Part shown: in pieces, positions 1 through 64,000 of the stretch | How positions within the stretch are numbered: position 1 is the stretch's first letter | How the letters are laid out: each line of letters starts with the position of its first letter | Source: Trigonopsis variabilis | Taxonomy: Eukaryota; Ascomycota; Trigonopsidomycetes; Trigonopsidales; Trigonopsidaceae | Reading direction: 5' to 3' | Length of the DNA stretch: 64,000 nucleotides | Assembly (NCBI GenBank): GCA_003707065.3 | Contig: PPXM03000012.1 | Span: forward strand, 309,927 to 373,926 | The notes under the pieces: generated by a model | The model's input: only the letters and a program-made list of their open reading frames with translations | Told to the model about the DNA's origin: nothing | Databases searched by the model: none | Made by a program: the position numbers and the translations under genes

Positions 1-606
1 CCGCATCTTGGTCCGGTACCCTGGACTCGTGCCCTTCTCTCCCCCGTGCACGGCCTTCTCTATCCCTATAGCCACCCGCAAGATCTCGTCAGGCGTGGCG
101 TCGCTGTCGAGCGACAGCGCATTGTACGTAACCTCAATGCAGCTGTTTCGCACCTTGTCGTCGTAGATCGCCCACTTGACGCCGTCAGCCTTGGCCGACC
201 GCGGGCCGTGGCGAACCGCCTTGGGCGCCTCCTGCTGGGTCTTTTCCACCAGCGTCTCCGTCATCTTCTCGGGCTGAGTGACTGGAGGCGCCTGGGGACG
301 ATGATGGTGATTCGCAGTCGCGCCCGTCCGGTTCTTCTCTGCCGTCACCTTGTCCTTCCATAGCTTGATTGTCTCTTTAACCAGCTGCGACACCCGCGGA
401 TCCGGGTTACTCCTCAGCTTGTTTACGCTTATTCCCAGCTTGGTTTCCTGCCGTTAGCGTCGCGCGCTGGTCTCTCTTACCCGTAGCAACTTCTCCGACG
501 GCTCGACCTCCTGCTTGAGTCGAGTCAGAATCGTCACCAAACTCTCAGTGTCGGAGGTCTTTTCAAGACCTCGCATGAGCTCTCGGATCTCTGGTAAGGA
601 AAGCAT
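1..606 (-). CDS. DST1: Transcription elongation factor TFIIS, C-terminus cut by window edge
   Basis: TFIIS rescues backtracked RNA polymerase II by stimulating transcript cleavage in the nucleus. Exons are 481-606 and 1-447, with a 33-nt intron (448-480, GTAAGA start, GCTAAC just before CAG). The N-terminal helical domain reads MLSLPEIRELMRGLEK, then after the splice ETKLGISVNKLRSNPDP and LVKETIKLWK, typical of the TFIIS/LW domain. A proline- and glutamine-containing linker follows, then the start of the central Pol II-binding domain (KVRNSCIEVTYNAL, TPDEILRVAIGIEKAVH, TSPGYRTKMR). The catalytic zinc ribbon with its acidic hairpin lies beyond base 1. Without the intron the frame closes, so the splice is needed. 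The identification rests on both domains in the right order. Confidence 0.93.
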
Positions 607-1004
607 TGACCGCTGGTAAGGTCGGAACCGGGATTGACACGAGTAGCAGGGCTAATACCGGTAGCGGTAGCGCAGCTCTTCTGAGGGAAGAGGATGGCAA
701 GACGACGACAAGAGCAGACGACGAGAAGGACGACAAACGACGAGACTTATGGTCTACACCAGACGTCAAGGGCAAAGCAGCTTGGTGATTTGCAAGACTT
801 GTCTCACTCTCCTACGACGTGATCCAGGCATTTACTTTTATTACTGTATAACCATTGGTCTAGCATTCATCTCTTGGGTCATTATCATTTCTAGCATTTT
901 TCGTGATTCTAAAGGAGTTCCATGACTCCAGACGTCAGTAGAAGAACGCGTGATCCCCGCGTATCCCCGCGTACCCCTTGGGCGTTCTCGTGTCTATCAG
1001 ACCG
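607..1004. other. Intergenic, TFIIS promoter side
   Basis: About 400 bp between the TFIIS start and the stop of the zinc-cluster regulator. It must hold the TFIIS promoter and the regulator's 3' end. The short open frames on both strands have no recognisable content. I see no RNA gene or repeat. Confidence 0.6.
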
Positions 1005-3257
1005 TTAAAAATCAACCCAGGGGTCCTTATTAGATACAGCCTCGCGGGCTGGATAGGAAAAGCCGGAATAAAGAGGGTTGTCGTTCAACATTTGTACAAA
1101 GAGGACATCGTCCGAGACCCAGTCTGGCCACGACGGGCCGCCGTTCATGGGAGAAGGGGCGACATTTTCATCGCGGACAGACGACGTCGTCGGCGACGGT
1201 TCCATCGACGGCACCGTCGACACCGGAAAGTTGGTGATGGCCTGCGGGACCATGAGCAGCTGCGACCGCACGGTGTCGAGAATCAGCAAGGCCTTCCACA
1301 CGGCAAAGTAGTCGGGAGCCAGCTCGCTCAGAGTCGCGTAGGTGAGGTCAAAGTCGGCCAGAAAGATATCCATAAACGGCAGGTTGTATTTTCGGATATG
1401 CCACGCCATGAGGAGCGTCCCCCTCAGCAACGACGGCGTGACCGTCGAGCACATAAACCAGCGGTAGCATTTCATCTGGGGCGACCCGATGATCCAGTTT
1501 GAAAACTGGCAGATCTTGTGCAGAAAGTCGAAATGCACCTCGATCTCGGCCCGCGAAGGCGCGTTGAGCTGCACGGCGGCGACCATGATGTTGGTCTGCA
1601 GCCTCAACACAAGCAAGATGGCATTGGTCTCGTAGAAATGCACCGTCGGCCCGACCTCGTCTCTGATGCCCAGCTGTCCTTCGACGAGCGCCTCCATCGA
1701 CGGGTACGACTGGAGAAACTCCTGACAGGCCTGCAGTCCGGCAGCAAGGTCTTCGGGAGCCGGGTCTGACTGCGGCATAAACAGCAGCATGAACCATTTG
1801 CGGCAAAACATGACTGCCTTGGACACGCGGCCGAGCCCATCCTGGATCCGCTGCTCCAGCGGAGAAAAGCCAGGACGCACATTGTCCATGAACTTGGGAT
1901 CGTCAGGCATCATCACGTCAAACGAGTCGTCACCAATGATCAGCGGCCGGCCGAGATTCAGAGCGTTGAGCAGATCGAGCACCATCAGGAAGAACCACAG
2001 CCTCCGCCAGTTGATGTGGCGCATTCCCAGCACCTTTTCCGAGTTGATGGGGTCCCTGTGCACCCCCATTGATACGGCAACGGTGATGATAAGCGACGTG
2101 AAGATGGACTTGTCGACGCCGTCGCCGCCGTCGCCATCCTCGGGCGAGCAGATGTAGCAGAAGCGCAGGAGCAGTAAATGGATCAACTTTGTGACGGTAG
2201 ACTGCTTGATGGCGTGGATTCTGCCCAGGCAAAACTCGGACAAGACCAGAAAGTTGGTCCAGATGGGCACGCGAGGGTGGAGCACGGCGCCGTCGTCGTA
2301 GGGGAACGAGTTGATCCTCGAGGCAAAGACGGTGATCTGGATCATGGCAAAGAGAAAGCCCAGGAACTCGATCGGATCGTCGAATCCGTCCAGTCCCGAC
2401 GAAAAGAACCGGTTGGTCCGGTTCCGGCACTTCATCTCGTCGTAGAAGGGAATCAGGGGATATATGTTGTCGTAAAAGTAGTCGATGATCCGTTCAATTT
2501 CCTCTTTGCACGGCAAATAGCTGACAAGGTCTCGATAGAACGCGTTCAGGTCGTACGATACCGCCCCCGTCACCATATCATCACTGCTGATCCGCGCCCG
2601 GCTGAAGATCTGGCGCCGAAACTCCTTGAGCGCCTCGTGGCCGGGATGCAAGAGCAGCCGCTTTTGTTCTTTGCGTTTCATCTTCTCGTCCAGCGTCCGG
2701 AACAGCGACTGGATCGCATCGTCGTTCATCAGCGATAAGAAGTGCGACGCCCCGTAGTACGCTATATTCCCCCGCTTCATTCTGTAGAACCCGCCCAGGG
2801 GATCGGGATAGTGGTGGTCCTTGGCTTTGACGTGCCCTCGCCTCAGCTCGTCCTTGAGCTCTTCGTTCGCCTTTCGCAGCTCGTGGATCTCCGCAAGCAG
2901 CTGCGACTGCGAGCGCCCGTCGTCGCTCCGGTCATTCTTGTTCTTGGCTCCCCACGGCCGCTCGATATAACTGCACAAATCGGCAGTGTGTCGCTGGACA
3001 CAGGTCGAGCACGGCTGCTTGCGATCGCACTGGGAACATTAGCGCCAAACAAACATTGCTTCCCGGGACGTACCTTGAGCTTTCTCTGCCGGCACACCAG
3101 ACACGCTGTAGGGATCCGGTTCCGCTTTCTTTTCGGTTCTGGCGTTAGTCAGCCACGACTCCCCAAACCGGCCTCTGGGGCCTGGTTTTGGATCCACGCT
3201 GCACTCACGAGTTAGCTGCGTTTCCCCCTGAGGACTATTTGTCTCCAACATGGGCAT
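1005..3257 (-). CDS. Zn2Cys6 fungal transcription factor
   Basis: A 712-residue regulator rebuilt from three exons: 3209-3257, 3074-3138 and 1005-3029 (introns 70 and 44 nt, the first with CTAAC next to its AG). The middle exon carries a basic stretch (PKRKRNR, probable nuclear signal) and the first half of the zinc cluster. Splicing completes C-x2-C-x6-C-x5-C-x2-C-x8-C with cysteines near residues 29, 32, 39, 45, 48 and 57. A short coiled coil (LLAEIHELRKANEELKDEL) follows as in dimeric Gal4-type proteins, then a long fungal-specific middle homology region (around residues 215-500). The largest single open frame begins after the zinc cluster and would miss the DNA-binding domain. It lies tandemly downstream of the methylcitrate dehydratase-like gene with 227 bp between them; regulation of that gene is only a guess. 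Confidence 0.9.
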
Positions 3258-3484
3258 TCGACCGGTGCGCGTTCACAAGCGAAACGAACGTCCTCAGCGA
3301 AGGCGTTACGTAACGCTGGGAAGTGCTTGCGGGGCCGATGGCGGCAAATACCGCGCAGGCCAACAGAGAACCTACATCATCTACTGTCTGTCTGTTTGGA
3401 ACATCGAGTCCGGGGTGGCTTTGGTTTTCTAGTGTCAGAGGCGTCTCAGTCATGGTCACGTCTCAGGACGGAATGATTTTCTAA

Positions 3485-5047
3485 TTACAAAGTGTAGAGA
3501 TCCACGTACTCGTCGATATCGAGGGATCCCACGTCCTTGCCGGACTTGGCGAGAATCTCCTTTGCCCTGGCTTCTCCAAGACGGTTCGTCAGATGGCGCT
3601 CGAACTTGGCTAAGAGCAGGGGCGTGCCCTCAGCTCGGCGGCGGCGGTGGCCGACTGGGTACTCGACCTCGACCTCGTCAAAGACGGTGCCGTCCTTGAG
3701 GATGATCTTGACGGCGTTGCCAATGGATCGCTTGTCGGGCTCGTGGTACTCGACGGAGAACTTCTTGTCCTCGACGCAGGTCATCTTGGCGCGGAGCTCG
3801 TCGATCCGGGGGTCGGACGCCACCTGGTCAGAGTAGTCGTTGGCAGTCAGGCGGCCAAACAGCAAGGGCACGGCGACCATGTACTGGATGCAGTGGTCGC
3901 GGTCAGCGTAGTTGTAGAGCGGGCCCTGTTTGTCGATGATGCGAAGGGCAGCCTCCTGGGTGCGGATGACGATCTTTCCAATGTCGTCGGTCGACACGCC
4001 CTTGTCCTTGAGCCGCTGGTGGAGCGTCATGGCGCACTCGGCGGCCGTCTGGGCGTGGAACTCGGCGGGGAAGGAGATCTTGAACAGGACGTTCTCCATC
4101 ACGTAGCTGCCATAGTCGCGCTGGAACTTGAAGGGCTGGCCCTTGAAGAGGACGTCGTAGAAGCCCCAGGTCTTGGCCGTGAGCACGGAGGGCATTCCGC
4201 CCTCGCCGCGCTGGACAAGAAGAGCCATGTTGACTGCCCGTGAGCAGGCGTCGCCGGCAGCCCACGACTTTCTCGACATGGTGTTGGGAGCATGGCGATA
4301 GGTTCGCAGAGCCTGGCCGTCGACCCAGGCCTGGGAAACGGCGTCGGTCGTCTGGTCGAGCGTCAGGCCCAGCATCTTGGACACGACCGCCGTAGTCGCG
4401 ACCTTGACCAGGACAACGTGGTCGAGGCCGACCTTGTTGAACGAGTTCTCGAGCGCCAGGACGCCCTGGATCTCGTGGGCTTTGATCATGCCCTCCATAA
4501 CGTCACGCACCTTGAACACCTTGGCGCCGGGGATGTTGGAGTTGGCCTTTGCCGATCGGGTGAGCCAGTCGGCCACAGCAAGGATGCCGCCCATGTTATC
4601 CGAGGGATGGCCCCACTCGGCAGCGAGCCAGCAGTCGTTGTAGTCGAGCCATCGGATCATGGTTCCAATGTTGAACGCGCCGCGGACTGGATCAACCTGG
4701 AAGCTGGTGCCAGGGACCTTGGTGCCATTGGGGACGACGGTGCCCGGAACAACGGGGCCCATCAGGTTCTCGCACTGCTTGTGCTGCAGGCCCTCGAGAC
4801 CGCAGCCCATTGTATCGAGAAAACATAGCCGAGCGGTCTCAAACGCAAGATCGCTCTTGATCTCGTAGTTGTGCACGTACTCTGCAATGTCGGTCAGGAC
4901 CTTGTCAGGTTTGGGACGGACGTTGTCAGTGATAATCGACGAATATGCTCGGGCCATGACACTTGGCTTTGCTGTTCGGGCAAGTCGTGAAAGCATGGAA
5001 AGCGCTAAACGCTGGATCTTGTGATTTATACACCTACGAGGGGTCAT
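3485..5047 (-). CDS. PDH1: MmgE/PrpD family, mitochondrial 2-methylcitrate dehydratase-like
   Basis: A 520-residue protein of the MmgE/PrpD family, close in length to yeast Pdh1. The family dehydrates 2-methylcitrate in the methylcitrate cycle that consumes propionyl-CoA in mitochondria. The first ~40 residues are rich in Arg, Ser and Ala with almost no acid, fitting a mitochondrial presequence (MLSRLARTAKPSVMARAYSS inside it). Recognisable family blocks are CFLDTMGCGLEGL, IRWLDYNDCWLAAEWGHPSDN, SRKSWAAGDACSRAVNMALL and FPAEFHAQTAAECAM. The gene is intronless. Met18 or Met31 are possible alternative starts and would leave less or no presequence. A related aconitate-decarboxylase-like activity cannot be excluded from sequence alone. 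Confidence 0.9.
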   Translation of the reverse strand: MTPRRCINHKIQRLALSMLSRLARTAKPSVMARAYSSIITDNVRPKPDKVLTDIAEYVHNYEIKSDLAFETARLCFLDTMGCGLEGLQHKQCENLMGPVVPGTVVPNGTKVPGTSFQVDPVRGAFNIGTMIRWLDYNDCWLAAEWGHPSDNMGGILAVADWLTRSAKANSNIPGAKVFKVRDVMEGMIKAHEIQGVLALENSFNKVGLDHVVLVKVATTAVVSKMLGLTLDQTTDAVSQAWVDGQALRTYRHAPNTMSRKSWAAGDACSRAVNMALLVQRGEGGMPSVLTAKTWGFYDVLFKGQPFKFQRDYGSYVMENVLFKISFPAEFHAQTAAECAMTLHQRLKDKGVSTDDIGKIVIRTQEAALRIIDKQGPLYNYADRDHCIQYMVAVPLLFGRLTANDYSDQVASDPRIDELRAKMTCVEDKKFSVEYHEPDKRSIGNAVKIILKDGTVFDEVEVEYPVGHRRRRAEGTPLLLAKFERHLTNRLGEARAKEILAKSGKDVGSLDIDEYVDLYTL

Positions 5048-5621
5048 GCTTTTCGGCAGAACTGCGGGGAAAGCGTGGCGGGCCGCAACCGCTGCGGCGC
5101 ATGCGTTACTTTTCCCCCCGTCGACCTTGTCGTGCGATATCGCTCGGACGGAGGTCAGGTGATTGTTGGGCCCAGACTCGTCCAGGACTTTAAGGTTTAA
5201 TCGCGGAAAATCGTCGATTCTGTTTCTACAAATGTCTACAAGGTCTGGGCGCGAGGGCTCTGGTACGTATCCACTACCTCCTCATCACCCCTCTTGTTCT
5301 TGTTCCATCTTGCTGAAATGTGGGGGATTGGTAACAATGGACATATTGGACCAACAGCCAGACTGCACAAGAGTGTGACTGTAGATCTGACCTATTAGAG
5401 AGCAGACTGTAGCGAGTTGAAGAGTACTAAGATGTTCCACATGGATCTAGATTAGGCTACAAGGGAAGTGGATAGAGATCAATTCTAGTGTCTGAGAATT
5501 GTGGGTTTGGTGCAAGTGATTTGGTACGATTATGATAAATTTCCGACAGCATCCTTCTTTTAGTAGCTAAAATCATCGTGAAAAAGTAACATCATTTGTA
5601 GAAGCCAATATATAGCAATGT
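5048..5621. other. Intergenic between PDH1 start and repeat-precursor stop
   Basis: About 570 bp. The left part is the PDH1 promoter; the right part is AT-richer and is the 3' flank of the repeat precursor. Short open frames here lack recognisable content. Confidence 0.6.
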
Positions 5622-6643
5622 TTAAAAAATAGGCTCGCCAATTTTGAGTCCACGCTCCTCGACATCCTCGCGCTTGAAGATAGGTTCACCAATCTTGAGA
5701 CCTCGTTCTTCAATGTCTTCCCGTTTGAAAATGGGTTCACCAATCTTGAGTCCGCGCTCTTCGAGATCTTCACGCTTGAAGATGGGTTCGCCAATTTTGA
5801 GTCCACGCTCCTCGATATCCTCACGCTTAAAGATGGGTTCGCCAATTTTGAGTCCACGCTCTTCGAGGTCCTCACGCTTAAAGATAGGCTCTCCAATCTT
5901 TAGACCACGAGCCTCAACATCCTCTCTTTTGAAAATAGGTTCCCCAATCTTGAGACCTCGCTCTTCGAGATCTTCACGCTTAAAGATAGGCTCTCCAATC
6001 TTGAGTCCTCGTTCCTCAATGTCTTCACGCTTGAAGATGGGTTCCCCAATCTTAAGTCCACGTTCTTCGATATCCTCACGCTTGAAGATAGGCTCCCCAA
6101 TCTTGAGTCCTCGTTCCTCGAGGTCCTCGCGCTTAAAAATAGGCTCGCCAATCTTGAGTCCTCTCTCTTCGAGATCTTCCCGTTTGAAAATAGGCTCACC
6201 AATCTTTAGACCACGTTCTTCAATGTCTTCTCGCTTGAAGATGGGTTCCCCAATCTTGAGTCCACGCTCTTCAATGTCTTCTCGCTTAAAGATGGGTTCC
6301 CCAATTTTGAGTCCACGCTCCTCGATATCCTCACGCTTAAAGATGGGTTCGCCAATTTTGAGTCCACGCTCCTCGACATCCTCACGCTTAAAGATAGGTT
6401 CGCCAATTTTGAGTCCACGCTCTTCGAGGTCCTCACGCTTAAAGATAGGCTCTCCAATCTTTAGACCACGAGCCTCAACATCCTCACGCTTAAAAATAGG
6501 CTCCCCAATCTTAAGTCCACGCTCCTCAACGTCACTGAAAATTAATACTCTTATTGCTGCTTTACTCACGGGATAGGAGAAGCCACGGTGATATCAAAAA
6601 GAATAAATAAAGCAATAGACATAAAAGTAGCAGAGAATTTCAT
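5622..6643 (-). CDS. Secreted Kex2-processed repeat precursor, candidate alpha-factor-like mating pheromone
   Basis: A 328-residue precursor from two exons, 6570-6643 and 5622-6534, joined over a 35-nt intron (GTGAGT...TTTTCAG). Exon 1 encodes a clean signal peptide beginning MKFSATFMSIALFILF and ending near ITVASPIP. The rest is 18 tandem units of 17 residues: ED[VIL]E[EA]RGLKIGEPIFKR. Every unit but the last ends in KR, the Kex2 site; the last stops right after GEPIF, just as yeast MF-alpha1 ends in its last pheromone copy. The core GLKIGEPIF aligns with the C-terminal half of Saccharomyces alpha-factor (WHWLQLKPGQPMY): L-K-x-G-[E/Q]-P-[I/M]-[F/Y]. The acidic residues after KR take the place of the EAEA spacer. 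Units differ by many silent changes but almost no replacements. The exact mature ends are unknown. Alternatives are another Kex2-processed peptide or a ribosomal peptide natural product, but no UstYa-type oxidase lies nearby. Confidence 0.85.
5625..6533 (-). repeat. 51-bp coding tandem repeat, 18 units
   Basis: Seventeen full 51-bp units plus a final 42-bp unit, all in one frame of the precursor. Only two amino-acid positions vary (V/I/L and E/A), while third codon positions differ between units. The repeat is also open on the opposite strand, which is a composition effect. Confidence 0.95.
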
Positions 6644-8063
6644 TGTTAAAGATAATAAAGACGTTCAGTAAGAAGCAGACTAAAGAGCTGAAAGATAAGC
6701 TTGAGCGATGATGGGAGACTGGAGAGAATTAATCCTTTATATATTGATCAAAAAGTCCTAGTGTTGACTATCAAGTCCGTGAAACCTTTGTCTGAGCAAA
6801 AACTCGAATCGATGTCGAAATCCGGTCGATCTCAGTCTTTGTTCATGATCTGGAAGCGCGAATATGGCACGTAAATAAGCCTTGTCTTCAATGAACCCGA
6901 TGAGAGAGCCCATCTTGTCGAAGGTGGGAAACGGAAAATTGCCTAATCGGGGTTGAAATGGAAAGACTGAAAATATCACAATAGGCAAGTCTCTGGGAAA
7001 AGTGCACTCAAAATAGAAGAGAGAGCCATTGGATTATCATGCATGGAGGCTCTACCATTCTCATTGGCTCGGGGTTTGGACGCCTTTCCATTTTGAGCAC
7101 CGTCTCCCACGTTGGCGACATAGCATGCACGCCTTCACCAAGTGTGCTTTAAACAAAGGAAATGATATCAAAAGAATTGACTTCGCGTCATGCACCTAGC
7201 CAAGATAGAAGAACTGCAATCAGAACGGCGTTCTTCAGCTATCTGGACTTGCCGAACATCGTTAATTACTTGCTCTCTCAGAAACGACAAGACGAATCAA
7301 CTCGACTAATGGAAATCCAATGCTTGTGCTTGTCAGAAGAGATATCTCAGAGAGGGCTTTATGAGGTACATGTAAGATACCCAGCGAGATGCGCAGGTTC
7401 CAAAGTGAAACAGCTAGTCAAAACTGTCGCTAGGATTAGGAGATAATCGATATTGTCGCATATCAAAATAAAAATACAAGAGACCTCTTTGGTCCAGTGA
7501 TTTTGTTGGTTTAGAAAAACTGCTGAGCATACAAGAATACATCTTGTTCATATGTCCCAATTGAAAGCAAGTCATGGAGCTTATAAATCCATATATCAAG
7601 CTGGTTCCATGTTGCGAGATCATTCACATAACAATTGCTTGCATAAGCTATGGTTCCTCATCCAGAGCTTTAGCGCTTGTTTGCAAAAATGCAAAGCTCG
7701 CGTGCTACCTGCACTGGATGTGAGCATATATTCACGTTCATTAATGTAAATTAAACAATTCGCACTGCGAACCACTTTGACATATCTTCAGCTGCACTGC
7801 GTGCTGATCAGACGAATAACCTGCGAGAGCATAGGAACCACACAATAAGCGCAAAAAGACTCGTTCCTTCACACAAGACTTATTTCCTCACATGCTCCAA
7901 TTGTCTAATGTATAAAGCTAGACGAGCATCAAATCGTAGGACAGAGTTGCCAGAAGAGACTCATAACCACGAGAGATACAAAGTCAACCGCGACCTAGGT
8001 CGACCGTGAGATGCCTGCCAGCTGAGAGGAGCAAACCGACGCAGATACAAGTATTCTCAGAGC
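6644..8063. other. 1.4-kb stretch without a convincing gene
   Basis: Contains the promoter of the repeat precursor at its left end and of the HAD protein at its right end. Short frames, such as a 94-residue one at 7162-7446 on the plus strand and a 76-residue one at 6758-6988 on the minus strand, show no domain, signal peptide or supported splicing. No RNA gene was recognised. It could hold a non-coding RNA or a decayed gene, but nothing in the sequence shows it. Confidence 0.5.
6736..6744 (-). promoter_or_regulatory. TATA-like element of the repeat precursor
   Basis: On the minus strand this reads ATATATAAA, about 95 bp upstream of the precursor ATG at 6643, a usual distance for a regulated fungal promoter. 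Assignment is by sequence and distance only. Confidence 0.45.
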
Positions 8064-9143
8064 ATGTCAGTTTTCAAGTCAGCGGCAGGCTTACTGTGTC
8101 ATCTTACTTGTCCCACTATTGTCCCTACTGCGCACATGGCATCATCACTCTTGAGTCAGGACCAGCCGTTTCATTTATTCTGCGATTGGGATGAGACTAT
8201 CACCTGTGCCGACACGATCTCCCTCCTAGCGGAGACGGCCTATTCCATGTCGAAAAATAGATCTATTCCCCCGTTTGATCATTTTGTGTCTCAGTACCTT
8301 GACAACTATGCAAAATATCAGGATTCTCCGTGGCTGGACCCATCGCTAGAGCCTGTTCTTGAGAGGTTCTACAAGGCATGCCCTCCTAAATACCACACTC
8401 CTGCGTTCAAACATAAAGCTCGATTCCTGGCGGGTCTGGCGTCGGTAGAGAGGGCCAGTATCGCCAACATTGAGACGAGCCTGATCTTTAAAGGGTTCAA
8501 GTACGACGTATTCGCAAGAGAAGCTGCCTCCAAAGTCGGTGTGTCTCTTGACCAGGGCCATCTAACGACTCTGCGTCCTGGCTGGGTGGATACAGCTCGT
8601 CGCCTGCTTGAGCTGGGATCATCAATCTCTATTGTTAGTGCCAATTGGTCAGCGCATTTTATTAAGGCAGCACTCGAGTCTCAGAATTTACCAATTGCAG
8701 ACCCTGCCGTACCGGTTGGACAGCCTGGCGTCATTCATGTCTTTGCAAACGATCTCGAGACAGACGGCGACTCTCTGACGACAGGCAAGATCGTTGGGCC
8801 TCCTGTGATGGATGGAGCTCTGATATCTACGGCTCTTGATAAAGCTGAATGCATACAGGCTATTAAAGACATACTGAAGGAAGATAATCGGCATCAAAAA
8901 CTGGCCTATGCGGGAGACAGTGCCACGGACATGCTGGCCATGACTCTAGTCGACGTAGGTCTGGTCTTTGCTGAGGACGACCAGTCGAGGCTTTTACGGG
9001 CATGTGAGGATATCGAGTGGAATGTGAAGGATTTTCGCAAGAGTGAAGAGGGGGTTTGCATGATAACGAGCTGGCTGGAAGTGTTAGAGTCGCTGCCGAA
9101 ACCAAACGGCATTACAAAGACGGGTGTGAATGGGACAAGGTGA
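8064..9143 (+). CDS. HAD-superfamily phosphatase-like protein
   Basis: A 359-residue intronless protein of the haloacid dehalogenase superfamily. Motif I is FCDWDETITCADT (nucleophile and acid Asp near residues 41 and 43), motif II is SIVSANWS, and motif IV is YAGDSATDMLAM near the C-terminus. The helical cap lies between motifs I and II. It resembles the fungal family that includes yeast YCR015C, whose substrate I cannot state. The first 24 residues before Met25 (position 8136) are Cys- and Thr-rich and poorly family-like, so translation may really start at MASSLLSQDQPFH. It is convergent with RPT4. Confidence 0.82.
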   Translation: MSVFKSAAGLLCHLTCPTIVPTAHMASSLLSQDQPFHLFCDWDETITCADTISLLAETAYSMSKNRSIPPFDHFVSQYLDNYAKYQDSPWLDPSLEPVLERFYKACPPKYHTPAFKHKARFLAGLASVERASIANIETSLIFKGFKYDVFAREAASKVGVSLDQGHLTTLRPGWVDTARRLLELGSSISIVSANWSAHFIKAALESQNLPIADPAVPVGQPGVIHVFANDLETDGDSLTTGKIVGPPVMDGALISTALDKAECIQAIKDILKEDNRHQKLAYAGDSATDMLAMTLVDVGLVFAEDDQSRLLRACEDIEWNVKDFRKSEEGVCMITSWLEVLESLPKPNGITKTGVNGTR

Positions 9144-9241
9144 GCAGCAAAGTCATGTCTATGAGGATGAATCTGTGTCGGAAGGTGAGCACCAGTCATG
9201 TCTATGAGAAATGAATCTGTATCAGGTCATCAATTATGCTA

Positions 9242-10502
9242 TCATAGCTTCTCGTACTCCAGCTTGCCCTCCAATTTCTTCGACTCGGCCACCTTTCGCA
9301 CGGCCTTCATCAAGTCATCCTGGACGATATAATCTCGGTCGTCGCGGATGGCAAAGAACCCGGCCTCGGTGATGACGTTTCGAATATCAGCACCGTTGAA
9401 TCCATCCGACATTTTAACTACAGCCTCGTAATCGATCTCGCCGTGCTTGTTGACCTTTTCACCGTGGATCTTGAAGATCTCAAGCCGTCCTACCTCGTTG
9501 GGAAGGGGAATTTCGATCTTTCGGTCGAGACGACCAGGACGAAGAAGAGCAGGATCAAGCGTATCGGGCCGATTGGTAGCCATGATGACTTTGGTTTGCC
9601 CAAGGTAATCAAAGCCGTCCATTTGGTTCAAAATTTCCATCAACGTCCGCTGAACCTCTCGATCAGCACTTGTACCCTCGCTAAACCGTCGGCCACCAAT
9701 AGCGTCGATCTCATCCAAGAAAATAATACAAGGCGAATGTTCTTTGGCATAGCTAAACATTTCGCGGACCAGACGGGAAGATTCACCGATATACTTGTCC
9801 ACAATAGCCGAAGCCGGGGAGAAGATGAAGTTTGCTCCAAGCGTGGCAGCCACTGCTCTGGCTAGTAACGTTTTGCCAGTTCCAGGAGGACCGTATAGTA
9901 GCACACCTTTAGGAGGTTTAATGCCCACGCGGAGAAAGATTTCAGGGTTCTTTAAAGGCAGTTCAATGACTTCTCTTAATTCTCTAATTTGATCATTCAA
10001 TCCACCAATGCCAGCAAAAGACAGATCTCCAGGTTTATATGAGGTCATGTTGTAGACCAACGGATCAACTTCACGGGGAAGGATTCTCATGATTGTTAAG
10101 GTGGTCATGTCCAATGACACCCGCACTCCTTGTTTCAATTTGGTCTTGTCCAGTTTATTCCGGCAGCCTACAAGATAACGAGGTCCTGACGAGGCCTTGA
10201 CAATGACTAGGGATTAGTGCCGCTGATCCACAAACCAGATACATACATCGTTCTTCATCGAGCTGTTTCATCACCTCCCCGATAATCTGTCCCACGCTCT
10301 GCAGGGCTTTGATATCTTCTTCTGTTTTATCGTATTCCTTATCCAAACCTCTATTGGTCATCCTCAGATCCTTTAGCTTTGCGTCCCATTCTCGATGCTG
10401 TAGTAACTTTTTCTTGTATTCCTCCAATGCAGTTTGTCGTTCCTGATCAATAAGAGGTATTTCTCCTTGTTCCTGAGATAATAATGGCTCTGATTCCGAC
10501 AT
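9242..10502 (-). CDS. RPT4: 26S proteasome regulatory ATPase Rpt4
   Basis: One of six AAA ATPases in the base of the 19S regulatory particle, unfolding ubiquitinated substrates and feeding them into the 20S core. Exons 10247-10502 and 9242-10206 (40-nt intron, ACTAAT near its 3' end) give 406 residues. Splicing restores [22 protein letters not shown] across the junction, the OB-fold region of Rpt4. An N-terminal coiled coil is followed by Walker A GPPGTGKT, the pore-loop KYIGESS, Walker [11 protein letters not shown], the SRH region [21 protein letters not shown] and the C-terminal AAA lid. The [23 protein letters not shown] block is characteristic of Rpt4/PSMC6. It is not an HbYX-ending subunit (C-terminus LEYEKL), as expected for Rpt4. 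Confidence 0.96.
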
Positions 10503-11170
10503 GGCTGCGGTGTAAGGTTGTAGGAGTGGTGGTTGCCACTGCTGGCTACGCCAACATCACAGGTCTGTCCTTGGTATCTCTAGTGTAGCTACTGAATGGT
10601 GATTGCACGAGAAGAAAATGAGTTTATGATGAGTTTACGAGCAGTTGCATGAGGTCCAAGTCAAAGCCACTTTAACCAGTCGAATAAAAGATCGCCCATA
10701 GTGACTAACACCACTCACTGCTGGCGAGAATCGCAAAGAAATGGTCATCTAGAGTGACTTAAAACGCAATTGCACACGGTAACTACATAGATATGACCGC
10801 AAAGGTAGTTTCGCTTATTCCAAGGTAGTTTCATCATTCTTTCGACGCTAGTACGATGCTTCCAGTAACGTTGCATTCTGCTATCAGCTCACATGTATAG
10901 TCACCCTCGTCGCTTCCGACATCGTGTAACAAGATCATCTCAGTCTTTTGACGTTACAGTAGAATAAATGAATTACGCTTACAATAAGCCTTGTTTTTAG
11001 CTGGGGTCAGTAAGGATCTATATTTAGTTGCTTGGTTCATCATTTTAAGTTGGACGATCATCTAAAAAGAAGCTTCTATTACCCAGGGCACCGCCAGGTT
11101 CCTACCACTCTGCTTCCTTCATCCACGTAAGACTCGTTATCAAACAGCTCTCACACATACTTTTCGTATA
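10503..11170. other. Intergenic upstream of RPT4
   Basis: About 670 bp with the RPT4 promoter at its left and the SDR 3' flank at its right. An AAGGTAGTTTC word occurs twice near 10802-10835. No PACE-like proteasome element could be named with confidence, and no RNA gene was seen. Confidence 0.5.
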
Positions 11171-11965
11171 CTACACGGTCGGAATAGTGCCGCCATCAAG
11201 GACGTAATCGACCCCGAAAGCAAAGGAACTGCGCTCAGACGCCAGAAAAGCCACTAGTTCGGCGACATCCTCAGGTCTTCCAGGACGGCCAGCTGGGATT
11301 CCCCCAATCATGTCCATGATCTTTTGGCGAGCAGCCTCCTCGCTGAGATGCATGTTCTTTTGGAACTCAGCAAGATGCTTTTTCGCTCCCGACGTCTCAA
11401 TGAAGCCAGGCGAAACCATATTGACGCGCACTCCTGTAGGAGCCACTTCCCGTGAGAGTCCTTTACTGTATGTACGAAGCGCCCCCTTGGCCGTGGAATA
11501 CGGCAGAGTAGACTTTGTCTGCGGCATGATATGCGCAATCGAGCCGATATGGATGACTACCCCTTTTCCACGGGACATCATGCCTGGAATGAAGGCACGA
11601 TCGAGGCGCACCGCAGCAAGCAGGTTCACCTCGAGAATATTCTGCCAGAACTCATCAGTGAGCGTTTCAAACCCACCTGGCGGGGCATCGCTCGCCCCCA
11701 GATTATTTACAAGAATATCAATACCACCCCACTCGGTTTCCAACCGATCTACAACCACTTTGACACCATCAGAATTGCTGAGATCTGCTTCAACTCTGAG
11801 TATTTCTTCGGCAAAGTCCTCCTCGGAGAAGTGTCGCGCGGTCACCGCAACTGTGGCCCCACCACGAGCAAGACGCACCGCAATTGCAGCTCCAATCCCG
11901 CGCGATCCACCCGTAACCAGCACTCTTTTACCTCTGAACTCGTCCACAAGTGTCAAACTAGCCAT
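11171..11965 (-). CDS. Short-chain dehydrogenase/reductase
   Basis: A 264-residue intronless classical SDR. It shows the Rossmann cofactor motif TGGSRGIG near residue 19, the NNLGAS motif, a catalytic Ser in HIGSIAHIMPQ and the YSTAK Tyr-Lys pair, then the C-terminal VSPGFIET and DGGTIPTV blocks. An Arg follows strand 2 (TARHFSEED), which favours NADP(H), but this is weak. Substrate is unknown; such enzymes act in polyol, lipid and secondary metabolism. It is divergent from enolase across 156 bp. Lack of introns in an intron-rich neighbourhood, and a bacterial-like look, make transfer from bacteria possible but unproven. Confidence 0.9.
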   Translation of the reverse strand: MASLTLVDEFRGKRVLVTGGSRGIGAAIAVRLARGGATVAVTARHFSEEDFAEEILRVEADLSNSDGVKVVVDRLETEWGGIDILVNNLGASDAPPGGFETLTDEFWQNILEVNLLAAVRLDRAFIPGMMSRGKGVVIHIGSIAHIMPQTKSTLPYSTAKGALRTYSKGLSREVAPTGVRVNMVSPGFIETSGAKKHLAEFQKNMHLSEEAARQKIMDMIGGIPAGRPGRPEDVAELVAFLASERSSFAFGVDYVLDGGTIPTV

Positions 11966-12121
11966 TTCGACGTGCTCTGGTGCTTATTAGAAGATCTGCT
12001 GCTGAGCAGCTACAGTAACAGGAGCAGCCCGTTTGAGCCAAGGATGACACAACCGCAGGCGGGGCCAAAAGTAACAGACTATATAGGACAGCGTTTTGCG
12101 TCACTGCCAGTCATACTTGAT

Positions 12122-13699
<1,578 letters not shown>

Positions 13700-13861
13700 A
13701 TGTAAATGTTGGAATCATACGAGACTAGATGTAAAGAATAAGCTAGACAGTATCACTCAATCGAAATGATTGCGTCGAGGCCGCGTGTACCAGAATCGAG
13801 CCAGTCCACCGACGCAGACGAGGCCTAGGGGCACCCACAGCAGCAACGGCTTCGAAGATAG

Positions 13862-14621
<760 letters not shown>

Positions 14622-14774
14622 CTTGGTCTTAGCGAGGTAAAGGGAAGAACGCTACGTTGCAATCCGATCCGTTCTAATTTAGGAAGGGCGTGTCCTTACT
14701 AGTTTCCACTTTCGACCCCAACCCAACTGGCGTTACAGGCTCGGTCATCATCCTACCCTCAATCCCTCTCTAAA

Positions 14775-15727
14775 ATGGTAAGATCACGGAGTGAAGAATA
14801 GACTAAATGGTAGTCCGATCCTATTGACGCCTCGCTGGATCTTCTCAGACGGTTGAATCCTCGAAATATTGGGGAGAATACGAAAGCTCTTTGTCAATTG
14901 GAGCCAGGATTGACTGAGGAGCTGTTATCGTGCGTTGATCAACCGTTGGTCACTCGTCGCTGTGAAGCGACCGGAAGAGAATTCCTTTGTTGCGATTATA
15001 ATCGGGACGAGGACAGTTATCGCAGCCCGTGGTCCAACCAATACTATCCGCCCTTATCCGACGGGAATCTGCCTTCGCCGGCTTTACGAGAATTAGAGGT
15101 TGCCGCAAACGAGACGTTTGACGTTTATAGAGAACTGTAGGTACCCAATTGCGGAGAGGCGTTAACACCCAAGATACTATGAAGGTGGTCTGAGCTCGGT
15201 GTACTTTTGGGATAAGACAGATGAAGACCCAACCGCTGGCTTCTCTGGGGTCGTGGTGTTTAAGAATAGTGAGAAGAGGCTTTTTTACATTCTGACGTGC
15301 TAGAAACATCAACGGGAAAAGGCGTCTGGGATGCCATCCACGTCTTTGATATCTCGCAGGATTCGTCGTCATCTGCTACGTATCAATTGACTAGTACCAT
15401 TATCTTGGCTCTTGAAAAGACTACTGCCGGAGTAGGCAAGCTCGATCTGAGTGGAAATCTCACTCGCCAGGTAAGGTGTTCTTTGTTCTATGCTAACAAT
15501 CCTAGGTCCAGCGCAAGTTGGCCTTTCGAGACGCTTCTTCTCACGTTGCCAACATCGGCAGACTCATTGAGGAGATGGAGAATATGATGAGAAACCAGCT
15601 GCAAGAAGTCTATTTCGGCAAGGCTAAAGATATCGTGGCGGATCTCCGTTCGATTCAAAGCTTATCTGAGGAACGACGCGAAGAAAACCTCTATCGTGAA
15701 GCACTGTCAGGATTGACCCGGAATTAA
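14775..15727 (+). CDS. CAP2: F-actin-capping protein beta subunit
   Basis: Half of the heterodimer that caps actin filament barbed ends, acting at cortical patches. Five exons: 14775-14777, 14814-15136, 15174-15268, 15304-15470 and 15506-15727, with introns of 36, 37, 35 and 35 nt. The first exon is only the ATG: the GT follows at once, and exon 2 gives SDPIDASLDLLRRLNP, which matches the conserved start of the family but has no Met of its own. The 269 residues include SCVDQPL, YLCCDYNRDxDSYRSPWSN-like blocks (here FLCCDYNRDEDSYRSPWSN), VYFWDK and GVWDAIHVFDI. Length agrees with 277 in human and 287 in yeast. Introns have clear TTAAC, CTGAC or CTAAC branch motifs. Confidence 0.95.
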
Positions 15728-15881
15728 CTGTCTCCCACCTCCAATATGAAATAATGTCCTTAGCAAGCTCAGCGTAGCCTAAAAGGTAACTGTAGTCCAG
15801 GCGACTATCATTAGGCTTGTTCCAGGTATCTGTCCTGAGGTATAGTTTTGAGTTTCGTCATGCCTCCCATATCATACATTA

Positions 15882-16619
15882 TTATACACACTCGAAGCAG
15901 AATGGTTTACCGCAGGAATACCCTGGTCTCCCACAAAGAGATTCGGTATCTTCTACTGGAGGCTCAGCTTCGGGTAGATCTTCACTGAAAGCAGATAGTA
16001 GCGCATTCGTCAACGTAAGACGACCAGCGTCCGTCCGTTGAGTATGATGGGATGGCTTGGGAGATCCATCAGGGTGGTGGTCATTCCATGCCTTTTCACG
16101 ACTAAAGGGGCCATCATCTTCACATTCCCATAATGCTGACGTGTCTGTGCAAGACGGAGACGGCGAGGGATGACTCTTTCCGCCCGATACAACTAACCGT
16201 TTCGACATAAACACTGCATCTTCATTGTCGTCTTCACTGCTTGTCCAGTCGGAGGCCTCACTTTCAGAATCCGACATGTAGACTCCATCTTCCGTATTCA
16301 GCCTCCTCCTCTTGGACCGTTTACCTCTCCAAACGTTCGATTGATTGTCGCTGTCGAATCCTTGTAAATGACCATGGTCCTCTATGATTTCTCCCGTCTC
16401 TAGGTCCACAACGTCGCTCTGTATCCCAATCGACCGATTTCCATACTTTTTGATAATCTCTTCCCATGAAGTCCGCAGACGAGAAACAGCCTGGCGTCTC
16501 TCGTAATCTAGCTGGGCGCGTTTGTCTTTGCTTTTCGCTTTCTTTATTGTTTTGTCGCTCTTTCCTAACGTCGAAGTGCCTTTACTTGATTGCGACTGTT
16601 TTTTGGTCTTTGTTATCAT
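15882..16619 (-). CDS. SCM3: Scm3/HJURP-like CENP-A chaperone
   Basis: A 245-residue nuclear protein. The conserved Scm3 region spans about residues 40-85: a helix RLRTSWEEIIKKYG followed by SDVVDLETGEIIEDHGHLQGF, the hallmark of the fungal chaperone that loads the centromeric histone H3 variant. The N-terminus is Lys/Ser-rich, the middle has a bipartite basic patch (KRSKRRR) and acidic Ser/Asp runs. The extreme C-terminus carries a Cys cluster, CGRPGYSCGKPFCFECV, that looks like a small zinc-binding knuckle, possibly for DNA or protein contact. Fungal Scm3 proteins are known to vary in their C-terminal binding motifs. The 'DLETGEIIEDxGHL' motif also occurs in a few other chromatin proteins, so the assignment is good but not certain. 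Confidence 0.75.
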   Translation of the reverse strand: MITKTKKQSQSSKGTSTLGKSDKTIKKAKSKDKRAQLDYERRQAVSRLRTSWEEIIKKYGNRSIGIQSDVVDLETGEIIEDHGHLQGFDSDNQSNVWRGKRSKRRRLNTEDGVYMSDSESEASDWTSSEDDNEDAVFMSKRLVVSGGKSHPSPSPSCTDTSALWECEDDGPFSREKAWNDHHPDGSPKPSHHTQRTDAGRLTLTNALLSAFSEDLPEAEPPVEDTESLCGRPGYSCGKPFCFECV

Positions 16620-17078
16620 ATTCTATCACAATCGCCCCTCTTTATTTTGAATAAGAGCGCAAGACGGCCGAGTATAGCGCCCTTGTCTGTTTCTTGGAAG
16701 GCAAGACGAGGAGGGTAACCCGTGCGACGAACGCGAGCTGATGGAAGTTTGTGAACAGACTTGACCAGACTCGCAGGCTCAGGGCTTTATTACGTATAAT
16801 GAAGGAATGCATCTGAGACTCTCAATGAATATGACCTGGCCTGCCGACCATCGATTACTAGGGTTTGGAGTCGACGTCGCGAGAATGCGCACGTCGGTGA
16901 TTCATTCATGTCAAGTAGTAAAGTCTCTAGGAGATGATAGTATTAGTTTATAAGAATAGCCGGGGGAACATCAGAAACGCTCGAGAAACAAACGAATCGC
17001 CGTATGCACAAAGGCAAGTTGATTGAGAGGTTCAAGGTATCAAAAGATCTAAGAGTGATAAACTATTTCAAGGCTTAT
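16620..17078. other. Intergenic upstream of the Scm3-like gene
   Basis: About 460 bp between the SCM3-like start and the DUF952 stop. Presumably the SCM3-like promoter. No gene or RNA recognised. Confidence 0.5.
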
Positions 17079-17402
17079 TCAAACGAAATCACTCTTTTGC
17101 AGAACTTGAGTAACATGTAGAGGCCGCAGAACATCGTAGTAATGAGGAAACGTTCCATGGCTGTTGGTCTCCCATTTGACTTTTTCGGGATCCAAGCGAT
17201 CTAGCTCAATTTCAAGAATCGAAACCGAAGGGGAGTCGGAAAAAAACCTCTCCAAGGTTCCTTTGACCTGGTCTTTGGTAGACATGTGGACAAAGCCATC
17301 CTGCACATCAATTGGACTCCGTTGGTAAAACGTTCCCATGGAATCTGTTTGCTCCAATGATTCAGGACTAGAATCGAGGATTTTATAGGCCAATTGCGTC
17401 AT
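17079..17402 (-). CDS. DUF952 family protein
   Basis: A 107-residue single-exon protein matching the DUF952 family: YKIL near the start, SPIDVQDGFVHMSTKDQV (the conserved D-x-DGF-H-S block), a central ILEIELDRLDPEKVKWE strand-helix and FPHYYDVL near the end. The family is common in bacteria and scattered in fungi; its biochemical role is not established. It is divergent from NOP9 with about 100 bp between starts. Start is the first Met (MTQLAYKIL), immediately before the conserved first strand. Confidence 0.85.
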   Translation of the reverse strand: MTQLAYKILDSSPESLEQTDSMGTFYQRSPIDVQDGFVHMSTKDQVKGTLERFFSDSPSVSILEIELDRLDPEKVKWETNSHGTFPHYYDVLRPLHVTQVLQKSDFV

Positions 17403-17503
17403 CAGAACTGCGACAGTGAAGTATCTAATAGTTATGTGCTGGCGACGCTGTCAACCTTTTCTTGTGACGATGTAGCGCTTCTCTGAAAGTTTTCCTCCCA
17501 ACC

Positions 17504-19582
17504 ATGCCCAAAGAGAAAAAAGGGAAAAAAAGTAGGACGCCCTACGATAAACAAGAAGATGAAGGAGAGAAATATCATGTTATAGATGGAGAGGGACGAG
17601 AAGTAAAGAGTCAAACGTCTACTCGTGAGTGTCACTTTCATATCAGAACGAGCTAACTCATAGGTGCCAGTAAAACTTTTGGATCTTTGACAACCGAGCA
17701 GATTGATTATTATGGGTCATGTGAAGCGTTATTATCATCGAAGCGACCGTTTGAATCGCAGGAAGGTAGGCGAGATTTAAAGGGATGATCTAATGTCGTT
17801 TAGAAGAAGAGATCTTTCTCGAGAGACTAAAGGATGAAATGAAAGGAAATGAATTAAAATTAGCTTGCCATTTGATTGGATGCAAACTGCTCGAAAGATA
17901 CTTGAGAATAGCTCCTTTAAGCTCGTTGAAGGATATTTTCAAGGCTTTTCTTGGGCATTTTGCCCTTTTGGCTCGGGATAAATATGCCTCACACTGTTGT
18001 GAAGCATTGTTGATCCGAACCGTTGCATTTTTGAGTGAGGAACAGGAGCTGGAGGTGGCTGATGACCCTAATGAAGAAATGGTGTCAATCGAGACATTGG
18101 TACTTTACGCAACCAAGGTAAATAGGGGTGCTTTTCCGTCATTGACTTACAATAGGAATTTGAGCCCGTCATGGTAGACCTTTTGTCGGATACCTATGGA
18201 TCTCATGTCTTGCGGACCCTGATCTTAATGCTTTCAGGCCAGTTACCCAACGATTCGTACCAGATATCTCTTCGGAGCAAGAAAAGTAAACATTCGAGGC
18301 TATATACATCCATGGACCGCCAGTCTTTGTCTAGATACAAGGTTCCTCCCAAGTTCAAGACAGAGCTGGAGAATCTGTTGAAGATCTGTTACGATGGGTA
18401 CAGCTCGAACGAGCTGAGAGACAAGTGTATCGATCCAAACTTTGGTCCTTCTTTGGAGGTTCTTTTAAGTGTCAGTAAACGATTCCCTAGCATATCCTTT
18501 ACTACGAAGCTATTTTCGGGAGACGAGTCGGAAAAGGCTTTTATCACTTATCTTTTATCGTCAACCACTGGAATCCACTTCTTCCAGGTCTGTCTTAGCA
18601 CCGTACCGTTTGCCGACTTTTCCAGACTCTATGATACGTATCTAAAGGGACGACTGATCCAAACCAGCAAACTCGACTCTACCGGCTATATTATTAAATC
18701 CTCTTTGCAAAGATTATCGGGAGCAGAGCTTGGTCGGGCACTCGACGAACTATTACCGAGCTTGGCTGATTTCTGCGATAACCAACCTTTGATCGTGTCA
18801 GCCATCATTGATTTAGCAAAAGCCAAGAATACGAACGTGGGAATGATCATATCCAAGATAAAACAGCATTATTTGTCTGGGCCTGACCGTGATCAGTTCT
18901 TGCGCGTTCTTTTATTAGGATCACCTTCTGCCGAGTTTCCTAGAGATCGTCAACTTGCTTCTTTGTCTCCCATGGATCACCGACGGTTCACTTTGGCAAT
19001 CTCAATTTCTCAATTGTCGCCTGATCTAAGCACGAGTCTCCTGAACAGTGTCACCATTCAGCCACTTGAGGATCAGCTCTATCTATGCGAGAACAACTAC
19101 TACTCGCGGCTGCTCGAGTCTATCCTACAACATAACGATGACGTGATTGCTCTGAGGAAGTTTCTGAACTGCATTCTTCAGCAAACGCCCAAATTAGCAT
19201 GCTCTGCATGCGGATCCCATGTGGTCGATGCCATTTGGGCCGCCTCAGTGCGACTTTTGAACTATCGAGAGAAAATGGTGGATCTGTTGCAGCATCACGA
19301 AGATGCTCTACGGCAGAGCCAATATGGAAGTATGATTTGGAAGAACTGTCGGTTGGACATATGGAAAAATAGCCCTTCAGAGTGGCGCCACTTGAACAAA
19401 CTGGATCAGCAAGGTATCTCAAAATGAAATCATCGTTAGGTGCACAGCAACAAATCGAGCAAATTGCCGAGTCTTTCATGGACGTTTGGCAAGCGATGCC
19501 CCAGCGCACAAGCGCCAATGCCGCTCGATATAGAGGCGGTTATCTGTCCAGGCTATTTAAACGACAAGCGACCGATAATTGA
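17504..19582 (+). CDS. NOP9: Pumilio-repeat nucleolar protein Nop9
   Basis: Binds pre-rRNA and is needed for small ribosomal subunit maturation in the nucleolus. Exons 17504-17624, 17664-17765, 17804-18117 and 18156 onward (introns 39, 38 and 38 nt). After a Lys-rich start (MPKEKKGKKSRTPYDKQ) come Pumilio-like repeats: CHLIGCKLLERYLRIAP, DKYASHCCEALL, DLLSDTYGSHVLRTLI, and a later ACSACGSHVVDAIW. The long exon runs to a stop at 19425-19427. A 26-nt GT...AG stretch (19414-19439) would instead join a second frame reading QIAESFMDVWQAMPQR and ending RLFKRQATDN at 19582, giving 645 residues, close to yeast Nop9 (666). I favour the longer form because the added tail is basic and Nop9-like in length, but 26 nt is shorter than any other intron here and has no clear branch motif; a sequencing frameshift is possible. 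Confidence 0.88.
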
Positions 19583-19693
19583 TAATTGATATTCTCACAA
19601 CAACTTGTTTTGTTTTATGTACAGATAATACCTTCATCCTCTGACATTCCGGGTGTATCAAACACGCAAACAGACCACATCATCACCCCGCGA

Positions 19694-20248
19694 TTACCAA
19701 GCACCTTCCGTACGGCGTAGATCGAGTCCCAGAAAGCGAGAAAGTCGATCGAACGCGATATCAGCGTCCAAGTTTTCATCTTCGACTCCCTCCAGCTGGT
19801 ACCATCGCAAGATGGCAATAGCCTGCTCAGGCTCCAAGCTGGCAAATTCTCCCTTTGTCAAGGGAAATTTAAGCTCAGCTGGAGGATAAACACCATCCCA
19901 AGAAGGCATGGGCGCAATTGCAGCCGAATCATCAACGATTTTGTTGTTCACTGTCCTGCGAATGGACCGCTCGTCTCTTTGTAGTTAGATAGCCGTTCCA
20001 CAAAACAATACAAACAGAATATTCAATTGGCCTTGAAGTTCCAGAGCCATCTCATTCAAGTCGTCAATCTTGACTGATTCCGTTTCCGCCAAACCGACGT
20101 TCTGGGCACTCTGCTTGAGCAGATCGACCTGGACCGACATGACATTCTGGCCAACTTCAGCTATTGCCTTGGCATGTTTTTTGGCAGTCTCAGTGAGCTT
20201 GTTAATCTGTCCCTGCAAGGATTCCTGGTCTTGTGCTGCTTCAGCCAT
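19694..20248 (-). CDS. Small coiled-coil protein, possibly Mrp8-like
   Basis: Two exons, 20016-20248 and 19694-19976, joined over a 39-nt intron that starts GTTTGT and carries CTAAC before its AG; 171 residues. The N-terminal half is a coiled coil (LQGQINKLTETAKKHAKAIA onward to LNEMALELQGQL). After the splice comes ILDERSIRRTVNNKI, then a Pro/Trp segment (APMPSWDGVYPP) and a compact helical C-terminus with FASLEPEQAIAILRWYQLEG. I have a weak recollection of the fungal Mrp8 family having an LxGQLxxxEERSIRRxxN block, but I cannot confirm it. No function can be given. The join is supported by continuous phase and by the branch motif. Confidence 0.7.
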
Positions 20249-20672
20249 TGCAAGTGAAGCTTATGTGGAGAGGTGGGTTGGCTGGAGCTGGCGGAACGGC
20301 GAGTGGAGACGGTGACGAAATAGATGGGCCATGGCAGCCGGGAATGGAAGGTGGAAGAAGGCTGAGGAGAAGAATGAGACTGGTTTATACGCATATTCCA
20401 GTAATAACTTGGAATTGAGTGGCCTCTCTTTGGTGGTTCGAAGAAATCCAGACTTGGCCAAATTATGGCAAGTTTCAGAAAGCCTTGCTGAGAACCGAGA
20501 ATGCTGACCGTTCCGTCCGTATCACCGCTCGAGGCTAATGAATATAGAGAAATATAGGCAAACTAAACCAAGAGAAGCGATAGAATGTGCTTGTTGCGCG
20601 AGAGCGGTTTTGAGTGACGGGCAGTGACACGGTCTACGGATTGGGAATAATTACTACGCGTGAGACTTGACC
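20249..20672. other. Divergent promoter region, coiled-coil gene and ASF1
   Basis: About 420 bp between two divergent starts. Minor open frames on both strands have no recognisable content. No RNA gene seen. Confidence 0.55.
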
Positions 20673-21576
20673 ATGTCGAAGGTGACGATCGATGATATCA
20701 CGGTGTTAAATAACCCGGCGCCATTTACGGATCCGTATGAATTGGAAATTACATTTAAATGTCATGAGCCGTTAAAAGATGGTGAGCGTTGACCTGAGCT
20801 TGGAGCTAACAGGCAGACCTGGAGTGGAAACTAGTCTATGTTGGGTCCTCAACATCGTAGGTTCAGAGTCCTTACGCGGACTAACGATAGAAACAAACAT
20901 GATCAAGTCTTGGATTCAATTTTAGTCGGTCCAATACCGGTTGGAGTCAATAAGTTTCTGTTCTCTGCAGACGCTCCCTCTCCCGACTTGATTCCTGCAG
21001 CTGAGCTGGTCAGCGTGACAGTTATACTATTGACGTGCTCTTATCAAGATCGAGAGTTCGTCCGGGTGGGATATTATGTCAATAACGAATACGACAGCGA
21101 GGAGCTGCGGGATAATCCTCCCTCCAAGGTCCAGATAGATCATGTCGTGAGGAACATTCTAGCAGAGAAGCCGAGGGTTACTTATTTCAATATTAAATGG
21201 TGCGTCAATTTTACGCTTGGTCTAATTATACTAGGGACGACGAGGATGACGGGTTAGAGTATCCTCCTGAACAGCCGGATGCAGACGAAGGTAGGGCAAG
21301 CACCTCTTCATACTAACTCTCTTAGATGAAGAAGATGAAGACGAAGAAGAGGAAGAAGAAGAAGAGGACGAGAATGAGAATGAGAATGAGAATGATGGCC
21401 AAGACGAAGAAGAAGTAGAAAATGGGGAAGGCGACCAAGATCAAGATCAAGACCAGGCTGGAGAAGAAGAAGGAGAAGAAGAGGAAGACGAAGAGGACGA
21501 TGATACAGAAGTTGACCTTACCAAAGATCAGCTGGACGAGCCTGGATCGAAAAAGCAAAAGCTTAGTAACGATTAG
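20673..21576 (+). CDS. ASF1: Histone H3-H4 chaperone Asf1
   Basis: Delivers H3-H4 dimers for nucleosome assembly and disassembly in the nucleus. Five exons (20673-20781, 20817-20856, 20891-21199, 21235-21290, 21326-21576) with introns of only 35, 34, 35 and 35 nt; 254 residues. The conserved immunoglobulin-like core runs from [15 protein letters not shown] through [51 protein letters not shown] and [14 protein letters not shown], to the [17 protein letters not shown] block. After it comes a long Asp/Glu-rich tail with (EN)n and (DQ)n runs, as in yeast Asf1 (279 residues), which ends in a basic KKQKL patch. Each intron has CTAAC or similar close to the AG. Confidence 0.97.
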
Positions 21577-21914
21577 TGCAGTGTATTCTAGTGTATGCTA
21601 AAATGTTTCTTGGGTACTCTTTCGATGGTTTCGATATCAGCGGTCTGCGCTTGAAGTGAATGCCATCAAGTCGAACATAGTCTGCTTGAATTGAGTCCCG
21701 GAAAAGTCGAAAACTCATTAGTGCCATTGGGGATGGCACTGACCTATACCATAGATGATTGTAGCCACTATCGTACTCAATTGCAGAATAAACGTGCACC
21801 GCAGTTCTGCTCGTCCCTCTTCACAGCTCAGTCACATCCGTTTGGTCACAAGCTACAACGCTCACCGCTACACTTAGAGGTCTCATCATCGTCACTGCGT
21901 GTGAATGAACCGTA
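21577..21914. other. Intergenic, SRO7 promoter side
   Basis: About 340 bp between the ASF1 stop and the SRO7 ATG; nothing beyond presumed 3' flank and promoter was seen. Confidence 0.55.
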
Positions 21915-24900
21915 ATGTTTACCAAGTTAAAAACGTTAGGGGCCTCGGACCTGTCCCAATCGTTGAGCAGTGAATTGTTCCAGTTATCAGAGGTAAGCAT
22001 GTCGACAGCCGCGTTTCTGACCTAGAGATTGCTCGGTATGGAGTCCAGGGAACCGCCTTAAGTTTGGCGTTTGATCCGGTTCAAAGCTTACTAGCGCTGG
22101 GAACAGATCTTGGAGTCATCTATATTTATGGCCAGAAAGCAGTTACCTACACTCTACGACTGCCAGTGACCACAGCTGTCCAGCACCTTTTCTTCGTCAA
22201 AGGCTACTATCTTGTCATTGTGACGTCGGATAATCTGATCTATGTTTTCTCTCTCGACGCAAAACAGATAATCTGCGACTACTCCTGCCCTGGAACCGTC
22301 TCATGCTGTGCAGCGGATCCAGCCTTGGACTGGCTGATGCTTGGGCTTTCCAGCGGTAACATTATGATTTTCGACATAAATAGCGGCCACATGTCATTAA
22401 CTAAGGTTCCTAATTTAGCAGCTGGTACTGTTAAGAGCTCTATTGCCTACTCTCCTGTGTTGAGCCTTGCCTATCACCCTCGAGAAGTCTCCATTCTCCT
22501 AGTCACCTATAGAGAGGCAGCATTTATCTACTCCTTTGCCCAGAATGACATCATCGGCGATCCAATAGTTGCTCCTTCGCGAGCGAAAGCAGGTGCTGTC
22601 ACTGTGTGGGGTGCATCGTGGCATCCGAGTGGATCGCATGTGGCTGTAGCATTTTCAGACGGTACGATCGGTTTCTGGGACTCGAAAACAGCGACCTACC
22701 TTGGAAGCATGTCTTTCAGCGATGATAAAAAGATGCAAAACTATTCAAAGCAGCAGCCGATCATTCTGTGTTGGTTTGGAAAGACCTCTCCAGACGATAC
22801 TGGTCTTCTAATTGCAGAGAACTATCAGGCTGCACCTTGGGCTGACGTGCTCTATATCGACATTGGCCCTACTCCTGCTGTCTCAATCACTTCTTATCAA
22901 GCTATGGGCGAATTCTTCACCTCTAAACAAGTCTCCAGTTGCCAGTATTTCCTTCATGAAAGTCCAATCAAGCAGATATTGCCGCTGCCATTAAAAAGCC
23001 CTTACTTCAATGGCGCTTTGACCCCTGCAGGCTTCTGTGTCCTTTTCCAAAACGGGTCTCTTGGTACCGTCAGCAGTCCTCCTGGCCGAGGATTCTATTC
23101 ACCTCAAAGATTTCCTCCCAACCTATCCTGGATTTATTACGAGAACCTGTTTAGCGATGTCATTGCTGCTCCAAGAGACATTTGGCTTAATATGTCGGCC
23201 TTTGTCAGAAAGGCGCCTCCGCTGTTCAAAGGTGGACTCGCTAAGACAAAGCCGCTGCGCAACTTCCAGACGAGGAGCCTTCTATGCAATGGTAACATGG
23301 ACGGTTCTATTCAGATTTGGGATATCTCTCACGGTGACATATCTGATGACTCTGGCGTCTTGGATCTGAGTGTGGGGGCTGCCCTCCAGCGAAACCAGGA
23401 TATCGGGGTTAATCAGCTGTCTCTATCATGTACAGGCGGCGGAATGGTTGTTTCTACTATCAACGATGAGGTAATAATCTTTGGCCTTGGGCTTCCTCCT
23501 CCTCCTCGAATGGACTACTTCGTCGAGTCTCCTATCATCATTCGCAATATCGCCAATCGCAACCCAGGGCCCTCTAAGCCTTTTAGCCCTTTGGCGTTGA
23601 TTGAAAATCCCGCTGGTAAGGTTTCTAAAGTGTGCTTCAGCCACATTGGATTTGTGGCTGTCGGATATACATCGGGATTGATTGTGGTTATAGACGTCAA
23701 GGCACCTCAGAATCTGGTTCTCTTAACCAACCTGAATGGTGAGCAGAAAGGAGGATTTATGAAGAGATCCTCAAAACATAATAGCGATTACGCTACGGCC
23801 TTTGAATTCTCTATAATAGCCCTCGAGGGGGAGAACTACTCTAGTATTCTCTGCCACGTTGGCACTGCGAGTGGCCGACTACATAATTTCAAGCTGTTGC
23901 CTGGCAAAGGAGCTTACGTGGGCCGATTTGTCAGTGATATGCAGGTGTCATCAAACCAAATCGTTTCAATACAACCTATAAATACAGAAAAGGCGATCTC
24001 AGCTATCGCTTATCCTGATGTCTTCTCCAAACTGGGCACTGGAATCCTCATTCCTGGCGCCTTGATATGTACCACGATCTCTTCGGTCAAGATCATCAAA
24101 CTCCCAAAGACTAAATTTTCCCAGGCGTCATTGCCCGGTTCAGAAGGTATTCTATCGTCAGGTTTATGTTATCTTCGAGAAAACGACTCTCTGGCCTTGG
24201 TATGCGTTACGGACTCCAAGCAGATCGTCATCTATTCCGTGCCGAAACTAAAGGTTATCAGCTCGTTAGCAATCACGGCTCCCAATGTTATCAACAGCAA
24301 CTTGGCCCAGAGTATCATAATGCGGACTGGAGACGTCTTGTTGAGGTACTCCCCGCGCGATGGTGCTTTGGTCAACATTTTCGGTAAGGGTGGCACGTTG
24401 ACCTATGAAATGCAAGGCCTATCACTTGAAAATCCCACCATCCAGAAACTGTATGACCCTATGATGGCCTTTCCTCCCCGGCCGACCATCAGCACCGTGC
24501 AGTGGATCAGTGGCCAACAATATACGAGTATTGCCGATTTTGACCTCTTGCTTGGTGGTCCAAACCGCCCCAAAAGCAAGATCAAGGTACTACAGGAAGA
24601 GAATGAACGGATGCAGAGGATCAAAGGGGCTTCTTCGAGCACCAACAGTGGAAATGGTAAAGGATGGGGCTGGGGTTGGGGGAAAGAGCCTCCCAGCTCA
24701 CGAAATATCGCGTCTGGAAGCTCCAAACCCCTCCCTGCGTCCTATCGGGCTAGTCCATACGCATCTGGCCCTCCAGCCAGTCGAAGGGACGACGGATTTT
24801 TCTCCGGTGTCTCTGAAGGATGGAGTGACATGGAAGAGTCGGCGTCAGGATATTTTGACTCCATGGGCAAGTTCATGGATGATCCTCAGAGCTCGTTGGT

Positions 24901-24931
24901 GAAAACATTCTTCAAGACTAAATTTGGTTGA
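21915..24931 (+). CDS. SRO7: Lgl/tomosyn family exocytosis regulator Sro7
   Basis: Lethal-giant-larvae family proteins bind the plasma-membrane t-SNARE Sec9 and Rab Sec4 effectors and promote polarised exocytosis. Exon 1 (21915-21992) reads MFTKLKTLGASDLSQSLSSE; a 35-nt intron follows, whose AG must be the second of two (CTAGAG) to give SEIARYGVQGTALSLAFDP in frame. Exon 2 is 22028-24931; total 993 residues. Many WD40-type blades are visible (for example ALGTDLGVIYIYG, SFSDGTIGFWDSK-like AFSDGTIGFWDS, GNMDGSIQIWD, TSGLIVVID). The C-terminal tail ends SGYFDSMGKFMDDPQSSLVK, consistent with the autoinhibitory tail of the yeast protein. Length matches yeast Sro7 (1033). Confidence 0.93.
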
Positions 24932-25010
24932 ACGGAAAATGTATAGTTATAATACAAGGTGTTTAGGTATGTAAATGACATGGCAGTTGTAGAAGGTCTA
25001 TGGAGCAGCG

Positions 25011-25841
25011 TCACCGGTCTGAGTCTTCTTGGTCTTGGTCTTGGTCCTCGGGAGCTGTTTTGTCGCGACCAGGTTCAATCACGTTGCCCAAGCTGTCATA
25101 CTCGAGATTTTCCTCTTCATCACTGCTGTCGCTTTCTTCGCTCTCTGACAGGTTGGGAAGAGCCCTATTTAGATTGCCCATGGTCCACAAATCATTATCA
25201 TCCAGACTTGCTTTCTTATTCGAGTATTCCTGTTCCAGACTGGCCAAATATTCATCTTGGAGTGCTTTGATTTCGTCACTGTTTTGCGCTTGCGCATACA
25301 GATCAAACAGTTCCTGGTTCAGCTCTAGAAACGTCTCCCCGTAAGAGAAATCTCGGAGTAGTTCGTGGGCCAGTTCACTGTGTCCTGCAATGACAAAGGC
25401 TGCAGCGAGAGCCTCCGCGCAGTTTAGCCTCCAAGGACGGCCATAATTGACGGTGTTTGCAGCGACCAGGTAAGGCAATAGCCGTTCATGGCGGCCTCCT
25501 ATCCGCGAAAAGGGAACTTCATCCAATTTTGCCCACGAACACTCCACAACAGCAGCGCCATGGTCCTCCAGAATAGCTTTATCGCCAGGAGAGACAATCT
25601 CTGTGGCCTTGGGCGTAATCACCAACCCAGAGAACTTCTGTCCGACTCTTAAGTTCTTAATCAGCCCGGCTCTCTCTAATTTCTTTCCACTACACCGCTT
25701 AGGGTCGCAATGTCCAAAATCCTCACTGTTAAGTTGATTCTCCAAGGAAAAACTTACCCACATAGCCACATTGATTCCCAAAGAGCTCTTGGTTCCTTTA
25801 TTATATGATTTGGACCGATTTTGATTTCGAGGTTTGCCCAT
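25011..25841 (-). CDS. TSR3: 18S rRNA aminocarboxypropyltransferase Tsr3
   Basis: Transfers the aminocarboxypropyl group of S-adenosylmethionine onto the hypermodified pseudouridine of 18S rRNA in late cytoplasmic 40S maturation. The frame is open for 276 codons, but the conserved AMW-DxGHCDPKRC block is interrupted by 12 extra residues starting VSFSLENQ. These are exactly a 36-nt GTAAGT...CTTAACAGTGAG intron (25722-25757) with no stop and length divisible by three, so the real exons are 25758-25841 and 25011-25721, giving 264 residues. Other family blocks are CSWAKLDEVPF, RHERLLPYLVAANTVNYGRP, and LNCAEALAAAFVIAGH, then FSYGETFLELNQELFDLY. The C-terminus is acidic. Any frame-based gene finder would miss this intron. 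Confidence 0.94.
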   Translation of the reverse strand: MGKPRNQNRSKSYNKGTKSSLGINVAMWVSFSLENQLNSEDFGHCDPKRCSGKKLERAGLIKNLRVGQKFSGLVITPKATEIVSPGDKAILEDHGAAVVECSWAKLDEVPFSRIGGRHERLLPYLVAANTVNYGRPWRLNCAEALAAAFVIAGHSELAHELLRDFSYGETFLELNQELFDLYAQAQNSDEIKALQDEYLASLEQEYSNKKASLDDNDLWTMGNLNRALPNLSESEESDSSDEEENLEYDSLGNVIEPGRDKTAPEDQDQDQEDSDR

Positions 25842-26264
25842 TGTGAAAGTTTCTGTAACGGTGAGTTCCCAGAGAGCGCTGGACCGTTGTCACTGAAAGT
25901 GTGGGACGAGAAGAGCTAGAAAGGCCAACCGGTAAAGTTACTATTAGCACAAAGGTATACTACAGAGTATTTGTGGATATGCTTTAATGTCCTGCCTATT
26001 AAAGGTGAGCTAATATTCTACGAATCGCGCCTATCGTACTTGGGCAAACATATATAATCTTTGTGTTCTTGTAGGTCACAATAGAATACAAGTCAGCGAT
26101 CAATAGTCTGTAGAGGAAGCGTCTTCATCTCCTCTTCTAGTGAGGACAGACGATAGAGCGAACAAGTCAATACTGGCCAGCGTCGCAACCGACCCAGCCT
26201 CGCTGACTGCCCTAGCAACGATGCCGAGTCAAGATAGTTACAATTGACCTTTAGGCTTATCGCC
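25842..26264. other. Divergent promoter region, TSR3 and GGA
   Basis: About 420 bp between divergent starts. A TATATAAT run lies near 26050. No gene recognised. Confidence 0.5.
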
Positions 26265-28119
26265 ATGAGCCGCCGCCGAGGAGAACCAATGTCTTATAGC
26301 GACCGATTTCGGACAGATGTTCCTGTGACTGCGCCTATCAGCGTGAGCCATTCATCTTCGGATGGGCATTCTCGTCTTGTTCGAATGATTGGTGAGTGGG
26401 GTCTCTCCAGGACTATCATGAGTGGGACTAACTGTTAGAGCGAGCCTGCAATCCATCGAACGTGGAGCCGAATCTGGCGTTAAATCTTGAAATTGCCGAT
26501 TATATCAACAATAAGAAGGGCAACGCGTGAGTGAAATGGCTCCTTTTGTGGTGGTAAGACTGACCTTTCTAGACCCCGGGAAGCGGCCGTAACTATTGTG
26601 AAGTTGATCAATAGCCGGATTCCAGCTACTTCGATTCTAGCTTTGGCGGTTTGTGAGACTCATGGTATCGACTAACCTCGGCAGTTATTGGACATTTGCG
26701 TGAAAAACTGCGGTTATCCGTTTCATCTTCAAATATCACTAAAAGACTTTCTCAACGAATTGGTGCGGAAATTTCCCGAGCGTCCTCCTGCTCGCCCGAC
26801 TCGGACCCAGCTGTTGATTCTGGAGGCTATTGAAGAGTGGAATGAGACTATTTGTAGAACAGCCAAGTATAGGGATGATTTGGGCCATATTCGAGATATG
26901 CACCGCTTATTGTCTTATAAAGGTATGATATTTTGCGGATTGGACTGACTGTTTCTTAGGTTATGTATTTCCAGAGATCTCCAAGGACGACGAGGCGGTA
27001 CTCAATCCTTCCGATCATCTGAAATCCCCCGAAGAGCTGGCTGAAGAAGAGCGTCAGGTCCAGTCTGCCAAGCTTCAGGAACTTATCCGACGGGGAACAC
27101 CTGCCGATCTCCAGGAGGCAAATCGACTCATGAAGGTGATGGCCGGATTTGACCAGTCGCACAAGGTCGATTATCATGCCAAGACCGCCGAAGAGATCGA
27201 GGCAGTGCGAACCAAGGCTACGCTGCTTGACGAAATGCTCCAGAACTTGCGGCCAGGTGACTCTGTATCGGGCGACGATGTCTTTGAGGAGCTCGCTGGG
27301 TCGTTAAAGTCGGCTCTTCCCAAGCTGCAGAAAATCGCAGCCGAAGAGAACGATGACCAGGCTGCGGTACAGGCTATTTTGAGCTTGATAGATAAGATCA
27401 ACGCGACGGTGACCAATTACGATGCTGTCAAAGGTGGCGCTGCTCCCACTGCGGTGCCAAAGACTGGTCTGTCACTGATTGACTTTGACACTGAACCTGA
27501 ATCGTCCCCTGCTTCGGCTGCCACAGACTCTCAACACTCGACTCTTCTCGATCTTCAAAGCTTGTACCTCGACGACTCTGCTCCTCCCGGTCAAATCGCT
27601 CTCTCCTCTGCCACTGGGAAACTCTCTTCACCCGCCCCAGGCTTTGCATCCAATCTATCCTCTCTACCTTCTCACTCTCAGTCATCTTCTCCCGCCCCGG
27701 CTGTTCACAGCGATACTTCCTCGGCTATCGTGCCCAGCGGCCCTAATGCCCGGGTCACTGCCTCTCTGAATATCCTCCAGGCGCTTCTCAAAATCGATGC
27801 TGAAGCTGTTGCTGTCGAATCGCCTGCTCAGCCTCTGGAACTACGTCTCCGCTTTTCCAACATGTCCACGTCAAAAGAAATCACGGGCATTGTATTTCAG
27901 ATGGCAGTGTCCAAGAGCCTCCATCTCCAAATGGGACCTCAGTCAGGACAGTCGCTTGCTCCCAGCACGGTTGATGGTATACACCAGTCCACCTTTATCT
28001 CCAAGTATCCCGTTGGATCTCCCTTAAAGGTACGCTGGCGCGTCGCCTACAACTACGGAGGCGCTCCTATCAACGAAGATGGAGAGTTTGTCCTCCCTGC
28101 TGACTGCACGACTGTCTAG
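26265..28119 (+). CDS. GGA1: GGA clathrin adaptor (VHS-GAT-GAE)
   Basis: Monomeric Arf-dependent clathrin adaptor sorting cargo from the trans-Golgi to endosomes. Exons 26265-26391, 26439-26526, 26573-26648, 26685-26922 and 26960-28119 (introns 47, 46, 36 and 37 nt; one donor is GTTTGT) give 562 residues. The VHS domain spans roughly residues 35-165 (ERACNPSNVEPNLALNLEIA, LLDICVKNCGYPFHLQI). GAT helices follow (LIRRGTPADLQEANRLMKVM to LSLIDKINATVTNY, about 200-330), then a Ser/Pro-rich hinge with acidic DFD and LLDLQSL-type motifs that could bind clathrin. The GAE ear (about 440-562) contains LELRLRFSNMSTSKEITGI and WRVAYNYGG. The ATG at 26265 is the first in frame after a nearby stop; Met9 is an alternative. 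Confidence 0.95.
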
Positions 28120-28361
28120 AGTGTCTGGAGGAGCCGAAAGCCTGTTTTGTATGTAGAAAGACGAGATAAAAGACAACGCGAGGAACGTAGCCATATGGAC
28201 ATGTGTCCACTACAAAGATAACGTTTACCGAGGCCGATTCATGCTCTGTCTTGAGTGCATGTGTCACCGTGCTTGCTCTGGTTGCACAACCATTACAGGG
28301 TGATGTAGCGGTTCGCCTTGTTCTTTACTCCCTTGCACCTTCGTCAGTGACGGTCCACGCG

Positions 28362-30221
28362 ATGTCATTTTCAGTTCCTTCGACGCTGCGAGGCCTAGGC
28401 TCGAAGCCTAACGAGCGGAAGGGGATGAATTGGAACAATAAGCTGCGCGGTGATAAGGAATCGTTGCCGTTATACAAGGACAAGCCGTACGGGGTGAATT
28501 TGAAAGGGCCGAGCATGCAAGATCGGAAAAAGAAAATGATTTTGAAGCGAGTGTTCTTGACATTGATGCTTGGGCTTCTCTTTTATACTTTGTACGGGCT
28601 GGGCTCTAGATACGCTCCCAAGAATGACGTTGATCTGCGGGCTTATTTGAAAGAAAAGATGTCCTCGGGCAAGTACATGTCGGTTAAAGAGAAGCAGGAG
28701 ATGATTCGACAGTCGTTCAGGTACTCCTGGGATGCGTACCGAGTGCACGCCTGGGGTAACGACATCTATCACCCTCTCAGTAAGAGCGCCTCAAATATGT
28801 CGCCCGAAGGGCTGGGGTGGTTTATTGTTGATTCCCTGGATACGCAGATTCTGATGGGCTTTGACCATGACGTTAAGGATTCGAGGGACTGGATTGCAAA
28901 CAATCTGACCTATAATCAGGATCAGGCGGTGAATACGTTTGAGACTACGATTCGAATGCTGGGAGGATTGTTGTCAGCTTACTGGCTTAACGGCGACGAG
29001 CTGTATCTGGAGAAAGCGGTAGATTTGGCTGATCGGTTATCGGGTGCTTTTGACTCTAAAAGCGGTATCCCTTATGCTTCCGTGAATCTAAAGTCCAGGC
29101 AAGGCATCAAGGCCCATGATGTAGGAGGTGCAAGCTCTACTGCTGAGGCAGCTACTCTGCAGCTCGAGTTCAGGTACCTGGCCAAGCTGACCGGCGAGGA
29201 GCTGTACTGGAAGATGGCTGAAAAAGTCATGCAGGTGATTGATAGTAATCACGCTGAAGCTGGACTGGTTCCCATCTATATAAGCCCTGATACTGGTAAG
29301 TTCGTGGGGAATAATATTCGCCTAGGCAGCCGAGGCGACTCTTACTATGAGTACTTGCTCAAGATGTATCTGCAGACTGGCCGAAAGGAGTCCGTTTACA
29401 AGGAGATGTATGACGAGGCCATGGCAGGCGTTCGCAGCCATCTCTTGGGAAAATCGTTTCCTAGCGGGCTAACCTTTATTGGGGAGCGTCCCGAAGGGCT
29501 GAGTAGTAAGAATGCTCTTCATCCTAAAATGGATCATCTGGTTTGTTTTATTGGCGGCAACTTTGTCCTGGGTGCTACCAATGGCACGGCGATCTCGACC
29601 AAGGCCCAGTATGATGCCCTCAGTCCTCGAGCCCAGGCCGACTTTGATCTGGGAAAAGAACTCACGGCCACGTGTCACCAGATGTACTCGCGCATGCCTA
29701 CGGGCCTCTCGCCTGAGATTGTGTATTTCAATATGGGCTCTGAAGATGGAGACAATAACGCAGAAGATCTGATTGTGCATCAGCAAGATGCGCATAATCT
29801 GCAGAGACCAGAGACCGTGGAGAGTCTTTACATTCTGTGGAGGCTGACTGGAGATCCGATCTATCGCGAATGGGGCTGGGAGATCTTCCAGTCGTTTGAG
29901 CAGTACACGTATCTCGAGCCAGAGACCGATGAAGACGGCGACTACATTCCAAACGGATACACGTCTCTACGCAACGTCAAGAGAGTCCCTCCCCCTCCGA
30001 TCGATAACATGGAGTCGTTTTGGCTGGCCGAGACGCTCAAATACCTCTATTTATTGTTTGAGGACGACTATTCTCAACCCAGGCTCAAGAAGCTGGCGAG
30101 TATGCAGGAATTCGTGTTCAACACCGAGGCGCACCCGTTCCCTGTCTTCAATATGGACCCGCTCTTCGAAACAGGATGGGTCAGAACCGGCCCAATGACC
30201 ACCACCTCTACCGTGGTTTGA
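28362..30221 (+). CDS. MNS1: GH47 alpha-1,2-mannosidase, type II membrane protein
   Basis: Trims mannose from N-glycans in the ER/early Golgi. The open frame reaches further upstream, but the start chosen is MSFSVPSTLRGLG, which puts a Lys/Arg-flanked membrane anchor (RVFLTLMLGLLFYTLYGLG) near residue 75 as in type II enzymes; 619 residues, intronless. GH47 blocks: FRYSWDAYRVHAWGNDIYHP, GWFIVDSLDTQILMG, NTFETTIRMLGGLLSAYWL, STAEAATLQLEFRYL, GSRGDSYYEYLLKMYLQ, MDHLVCFIGGNFVLG, LRPETVESLYILWRLTGDP (here QRPETVESL), and MESFWLAETLKYLYLLF ending in FNTEAHPF, with acidic catalytic residues in these blocks. Whether it is the ER mannosidase I or a Golgi relative cannot be settled; the 619 residues and long stem exceed yeast Mns1 (549). 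Confidence 0.93.
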   Translation: MSFSVPSTLRGLGSKPNERKGMNWNNKLRGDKESLPLYKDKPYGVNLKGPSMQDRKKKMILKRVFLTLMLGLLFYTLYGLGSRYAPKNDVDLRAYLKEKMSSGKYMSVKEKQEMIRQSFRYSWDAYRVHAWGNDIYHPLSKSASNMSPEGLGWFIVDSLDTQILMGFDHDVKDSRDWIANNLTYNQDQAVNTFETTIRMLGGLLSAYWLNGDELYLEKAVDLADRLSGAFDSKSGIPYASVNLKSRQGIKAHDVGGASSTAEAATLQLEFRYLAKLTGEELYWKMAEKVMQVIDSNHAEAGLVPIYISPDTGKFVGNNIRLGSRGDSYYEYLLKMYLQTGRKESVYKEMYDEAMAGVRSHLLGKSFPSGLTFIGERPEGLSSKNALHPKMDHLVCFIGGNFVLGATNGTAISTKAQYDALSPRAQADFDLGKELTATCHQMYSRMPTGLSPEIVYFNMGSEDGDNNAEDLIVHQQDAHNLQRPETVESLYILWRLTGDPIYREWGWEIFQSFEQYTYLEPETDEDGDYIPNGYTSLRNVKRVPPPPIDNMESFWLAETLKYLYLLFEDDYSQPRLKKLASMQEFVFNTEAHPFPVFNMDPLFETGWVRTGPMTTTSTVV

Positions 30222-30447
30222 AAATGTACCGCATCTTGTATGGTAGATATGTACCTATTTTGTCAGAGTCACAGTGTAACCCATCGAGCTCAGTGTCGTT
30301 GAACAAGTTGAACGAGTCATTCTTTCAATGTACAGACAAAATCACGAGCTTGTCTCTTTGTGGAAAGACGTGGCTCGCCTGGCGCGCCTTGCTGTGGGAA
30401 GTAGCGACCGTAGCGGTGAGAAATAGAACGAGAGACGTGTTCCTACG

Positions 30448-31350
30448 ATGGCGGGTCGATTTGAAGGCCAGGTCGACAAGGGTCCCAAGCCAGGGACAAG
30501 TGAAGGAATGGATGCCAATGAGAAGTTGCTGGAGCAGTTCTTGACGAACCTGCCTCACGACGACAATGCTGCTAAAATTGGGGTAAGCCAGATCGGGACG
30601 GGACGCAAGCTGACATTTACATAGAAGGATGCTCATATTGATTCAAAGTTCTTTGAGGAGGATCCCATTGGAGGACATTATCTGGTGGAGACTGCAATAG
30701 CGGCCAGTACATCGTTTCCAGTGCTGCGGCATAAGCGGGTCGAGCAATTGAAGAGAGAGATCCAGTCGACCAGTCATTCGCTGAACGCCGCCAGACAGAA
30801 GCTGAAACTGGAGCAGAAGGTGCGATCGGCCGCCCAGATTCTATCCAAGATCCCGTCGGGAGAAGAGTACAACAAGGAAGTGTTTGATGCCCAGCGACGC
30901 ATGACTGAGCTGATGATGGACGTTTATAAACTAAACATGTATAAAATGGAACTGCAAAACCTGCTCTTGGGCCACTATGCCGGAGTGCTGGCCATGGCAC
31001 ATATAAATGGCTCGAGCCACCAGCAGAGCACAGCTGAGAATGACCAAGTGGTCGAGTCTTTACGGCAGGCTCTGGACGAATCCGAGAGTTCGAGAGCAAA
31101 AGATGAGGAGATATGGAAGAGCAAGATCAACACGCTCGAGCAGGAGATGGAGAGAATATTACACGATTTCACGGAGTTGTCACGGAATCAAATCATCAAG
31201 GAAAAGTCATCAATCTCACCCGAAAGCCTTGCGGAGACGCCCAAGATCGAGAGTTGGGTTTACGAAAGCCAGTCATCGAAAAGCATGAGACAGGAATTTG
31301 AATGGTTGCTCAAACAGCTGCAACAAGAGTATACCAAATCGAGCCGGTAA
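30448..31350 (+). CDS. Coiled-coil protein with Uds1 (up-regulated during septation) domain
   Basis: Two exons, 30448-30582 and 30625-31350 (42-nt intron), 286 residues. The central region matches the fungal Uds1 domain: RVEQLKREIQSTSHSLNAAR and QKLKLEQKVRSAAQILSKI, then MDVYKLNMYKMELQNLLLGH and YAGVLAM. The C-terminal half is a long coiled coil (ESLRQALDESESSRAKDEE, INTLEQEMERILHDFTEL). In fission yeast the founding member is induced at septation; a role at the division site is therefore likely but not shown. It lies between the mannosidase and CDC24, all on the plus strand. Confidence 0.8.
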
Positions 31351-31917
31351 AAAGAACTTGTTTGTTTATTCAATGCATATACATCTGTACAAGACGTGAT
31401 AAGATCAAAGACACGACACGCGTTTACGTTTGGAATTGGGAGGTTTCTGGTGTCTCAATGTCCAACACCGCCTCAGACGACATTCCTACTGATGGGCATG
31501 AACAAACAGCACGAACGACGCTTGTTCGAAGCTGCATTTTTCTGGATTCTATTCATAGGAACGCGTCTTTATTTAGGTTCGCGTCGCGACTGCCTGGGGT
31601 GCTCGCGACTTCTAATCACTTTAACAATCACATTTTCCTAATTGGTTTTATTTTGCCCATTACTTTATCACATGTCCTATCTGGGACGGTCGTGTTGCGC
31701 GCGTCTTGCTACTTTATTTTTTTCACCACCGATACACACATGTTACTGCACAATCGATCAGGGAACCGTTGCTACGTTGCACCCGCAGAACACAACCCCT
31801 TTCTTTGTTTATCGACTTACCCCTTGACATCGCAGAGTCTACCACGAGATAGTCTCGGAACATACTGTCTTTTAACGAAAAATAACGACCTTTCTTTATT
31901 TAATTTCTTCCTTATAG
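31351..31917. other. CDC24 upstream region
   Basis: About 570 bp, pyrimidine-rich toward its right end. The sequence just before the CDC24 ATG is TTCCTTATAG, a good splice acceptor, so a 5' UTR intron is possible. A long open frame that overlaps into CDC24 in another phase (31302-31946) has no recognisable content. Confidence 0.5.
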
Positions 31918-34138
31918 ATGTCTGCGCTCTCGCGCGTCGAGCCTAGCGATGGTGAACCTCTGGGCCATCTAGGGTCACCTTCGACTCCGATTAATCTAGA
32001 TGCGCCCATTGGAGAGTATAAGGAGCGTCCCAAAACTCTGTACCAGACAAGTGAAGACCTGTTGTTTCGACTTCGAACGATTCCGCAACTGGAGCCGTAT
32101 CTGGCCTCTGCCCGAGCTCGAGACCCAAGCCGGACGTTTATACTGCCGACTGTTCTTCCTATCGGAGTGATAATCGATCCAGTCACTTGGATATGGAATT
32201 TCTTTCGACAGGGAGTCTCTTTATGTGCACTATTTAATGTTTCCAAGCCGACTTTCCCCCTCAGCCTCGATAGGGACTCGTCCCCCAAAGGCTGCAAGCT
32301 GGCTATTTATGATTTTGTTGGAGCTTGCAAAAACGTTCTAGCGATACCCGACGATGATATGTTTATCCTATCTGATGTTCTTTCTGATAATACTTCAAGC
32401 CTGTTGAAAGTCATTCGGACTGTCAACATTGTCCTCGACAAGCTGGCATCCGCTGGTTTCGTGCGATCAATCAGCCTGCCTGACCATCGACCGACGCCCC
32501 CTAAAGACTCCCGATCCAAAGTTGTTCAGGAGTTTCTCACCACGGAACGGGCATACGTTCATAACTTGGAAACGCTTCAGGTATGTGGCGGATTATTGGG
32601 TCGTTTTCTAACTGGTCTAGAACTGTATGCGGAAGATGCTGGCATCTCGAGAGGTCAATGCTGATACGATTCACTCGATTTTCCCTAATGTGAATGAACT
32701 AGTCGAATTCCAACGCAAATTCTTGGTTGCCGTGGAGGCCAATGCTGCTGCTCCGCCTCAAAAACAACGGTTTGGTGCTTTATTTATCGAAATGGAAGCC
32801 TCTTTTGCTGTGTATGAACCATTTGTGTCCAATCAAAAACATGCCTCGGATTTGGCCCGGCAGAAAGCCGAAGAAGTCCACGGGGTCTTTCAAATGGCCG
32901 AGGCTGAATACCACCTGCCTGCTCTCTTAATCAAGCCTGTCCAACGTCTGTGTCAATATCCCCTCCTGCTTCGCCAACTCGTCAAACATACCGACGAAGC
33001 TACCTTTTCTTCCGCGCTCTATAAGGAACTTTTGGAGGGTCAAGAAGCTATAAAGCGTGCGACGGACCGCATTAATGAAGCCCAGCGCAAAGCTGACAAT
33101 ATTGCTGCCAAGGATCTTCTCTTTGCTTCAGTGGTCGACTGGAAAGACTTGAGGTGTGACAGTTTTGGAAACTTGCTGTACAACGAAACCCTGACCATCA
33201 TTAAGCGAGAGGTGGAGGTCGAGTATCATGTCTACATGTTTGAGAATGTCATCCTTCTTTGCAAGGATGAGCCTCTAATGAGCGCTACTAAGAAAGATGA
33301 GAGGAATATCACCGTGGAGGCGCGCATCCACATGCATAAAGTGTGCAATGTTTTTTCTGAGGGCTTCTATCTCACCATTGCGTGGCAGAAGACTCAGAAG
33401 GGGAAAGCAGGCCCTCGGGACGACCGAGTGGCGTTTAGATTTAGAGACGAAAAGGTGCTGGCGCAATGGCAAACCACACTGAAGGAGATAATAAAGAATC
33501 GGACAGACAGGGTCCGGGTGTCTGGCCCGTCTTACCGGACTCCGAGCGGGTATTCGATCGACGAGTCGGTCGATGGTCTGAGTCCCAATTTCTCACGAGG
33601 AAATATCGGACGGCGGGTGTCAGAGAAATATAGAATGGAAGGGGATGTGTATCCCACCCCTCGATCGAGCGATTCTAGCGAACTGCACGAGGATGATTTA
33701 CGGTATCCTTTCCATCCTGATCCAGTTGGAGGCGAGCGATATTACGATGATTCTCCAATCTCCCCGGATACCAGTCGGTCAGCGTCACTATCATCATTGC
33801 AAGAGGCATGGAATGTCATGCATCAGGTAGATCCATACATTCGGTTTGTCGTGCAGGCGGATGATGTCCAATTTTATTTCGCAACATCTCTCCAGATCAG
33901 CTATGCCGAGCTTTGTCAACGCGTAGCACACGGTCTGTCTATTTATAGAGGAGCTTCGGTATCAAGCAGTCGCCTAAGACTGCGATACCATGACGAAGAT
34001 GGGGATTTGGTGACGGTAACGTCGGACGAAGATGTCAAAATGGCGGTTGAGTTTTTCTTTAGCCAGCGCGCGTCGCTCGATCCTACTTCCCGCGGGCGAG
34101 AAAGCCGCGAGATGGGGCTGCGGATTCTGGTGGGTTGA
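31918..34138 (+). CDS. CDC24: Cdc42 guanine-nucleotide exchange factor Cdc24
   Basis: Activates Cdc42 at the bud or tip cortex and in the pheromone response. Exons 31918-32580 and 32621-34138 (40-nt intron, CTAAC branch) give 726 residues. An N-terminal calponin-like region (YQTSEDLLFRLRTIPQLEPY to DMFILSDVLSDN) is followed by the Dbl-homology domain from about residue 200 (VVQEFLTTERAYVHNLETLQ, splice, SIFPNVNELVEFQRKFL, LPALLIKPVQRLCQYPLLL). A PH domain spans roughly 400-515. A linker rich in Ser/Pro/Tyr and a C-terminal PB1 domain (about 625-700, IRFVVQADDVQFYF and DEDGDLVTVTSDEDVKMAVE) follow. The PB1 binds Bem1 in yeast. Domain order is exactly that of Cdc24/Scd1. Confidence 0.96.
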
Positions 34139-34288
34139 GACAGGAGACAGATCATTCATTTATTTGGGTATTTACGGTTCTATTATTCTAGTGTATTGTA
34201 TCAAGACTGCGTGGTAAATTGACAGCGTAGACCATGCCTGCTGGCACCTCGCTCGATGTAACGGTTGATGGGAACAAAGAGATAGACA

Positions 34289-35506
34289 ATGCCTTGTTTA
34301 GCGGACCATAAAGACCGCGGTCGAAAATGGATAAGGCAGCAACTTGACCGAATGAATGAAAACGTCTATGAAGATGGGCTCGTCACAGAGACAAGTCTGC
34401 TGCAGAATGATACGATGAAGGCGTGCTTGAACGAGCTGGCCAAGACGCCAGATCTGCCGCAAATCGACGAGGAGGCATTGGCGAGGTTCTTATTTTACGC
34501 ATTGGGTGAACTACCAGGAGCGTTTATTTCTCTAGATGCTTCGCGAGCGTGGATCGTCTATTGGGTCTTGAATTCGATGGCTTTATTTCCAGCTGGGCCG
34601 GTAAACCAAGCGATGGAGAGCATACGAGGACGGGTAGGAGACACAATTGGCGCGATGGAGAATAGCACGGGAGGGTTTGGAGGGAGTAATGGGCAGATAA
34701 GTCATTTAGCCACGACATATGCTAGTATAAATGCTTTAGCGGTGAGCGGGGGAGGAACGGTTAATAGAGAAAAGCTGAGAGAATGGATAGTGTCATTGAA
34801 GAGGAGCGATGGATCATTTCTCATGCACGATGGCGGGGAGAGCGATAGTCGGGCCAGCTACTGTGCTATTGCTGTTGCTTCACTGACTGGACTACTGGAC
34901 GAAGATATCTATGCAGGGACCATTGAATGGATCATTTCGTGTCAAACGTTTGAAGGGGGATTCGGCTCGAATCCGTACGCAGAAGCTCATGGGGGGTATA
35001 CGTTTTGTTGTCTGGCAGCATTGATGATTGTCAACCAGAGCAAGCCATTGGATATAAGGAAACTGATCAACGTTCCCCGTCTTCTCCACTGGCTAAGCGA
35101 GCGTCAGTTCGATCCAGAGGGAGGATTTTCGGGACGAACGAATAAATTAGTGGACGGCTGTTATAGTTGGTGGATAGGAGCTTCGATAGTCTTGATCCAG
35201 CTGTTCTTGGGGTCCCCTACTCTTTACGACGAGGGAGAATTACAGAGCTATATCCTGAGATGCTGTCAATCTCCCCGAGGTGGATTTGTCGATAAACCAG
35301 GTAAGCCCCCTGACTTCTATCATACCTGCTATGTACTGTCAGGGCTCTCTCTTACACTGACGAATTATTCAATGGTAAATAACAGGATAACCGCGTCTGA
35401 GAAACAAGATCAACCGATTCATATGACCTTGCTTCATCCTGCTCATGGTATACCTATGGAGGCTGTGGAGGATTTCAAGACGAGATGCAAATCAATGGAG
35501 ATATGA
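34289..35506 (+). CDS. RAM1: Protein farnesyltransferase beta subunit
   Basis: Catalytic zinc-binding subunit that farnesylates CaaX proteins such as Ras and the lipid-modified a-type pheromone. A 405-residue intronless protein with internal prenyltransferase repeats. Diagnostic blocks: GAFISLDASRAWIVYWVLNS, STGGFGGSNGQISHLATTYA, SDGSFLMHDGGESDSRASYC, FEGGFGSNPYAEAHGGYTFC, and GGFSGRTNKLVDGCYSWW with the zinc Asp and Cys. The late RGGFVDKPGKPPDFYHTCY block holds the zinc His. The full DKPGKxxDFYHTCY motif marks farnesyl- rather than geranylgeranyltransferase beta subunits. The ATG at 34289 gives a shorter N-terminus than yeast (431); an earlier ATG at 34233 is out of frame. Confidence 0.93.
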   Translation: MPCLADHKDRGRKWIRQQLDRMNENVYEDGLVTETSLLQNDTMKACLNELAKTPDLPQIDEEALARFLFYALGELPGAFISLDASRAWIVYWVLNSMALFPAGPVNQAMESIRGRVGDTIGAMENSTGGFGGSNGQISHLATTYASINALAVSGGGTVNREKLREWIVSLKRSDGSFLMHDGGESDSRASYCAIAVASLTGLLDEDIYAGTIEWIISCQTFEGGFGSNPYAEAHGGYTFCCLAALMIVNQSKPLDIRKLINVPRLLHWLSERQFDPEGGFSGRTNKLVDGCYSWWIGASIVLIQLFLGSPTLYDEGELQSYILRCCQSPRGGFVDKPGKPPDFYHTCYVLSGLSLTLTNYSMVNNRITASEKQDQPIHMTLLHPAHGIPMEAVEDFKTRCKSMEI

Positions 35507-35819
35507 ACATGTAAACGATGAAACTGGCGTCAACAGGCAGTATTATCTCTTTGAAGACAGAATAGAGCGGTCCTCTAAAACGTGACGACAGCCTTTACGA
35601 AACATTACCAGTGTATGCGACCTAGTGACTTTACACCAGGAGTAGCCCTAAATCGTCAAGATAGTAAGTGATGTAGCGTTCACCAGGCTCAGTGCAAAGT
35701 GCACGAGTACCCAATGCGAGTAGCTTGTGTCTCTAGACTGACAGCACGCCGTTACCGTTCCATCGATCGAATCTCCCAACGCACGAGCAACCCACGGTCC
35801 ATATTCACCACCGGCGTCT
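35507..35819. other. Intergenic, ETP1 promoter side
   Basis: About 310 bp between RAM1 stop and ETP1 ATG. No feature recognised. Confidence 0.5.
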
Positions 35820-37490
35820 ATGCCGTCGACGCAATATCAAATTAAAGTCGAGATAGAGCATCCGCCGAGTACAAGTGAGCAGACTGGGGCTATCTTCGAA
35901 CCGCTGCCCAAGAACCCGAGGCTGGAAGCAGAGATGGGCAATAGGCGAGGCAAGACCAGCAAAGAAAGTGAGCGGAAAACGGAGGATGACTATAGAAAAG
36001 GATCTGTTACGGTGACTGGCGTTGATTTTGACGAGTATGGAGACTTTGATCTGGCTGTTTTTGAAGGAAATTTCAGCCATGGACGATACCTGGGCGAGGG
36101 AGTGATTCGGTTATACAAAGCCATGGAAACAGAGTCTATGCGAGAGAAAAAGACCCATGATCTAGATCAGGTCAACGACACCGTAGCTATTCTCGCGATT
36201 CCTGGGTTTATTGTGCCCTCTGATCTCTTGGGGTTTATGGGGAGGAGTGTGATTGACAGGATCAGTCACATTCGACTGCTACGAAGCGATGCGGTTAATA
36301 GATATATGGCGATAATGAAGTTTCGGGAGTGGAAGTATGCTCAAGAGTTCAAGCGCGATTTTAACGGCAAACCTTTCACCGCCATAGCCTCGGAAGAGTG
36401 TCAAGTGATTTTCGTTTCTAATGTAAAGCTCGAGATACCCGAGAAAAAGCAGAGCCTTTCAGTAAGCGGCAAACGGCCACTGGCTCCGCCAACGGGACCT
36501 TTGAGAGAGCTGCCTACTTGTTCAGTGTGTCTCGAGCGGATGGACTCGTCAGTTACTGGCTTGATGACCATTATCTGTCAGCACACCTTTCACTGTCAAT
36601 GTCTCAGCAAATGGAGAGACGGAAGCTGTCCAGTATGTCGCTATACCACTGAGGGATCCAGCAGACAAAGCAAGTCCGCAGTATGCGAAACCTGTGGAGC
36701 CACTGAAAACCTCTGGATCTGTTTGATATGTGGAAATGTGGGATGCGGGAGATATGATGAAGCCCATGCTTTCGCCCACTATGAAAATACAGGTCACTGC
36801 TACACCATGGACATGAACACCCAGCGAGTCTGGGACTATGCAGGAGACGAATACGTCCATCGACTACTGCGGAACCAGTCCGATGGAAAACTGGTCGAAC
36901 TTCCAGCCCAGTCTTCTACTAGTGCCGCTGCCAACCCTCCTGAAGACCATGTTCCCCGCTCAAAGTTGAATAACGTCTGTCGCGAGTATGCGACTTTACT
37001 ATCGTCTCAACTAGAAAGCCAACGAATGTACTATGAAGAGCGGCTGGCTCAAATGGGCGATAAGAATCGGGCCTGCGCCGACGAGACGACAAAGATGAAG
37101 GCTCAGATCGATGATCTTGCGGCCAAGTTCTCGCACGTTTGCGAAAAATTAGACAAAGTAGAGAGCAGAATCCCAGAGCTCGAGAAAGAGAAAGATGTCC
37201 TGCAAGCCAAAAACGAGACGCTGAAGAAGCTCGCCGATCGATTCAATCGAGAGCGCCTGGAAGAGCAGTCGTTGAACAACTCGATGCTGGAGAAGCTGCA
37301 GTATCTCGAGTCTGTCCAAGCCAAAAAAGACGTCGAAATTGCCGACTTGAACGAAAGCGTTCGCGATCTGATGTTCTATCTCGAAGCTCAGAAACAGCTC
37401 GACACCACCAACGAAGACATCCAGAACGCCACCGTCACAATCGGACCGTCTGGCTCTGATAAGAAGAAAAAGAAAAAGACAAGAAGATGA
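35820..37490 (+). CDS. ETP1: BRAP2-type RING and UBP zinc-finger protein Etp1
   Basis: A 556-residue intronless homologue of yeast Etp1 and human BRAP (IMP), a ubiquitin-binding E3-type protein. Order of domains: an N-terminal RNA-recognition-like BRAP2 domain (VAILAIPGFIVPSDLLGFMG, RYMAIMKFREWKYAQEFKRD), a RING-H2 finger at about 233-277 (CSVCLERMDSS, CQHTFHCQCLSKW, CPVCR), a ZnF-UBP domain (CETCGATENLWICLICGNVG, then HAFAHYENTGHCYTMDMNTQ), and a coiled coil of about 150 residues. It ends in a run of Lys and Arg. In human, BRAP links Ras-GTP to MAPK scaffolding; in yeast Etp1 acts in the ethanol response. Confidence 0.95.
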   Translation: MPSTQYQIKVEIEHPPSTSEQTGAIFEPLPKNPRLEAEMGNRRGKTSKESERKTEDDYRKGSVTVTGVDFDEYGDFDLAVFEGNFSHGRYLGEGVIRLYKAMETESMREKKTHDLDQVNDTVAILAIPGFIVPSDLLGFMGRSVIDRISHIRLLRSDAVNRYMAIMKFREWKYAQEFKRDFNGKPFTAIASEECQVIFVSNVKLEIPEKKQSLSVSGKRPLAPPTGPLRELPTCSVCLERMDSSVTGLMTIICQHTFHCQCLSKWRDGSCPVCRYTTEGSSRQSKSAVCETCGATENLWICLICGNVGCGRYDEAHAFAHYENTGHCYTMDMNTQRVWDYAGDEYVHRLLRNQSDGKLVELPAQSSTSAAANPPEDHVPRSKLNNVCREYATLLSSQLESQRMYYEERLAQMGDKNRACADETTKMKAQIDDLAAKFSHVCEKLDKVESRIPELEKEKDVLQAKNETLKKLADRFNRERLEEQSLNNSMLEKLQYLESVQAKKDVEIADLNESVRDLMFYLEAQKQLDTTNEDIQNATVTIGPSGSDKKKKKKTRR

Positions 37491-37874
37491 GATAATCGAT
37501 TAGGAGACTCAGTGCTGGCATTGACATGTGAAAACTTCCGTCCTTCCCCGCGTCGCCCTCGTCAAGCTCCCAAAGGGGCGTGGGGAATGGCAAGGACAAA
37601 GCCGAGACGAGCACAGCGACTTGGACTTCTAAGGACCGAGAGCCGAGCTCAGCGGGGGCAAAGTACCATATCCGATACAATTGTACATATATTTTTTTAA
37701 ACAGACCCGTTCGGCCACCTCTTGCCTTCTCGTAGCTTGACCTCGTGCACCGAGTCGGCCGGTGCCTGCACGTGACCGAGGCCGGCAAGCTATCACATGC
37801 CGCATTTCCCCACAATATATATTACTGACAAAGACGCCACTAACGACTCGACTCTTCTCCCTGATCCCAGCAAA
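37491..37874. other. POT1 upstream region
   Basis: About 380 bp. It contains a CACGTG palindrome and CGG/CCG triplets 17 bp apart (37756-37778), but the latter does not fit the full yeast oleate-response consensus. Confidence 0.5.
37769..37774. promoter_or_regulatory. CACGTG E-box upstream of POT1
   Basis: A perfect CACGTG about 100 bp upstream of the thiolase ATG, the core site of bHLH factors such as Cbf1. One six-base match is weak evidence; function is inferred from position only. Confidence 0.3.
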
Positions 37875-39159
37875 ATGAGCCAGCGACTTGAACAACTTTC
37901 TCACCAAGTGACCTCTGCCGGTGCCATCCGACGAGCAGAGGACAAACATCCTGATGACGTTGTCATCACCGCAGCTCTTCGTACTCCCTTCACCAAAGGA
38001 GGCCGAGGAGCTCTTAAAGACACAGAAGCTGCCGATTTGATTGGACATGTGATCAAGGCCGTCATTGAACAGTCCAAGCTCGATCCCAAGCTGATTGAAG
38101 ACGTGGTCGTTGGTAACGTCTTGTCTCCTGGTGCGTTTTCGCCTGATCCATTGCAAAGCTGACTTTCTAGGTGCTGGTGCCACTGAATATCGAGCTGCTG
38201 CTCTTGCCGCTGGTATTCCTCAATCTGCCGGTTACGCCTCGGTCAATCGCCAATGCTCGTCTGGCTTGGTTGCTGTCAATACCATTGCCAGCGCCATCAA
38301 GACCGGTCAAATCGACATCGGCCTGGCTGGTGGCGTTGAATCAATGTCCCTTCAGTATGGACCCAATGCGCGCACTCCCTTCTCTGACACGCTAAAAGCC
38401 AATAAACTCGCCGCCGAGTGCGACGTCCCGATGGGCATATGCTCGGAGACTCTGTCTGCCAAATATAATCTCAACCGTGCCGAACAGGACGCCGTTGCTG
38501 CTTCGTCTTACCAAAAGGCTGAAAAGGCCCAAAAAGAAGGTCTGTTCGATGCCGAGATATCCCCCATCACTGTCACCTACGTCGACCCCAAAACCGACCA
38601 GTCCCATACCGTCACCGTCAAGGCCGACGATGGAGTCCGAAAAGGCGTTACTCAACAGAGCCTTGCTAAGATCAAGCCTGCCTTCAAGGAGAACGGCACT
38701 GCCCATGCTGGCAATGCCTCTCAGGTCTCTGACGGCGCTGCGGCCGTGATTTTGATGCGACGCTCTGTTGCCGAGAAACTCAACCAAAAGATCATTGGCA
38801 AGTTTGTCGACTTCACTGTCGTTGGACTTGAACCCATCCTTATGGCTCGAGGCCCTGCCCTGGCCATCCCCAAGCTTTTGCAACGAAACGGCCTAAACAA
38901 GGACGAGATTGATATCTACGAGATCAACGAGGCCTTTGCCAGTGTCATTGTCCATGCCGTCAAGGAGATCGGCCTCGACTACGCAAAGATCAACCCCAAG
39001 GGCGGCGCTATAGCCTTTGGTCATCCCTTGGGATGCACAGGCGCCCGTCAAATCGCAACTATCCTCACCGAGCTCCATCGAACAAACAAGAAACTCGGCG
39101 TTGTGTCCATGTGCGTGGGAACCGGTATGGGTGCTGCTGCTCTCGTTGTCGCAGAGTAA
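37875..39159 (+). CDS. POT1: Peroxisomal 3-ketoacyl-CoA thiolase
   Basis: Last step of peroxisomal beta-oxidation, cleaving 3-ketoacyl-CoA to acetyl-CoA and a shortened acyl-CoA. Exons 37875-38130 and 38171-39159 (40-nt intron ending TTTCTAG) give 414 residues, against 417 in yeast. The N-terminus MSQRLEQLSHQV contains a PTS2-type peroxisomal signal (R-L-x5-Q-V). The acyl-accepting cysteine is in NRQCSSGL near residue 114; the catalytic His is in GGAIAFGHPLGCTGARQ and the second Cys in VSMCVGTGMGAA. INEAFASV is also present. The ATG at 37875 is preferred to the earlier in-frame 37797 because it places the PTS2 at the extreme N-terminus. Confidence 0.95.
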
Positions 39160-39285
39160 TCAATCATCATTGGGCGTGTTGTATATCTATTTCAAAGAAT
39201 CGTTGGTAGATCCAGTCGTTCACCTAGTAGCCGCTTTTACGGGAGATTACATAATAAAATCACTTTTCTACTACTAGTACATCCA

Positions 39286-42200
39286 TCATACAGTGAGACC
39301 TAGCGCCCGGTCAAAGTCCATGGCGGCCACCGCACAGAGAGTCGTAGTCAAGGACATGCAAGGAATCTTGGCCCCTTCGGTCGCCGTTTCGAGAGCGTTT
39401 GGCGCAAGAGAGTGTAAGCTAGGCGAGTCAACTACGAGCCGAGCGTACTCCTCTGCAATCAACGCCACCGCAAATGCAAACCCTTTGTAGGGTGTGGTCT
39501 CGAGAGCAGTCTGCGCTCTAGTCAAATAAGTACGGAACGCCACCGGCGTCACACTCTCGCCAGAAGAGAGCACCTTGAGGAAATCAGCCACGACTTGGCC
39601 GCCAGTCTCGTATCCTGGAACACTTGGGTCTAAAATCCCAAGTATTTTCGTCAATGAATCGAGCTTGCGACCAACAATAAGATCAGGCGCTGTCGAACGA
39701 AGGAAAAGCTGATGTGCGTCCTCATATAGGTTCGCCTTTGCGAAAGCAGCAATAGCCTGCTCGTACTCGCCCGCGTAGACAAAAGCATAGGCTTGGCTTG
39801 CGGTCACCAACGTCTTGGGCACGTCAAAGCGTTCCACGACGCGCTCAAAGTCTGGGGATGCGATCAACAGGCGCCCGCTCTTCTGGATCAAGAGGCCAGT
39901 GGCATGTGCTGCCAGGGCAGGGTCAAGGATACAGGACAGAACAGCAAGGGTGTCTTGAGGCGATGAAGAGAGACAAGAGTCAGCGAGAGTGAGAGATAAT
40001 CTATCATAGAGAGCCGCGTCTTCCGGCGGGAGGTGAGAAAAGGCTGGAAGAGCTTGAAGACAAGTCGTAAAAGCCCATGCATAGGAATAAAAAGGCGCAG
40101 GATAGAATTCCGGCTTTAGTAGTAAAGACAACGGTCTCGAGGAGGTGGCAAACGTTTCCAAAATGCCAACGCAGAGCTTATCCTCAGGAGATTGAGGAGG
40201 ACAAAGAGAGATAACATCAAGAAAAGAAGTAATCACGGATTCAAGAGAGGCTTCCGGGTCTACATACCATAAAATGAGACCCAGCAGACCGAGCCACGAA
40301 GAAACTCTGTACTTTTGAACCTGGGGATATTTGGACAAGAAGTCCTGGTCAAGAAACTGTCCCGATAAAAGACAATAAACGTAGATAACTTCGTCAGGAA
40401 TGGAGCCCAGAACATTGTTTTCAGTCCAGTAATTCAGCTGGTCTGCGGCGTCTCGGCGAACATCTGCATCTCCACCAAGAAGTGAACATGCGACGGCCAA
40501 GTGAGGACACTGCGCAGCATGGGCAGCCTCAACTGCTTCCGCTAGCAAGTTGCGATTGACAAGATCGACCACCAACGATAGTCCAATGGCATTAGATGAG
40601 GGCAGTCCGCGCTGGATCCACTCAGTAAGGTCCTTTTTGATATGCAGTTCATCCGCAATAGAATCACAAGGATGAGCAAAAAGCAACGAGACTAGAGCCC
40701 AGGTACTCGAATCAATGCCTGCATCAGGCAGTCGCTCAACTCGAGCGACAATTGCGTCGAAAGATTCCGGGTTTACGTATGCTCGCGACGACCCGTCAGG
40801 GCGAGGAGTGGATTCTAAAGAGTCCAATACAGGAGATAAAATCGCGGCCTAGGAGTTAGCTGACTCCAGACTACTAAGGACTTACTGGTCGCGGGGAAAC
40901 ATCCACCAGGCTTGTACCCCAGACGTTGGGTGAGACATTTCTACGTCTGAGACTAAGAGGCCCAAGACATAACAGACGATTATCTGGAGCGAAAACCGCC
41001 CGTGGAAATCCCCGAAACGTGACTTGAGATTGCTTAGACTGAAATTAGATTAGACACTATCACACATGTTAATAAATCATACCTCGGTATCATTAAATAG
41101 CACTTGACTTAGATCAGCCGTAGTGAAGTCGCCCACGTCTTTGCCATATGTCGGGCTCAGAGCACTATTCATTCTCGAAGATTCTATTAATTGCTCTGTC
41201 CAGTTCTCAGGGATTTTCGCCGTAGGGTACGTGTATTCGTCCTCATACGACAGATCATCGGAAGGATACTCGTCATCCGCCACCTCAATCTCGTAAACGG
41301 CATCCTCCCTGAAATCACCGTCCATTCGAGTATCTGACAATCCCTCGGAATGCGCCTGCTCTGGAACTGCGGGTGAGTTGGACTGCGAACGATAGGCCTT
41401 GCGGGGAGAAATTTTTCGAACCGGTCTGTCGCGATTAACAGAGCCAAAGGTGTCATCAGGGCCCTCAGAATAGCTATCCTGCGTCGACGGAAGCTGAGTC
41501 GTACCAAATCGAGAGAAAAGCGCCCGATGAGATAAACCAACGGGCGACTGCTTCCGTTTCTTTAGAAAGTCAAACGTGTCTTCGGCACCAGTCGAGGAGA
41601 CGTCGAGGTCGAAACTGTCACTAGTATCGACGAGATAGTCGGCACTAACACCCCACGTACTAAAATGCTTCACTTTAAACACCCAGGTACCAGTTGGGGC
41701 GTCATACTTCACGAACTGAGTCTCAGGAATGCGCATCAGTTTGGAGATATGCTTCTTTAGTCGAGGGTGTTCCGGATCCGTGATCTCTTCCCGGGTGTCT
41801 CGTGTCAGTGGAAAGCATCCTTCAATTGATATCGTCGCTGGAACGTTGAGGCCTTTCCCGACGGGGGGCTTTATGCGATCATCAGGGTAGACAGTGCAGA
41901 TCTTATCAACAAACACAACAATCTGCCCGGGAACATCATCAACAGTCGCAAACGAAGTCAAGTCGACTGGAGCATCAAACTCAATCTTGCCAAACCCTCT
42001 CCTTCCCACAGTATAACGCGATAGCTTCTGAAGGGCACCTAAAGGCAGCTTATGCAAAGTCTGCAATGTCGGGTAGGTCCAATAGCCTTCTTCATAAGCA
42101 GGCAGCGGTTGTTCTTCCTCAACCTCACCATCTGCATTACTGCCATTGGCTTCTTTTGACGCATTTTCCACTTCATCATTATGGTCGGGAGCAGCCTCGT

Positions 42201-45134
42201 CCTGATTGCGAGAACCATTTTGAGAGACAAGAGCTTGTGTCTCTTTGTCTTTTTCGCTCCCATTCGCATTTTCATCCTCATTTTCACTTCCTTTCTCTTC
42301 AGTCTCAGAGTCGGGCATAAAGTCGTTAAACCGAAATGGGCCAACAGAATCATCACCGTTGGCGACTGTCGAGCGAGAGAAAACCTCATGATCGGCAACC
42401 TCTCCTGTCTCTGCTGATGGGCTGAAAAGGTCATTGTCACTTGATTTCATATAGAAAGGGGCTGAAGAATCTGAATTATTAAATCCATGCACGGCATTAT
42501 CTGCAAACGTGACTCTTTTCGGAGACTTTGATTGTTTGCTGTTGATAGATGAAGGTCTGGATGACTTATCACCTCCATTAGGAATGAGACTCGCGTCTGA
42601 TGGGTGTTTCCGAGCAATTGATAGTTTTCTAATATCATGGCGGGGAGAAAAAGGATCGGCCGATAGAATAGTATGATCAATATTGAAGTTGAGGAAGTTA
42701 TCGGGATACTTTGGTGATGAAAAACTGTCATTAGGAGTCGACAAGATAACTTTAGGACGTGGGCTTCCAATAAAAGGTCTAGGAGAGCCTCGGGACCTTG
42801 AAAGAAGGCCGGCCTTCTTTTTTGGCGTCGACTGAGGGATGACGGCTAATGGTCCAGCCGTAACAGTGGGAGACGCAACAGCTGGAGCGCTGCCATTGCC
42901 AAACAAGGGGTTAGATCCAAAAGGATTGGAATCAATAGACGCCTGAAGTTGAGGGTTGTTATTGGAGCTCGTCGAAGATCCGAAATTAAGTCCTCCCATC
43001 GAGCCACTGGAACCCAGCTGAGGACCAGTCTGATTGTTGTTGGAAGTATTACCAAACGAGAAAGGAGAAGACTGGGCGGTATTTGTTTGATTTGAAAATA
43101 ATCCTCCAGATGTGGGGGTCGACGGCTTTGCTCCAAAGAGCGACGGCGTGGTATTCGTCGTATTGGTCTGGCCAAAACCAAACGCTGGTTTCGGAGCGTT
43201 GGCATTACTTGTATTTCCAAACAAGGACGGCGCAGCATTTGTAGTATTTTCAGCCGGCTTCGCTCCAAACAACCCAGTTCCTGAAGTTGTATTGCTCGCG
43301 GTGTTGCCAAACAGCGATCCGCCACTAGTATTGGCCGTGTTATTACTGCCAAAGCCAAATCCTCCAGAAGCAGGTTGATTTTGAGCTTGAGGTTGATTTT
43401 GATTGGCAGTATTGCCGAATCCAAATGCGGGTGTCGAAGAGGTGGTCGCAGTATTTCCACCAAAACTAAATCCGCCTGGCTTAGCACCAAATGTATTGTT
43501 GTTGGCGGTGGTATTAGTATTGCCAAATAACCCAGTTCCAGTAGCCGTATTGTTTGCCATATTTGACGTGTTTCCAAACATGCCTCCTCCCGTGGTGGAG
43601 GTGCCAGTGTTAGCTTGATTGTTGCCAAATAAGGACCCCCCAGAGCCTCCAAATCCAGGAGTCGTATTATTCTGCTGGCCAGCAGGAGAGGTGGTTGAAC
43701 TGCCAAACCCCGTCGCGGATCCAGCAGGGCGACCAAAACCGCCTAGACTGGTATTAGTTGTATTGTTTTGACCAAATGGGCTGGATCCGGTGTTTGCAGC
43801 ATTATTCTGACCAAATCCAAAACCAGTAGACGTGTTATTATTTTGACCAAACGACGATGTAGTCGGGTTGCTTTGACCAAAAACTGAACCCGTCTGAGTA
43901 GGAGCAGCTCCACCAAATAGGGATCCACCAGTATTTGTATTATTCTGTCCAAACATTGACGTTCCCGTGGCTGGCTTCTGGCCAAAAAGACTTCCTCCAG
44001 AGGGACTATTTTGACTACCAAAGGTGGATGATGCTCCAAATGGGCTATTAGACGTGGTTGCAGTCTGGTTATTACCAAACATGCCACTACCGGAAGTATT
44101 GGTTTGACCAAAAGGACTCGTATTAGACGTTGAAGCGCCAAACGAAGACCCAAACGCAGGTTTTGCGCCGAATGGGCTTCCTGTCGTGCCCGAAGCCGTC
44201 GCTCCCTGGCCCACTTTTCGACCTTGCAGATAGTCTTGCTCTCTGAGTTCCTCAAAAGAGTAGTTCTGGTATGGTTTCATACACGTAATGCTATGGTAGA
44301 TATTCGTGGTCGTTTTCGGGCCCTCCTTGAGAATCTCTTTGTGGGGCTCAAAAGGAACAGCGCCAGTGCCTTGGTTAGGAGGAGGATTTGCCGATCCAAA
44401 CGTGGACGACAAGCCGTTGGTGGTATTCGTATTGGCTCCGCTACCAAACAACCCTCCTCCTGATTGGCTTGTTCCAAACGTCGAGGTAGCTGGCTTAGCT
44501 CCTCCAAACAAACTTGAGCCCGTGTTGGCAGTATTGTTTTGCCCAAACACAGAGCCTCCCGACGGGTTATTCTGACCAAATGCATTCGATGAAGAACCAA
44601 AGGAAGATCCGAATCCTGAGGTCTGGTTAGCGGTGGTATTGGCATTTGAACCAAACATTCCGCCCCCAGAATTATTCTGACTCCCAAATGGTGACCCACT
44701 CGTCGATGATCCAAAAGCGGGAGTTTTGTTTTGTCCTAGATAGTTAGTACATGATCACACTCCAATCATAACGCCAGTAAAATGAGTACGAATACCCAAA
44801 ACATGTTATCCAGCTCAATCATTCCTTCCTCAAAAAGGGAATTGCTCTGGTCAATCGATAAGCCGAAAGTATCCAAGCCATATACTTGTCTCTCTTGAAA
44901 CCTCCCTTCCCATCCATCATCCAATGACTTACCGAATGCACTGTTTGAACTCTGGCCAAATAACGATCCACCCAACTTATTCTGTTGCTGGCCGAATCCT
45001 CCTCCAAAAGTGTTATTCTGTTGTTGTGATCCAAACGTCGCACCGGAGTTCTGACCAAATAAAGAACCAGAATTATTATTCCTGTTATTCTGTCCAAATC
45101 CACCAAACGAGTTATTATTTGACGCCCCAAACAT
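39286..45134 (-). CDS. NUP145: NUP98-NUP96-type nucleoporin precursor (Nup145), self-cleaving
   Basis: One gene in four exons: 44933-45134, 41083-44735, 40886-41038 and 39286-40848 (introns 197, 44 and 37 nt), 1856 residues. The N-terminal ~630 residues are FG/GLFG repeats that form the pore's permeability barrier. At about 200-240 sits a GLEBS motif (TTTNIYHSITCMKPYQNYSF, then EELREQDYL) that binds Gle2/Rae1. The autoproteolytic domain ends in KHF-STWG: cleavage between Phe and Ser near residue 1093 (about base 41661) would free an N-terminal FG nucleoporin and a ~764-residue Nup145C/Nup96. The latter, in the last exons, is an alpha-solenoid and a member of the Y-complex scaffold. A frame search shows three separate proteins; the two short downstream introns join them in phase with VFAPDNRLLCLGPLSL in the linking exon. 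It is divergent from CDC31 over about 180 bp. Confidence 0.95.
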
Positions 45135-45312
45135 CTTGAGTGGCTTTTTCCACTGTGGGCTGGGTCTCTTGTAGCCTCTGGACAAAAAATATCAGAACAA
45201 AGCTGCCACTTTCTGCCTCAATCTGGTTGTCATGCCAACGATCCGCGTCGCGTCACTGCGATCCCCTGGGCTTGTGCTTGATTGCAAACAGACCCAGCTT
45301 GATAAGTTGACG

Positions 45313-45943
45313 ATGTATAATTCTGCTGGTGATAAGAGTATTCAACGGCGACGAGCCCTGCGGCCTCCTGCAAACTCCTCTTCAACCCGTCCTGCCGCCC
45401 CTCATGAGCTTACCGACGAGCAGAAGAATGAGATTAAGGAAGCTGTGAGTATATCCTGAGGCTATTGCCACTGTTGAGCATGACTGACTGGTTTCTTAGT
45501 TTAACTTGTTTGACATGGATAATGACGGCTGCTTAGATTATCACGAGCTAAAGGTGAGAGGAGCGCAGTATAGGACTGTGGACTGACTTGATTAGGTCGC
45601 CATGAGAGCTCTGGGATTCGACGCGCAGAAACCAGAGGTGCTGGCCATATTACGGGAGAATGACCGAGAAGGACTACGATTAATCACTTTTGAGGATTTC
45701 CAGCGGGTGATGGGAGAAAAGATCCTCGCCCGAGATCCTTTGGATGAAATTCGACGAGCCTTTGCCCTGTTTGATGAGGACAACACTGGTAAAATCAGTT
45801 TCAAGAACCTCAAGAAGGTGGCCAAGGAGCTGGGGGAGAACATTGACGACGAGGAACTACAGGCGATGATTGATGAGTTTGATCTTGACCAAGATGGAGA
45901 AATTAATGAAGAGGAATTCATCGCCATCTGTTCCGAACATTGA
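45313..45943 (+). CDS. CDC31: Centrin
   Basis: Calcium-binding EF-hand protein of the spindle pole body half-bridge, also in mRNA export and DNA repair complexes. Exons 45313-45444, 45500-45553 and 45596-45943 (introns 55 and 42 nt) give 177 residues. Four EF-hands: [18 protein letters not shown] has a full calcium loop, the second is degenerate ([14 protein letters not shown]), the third [14 protein letters not shown] and the fourth [16 protein letters not shown] are good. The basic N-terminus (RRRALRPP) is typical. The 54-nt middle exon codes for the first EF-hand loop alone. Confidence 0.96.
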
Positions 45944-46048
45944 CCGTGTAAACTAGCAAACCGGGTAAGGCTGTATCTCTACTGTCGTAGGCTCATAGAG
46001 CCAATTCACTCTAATTCTTCTTATTATAAACACAAAACTAGTACCTTT

Positions 46049-48650
46049 CTATTGGAAGCTCTCCGTTAAGAGATCCCGGAACGAAAAAGGCGCATATGCA
46101 ATGCCATCGCCGATGAAGAACTTGGACATGGCTTCGACCCAGTGGAGACGGAGAGAATGCAAGAGAGCACTAGTGCCTTCCATGATAACCAGAATCACCA
46201 CGGTTAGCGTAAACCACATGGTGAAGGTAAATACAGTCATAATGACACCAATGGCTCCCGTTTTTCCAAACGACGCTCCAAGAGTCATGCTCCAAAGGAC
46301 TTGGGAAAGCTGAGAATGCGCGAGCGACAAGGCCCAAAGACGGAGATAGGATGCGGTATGCGAGACACAGTTCAAACAGAATTCAATCGTATGGATGATT
46401 TGATGGATCATAACCTCGCCAAACTCGAAATGCTCCTCCTGCTCCATCTCGTCGCTGGCAATGGCTGCTGTGACGGCGTCCTCCTCTCCATTCAGATCCT
46501 GATATCCTAGAGCCCTATTTTTAGAATGATACCATCGCAAATATAATGGCTTCACTAGTAATAGCCACGGCACACAGACAAAGGCAATCAGAAGGAGGAT
46601 GACTTGGACGGTGGCCTGGCCAGCGTAGAGTTGTTCATCCACAGTTCCAGGGCTCAGGAACATGTTTATAAGCATATTCAATAACCCAGGAGCAGTCTTT
46701 CCTTTTCCAATCCAATCCACTGACCATTTGTACACGATTGTCAAAGACAAGTAGCCAAAGATGCTCTGCATAAACAACAATCCAGGAATGAAATTACCGA
46801 TAATATCAATCTTGGAGTTGAAAAAGCGAAAATTAACCAACGAAAGGAATAGACTGTAAGTCATATGGATGAATCCAATAAGAATAGACAACTTCATCTT
46901 GTAGGAATTAGTGAACAAAAGGTTATTGTCAGTTCCATGCCAAGCTGGATCTAATCCAATCGCATAGACTCCAGTTTGGTGCGCTTCAATAGTGTCGCCT
47001 GGATTCCACGACTCGGGCCATTCCCATCCAGACTTGAAAATTGCCATAGACCGAGAGAAAAGATCGTTGTAGATGAAGCCCGTGTACATTGAGAAAGCTC
47101 CCATTAAAAGAAGCATGTATCTTCCACTGTAGGCCATATCAAAGATCTCGTTTCTGTCAATCTTGGCCAGTTTTTTCTCGTAGAGAACCATCAGTAAAGA
47201 CGATAGAAACATGATAAAGCCGTGACCCAAATCGCCAAACATGATGGCAAACATGAAAGGAAAGGTAATAATAGTGGCTAGACCAGGATTGACTTCCTGG
47301 TACTTTGAGGTGCCGTAGGCATCGATAATCGACTGGAAGGCCGACGTAAATTTATTGGTTCGATGGAAGGTTGGAGGAGTTTTATTGGTGCGGAGCTCGT
47401 TCAAAACAAACGGCATTTGAGTTCCAGCTCTTTCGGTGACTTCGCGGAGCGTGCTTTGAATCATTGGAATCTCGTCCTTTGGGCACCAGCCTTCGGCAAT
47501 CAAGCATTTTCTGGCTTGACCTTCTTCATCATTGAGACTTCCACTTTCCTGGTTGAACAGGTTCAATGCCGAGTAGATTGCTTTTTCTTTCCGCACCATG
47601 ACGATCCATGATTCAAGCTGGTCAGCAACCAATCGCAGCTCAGAAACTAACGTGGCTCTTGTATTATCCAAAACAGAGGTGATATCGTCAATTGCGTTAT
47701 TGACCTCGTTAATCTGATCTCGTCGTAGATTGGAATCGTCGTCAACCTGATAGAGGTTGGCTCCTAGAGACTCGGCGATCTTTCGAACTTTGGCCACCAA
47801 TTCCTTGCCATGAGCAAACACCAAAAACACATTCTTCTCTCTGGATTCCAGAGTCTTGGGGTCCTGGATTGGTTCTGGAATATCAACCTGGTTCATCAAG
47901 AGATTGCCCCTCAGAGCTCTCCAGAGAATCCGCTCCAAAACACCAACTCGATCTCGATCGATTACTCCAGCCACGTATCCCACATTCATTAACGAAAATC
48001 CAGCATCAGGGCCAGTCTCAGCTGCATGCTCGACATCCTGAAGGAGGGGAGCGTTATCCGAGTCGTTTGACACTCGTAGATCCTGCGCTTGGGTATGGGC
48101 CGAGCTGAAGAAGACAGACGATTCTTGCAGCGCATATCGCGATTCCAAGAGCTCGACGTATCGTCTAAGAAGAGTCTCATATGATTCATTAAGCTGCTTT
48201 ATTCGCTCTTCAAGCCGCTGGGTTCTATCGGCCAGTAGTTCCATTTCGGACGGATTGCCAGCGACTTGGATAACCGCATCATCGGGAAGAAGGTTGTATC
48301 GAAAGCCTGCTTTTTCTATTTGGGAGATGAAATATCCTATTGTGTCAGTTCCACGCCATTCCCTTCACAGCTTACTCAATTGCCGTTCAACATTATCGAG
48401 TCGTCGGATATTAGCAACATATGGTCGCTGGAAAGTATTCACATCGGCGTTAAGATCCCGAAATTGAATAGATCCCAATTCACCCAGAGCAGCTAAAGGT
48501 CAGTAACCTCAGCTGAGCCCACTCACCTGTAATATCGCGATTAATTTCGGTTGGGATATATAACTGGATAAGAGACATATCCGCAGAGCCTGCAATTAAT
48601 ATCATTCACCTCCACGACATACGGAAGAACGCCTCCTGTTTGCCAGACAT
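46049..48650 (-). CDS. VPH1: Vacuolar H+-ATPase V0 subunit a
   Basis: Subunit a forms the proton half-channels of the V-ATPase in vacuole or Golgi membranes. Four exons: 48623-48650 (28 nt), 48527-48589, 48376-48492 and 46049-48336, introns 33, 34 and 39 nt; 831 residues (yeast Vph1 840). Splicing restores [29 protein letters not shown] and [13 protein letters not shown], the conserved start of the family. The cytosolic N-terminal half has a coiled coil; the C-terminal half has about eight membrane segments. [16 protein letters not shown] contains the essential Arg that exchanges protons with the c-ring. The divergent start of the SET gene lies 179 bp away. Only one subunit a gene is seen here, so Vph1 versus Stv1 cannot be told. 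Confidence 0.96.
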
Positions 48651-48829
48651 GGTGGCTTGGGACGTAGGGAGGAAGTGAGGTACAGGTGTCGGAGCCCTTG
48701 GTTACCACGAGGTTGCTACCAATTAGCGGCACAAACCTGACAGACGGTCAGTATACTAGTTACTATGCGGGGACAGCATTTACTTTCGATAGTTTATCAC
48801 AAGAGGGACGGTCTAGAGAGTCGAACCAA

Positions 48830-50386
48830 ATGAGCGCAGATGATGCTATGGTGCGGTGGCAGGCATTAGTTGACTGGGGAACACATAATGGTGGTTTTAT
48901 TGATCCAAATGTTTACGTTAAATGGTCAGATCAGCAAGGCTATTGCCTGTTTGCCAGTCGAGACCTTGGTCCGTCTAAAATCATATACTGTCCAAAGGCG
49001 TTAGCTATCTCATACGATAAATCCCAGGACCTCTTTGGCGAGTTTTATTCAAGGTTCAAAACTCCCACAATCGCTCTCAAGACTTTTCTCTGCATTCAGA
49101 AGCTGGACAGCGACAGCTTCTTTCGGCCTTATTTGGACAGTTTGCCTAGTGATCTCAGTTCTATACCAATTTGCTACAATGACAAAGACCTAGACTACAT
49201 TAAGCCCCGATACTTATATGGCAGTCTCGCCGTTCGACTTGACGACCTAAGGAATGAATATGAGGGTATGATCCAAAGTTTCAATGATACAAATGCTTTT
49301 AGAATCAAGGAAATAACATGGCAAGACTATCGATGGGCTACTGCGGTCTTCTCTAGTCGATCTTTCCTCTCGTCCATTCTCCCTGGCCAAAACCATAGTG
49401 ATCCTAGCCCTGTGTTGCTTCCCTTGATTGATATTTTGAACCACTCGCCCCAAACACCTATAACATGGATCTCGGAACCTGATGGAGTCTCAATCGAATG
49501 CCAGAGTGTCCCTTCTGGCCATCAGATATACAATAATTACGGCCCAAAGAGCAATGAAGAACTACTCATGGGGTATGGCTTTTGCTTACCAGAAAACGCC
49601 TTTGATTTCGTCACTCTTAAGTTCTCAAATCATCAATTTCATCTATATAAGGATGGAAAGCTTCCTCAGGAGCTCATAGATACAGTCGGCCAGATAATTT
49701 CTAGCCAGCCTTATGCTCCTGTGGGCACGGCATTGAGGGTCCACGTCTTATTAGCAATCTCGAATGCCTTGGACTCGTTGAAATCAAGAATGTCGCTCGA
49801 TCCAAAGAAATCTCCGGTAAATATTAACCAGGTAAACTGCGATATCTGTTGTCAATCACAGTTTACCATTGTCACGAATGCATTGGAATGCACTTGGAAA
49901 CTACTCTTGGAAACCCTGGGAGGCTCTGGAGATTTGAAGATTACCAAGCCCGAGACGAACGTGGCTTTCTTTGACGACCTATGTCATTCGCTCGATTCTT
50001 CGCCAAATATAGTGTCTATTTTCACGATTGGCCGATTACTAGGACCAGAACTTGAAGACGTGCTCGCGAGGCTTGGCTGGCAAGACTTGGAGTCCATCAC
50101 AGAACAAGAGTCCCAGGAGGAACTGTTCACGCTAGCCCTTGCCTATGTGTTAACGAAAAAGGCAGACAGCGATCTTTTTCCTTGGTTGTCCAGTCTGAAC
50201 CATACCTCATCGCCGGATGAAATGGCTGAATACTGGGCTCAGAATGCTCCCAATATTTTCACCGACACTCAACCCGGAGATTGGACTCCAGAACAGATAG
50301 CATGGGCTAGGGATATTGTGGATAAGTATGGCTTTGCTGTTCCTGGAACGTCCCCGAGATTATTCGTCTTCAAAGAGCCTTTTTAA
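48830..50386 (+). CDS. RKM1: SET-domain lysine methyltransferase, Rkm1-like
   Basis: A 518-residue protein of the split-SET, Rubisco-LSMT-like family whose yeast members methylate ribosomal proteins. The frame is open further upstream but has no ATG there, so the start is MSADDAMVRWQALVDWGTHN, which begins directly with the family's N-terminal helix. SET-N: GYCLFASRDLGPSKIIYCPK; an inserted helical region; then LLPLIDILNHSPQTPITW with the S-adenosylmethionine-binding NHS motif, and IYNNYGPKSNEELLMGYGF with the catalytic Tyr. A Rubis-substrate-binding helical C-terminal half follows. The exact substrate (Rkm1-type Rpl23 versus another) is inferred from general similarity only. Confidence 0.85.
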   Translation: MSADDAMVRWQALVDWGTHNGGFIDPNVYVKWSDQQGYCLFASRDLGPSKIIYCPKALAISYDKSQDLFGEFYSRFKTPTIALKTFLCIQKLDSDSFFRPYLDSLPSDLSSIPICYNDKDLDYIKPRYLYGSLAVRLDDLRNEYEGMIQSFNDTNAFRIKEITWQDYRWATAVFSSRSFLSSILPGQNHSDPSPVLLPLIDILNHSPQTPITWISEPDGVSIECQSVPSGHQIYNNYGPKSNEELLMGYGFCLPENAFDFVTLKFSNHQFHLYKDGKLPQELIDTVGQIISSQPYAPVGTALRVHVLLAISNALDSLKSRMSLDPKKSPVNINQVNCDICCQSQFTIVTNALECTWKLLLETLGGSGDLKITKPETNVAFFDDLCHSLDSSPNIVSIFTIGRLLGPELEDVLARLGWQDLESITEQESQEELFTLALAYVLTKKADSDLFPWLSSLNHTSSPDEMAEYWAQNAPNIFTDTQPGDWTPEQIAWARDIVDKYGFAVPGTSPRLFVFKEPF

Positions 50387-50721
50387 TAGAGGTGTAACAC
50401 ATCAATGTATTATAGAAAAGAAACTGGATGCCATATTGTTTATGATTAACGAAGCGTGACTCTAATGCTTGCTAACTAGATTAGACAAAGGAAAGAGCGT
50501 CTTGCTTAAGGTAGTCAGTCTACTTACTGACAATGCTCTCATCGCAGAAACGGGTATCAACATTCTACGAAGCTTTCAAATTCCTGTGTAGTAAAAATCA
50601 GCAACCTATTTGAGCCGCCAGCTCAGGTCCAAGTGAATCGGTATCGTCTGGCTGACATGCGGAGCAGCTTGTCCCAGCAACTCTTTTCGGGTAACGGTTG
50701 GGAGAAAATTTCCAATTCACC
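50387..50721. other. Intergenic, MAK11 promoter side
   Basis: About 335 bp between the SET gene stop and the MAK11 ATG. The MAK11 frame is open a little further upstream but without ATG. No other feature seen. Confidence 0.5.
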
Positions 50722-51771
50722 ATGTCCAAGCGCAAAAGAGAAGGAATTCAGTTTCGAGTCATTGCTGGTTCCTATGAACATCATCTGCAATGTCAAGAAG
50801 TCGTCTTGCCCGAAGGTGTCTTTACTCCTGTTTTTCATTTTACTGCACATTCGGCCTCGATTCGATGTCTCGCGACTGCTCACCGATATCTGGCGTCTGG
50901 AGGCAATGATGAACATATCCGCTTATATGATCTCAAGAAGAGAAAGGAACTGGGAACGTTAGACGGCCATACGGGATCTGTCACCTCTTTAGAGTTTACT
51001 CACTCTGGCAAATGGCTAGTTAGTGGAGGTGAGGATGGAAAATTAATCGTTTGGAGAACAAAAGACTGGGAATGCCTGATCCAGATAAATGGACACAAAG
51101 AGGGGATCAATGATTTGAGCATTCACCCCTCGGATCGGATTGCTTTGACTGTTGGCAGGGACAAGAAGTTAATGTTATGGAACTTGATGGCTGGAAAACG
51201 GGCTGCTCAACTCAAGTTGGACAAGTCTAAAGGTATAGGAGAGCCTTTGCAGGTCTGCTGGTCTCTCAATGGTGACCATTATATAGTGGGATGGACCCTT
51301 TCAGCGTCTATCTTTGACCGTGAAGCAAAAACTCTCAACAAAATAGAATTCAAATCCCCTCTGCAACGTCTAAGATATGTTTCAGTAATCGTCGATGGAA
51401 CTTCAAAACAAGTAATTGTCTCGTGTCACTCCGATGGGTCTGTGCTAGTCTTTGAAGATCCCAGCGAGAAACCCATCAAGCTTTTTGCAAGGAGATCAAG
51501 ACTGAAAGGCTTTGCAGTTCTAGACCAGGACGACACGACCTATCTATCGACTGTCTCTTCAGATGGAGAAATCACCATCTGGAGCCTGTCGGACAGTCTC
51601 GCCCACCCGGACACAGCTAAGCCAGTCGCAGTTCGATCGCCGACCGAGGAACGGCTAAACTGTTGTATAATGGTCCCTGATTCTGTCGAAAAGGCAGAGA
51701 CTATGAAACCTCGCATGAAAACGGAGAACATAGAAACAGACCTCTCGGCATCCGAATCGGAGGCAGAGTGA
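50722..51771 (+). CDS. MAK11: WD40 ribosome biogenesis factor Mak11
   Basis: A 349-residue WD-repeat protein like yeast Mak11 and human PAK1IP1, needed for 60S subunit assembly in the nucleolus. Start is MSKRKREGIQFRVIAGSYEH, the family's usual basic beginning. Blades include YLASGGNDEHIRLYDL, WLVSGGEDGKLIVW and ALTVGRDKKLMLWNLMAGKR, then YIVGWTLSASIFD and TVSSDGEITIWSL. It ends in an acidic Ser/Glu tail. Intronless. It is convergent with DED1. Confidence 0.93.
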   Translation: MSKRKREGIQFRVIAGSYEHHLQCQEVVLPEGVFTPVFHFTAHSASIRCLATAHRYLASGGNDEHIRLYDLKKRKELGTLDGHTGSVTSLEFTHSGKWLVSGGEDGKLIVWRTKDWECLIQINGHKEGINDLSIHPSDRIALTVGRDKKLMLWNLMAGKRAAQLKLDKSKGIGEPLQVCWSLNGDHYIVGWTLSASIFDREAKTLNKIEFKSPLQRLRYVSVIVDGTSKQVIVSCHSDGSVLVFEDPSEKPIKLFARRSRLKGFAVLDQDDTTYLSTVSSDGEITIWSLSDSLAHPDTAKPVAVRSPTEERLNCCIMVPDSVEKAETMKPRMKTENIETDLSASESEAE

Positions 51772-52201
51772 TATGTATATTAGTTTAAAAACTGACAAGT
51801 CTACGCAACGCAAATTCTGTATCAACCCATCCTTTTCCTATACACAAAAATTCACCGGCCCCGGAAACTCACTCGCACGAACTTATGCTAGAAATTAAAC
51901 CAGCCCATTCCTCTATAATTTCTCTATGCCTGTATTCCCTCGTCATCTGCGCAATCTCAACTCAGCCCAGCGTTCACTCTAGCACTCCTCCATCACATCG
52001 CCGGCCCGACTTGACAACGATAAAATACAACCAATCCCGTGCGTGAGCATGAGGACAGTAAAATATAACGAACCAACCCTTCAAAGTGATCCTATGAAAC
52101 GAGGAAAAGGAAAAGTATCTTACTTTTATCTTCCCTGCAAACCCGTCATTGCAACTTCTCTCCACTCCCACAAGCCAAACGAATGCTTATCTTAAGCGAC
52201 T
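51772..52201. other. Long convergent intergenic, MAK11 and DED1 3' ends
   Basis: About 430 bp between two stop codons, longer than other convergent gaps here (under 300 bp). It probably holds long 3' UTRs, likely of DED1. No gene or RNA recognised. Confidence 0.45.
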
Positions 52202-54390
<2,189 letters not shown>

Positions 54391-54878
54391 TTTCGTATCT
54401 TATAGGACTGTTCTCTGATCTTTCAGTAAGATTCTTTGTCCTAATTTCCAGAGGATACTGATACGTCAAAAAAAGAAAATTTTTGCTGCTTTTAAAAGTG
54501 ATATGGCAACCGTTTTAGTAACCGTTACAAAATGGCTATTTCCAGTATATTCGGTTGTCGCTTCATGTCTTTCCTGTGGCGATGCCACCGGTGAATTGGA
54601 GGTTGACTTGTATCGAATAATTCACCCCCAGACACAAAGTCTATGTCTGCGTTCCGTCCTATCCGCCAATGGATATTATGGAATATTCAACGTGACTATC
54701 TAGCCTAATTATGCTAAAATGGAATACGCCCTTTGTCTACTGTTTTAGAGGTCCTCGATCCGGTTGTAGCTGATCTTATGATCCTGCTGGCATCATAGCA
54801 GTCATTACGCAGTACGTTGGAGCCTCTTCTTGAATATACCCACCTATCATACATTTAGTAATATACATGAATTCATTG
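54391..54878. other. DED1 promoter region
   Basis: About 490 bp between the DED1 start and EAF1 stop. A 66-residue frame at 54503-54703 on the plus strand has no support. No other feature seen. Confidence 0.5.
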
Positions 54879-57794
54879 TCACATCGTAGGAGAAGTCTTC
54901 TTGGGAATAGGACTATTAAGCGGCGACTGACTCGCTTGCCGAATGTCTTGGGCCTGGCTTTGAGCTTGCGCCTGTTGTAAGATGCCTTGCGGAGTAGGAG
55001 TGGGACTGTTTCCCGTCCTCGCATTGGCACCGTTTGGCTGTTGGTGTCGCTGCTGAAGCGACAGTAGATAGCGCTGTAATTGCGCTTGCGCCACCTTTGT
55101 TGCTTGCTCTGGGGTAAGATTAGGATGCCTCATGATTAATTGATTCGCTATCGCAGTCACCTGAGCAGCTTGCACGGAAGTCGAAGGCGGAGTCTGGCTC
55201 GATGAATGCGCAGTCGGAGTACTCTGACCATTCTGACGCGCTTGCGTTCCTTGAGTCGTCCCATTCCAACCTCCAGGTCCATTTGCTTGAGTTGGCGCCA
55301 TCAGCGGTGCAGTCAAGGATGAAGCCCCGTTTTTAACAGCGGCAGCTGCGGCTGCAGCTGCTTGATGTTGCCGCATGAGAACTCGTAGTCGGTCTAACTG
55401 CATTATTTGAGCCACGTTCGTTCCCGTAGTGACTTGTCGCGGCAGACTACCAGCCCTCTGTATGGCCGAATTAGGATCACCATTGGCAACACTAACACTC
55501 ATGTTAGCGCCGGCGCCGTTTGGTAACGATCTGCCGGAAGGATTCACGTTCAAACCTGCAGTCTGGCCTGCCATCTGCTTGTTTTGGAGAGTGCGTTGGT
55601 GAAGGATCGCTTCAGCAAGAGCCGCTTCCCGCTCGTTGCGAAGCTTGCACAGCTCAGCAGGAGTCGGTACCGGCTGTTTGGAGTTCACTGCATCAGCAAC
55701 AGCACGTCTAGGAGGCTGATTAGAAGGCTTTGCGACATTCTCACGCTTGCGCATGCACTTCCTGATCCCATCAAAGATGCTAGCCCATCGTAATCGTCTA
55801 TGACCTCTCTGGAGCGCATCAAGACCAACTCCAATAGGAGTGATCCTTCGCTTACTCTCGGCTTGCGTTTTGTTGATGGTGTCGAGCCAAACAACAGCAG
55901 CCCTCGCATACGGCCCGCGAAGGTCACATAACTGAAAGGACGGTTCAAGCTGAAGCCACCGCTCAAAACATTGCCAAGGAGTCCGCCTCTCAATATTCGA
56001 GGCATACACAGTAAGATATTCCGGAAATAAATGAGCAGATACCACTTCCCAGTTATAGTGGAACTCAGTCGCCAACTTGCGCAAAAGGACATCATCCCTA
56101 GGTAGCCATATGGTAGGAGTACGATACTCAATATATTTGATATTGGGAGGTGGAGGTGCACGGACATAGGGAAAGCGGCGAGCTGATTCGCTTAGAAACA
56201 TATGATCCGTTTGTTTGGATATATTCTTTAGGTTTTCGTTTGTTTCCTCATGTTGTGGTTTATCTTTGACGACCAGTCTTTTCCATTCGCTTGAGTTGTT
56301 ATTGTCGGAGATTGCAAACTTGGATAATGGGACGAGTGGCAAATCCTGAAAGTCATCCTTGAATGGCATGGCCATCTCCTTATCGTCGAGTCCACTATAT
56401 AAATTGAGGTCCTCCAGTCCGCTCGCGTGATCAGCCAGGGGCCAGATATTGCCATGAGCGATAGGAGTGCAAAGATCGAGTAGGCTGGGATCAACGACAA
56501 GATCCTCAGCCGGTGTCCAGAGTTCCTGAGGAGTAGAAATCGACGATGCAGAACCATTGCTAGTACCAGTAGATTCATCACTCATTTCGACATCACGATC
56601 TTCCTCTCTAGTACCATCTAGGAATCTGATAGGTTTATGGCGTACACAGACAGCATCCCTGCCCTTGTGAAAATAGTCCTTGACCCATTCGCACAGACAC
56701 AACGCTAAAACACGTTTAAACTTACTTTCTTCATAGAAATCCATTTGCATCCACTGGGCTTCCGCTAATAGGTTATCCCAATGGGACCGTTTCCGCTGCG
56801 GATCTTGAAAGCGCTGGGGTTGACGCAGACTCCATTTCCCCTCTCGCTTGAGCTCTTCTACTCGTTTGAATACCATCGAGAGCTTCCCTTCAGTCATAAA
56901 TGTACTATAATTAGATGTAAGAAGAGTTTTGTGGGCTGAAGAAAGTAATTTGTATAAGGGTAGCGACTGCGATGTATAATAAAGTTTAGCAAGAGAAACG
57001 CTATCCGGTCTATCGCGCTCCTCATTGTCCTCAGTGACAAATTCAGCCATCAAGTCACTATGCTTTGACGAGTCTTCCTCTTGATCTGGAGATCCTTCAT
57101 TATCTTCAACAGCCTTTTGGGCGCTTTCAGGCCTTGTGCTTGGTGATGCCGGCCCCTCATGAGATTGTTCAACTTCTTGAGGTTGTAGTGCTGGTGGTAT
57201 CTCACTTGGCTCAGACTTTGTCGTTTGCTCCTGATCGACAGTGAAAGACTGTTCTTTCTCCTCCTTCCGACTGGGAGATGAGTCAGGTACCGGTTCCTCA
57301 TCCTCTTTGATCGGCTGTTCTGGAGAAGACTCTTGCTTTTCCTCAACTGGCGCTGTTTTCTGGAGTTTTGTCACAGGCTGATTGTCATCAGGTCGCGATA
57401 ATGTCTTCAAATCAAACTCATGACCACTTTCCAGATCATTTTTCTCAAGAAAAGCCATTAGATCATCTTCTATCCCGGCTATATCTTTCTCAGTAATAGG
57501 ATTCTCTCTGAATCTTGTCGCATAGTAAAGTTCTGACAATTTCCGCTTCCGGCTCTTGATTACATGACTAATATGAGCACGATCAACAAGTTCTATCGTA
57601 CCTGCACTCCTCCCTTCGACGCTCAATGGCTGCTAGACGGAGGCGGTCTAACTGCGACTATTTGTTAGTGTTGCTAGGGGGCCAAAATGATGAGGACACG
57701 AAGGGTCGAGGATCAAGCAGTTTAGAGTATCTAAAGAACTCGAAAAAATCGCTGGAGCGTGAAACTCATTAGGACATACCGAAGAGAAGTCCAT
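54879..57794 (-). CDS. EAF1: NuA4 histone acetyltransferase scaffold Eaf1/Vid21
   Basis: Platform subunit of the NuA4 acetyltransferase complex in the nucleus. The long frame has no good ATG; I rebuilt a start from a 15-nt first exon (57780-57794, MDFSS), a 122-nt intron, exon 57602-57657 (SQLDRLRLAAIERRREEC), a 34-nt intron, then 54879-57567, 919 residues. The join gives SHVIKSRKRKLSELYYATRF, the conserved N-terminal block. An HSA domain lies at about 255-330 (HWDNLLAEAQWMQMDFYEE, FKRVLALCLCEWVKDYFHKG), a SANT/Myb domain at about 508-570 (WLPRDDVLLRKLATEFHYNW, TPWQCFERWLQLEP), and a Gln/Ala/Asn-rich tail. The domains are certain; the 34-nt intron has no clear branch motif, so the first exons are less sure. 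Confidence 0.9.
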
Positions 57795-58045
57795 AGGGAC
57801 GCGTGCGCTTAGCTAAATGCCACAAAGCGCGATCAAAGCGTGAAAATTTTTCGGCCGGGTGGCGTGTGGTTGCTAGGCTGTCCTATGCGCTACGCTACCC
57901 AACAGACGTTGCCCGGCAAGCGTTTCTAAGGCTTTCTTTCAGGGGCCAAGTGGCTTTACTAGAACAAAAGAATAGTACGGTGATACCCCGATAGATAGAG
58001 GAGATGTGATTTTAGACTTAGTCCAGCAACTATATGACCATGTGC

Positions 58046-58997
58046 TTATGATTTTTTGACCGAGGAACCGGGACTTTTCGGTCTAAGGAGCTCGATTTCT
58101 AGGATTAGATAAGAGCAATGCTCTAACTTACCTGGATTGAATCCAACAGTCGTACCTACTGTTGCTAATGTCTGAAGATACCCAGAAGGGTCGAAATTAT
58201 CGTATGGGACGTCACCTAGAGTGACCCATCCTTCTCTTGGGACCGCTGGGAAGCCATCAGCGGTTGGTAGAATATGTAATCGTCTATTTGACAAGCTAAA
58301 ATTTTCTATTACCTCATAGATTTGTTCAGGAACTTGTCCTGATAGCTGGCCATTCTCAATGATGACATCGGTATTGACATTGCAATGAATTAGTGAAGTA
58401 TCGGTCGACCGACGGACAGTCCCTTTGATGCCCATGAGACAGTGGAATGTTGTCTTTCGGAAAAGCTCTTCTCCTCCAGTCACCGGTCTAAAATCATGTC
58501 CCCCGAGATAGACAATGTCTTCGGCTCTATATACCTGTCAGCGACGGGCAACAGTTTCGTATACCTTCTGAATCCCCACCCCGCTAGAACTTTCCTTGCA
58601 ACCTCAAGCATGTGAGTTGGCGTCCAAATAAAGGCGAAGCTAGGCTTTGACGTCATCAGATGAACTGGAATAGAAAGAACCTGCGCGTATGAAAGCAGAG
58701 CGCTGCGACTAAGTATCAGATTATGCCTTCGAAATTGACGCACCAATTACCTATCATGATTACGTCAAACCTGACTCCAAAGTTTGACCATTCTTCCAAT
58801 GTCGCTTGGATCTCATCGATACCTAAGGCTCTTTTGCTTAACGCAGGAAAGGACTTTGTTCGGTACTGCAGTCGTTTCAATTCCGCTAGCCTCTGTAGCT
58901 TGGGATACCCTTGCAGAGGCTGTTGAGAATTCTGGATATGACTTTGAGGGAGTTCTCCGGTTTGTATATAATGGTTCGATAGGCTTTCTTGATCCAT
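58046..58997 (-). CDS. KAR4: Kar4, METTL14-type MT-A70 protein
   Basis: Non-catalytic partner of the m6A mRNA methyltransferase, and in yeast a regulator of karyogamy and meiosis genes. Exons 58744-58997, 58535-58708, 58132-58487 and 58098-58046 (introns 35, 47 and 33 nt) give 278 residues. N-terminal LSNHYIQTGELPQSHIQN is the Kar4/METTL14 lead. The methyltransferase-like core has RFDVIMIGNC where catalytic METTL3 has DPPW, so no acceptor-binding tetrad; then FHCLMGIKGTVRRSTDTSLI, HCNVNTDVII and EEI-type helix, RRLHI and GWVTLG. The last intron (58099-58131) is 33 nt and stopless, read through as GKLEHCSYLIL by frame search; removing it gives FNPEIELLRPKSPGSS. The tail resembles the yeast protein (335 residues), only shorter. 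Confidence 0.9.
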
Positions 58998-59302
58998 CTA
59001 GCTACAAGCGCTTGAGTCAGGGTTAGAAACAGCTAAGAACATGGTCTGCCCTCCTGGTTCTGTATCTCCATTCGCAGCCGGTCATCTTGGCATCTTTGTA
59101 CATCCTCAAGTAACGATTGCCCTTCTTTCTAGAACGCTTCACTATGAAAATCCTAATTCGAGGTTTTCCTATGTTTTATATATTCCTGTTATTGGAGCTA
59201 CATTGCAGTTGTTGACCGCCCGTCGCATCCACGCATGTACTGCCCAGCTGTCGCAGCCTCTATTATCATAGCTCCAATCAACCAAATCACTCCCACTTCC
59301 TT
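58998..59302. other. Divergent region between KAR4 and the membrane protein
   Basis: About 305 bp between divergent starts. A 76-residue frame (59041-59271) fills most of it but has no family match, no signal peptide and no spliced connection that I can justify. Confidence 0.5.
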
Positions 59303-60166
59303 ATGTTTATATATCTTGCACTAATTATTTTCTCGCATTTATGCAGATCGGAGGTCCTTGACGGGTTTGATCAGAACTTGGACCATTGCTTGTTATCAGG
59401 GAATCTGTTTGACTTAGACGATGCTCATGCCGTCGCCTTTTACGAGTCAGGTGCCTCTATCTGTGGTTTTCTCCAAGTCTTAAGTTCTCTCGCCCTCTCT
59501 ACTGTCGCTCAAGATATCTCGTCTTTTGACGCTCGTCAATCATCAGAGCGGCCCCCGTTAGAAGCACCCCTGTTATCCAATTCGGGAAAAGAAGGTCTAC
59601 CACAAGCCGAACTTGACTCAGATTCTAGCTGGGAAGCAGAACCGGAAATATCAGACTTCCCTGTTGATCCACTAGAGTCTGCTAACATCGATAGCATCGA
59701 TGAACTGGCCGACATAGAGAGTATCCATCCATCTGAGACTCTGGAAAGTTTCAGATTTACACCTAGTGCCATGGAGCTAAGTGAACCGGCGGCCCCTTTG
59801 TATACATATAATCATGAAGACAAGACTATCGCCAATACCACTGAACCAATGTTGAACGAGATCGAACGAGAAAGACAGATCAGGATCGAGGAGATTCACT
59901 CGTTGAGTCTCATTGCTATTATCGCAGGGTCTATTGTCCTTGTCTGTGGTTTAATGGCTATCACCATTTGGCTCCTCTTTGTCAGAAAACCGTCATGGCT
60001 GGCCAGATCCTGTTCTCTAGGTACTAAGATTCATTTTCCTGAGCCTGTTACGAAGTATTATGGCCATATTAGCGGTCCAGAATCACAGCAGTCCGACTTT
60101 ATTCACCCTTTACGATGGCGTAACTCTTCTGCTCAAAGGGAGCCTCCAAGTTCAGCTGATGCTTGA
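59303..60166 (+). CDS. Orphan single-pass membrane protein
   Basis: A 287-residue protein I do not recognise. It begins with a short hydrophobic signal-like segment (MFIYLALIIFSHLCRS), followed by about 190 residues rich in Ser, Glu, Asp and Pro with few hydrophobic runs, probably disordered and possibly glycosylated. Then comes a charged stretch NEIERERQIRIEEIHS, one transmembrane helix (SLIAIIAGSIVLVCGLMAITIW), a Lys/Arg boundary and a ~60-residue cytosolic tail with a few basic and Tyr residues (TKYYGHISGPES). The layout is that of a type I plasma membrane or Golgi protein, like the mucin-like sensors and axial-budding proteins of fungi, but no sequence motif supports any of these. An upstream exon cannot be excluded. 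Confidence 0.7.
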   Translation: MFIYLALIIFSHLCRSEVLDGFDQNLDHCLLSGNLFDLDDAHAVAFYESGASICGFLQVLSSLALSTVAQDISSFDARQSSERPPLEAPLLSNSGKEGLPQAELDSDSSWEAEPEISDFPVDPLESANIDSIDELADIESIHPSETLESFRFTPSAMELSEPAAPLYTYNHEDKTIANTTEPMLNEIERERQIRIEEIHSLSLIAIIAGSIVLVCGLMAITIWLLFVRKPSWLARSCSLGTKIHFPEPVTKYYGHISGPESQQSDFIHPLRWRNSSAQREPPSSADA

Positions 60167-60445
60167 TTGGCCTGGCGCAAAGTGCATTAGAATTGTTGAT
60201 TTATAGTTATGCTTTCACTATCTTTTAAGTTTTATCATTCGTAGCACATACGGTGAGAATGTTATCGGTGAGATTCGACTTTTCACACGAGTAGTTCATC
60301 CAAATACAAATCAAGCTGAAGCTTAGAGATATTCATTGAAGCAAGTTCTTTGTCAGTTGCTAAGTGATCCTAAAAGAGGAACTAATTTTACTGTTAAAAG
60401 CTATTTAAATACATGTCTGTCTAGAGTACTACTCAAGAGTTTTAA

Positions 60446-61423
60446 TCACTGGTAATCCCGTTCTCCAACGCATTTTGCAATCGACATTTGTTGCACTCCA
60501 AAGGCGTGGTTGACGGAGACCGCCATCAGAACTCCTCTCGGGGTGATATCATGACCAAGAACGATGCCGCCGGTATTATCGGCCTTCCATTGTCTCGCTT
60601 CCCTTAGGATATCAGCCTCAGTCAAGTCGGCACTGGGATCAGAGAGACGCCAGTCAAAGGTATCGTGGTTCCAGAGGACAGTCGAAAGTCCAAACTCTTG
60701 GGCGATAAATCTTACTCGATCGTCAACTCCACCATAAGGAGGCCTATAGTACTTTGGTATAACTCCTAGCGTAGCATTAGCAGCCCATATAGACCATTGA
60801 AGCTCAGCAGCGATACTTTGACTGGACAGCGCTGGCAGGTAGGCATGACTCCAGGTATGGATTGCTATGTGCATTCCGCGACGAAGCGCTTCTCTGGCGA
60901 TGTGAGGATATGCAATAATAGATAGACCCGTCATGAAAAAAGTGGCAGTTTGATTGCTTTCTTCCAGGTATTTGTATAATTCCGCCGAGAACGGACGAGG
61001 CCCATCATCAAACGTCTGAGTCAACTGCGGACAGGTATAGATATCAGCTCGACGGACGCAGAGACTGTCATAGTTAGTAGACTATCAAACAAAAGCCGTA
61101 CTAGCAATCAAATGCGCATGATGTTCGTAGATTCTCGGCGCATTCGCCGGGGGCTTGGATCAGTAACAGTCGGCCGAAAATCATTTACCTCGTCTAGCGA
61201 CATCCGGAATGGTACTGAAGTCGATATTACTTCCTTTATATATATAAGGAGGGTCTAATCCTGGCCAGTATTGCATTCCGTCAGTCAACTCGCTCAACCA
61301 ACTGGGAAGCAAGGTCAAAGTAGCATTATATAGCTCGGGAGCAAGAATGCGCTCATTGATTGGGTTTTGAACCTGCGCAGTGATCAGAGGAGCATGAAAG
61401 AATAAGAAATTAAGGAATAACAT
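60446..61423 (-). CDS. CDA2: Chitin deacetylase (CE4 polysaccharide deacetylase)
   Basis: Removes N-acetyl groups from chitin to give chitosan in the cell or spore wall. Three exons, 61189-61423, 61102-61153 and 60446-61064 (introns 35 and 37 nt), 301 residues. A signal peptide (MLFLNFLFFHAPLITAQV) leads to the family's YWPGLDPP block; the tiny second exon supplies a Cys-rich CAENLRTSCAFDC stretch, joined to YLCVRRADIYTCPQLTQTFD. CE4 motifs: TFDDGP (catalytic base and zinc Asp), IHTWSH (zinc His pair), RPPYGGVDDRVR, WNHDTFDW and IVLGHD. The protein has no GPI tail, so it is likely secreted. Length matches the yeast sporulation-specific Cda1/Cda2 (301 and 312). The symbol is by resemblance only. 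Confidence 0.93.
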
Positions 61424-61786
61424 TGCTGAGCTAGGTATGCGAGTGATAGACTGAGTGAGATGGAGATGAGTGCGACCATACTTTGCAACGTCAGAGACAG
61501 AGACAAAGACAAAGCAGGCTTGGTATCTGTAGCTTTAGCCGCGACATTGACCGAGTTCTACTATGCTATCATTGAGAAAAAGAGTCACTAATGGTTCAAT
61601 GGTAGAGATAGGACGCACGATTAATGGCAGAGACGGTCTGTTGTAGTACAAGGGCAACGTCTACTGGAAAACTTATTATTTTCTAGGCATCCAGAACGTC
61701 AAAGCTCCATAACCAGTGATAAATAACCCTTATATATCATCTGCGCTTTTTCATTGCTTCGATTTAAAGAAATATCTCTTAGGTAG
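61424..61786. other. Chitin deacetylase promoter region
   Basis: About 360 bp between the CDA start and the Nudix stop. It contains one tRNA-D-arm-like word (TGGTTCAATGGTAGAG near 61592) but no complete tRNA. Confidence 0.5.
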
Positions 61787-62755
61787 TCAGCTCTTCCCCC
61801 CTGATTTTTTATAGTGCTCGTACAGGGGGATTGCCATCAGGACCTTTGAATCGGTTGTACTGGTTAGTAGCTGAGAGTAAGGCAGTAAGGAGACCTTGAT
61901 CTTTTCGTTTTCCGTTTTGCTTCCATGGACTTTAGAAAGAATCGCATCCAGTTCTTCACTGGACAAGTGCTTTCTACAGGCAAAAATTCGCACGTGTTCG
62001 TCACATCCTCCTCCACTAACACAAATTGGTCCTTTTAGTTGGGCTGTTAGATCGATTAATTCATCTTCAGGAAATACCAATCCACACTCTTCCTCGAGTT
62101 CTCTTGCTGCTGACCCTGAAAATGTTCCATCATCGATCATCCCGGCCGGTATTTCAAGTTCGTGCATGGTTCCAATCGGTACCCTTGGCTGGCTCACCAT
62201 AACTACCAGATCCTCGCCCGGACGGTCATCACAGGTCACCAAAACTAACATAGCCACACTCGATCCTCTCAAGAAAACAATTCCTGGCAGATTTCTGTCA
62301 TCCGAATCAAGGACATCGGCTTTAACCTTCATAAACCCAATCTTGCCTGTCCCAAACAAGTCCACCGACTGGATCTCTATCCCTCGCAGACGATAAAGTG
62401 GCTGCTTTCCTGGTTCCGGTGCATTCAATAGGCCTCCATCTTTCCGGCCCATCTTTTGTATCCAATTCTTGAAGGGAATGAAATTATACATATCTTCCCA
62501 CTTTGCCTTGACATACTCTGGTACATGAACTGGAACCTCAATCTCTTTATAGTCCACAATACTAATCTTTATCGGATATGTTGACATTGCCAGCTTGGTT
62601 GTAATATTATGAATTGCTCTTAGACTCTGTCTTCCAATCACTAGTCTGGGGAAGATCATCCAAGTCACAGTGACACTCGTAACAGTCGGTCTTCCCGTCC
62701 GTAACGTCACTCCGGGATTCCGATTGATTGTCTTCAAATGTCTGACTGGACTCAT
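61787..62755 (-). CDS. Nudix hydrolase, ADP-sugar diphosphatase-like
   Basis: A 322-residue single-exon protein. The Nudix fold shows LPGIVFLRGSSVAMLVLVT, the RVPIGTMHELEIPAGMIDDG lead and the box helix SGSAARELEEECGL with the metal-binding Glu residues; one residue of the usual spacing is missing and the first box Glu is Thr, a variation also seen in plant ADP-sugar diphosphatases (AGMLDD type). So it likely splits nucleoside diphosphate sugars such as ADP-glucose or ADP-ribose. The first ~56 residues contain no Asp or Glu and many Arg, Thr and Ser, like a mitochondrial presequence; Met57 at 62587 begins a conserved-looking core. The protein may thus exist as two forms from two starts, which is inference. 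Confidence 0.85.
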   Translation of the reverse strand: MSPVRHLKTINRNPGVTLRTGRPTVTSVTVTWMIFPRLVIGRQSLRAIHNITTKLAMSTYPIKISIVDYKEIEVPVHVPEYVKAKWEDMYNFIPFKNWIQKMGRKDGGLLNAPEPGKQPLYRLRGIEIQSVDLFGTGKIGFMKVKADVLDSDDRNLPGIVFLRGSSVAMLVLVTCDDRPGEDLVVMVSQPRVPIGTMHELEIPAGMIDDGTFSGSAARELEEECGLVFPEDELIDLTAQLKGPICVSGGGCDEHVRIFACRKHLSSEELDAILSKVHGSKTENEKIKVSLLPYSQLLTSTTDSKVLMAIPLYEHYKKSGGKS

Positions 62756-63884
62756 TACATAGTTGAAAGTTCTTTCATTTATTATATGTCTCTTATCTTA
62801 GATCGTCCATACTGATTCTCTCACTCATTGATCCTGGGTGTCTATGTCGTCATGCTGAGCTGTCACGCTCAGCATCGTCGTGGATGGACCGTCTAGATCG
62901 CTGCTGCTTGACAGTCAAAAGCCTCATAACCACACATAGTATTATACAGTCCCGAAATATACTATATTATACTGTTCTATGGATATATCTTTCTAATGCG
63001 TTTTTTAGGCTTGCAGAGATCTTTGACGTCGATGATATCTGTAATAATGAAACTAAAGTTCTGAGGACTACAGCGATATTACTCATAGTTTATAATCGCA
63101 GAAGCGTTATCAATAGAAAAGATACTAGTCTCCATTTACTTGGATTAACATAATAACTTTATCATTATCAGAATTTTTTATCTTGATTTGACCATTTATC
63201 CAATACTACATGATTCACGATTCAACCACCTGTAACATATCCTCTTTTCGCTAGATCTTATAACAAATTTCTTGAAATGCTACTTGATTTAGAACAAAGT
63301 CATAATATCATTCTATTCCGCTCCCAATTAAATGCTTATGTGGGACAGGCAATCCCTGATTGCCAATAGTGACACACTCACTTACTGCGCGTTGGCGAGG
63401 AGATGAGGCTGACGTTTCTTTCCCGTTTGGGAATTACTCGGATGTGAGACGTGTGTTACCTGTACTAACCACGACCTGTGTCCAGTCTCAAACCAATAGC
63501 ATTTCAAAAGCTGTCACCCTATTAAATATATGACCCTCTTTGCGATGCCTTCATCCCAAGCAGCTAAGCCACCCCAAAGGGTCTTTGTCCATCAGGACAA
63601 AAGACAAGTTGCAGAGTGTGAAGTACTGACTCAAGACGAAATTTAATTTATAAAATACACGGAAATCCAAGTATTATATGCCTCTCGATATGACACATCC
63701 AAGAATCAGCGTTAACGATAGAGTATATCATAACTGATATACGAGTATTTGTAACTGTGCCCGACCATTCCACTACACTAGTTGTGTGTATTGAAATATC
63801 AACCTATTCATATCATGTGTCACTTATCTACTCGAGACCACTTTCATGACATATAAGTTACCCTTATCAGTAAGCGTTGCCATT
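62756..63884. other. AT-rich stretch without a gene
   Basis: About 1.1 kb, more AT-rich than the rest and without long frames on either strand. Left part is the Nudix promoter. I see no RNA gene, terminal repeat or transposon remnant. Confidence 0.5.
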
Positions 63885-64000
63885 TTACTCTTCGGGAGCA
63901 CACGAGTTCAAGAAATCATCGAGCAAGCCAAGAACCATTTCATAGAGCTGCTCATTAGAGCAGTTCAGCATATTTCTAGGTATAGAATACTTGATGAGAA
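63885..64000 (-). CDS. Possible C-terminal end of a gene running off the window
   Basis: A frame open from the right edge to a TAA at 63885-63887, at least 37 codons, reading LIKYSIPRNMLNCSNEQLYE then MVLGLLDDFLNSCAPEE. It looks like a helical protein end, but there is no family match and the frame is short. Treat as unproven. Confidence 0.3.
   Translation of the reverse strand, partial: LIKYSIPRNMLNCSNEQLYEMVLGLLDDFLNSCAPEE

What the first reader, a model, noticed from the sequence alone, without database searches (positions are those of the whole stretch)
5622..6643. Secreted precursor with 18 copies of an alpha-factor-like peptide
A signal peptide exon and 18 tandem 17-residue units, separated by KR Kex2 sites, give copies of GLKIGEPIF. 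The core matches the L-K-x-G-[Q/E]-P-[M/I]-[Y/F] end of Saccharomyces-type alpha-factor, and the last copy ends at the stop codon as in MF-alpha1. Yeast MF-alpha1 has four copies and most ascomycete precursors few, so 18 is exceptional. The N-terminal part of each unit (ED[VIL]E[EA]R) is not an EAEA Ste13 spacer, so its trimming would need a different peptidase or the mature peptide is longer (up to 15 residues). This could be an undescribed mating pheromone or other Kex2-processed signal.
Basis: partly seen in the sequence, partly recalled or inferred. Interest (0 to 1): 0.93.

Follow-up and report, generated by a model that had tools for sequence, protein, structure and literature searches.

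The report
Fungal 18-copy secreted peptide precursor
A fungal gene encodes a probably secreted protein that would be cut into 18 small peptides with the same ending, an ending that resembles the yeast mating signal alpha-factor; it belongs to a widespread class of peptide precursors, and its exact job remains to be tested.

Summary
On the minus strand, 6643..5622, a predicted two-exon gene (35-nt intron) encodes 328 residues: a signal-peptide-like start, then 18 copies of D[VIL]E[EA]R-GLKIGEPIF joined by 17 KRE links, the last copy ending at the stop. The 9-residue core is identical in 18 of 18 copies although its codons differ: 57 of 57 departures from consensus are at third codon positions; pN is 0 against pS 0.65 over 153 pairs. 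The exact peptide is under selection. The gene fits the published repeat definition of a Kex2-processed repeat protein (KEP), a class with thousands of members. Its C-terminus matches S. cerevisiae alpha-factor better than chance (6 of 200,000 permutations and 0 of 12,806 window 9-mers as good, anchored). But the Ste13 signature, an N-terminal aromatic residue and a Pfam MF_alpha match are absent, and receptor, expression and relatives could not be examined. No DUF3328 hit among 87 window ORFs scanned. Best reading: a linear secreted signalling peptide, most likely alpha-pheromone-like (0.5). 18 copies exceed the 1-16 reported for alpha pheromones but are ordinary for KEPs (3-129). Host: probably an ascomycete, subphylum unresolved.

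The parts
6570..6643 (-). Exon 1: start codon and signal-peptide-like N-terminus (MKFSATFMSIALFILFDITVASPI + 2 bases)
   Evidence: mean hydropathy up to 2.79 over 10 residues; judged by eye, no signal-peptide predictor available
6535..6569 (-). 35-nt intron, GTGAGT ... TTAAT ... CAG (predicted)
   Evidence: 11 other introns selected in the window are 33-44 nt
5622..6534 (-). Exon 2: 18 repeat units and the TAA stop codon (5622-5624)
5625..6533 (-). Repeat array: 18 x D[VIL]E[EA]RGLKIGEPIF joined by 17 x KRE
6492..6518 (-). First copy of the core GLKIGEPIF
5625..5651 (-). Last (18th) core copy, ends at the stop codon
6738..6743 (-). TATA-like box (TATATA) 100 nt upstream of the start codon
   Evidence: consensus match only

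Best explanation
The gene encodes a Kex2-processed repeat precursor of a linear secreted signalling peptide, most likely an alpha-pheromone-like ligand. Inferred route: the signal peptide sends the protein into the ER; a Kex2-type protease cuts after each KR; a Kex1-type carboxypeptidase removes the K and R, leaving 15-residue peptides ED[VIL]E[EA]R-GLKIGEPIF (the last copy needs no trimming at its end). Either the 15-mer is active, or a second cut at the single arginine (ER|G) frees the 9-mer GLKIGEPIF. The GEPIF end would enter a Ste2/Mam2-class receptor as the alpha-factor C-terminus does. Shown: open frame, repeats, KR sites, selection on the exact core, resemblance of the C-terminus. Inferred: splicing, secretion, cutting, receptor and role.
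For: Signal-like start, 17 KR links, 18 copies. Core fixed at protein level with free synonymous change, so the released peptide itself matters (strand control). C-terminus-anchored BLOSUM62 score 25 to S. cerevisiae alpha-factor: 6 of 200,000 permutations and 0 of 12,806 9-mers from 25 window ORFs score as high; G[QE]Px[FYW] occurs 0 times in those ORFs. The Fusarium circinatum alpha-pheromone also ends G-Q-P-x-aromatic (WCTWRGQPCW, PMC11124031 passage). The neighbours with Pfam hits look like housekeeping genes, with no DUF3328, P450 or tyrosinase hit in 87 window ORFs; in the survey none of 227 KEPs of alpha-mating-factor types had a DUF3328 gene nearby (PMC7329392 section 8).
Against: No x-A or x-P Ste13 signature after any of the 17 KR. 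No N-terminal aromatic residue. No MF_alpha match. No long pro-region between signal and repeats. Without anchoring the likeness is weaker (28 of 40,000 permutations; 10 of 12,806 9-mers), and so it is to the second reference peptide (anchored 281 of 200,000 and 2 of 12,806; unanchored 318 of 40,000 and 35 of 12,806). KEPs without the Ste13 signature include Rep1, cyclic toxins and epichloecyclins (PMC6339444 discussion part 1). If the host is a Taphrina, only a potential Map3 receptor is mentioned for T. deformans (PMC6747714 passage), and the related Novakomyces olei is said to lack ste2 (PMC7912804 passage).
Confidence: 0.5

Rival explanations
1. A linear KEP-derived peptide with a role other than mating: cell surface, hyphal development, or interaction with a host or other microbes. 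Processing is the same, but no Ste2-type receptor is involved.
For: In the survey 74% of KEPs were neither pheromone-annotated nor DUF3328-linked (PMC7329392 section 8). Absence of the Ste13 signature is shared with Rep1, whose peptides attach to hyphae (PMC6339444 discussion part 1). Knockouts of C. cinerea kep genes gave no detectable phenotype and the authors suggest a role towards the biotic environment (PMC9769878 abstract).
Against: The C-terminus matches alpha-factor better than chance. KEPs of Saccharomycetes are few (1.35 per strain) and mostly alpha-factors (PMC7329392 section 7), if the host belongs there.
Confidence: 0.28
2. Precursor of a cyclised ribosomal peptide (dikaritin or epichloecyclin-like): after Kex2 release the core is cross-linked, for example through its C-terminal phenylalanine, by an oxidase encoded elsewhere in the genome.
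For: Multi-core KR precursor without Ste13 signature. A review states that in victorin the ring joins a C-terminal phenylalanine to an internal leucine (PMC9233826 passage); this core has both residue types.
Against: No DUF3328 among 87 Pfam-scanned window ORFs; the HxxHC string of such proteins (motif recalled) occurs four times in six frames, each time alone. Where DUF3328 genes accompany KEPs they lie on average 3.09 genes away (PMC7329392 section 7), and the window reaches 57 kb on one side. No tyrosine, histidine or tryptophan in the core. But the other side ends after three genes (5.6 kb), and 116 of 166 leftover ORFs of 45 aa or more were not scanned.
Confidence: 0.17
3. Not an expressed gene: a relic or chance repeat.
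For: No expression data. No relative in the viral or prokaryote contig collections, though these would not be expected to hold one.
Against: Open frame over 18 copies with purely synonymous core change, a fitting intron and a signal-like start.
Confidence: 0.04

Closest known systems
Kex2-processed repeat proteins (KEPs)
   Same: Signal-like N-terminus; at least 3 tandem repeats of at least 8 residues between KR sites, repeats not over 100 residues (PMC7329392 Methods passage); 9-24 aa is the commonest peptide size class in most Dikarya (PMC6339444 section 6)
   Different: This core sequence was found in no held paper; supplementary KEP tables could not be read, so it may already be listed there
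Saccharomyces alpha-factor precursor MFalpha1
   Same: KR-cut repeats, last copy at the stop (recalled), C-terminus LKxG[QE]P[MI][YF]
   Different: No EA/DA Ste13 spacer, no N-terminal Trp, no pro-region; 18 copies, against four as MFalpha1 is nearly always described, with variation (PMC5850478 passages)
Schizosaccharomyces pombe Map2 (P-factor)
   Same: Tandem copies in a secreted precursor; 4-8 copies in wild strains (PMC6342294 passages)
   Different: 23-residue peptides; its sequence was not compared here
Dikaritin precursors (ustiloxin and phomopsin type)
   Same: Multi-core KR precursor without Ste13 signature
   Different: No DUF3328 gene seen nearby; no tyrosine in the core

Membership tests
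Kex2-processed repeat proteins (KEPs) | >=3 tandem repeats of >=8 aa between KR/KK/RK/RR, none over 100 aa | tested here: met
   18 repeats of 17 aa, 17 KR links; definition from a PMC7329392 Methods passage
Kex2-processed repeat proteins (KEPs) | Signal peptide | tested here: inconclusive
   Basic start and hydrophobic stretch up to 2.79, judged by eye; no predictor run
Kex2-processed repeat proteins (KEPs) | Actual Kex2 cleavage and secretion | not testable with these tools
   needs mass spectrometry
Ascomycete alpha pheromone precursors | Ste13 x-A / x-P signature after the KR | tested here: not met
   KR is followed by ED in 17 of 17 links; only the first copy is preceded by S-P, I-P
Ascomycete alpha pheromone precursors | Alpha-factor-like C-terminus | tested here: met
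   anchored score 25; 6 of 200,000 permutations as good; weaker unanchored (28 of 40,000)
Ascomycete alpha pheromone precursors | Aromatic residue at the N-terminus of the mature peptide | tested here: not met
   neither GLKIGEPIF nor the 15-mer has one; as a family trait this is partly recalled, for S. cerevisiae from PMC8942848
Ascomycete alpha pheromone precursors | Pfam MF_alpha match | tested here: not met
   none listed at E<=5 for a 107-aa part and a 34-aa composite, nor at 0.001 for the 323-aa repeat ORF
Ascomycete alpha pheromone precursors | Cognate Ste2/Mam2 receptor | not testable with these tools
   no genome held
Dikaritins (UstYa/DUF3328 RiPPs) | DUF3328 gene near the precursor gene | tested here: not met
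   none in 87 Pfam-scanned window ORFs; only 5.6 kb visible on one side; 116 of 166 leftover ORFs not scanned; lists of two other proteins were capped at 25 families
Dikaritins (UstYa/DUF3328 RiPPs) | Side-chain cyclised product | not testable with these tools
   needs mass spectrometry

The most novel reading that the evidence does not exclude
An alpha-type pheromone that has kept the receptor-docking C-terminus of alpha-factor but lost the aromatic activating head and the Ste13 step, using instead an acidic spacer that is removed at a single arginine (or kept), and made in 18 copies. Its receptor would have to be switched on in a different way from Ste2 of baker's yeast, or the peptide would act as a natural blocker.
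Probability: 0.25. Interest if true: 0.7.

Novelty: new member of a known kind. Interest (0 to 1): 0.42.

Why it matters
If it is a pheromone, it gives a simple, directly testable ligand, and it would show that the docking end of alpha-factor can be conserved while the activating end and its processing are replaced. If it is another kind of KEP peptide, it is a clean case with 18 fixed cores, well suited to mass spectrometry.

Tried and rejected
Relatives: scans with a 107-aa part of the precursor found none in viral contigs (51 pattern matches, 0 confirmed) or genome contigs (43, 0); blastn against plasmids gave no match. None of these is a collection of fungal genomes, so the absence means little. 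NCBIfam gave one chance hit (E 0.041, 14 bits against a cut-off of 250). Text search for the core and five shorter strings of it found one unrelated paper.

Pfam BHD_1 (Rad4 beta-hairpin) scores 72 bits on the repeat ORF, but the best stretch covers 11 residues and no stretch passes on its own; rejected as repeat inflation (26 bits on the 107-aa part, below the cut-off of 27).

Mating-type promoter element (recalled fission-yeast TR box): TTCTTTGTTY with one mismatch occurs twice within about 520 nt upstream (6835, 7151), but the window as a whole has 16 against 11.8 expected, and 15 of 100 shuffles reach 16; no weight given.

Host lineage: GC 48.45% and short introns fit Taphrina (GC 47.3-48.9%, mean intron 48-51 nt, about 2 exons per gene; PMC4007546 passages). 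But the window's Asf1 exon scores 186 bits against budding-yeast Asf1, 155 against another fungal asf1, 140 against ASF1A and 124 against cia1, while budding-yeast Asf1 scores 163 against that other fungal asf1; this leans to budding yeasts. Unresolved. The tables show molecule names only; the species behind them are recalled. That the host is an ascomycete is itself inference (best hits of enolase, Rpt4 and Asf1 are budding-yeast chains).

Full report
The finding is real. Searches show, on the minus strand from 6643 to 5622, an ATG, a signal-like stretch, a 35-nt intron and a second exon with 18 copies of a 17-residue unit, ending in TAA. Without splicing the repeat frame has no ATG: the unspliced frame is bounded by a stop just above 6593 and holds no methionine. 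The intron is short, but the 12 introns that I chose from the window's candidates (this one included) span 33-44 nt, with branch-site-like motifs 5-10 nt from the 3' end in 11 of 12, so it looks normal for this genome. The candidate scan listed only 30-80 nt, so that census is biased to short introns, and none is confirmed by RNA.

The core GLKIGEPIF is identical in 18 of 18 copies. The DNA is not: over 153 pairs pS is 0.65 and pN is 0 in the core, against 0.85 and 0.09 in the D-x-E-x-R spacer. All 57 core differences from the consensus are at third positions; even the minimum of 11 independent changes would all be synonymous with probability about 7e-7. The plus strand is also open here for 316 codons, since its third positions coincide with those of the gene, but over the core it shows pN 0.066. 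So selection acts on the minus-strand peptide, and on the core more tightly than on the spacer. That fits a released 9-mer somewhat better than a 15-mer, though the spacer varies only among V/I/L and E/A.

Class. The gene fits the repeat definition of a KEP (PMC7329392: abstract, section 6 part 1 of 2, sections 7 and 8, and passages). That survey found 7,878 KEPs in 1,345 of 1,461 strains, of which 2,560 had no homologue. The copy number lies outside the 1-16 reported for alpha pheromones but within the KEP range 3-129 (PMC6339444: sections 6, 8, 9, part 1 of the discussion, and passages). In S. cerevisiae, output of alpha-factor stops rising at about six copies (PMC5850478 passages).

Function. 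With C-termini lined up, the likeness to S. cerevisiae alpha-factor is strong (6 of 200,000 permutations; 0 of 12,806 window 9-mers). It is moderate without the anchor (28 of 40,000; 10 of 12,806) and weaker against a second reference (anchored 281 of 200,000 and 2 of 12,806; unanchored 318 of 40,000 and 35 of 12,806). Structural work says that the C-terminus of alpha-factor engages the receptor first while Trp1 and Trp3 set efficacy; a peptide lacking Trp1 and with Trp3 changed is an antagonist (PMC8942848 passages). This peptide has the first part and lacks the second. Processing also differs: all 17 KR are followed by E-D, no Ste13 substrate; the only x-P pairs (S-P, I-P) lie just after the signal region before copy one. 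A cut at the single arginine before GLK would give the same 9-mer from all 18 copies, the first included; this is inference.

Surroundings. The neighbours with Pfam hits look like housekeeping genes: TFIIS, a fungal transcription factor, PrpD, a HAD hydrolase, Rpt4, a short-chain dehydrogenase, enolase, cyclophilin, F-actin capping beta, Scm3, Nop9, Asf1, an Lgl-type WD protein, Tsr3, GGA, GH47, Cdc24, farnesyltransferase beta, Nup98-96, V-ATPase subunit a and others. No DUF3328, tyrosinase or P450 family was listed for the 87 different window ORFs sent to Pfam (thresholds 0.001, 0.05 or 5 by call; two lists, of an AAA and a WD protein, were capped at 25). The limits are the left edge, 5.6 kb and three genes away, and 116 unscanned leftover ORFs of 45 aa or more.

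Limits. No fungal genome collection was at hand; expression, receptor, relatives and product were not examined. Host lineage is unresolved between Taphrina-like and budding-yeast signals. This matters: in Saccharomycetes most KEPs are alpha-factors, whereas for Taphrina deformans only a potential Map3 receptor is mentioned. That the core is not in print is claimed only, in open-licence papers, with no supplementary tables read.

Noticed in passing
5626-6576 (+): The strand opposite the repeat gene is also open for 316 codons, with repeats LK[IM]GSPIL; explained by coinciding third codon positions, and less conserved than the gene's own frame.
   Followed up: yes
5625-6593 (-): Pfam BHD_1 (Rad4) scores 72 bits, above its curated cut-off of 27, apparently through repeat inflation; automatic annotation could misname this gene.
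   Followed up: partly
13862-14651 (-): Secretory cyclophilin-like gene (at least two exons) whose last residues are KDEL; many fungi use HDEL (recalled).
   Followed up: no
20835-21254 (+): Asf1 exon is clearly closer to budding-yeast Asf1 (186 bits) than to cia1 (124 bits), at odds with the Taphrina-like intron and GC statistics.
   Followed up: partly
34286-35503 (+): Farnesyltransferase beta subunit, the enzyme type that modifies a-type pheromones (recalled), lies in the same window; probably coincidence.
   Followed up: no
45596-45940 (+): EF-hand protein exon beside the Nup98-96 gene (72.8 bits).
   Followed up: no
21324-21497 (+): Low-complexity AGA/GAG repeats upstream of the Lgl-type gene.
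   Followed up: no
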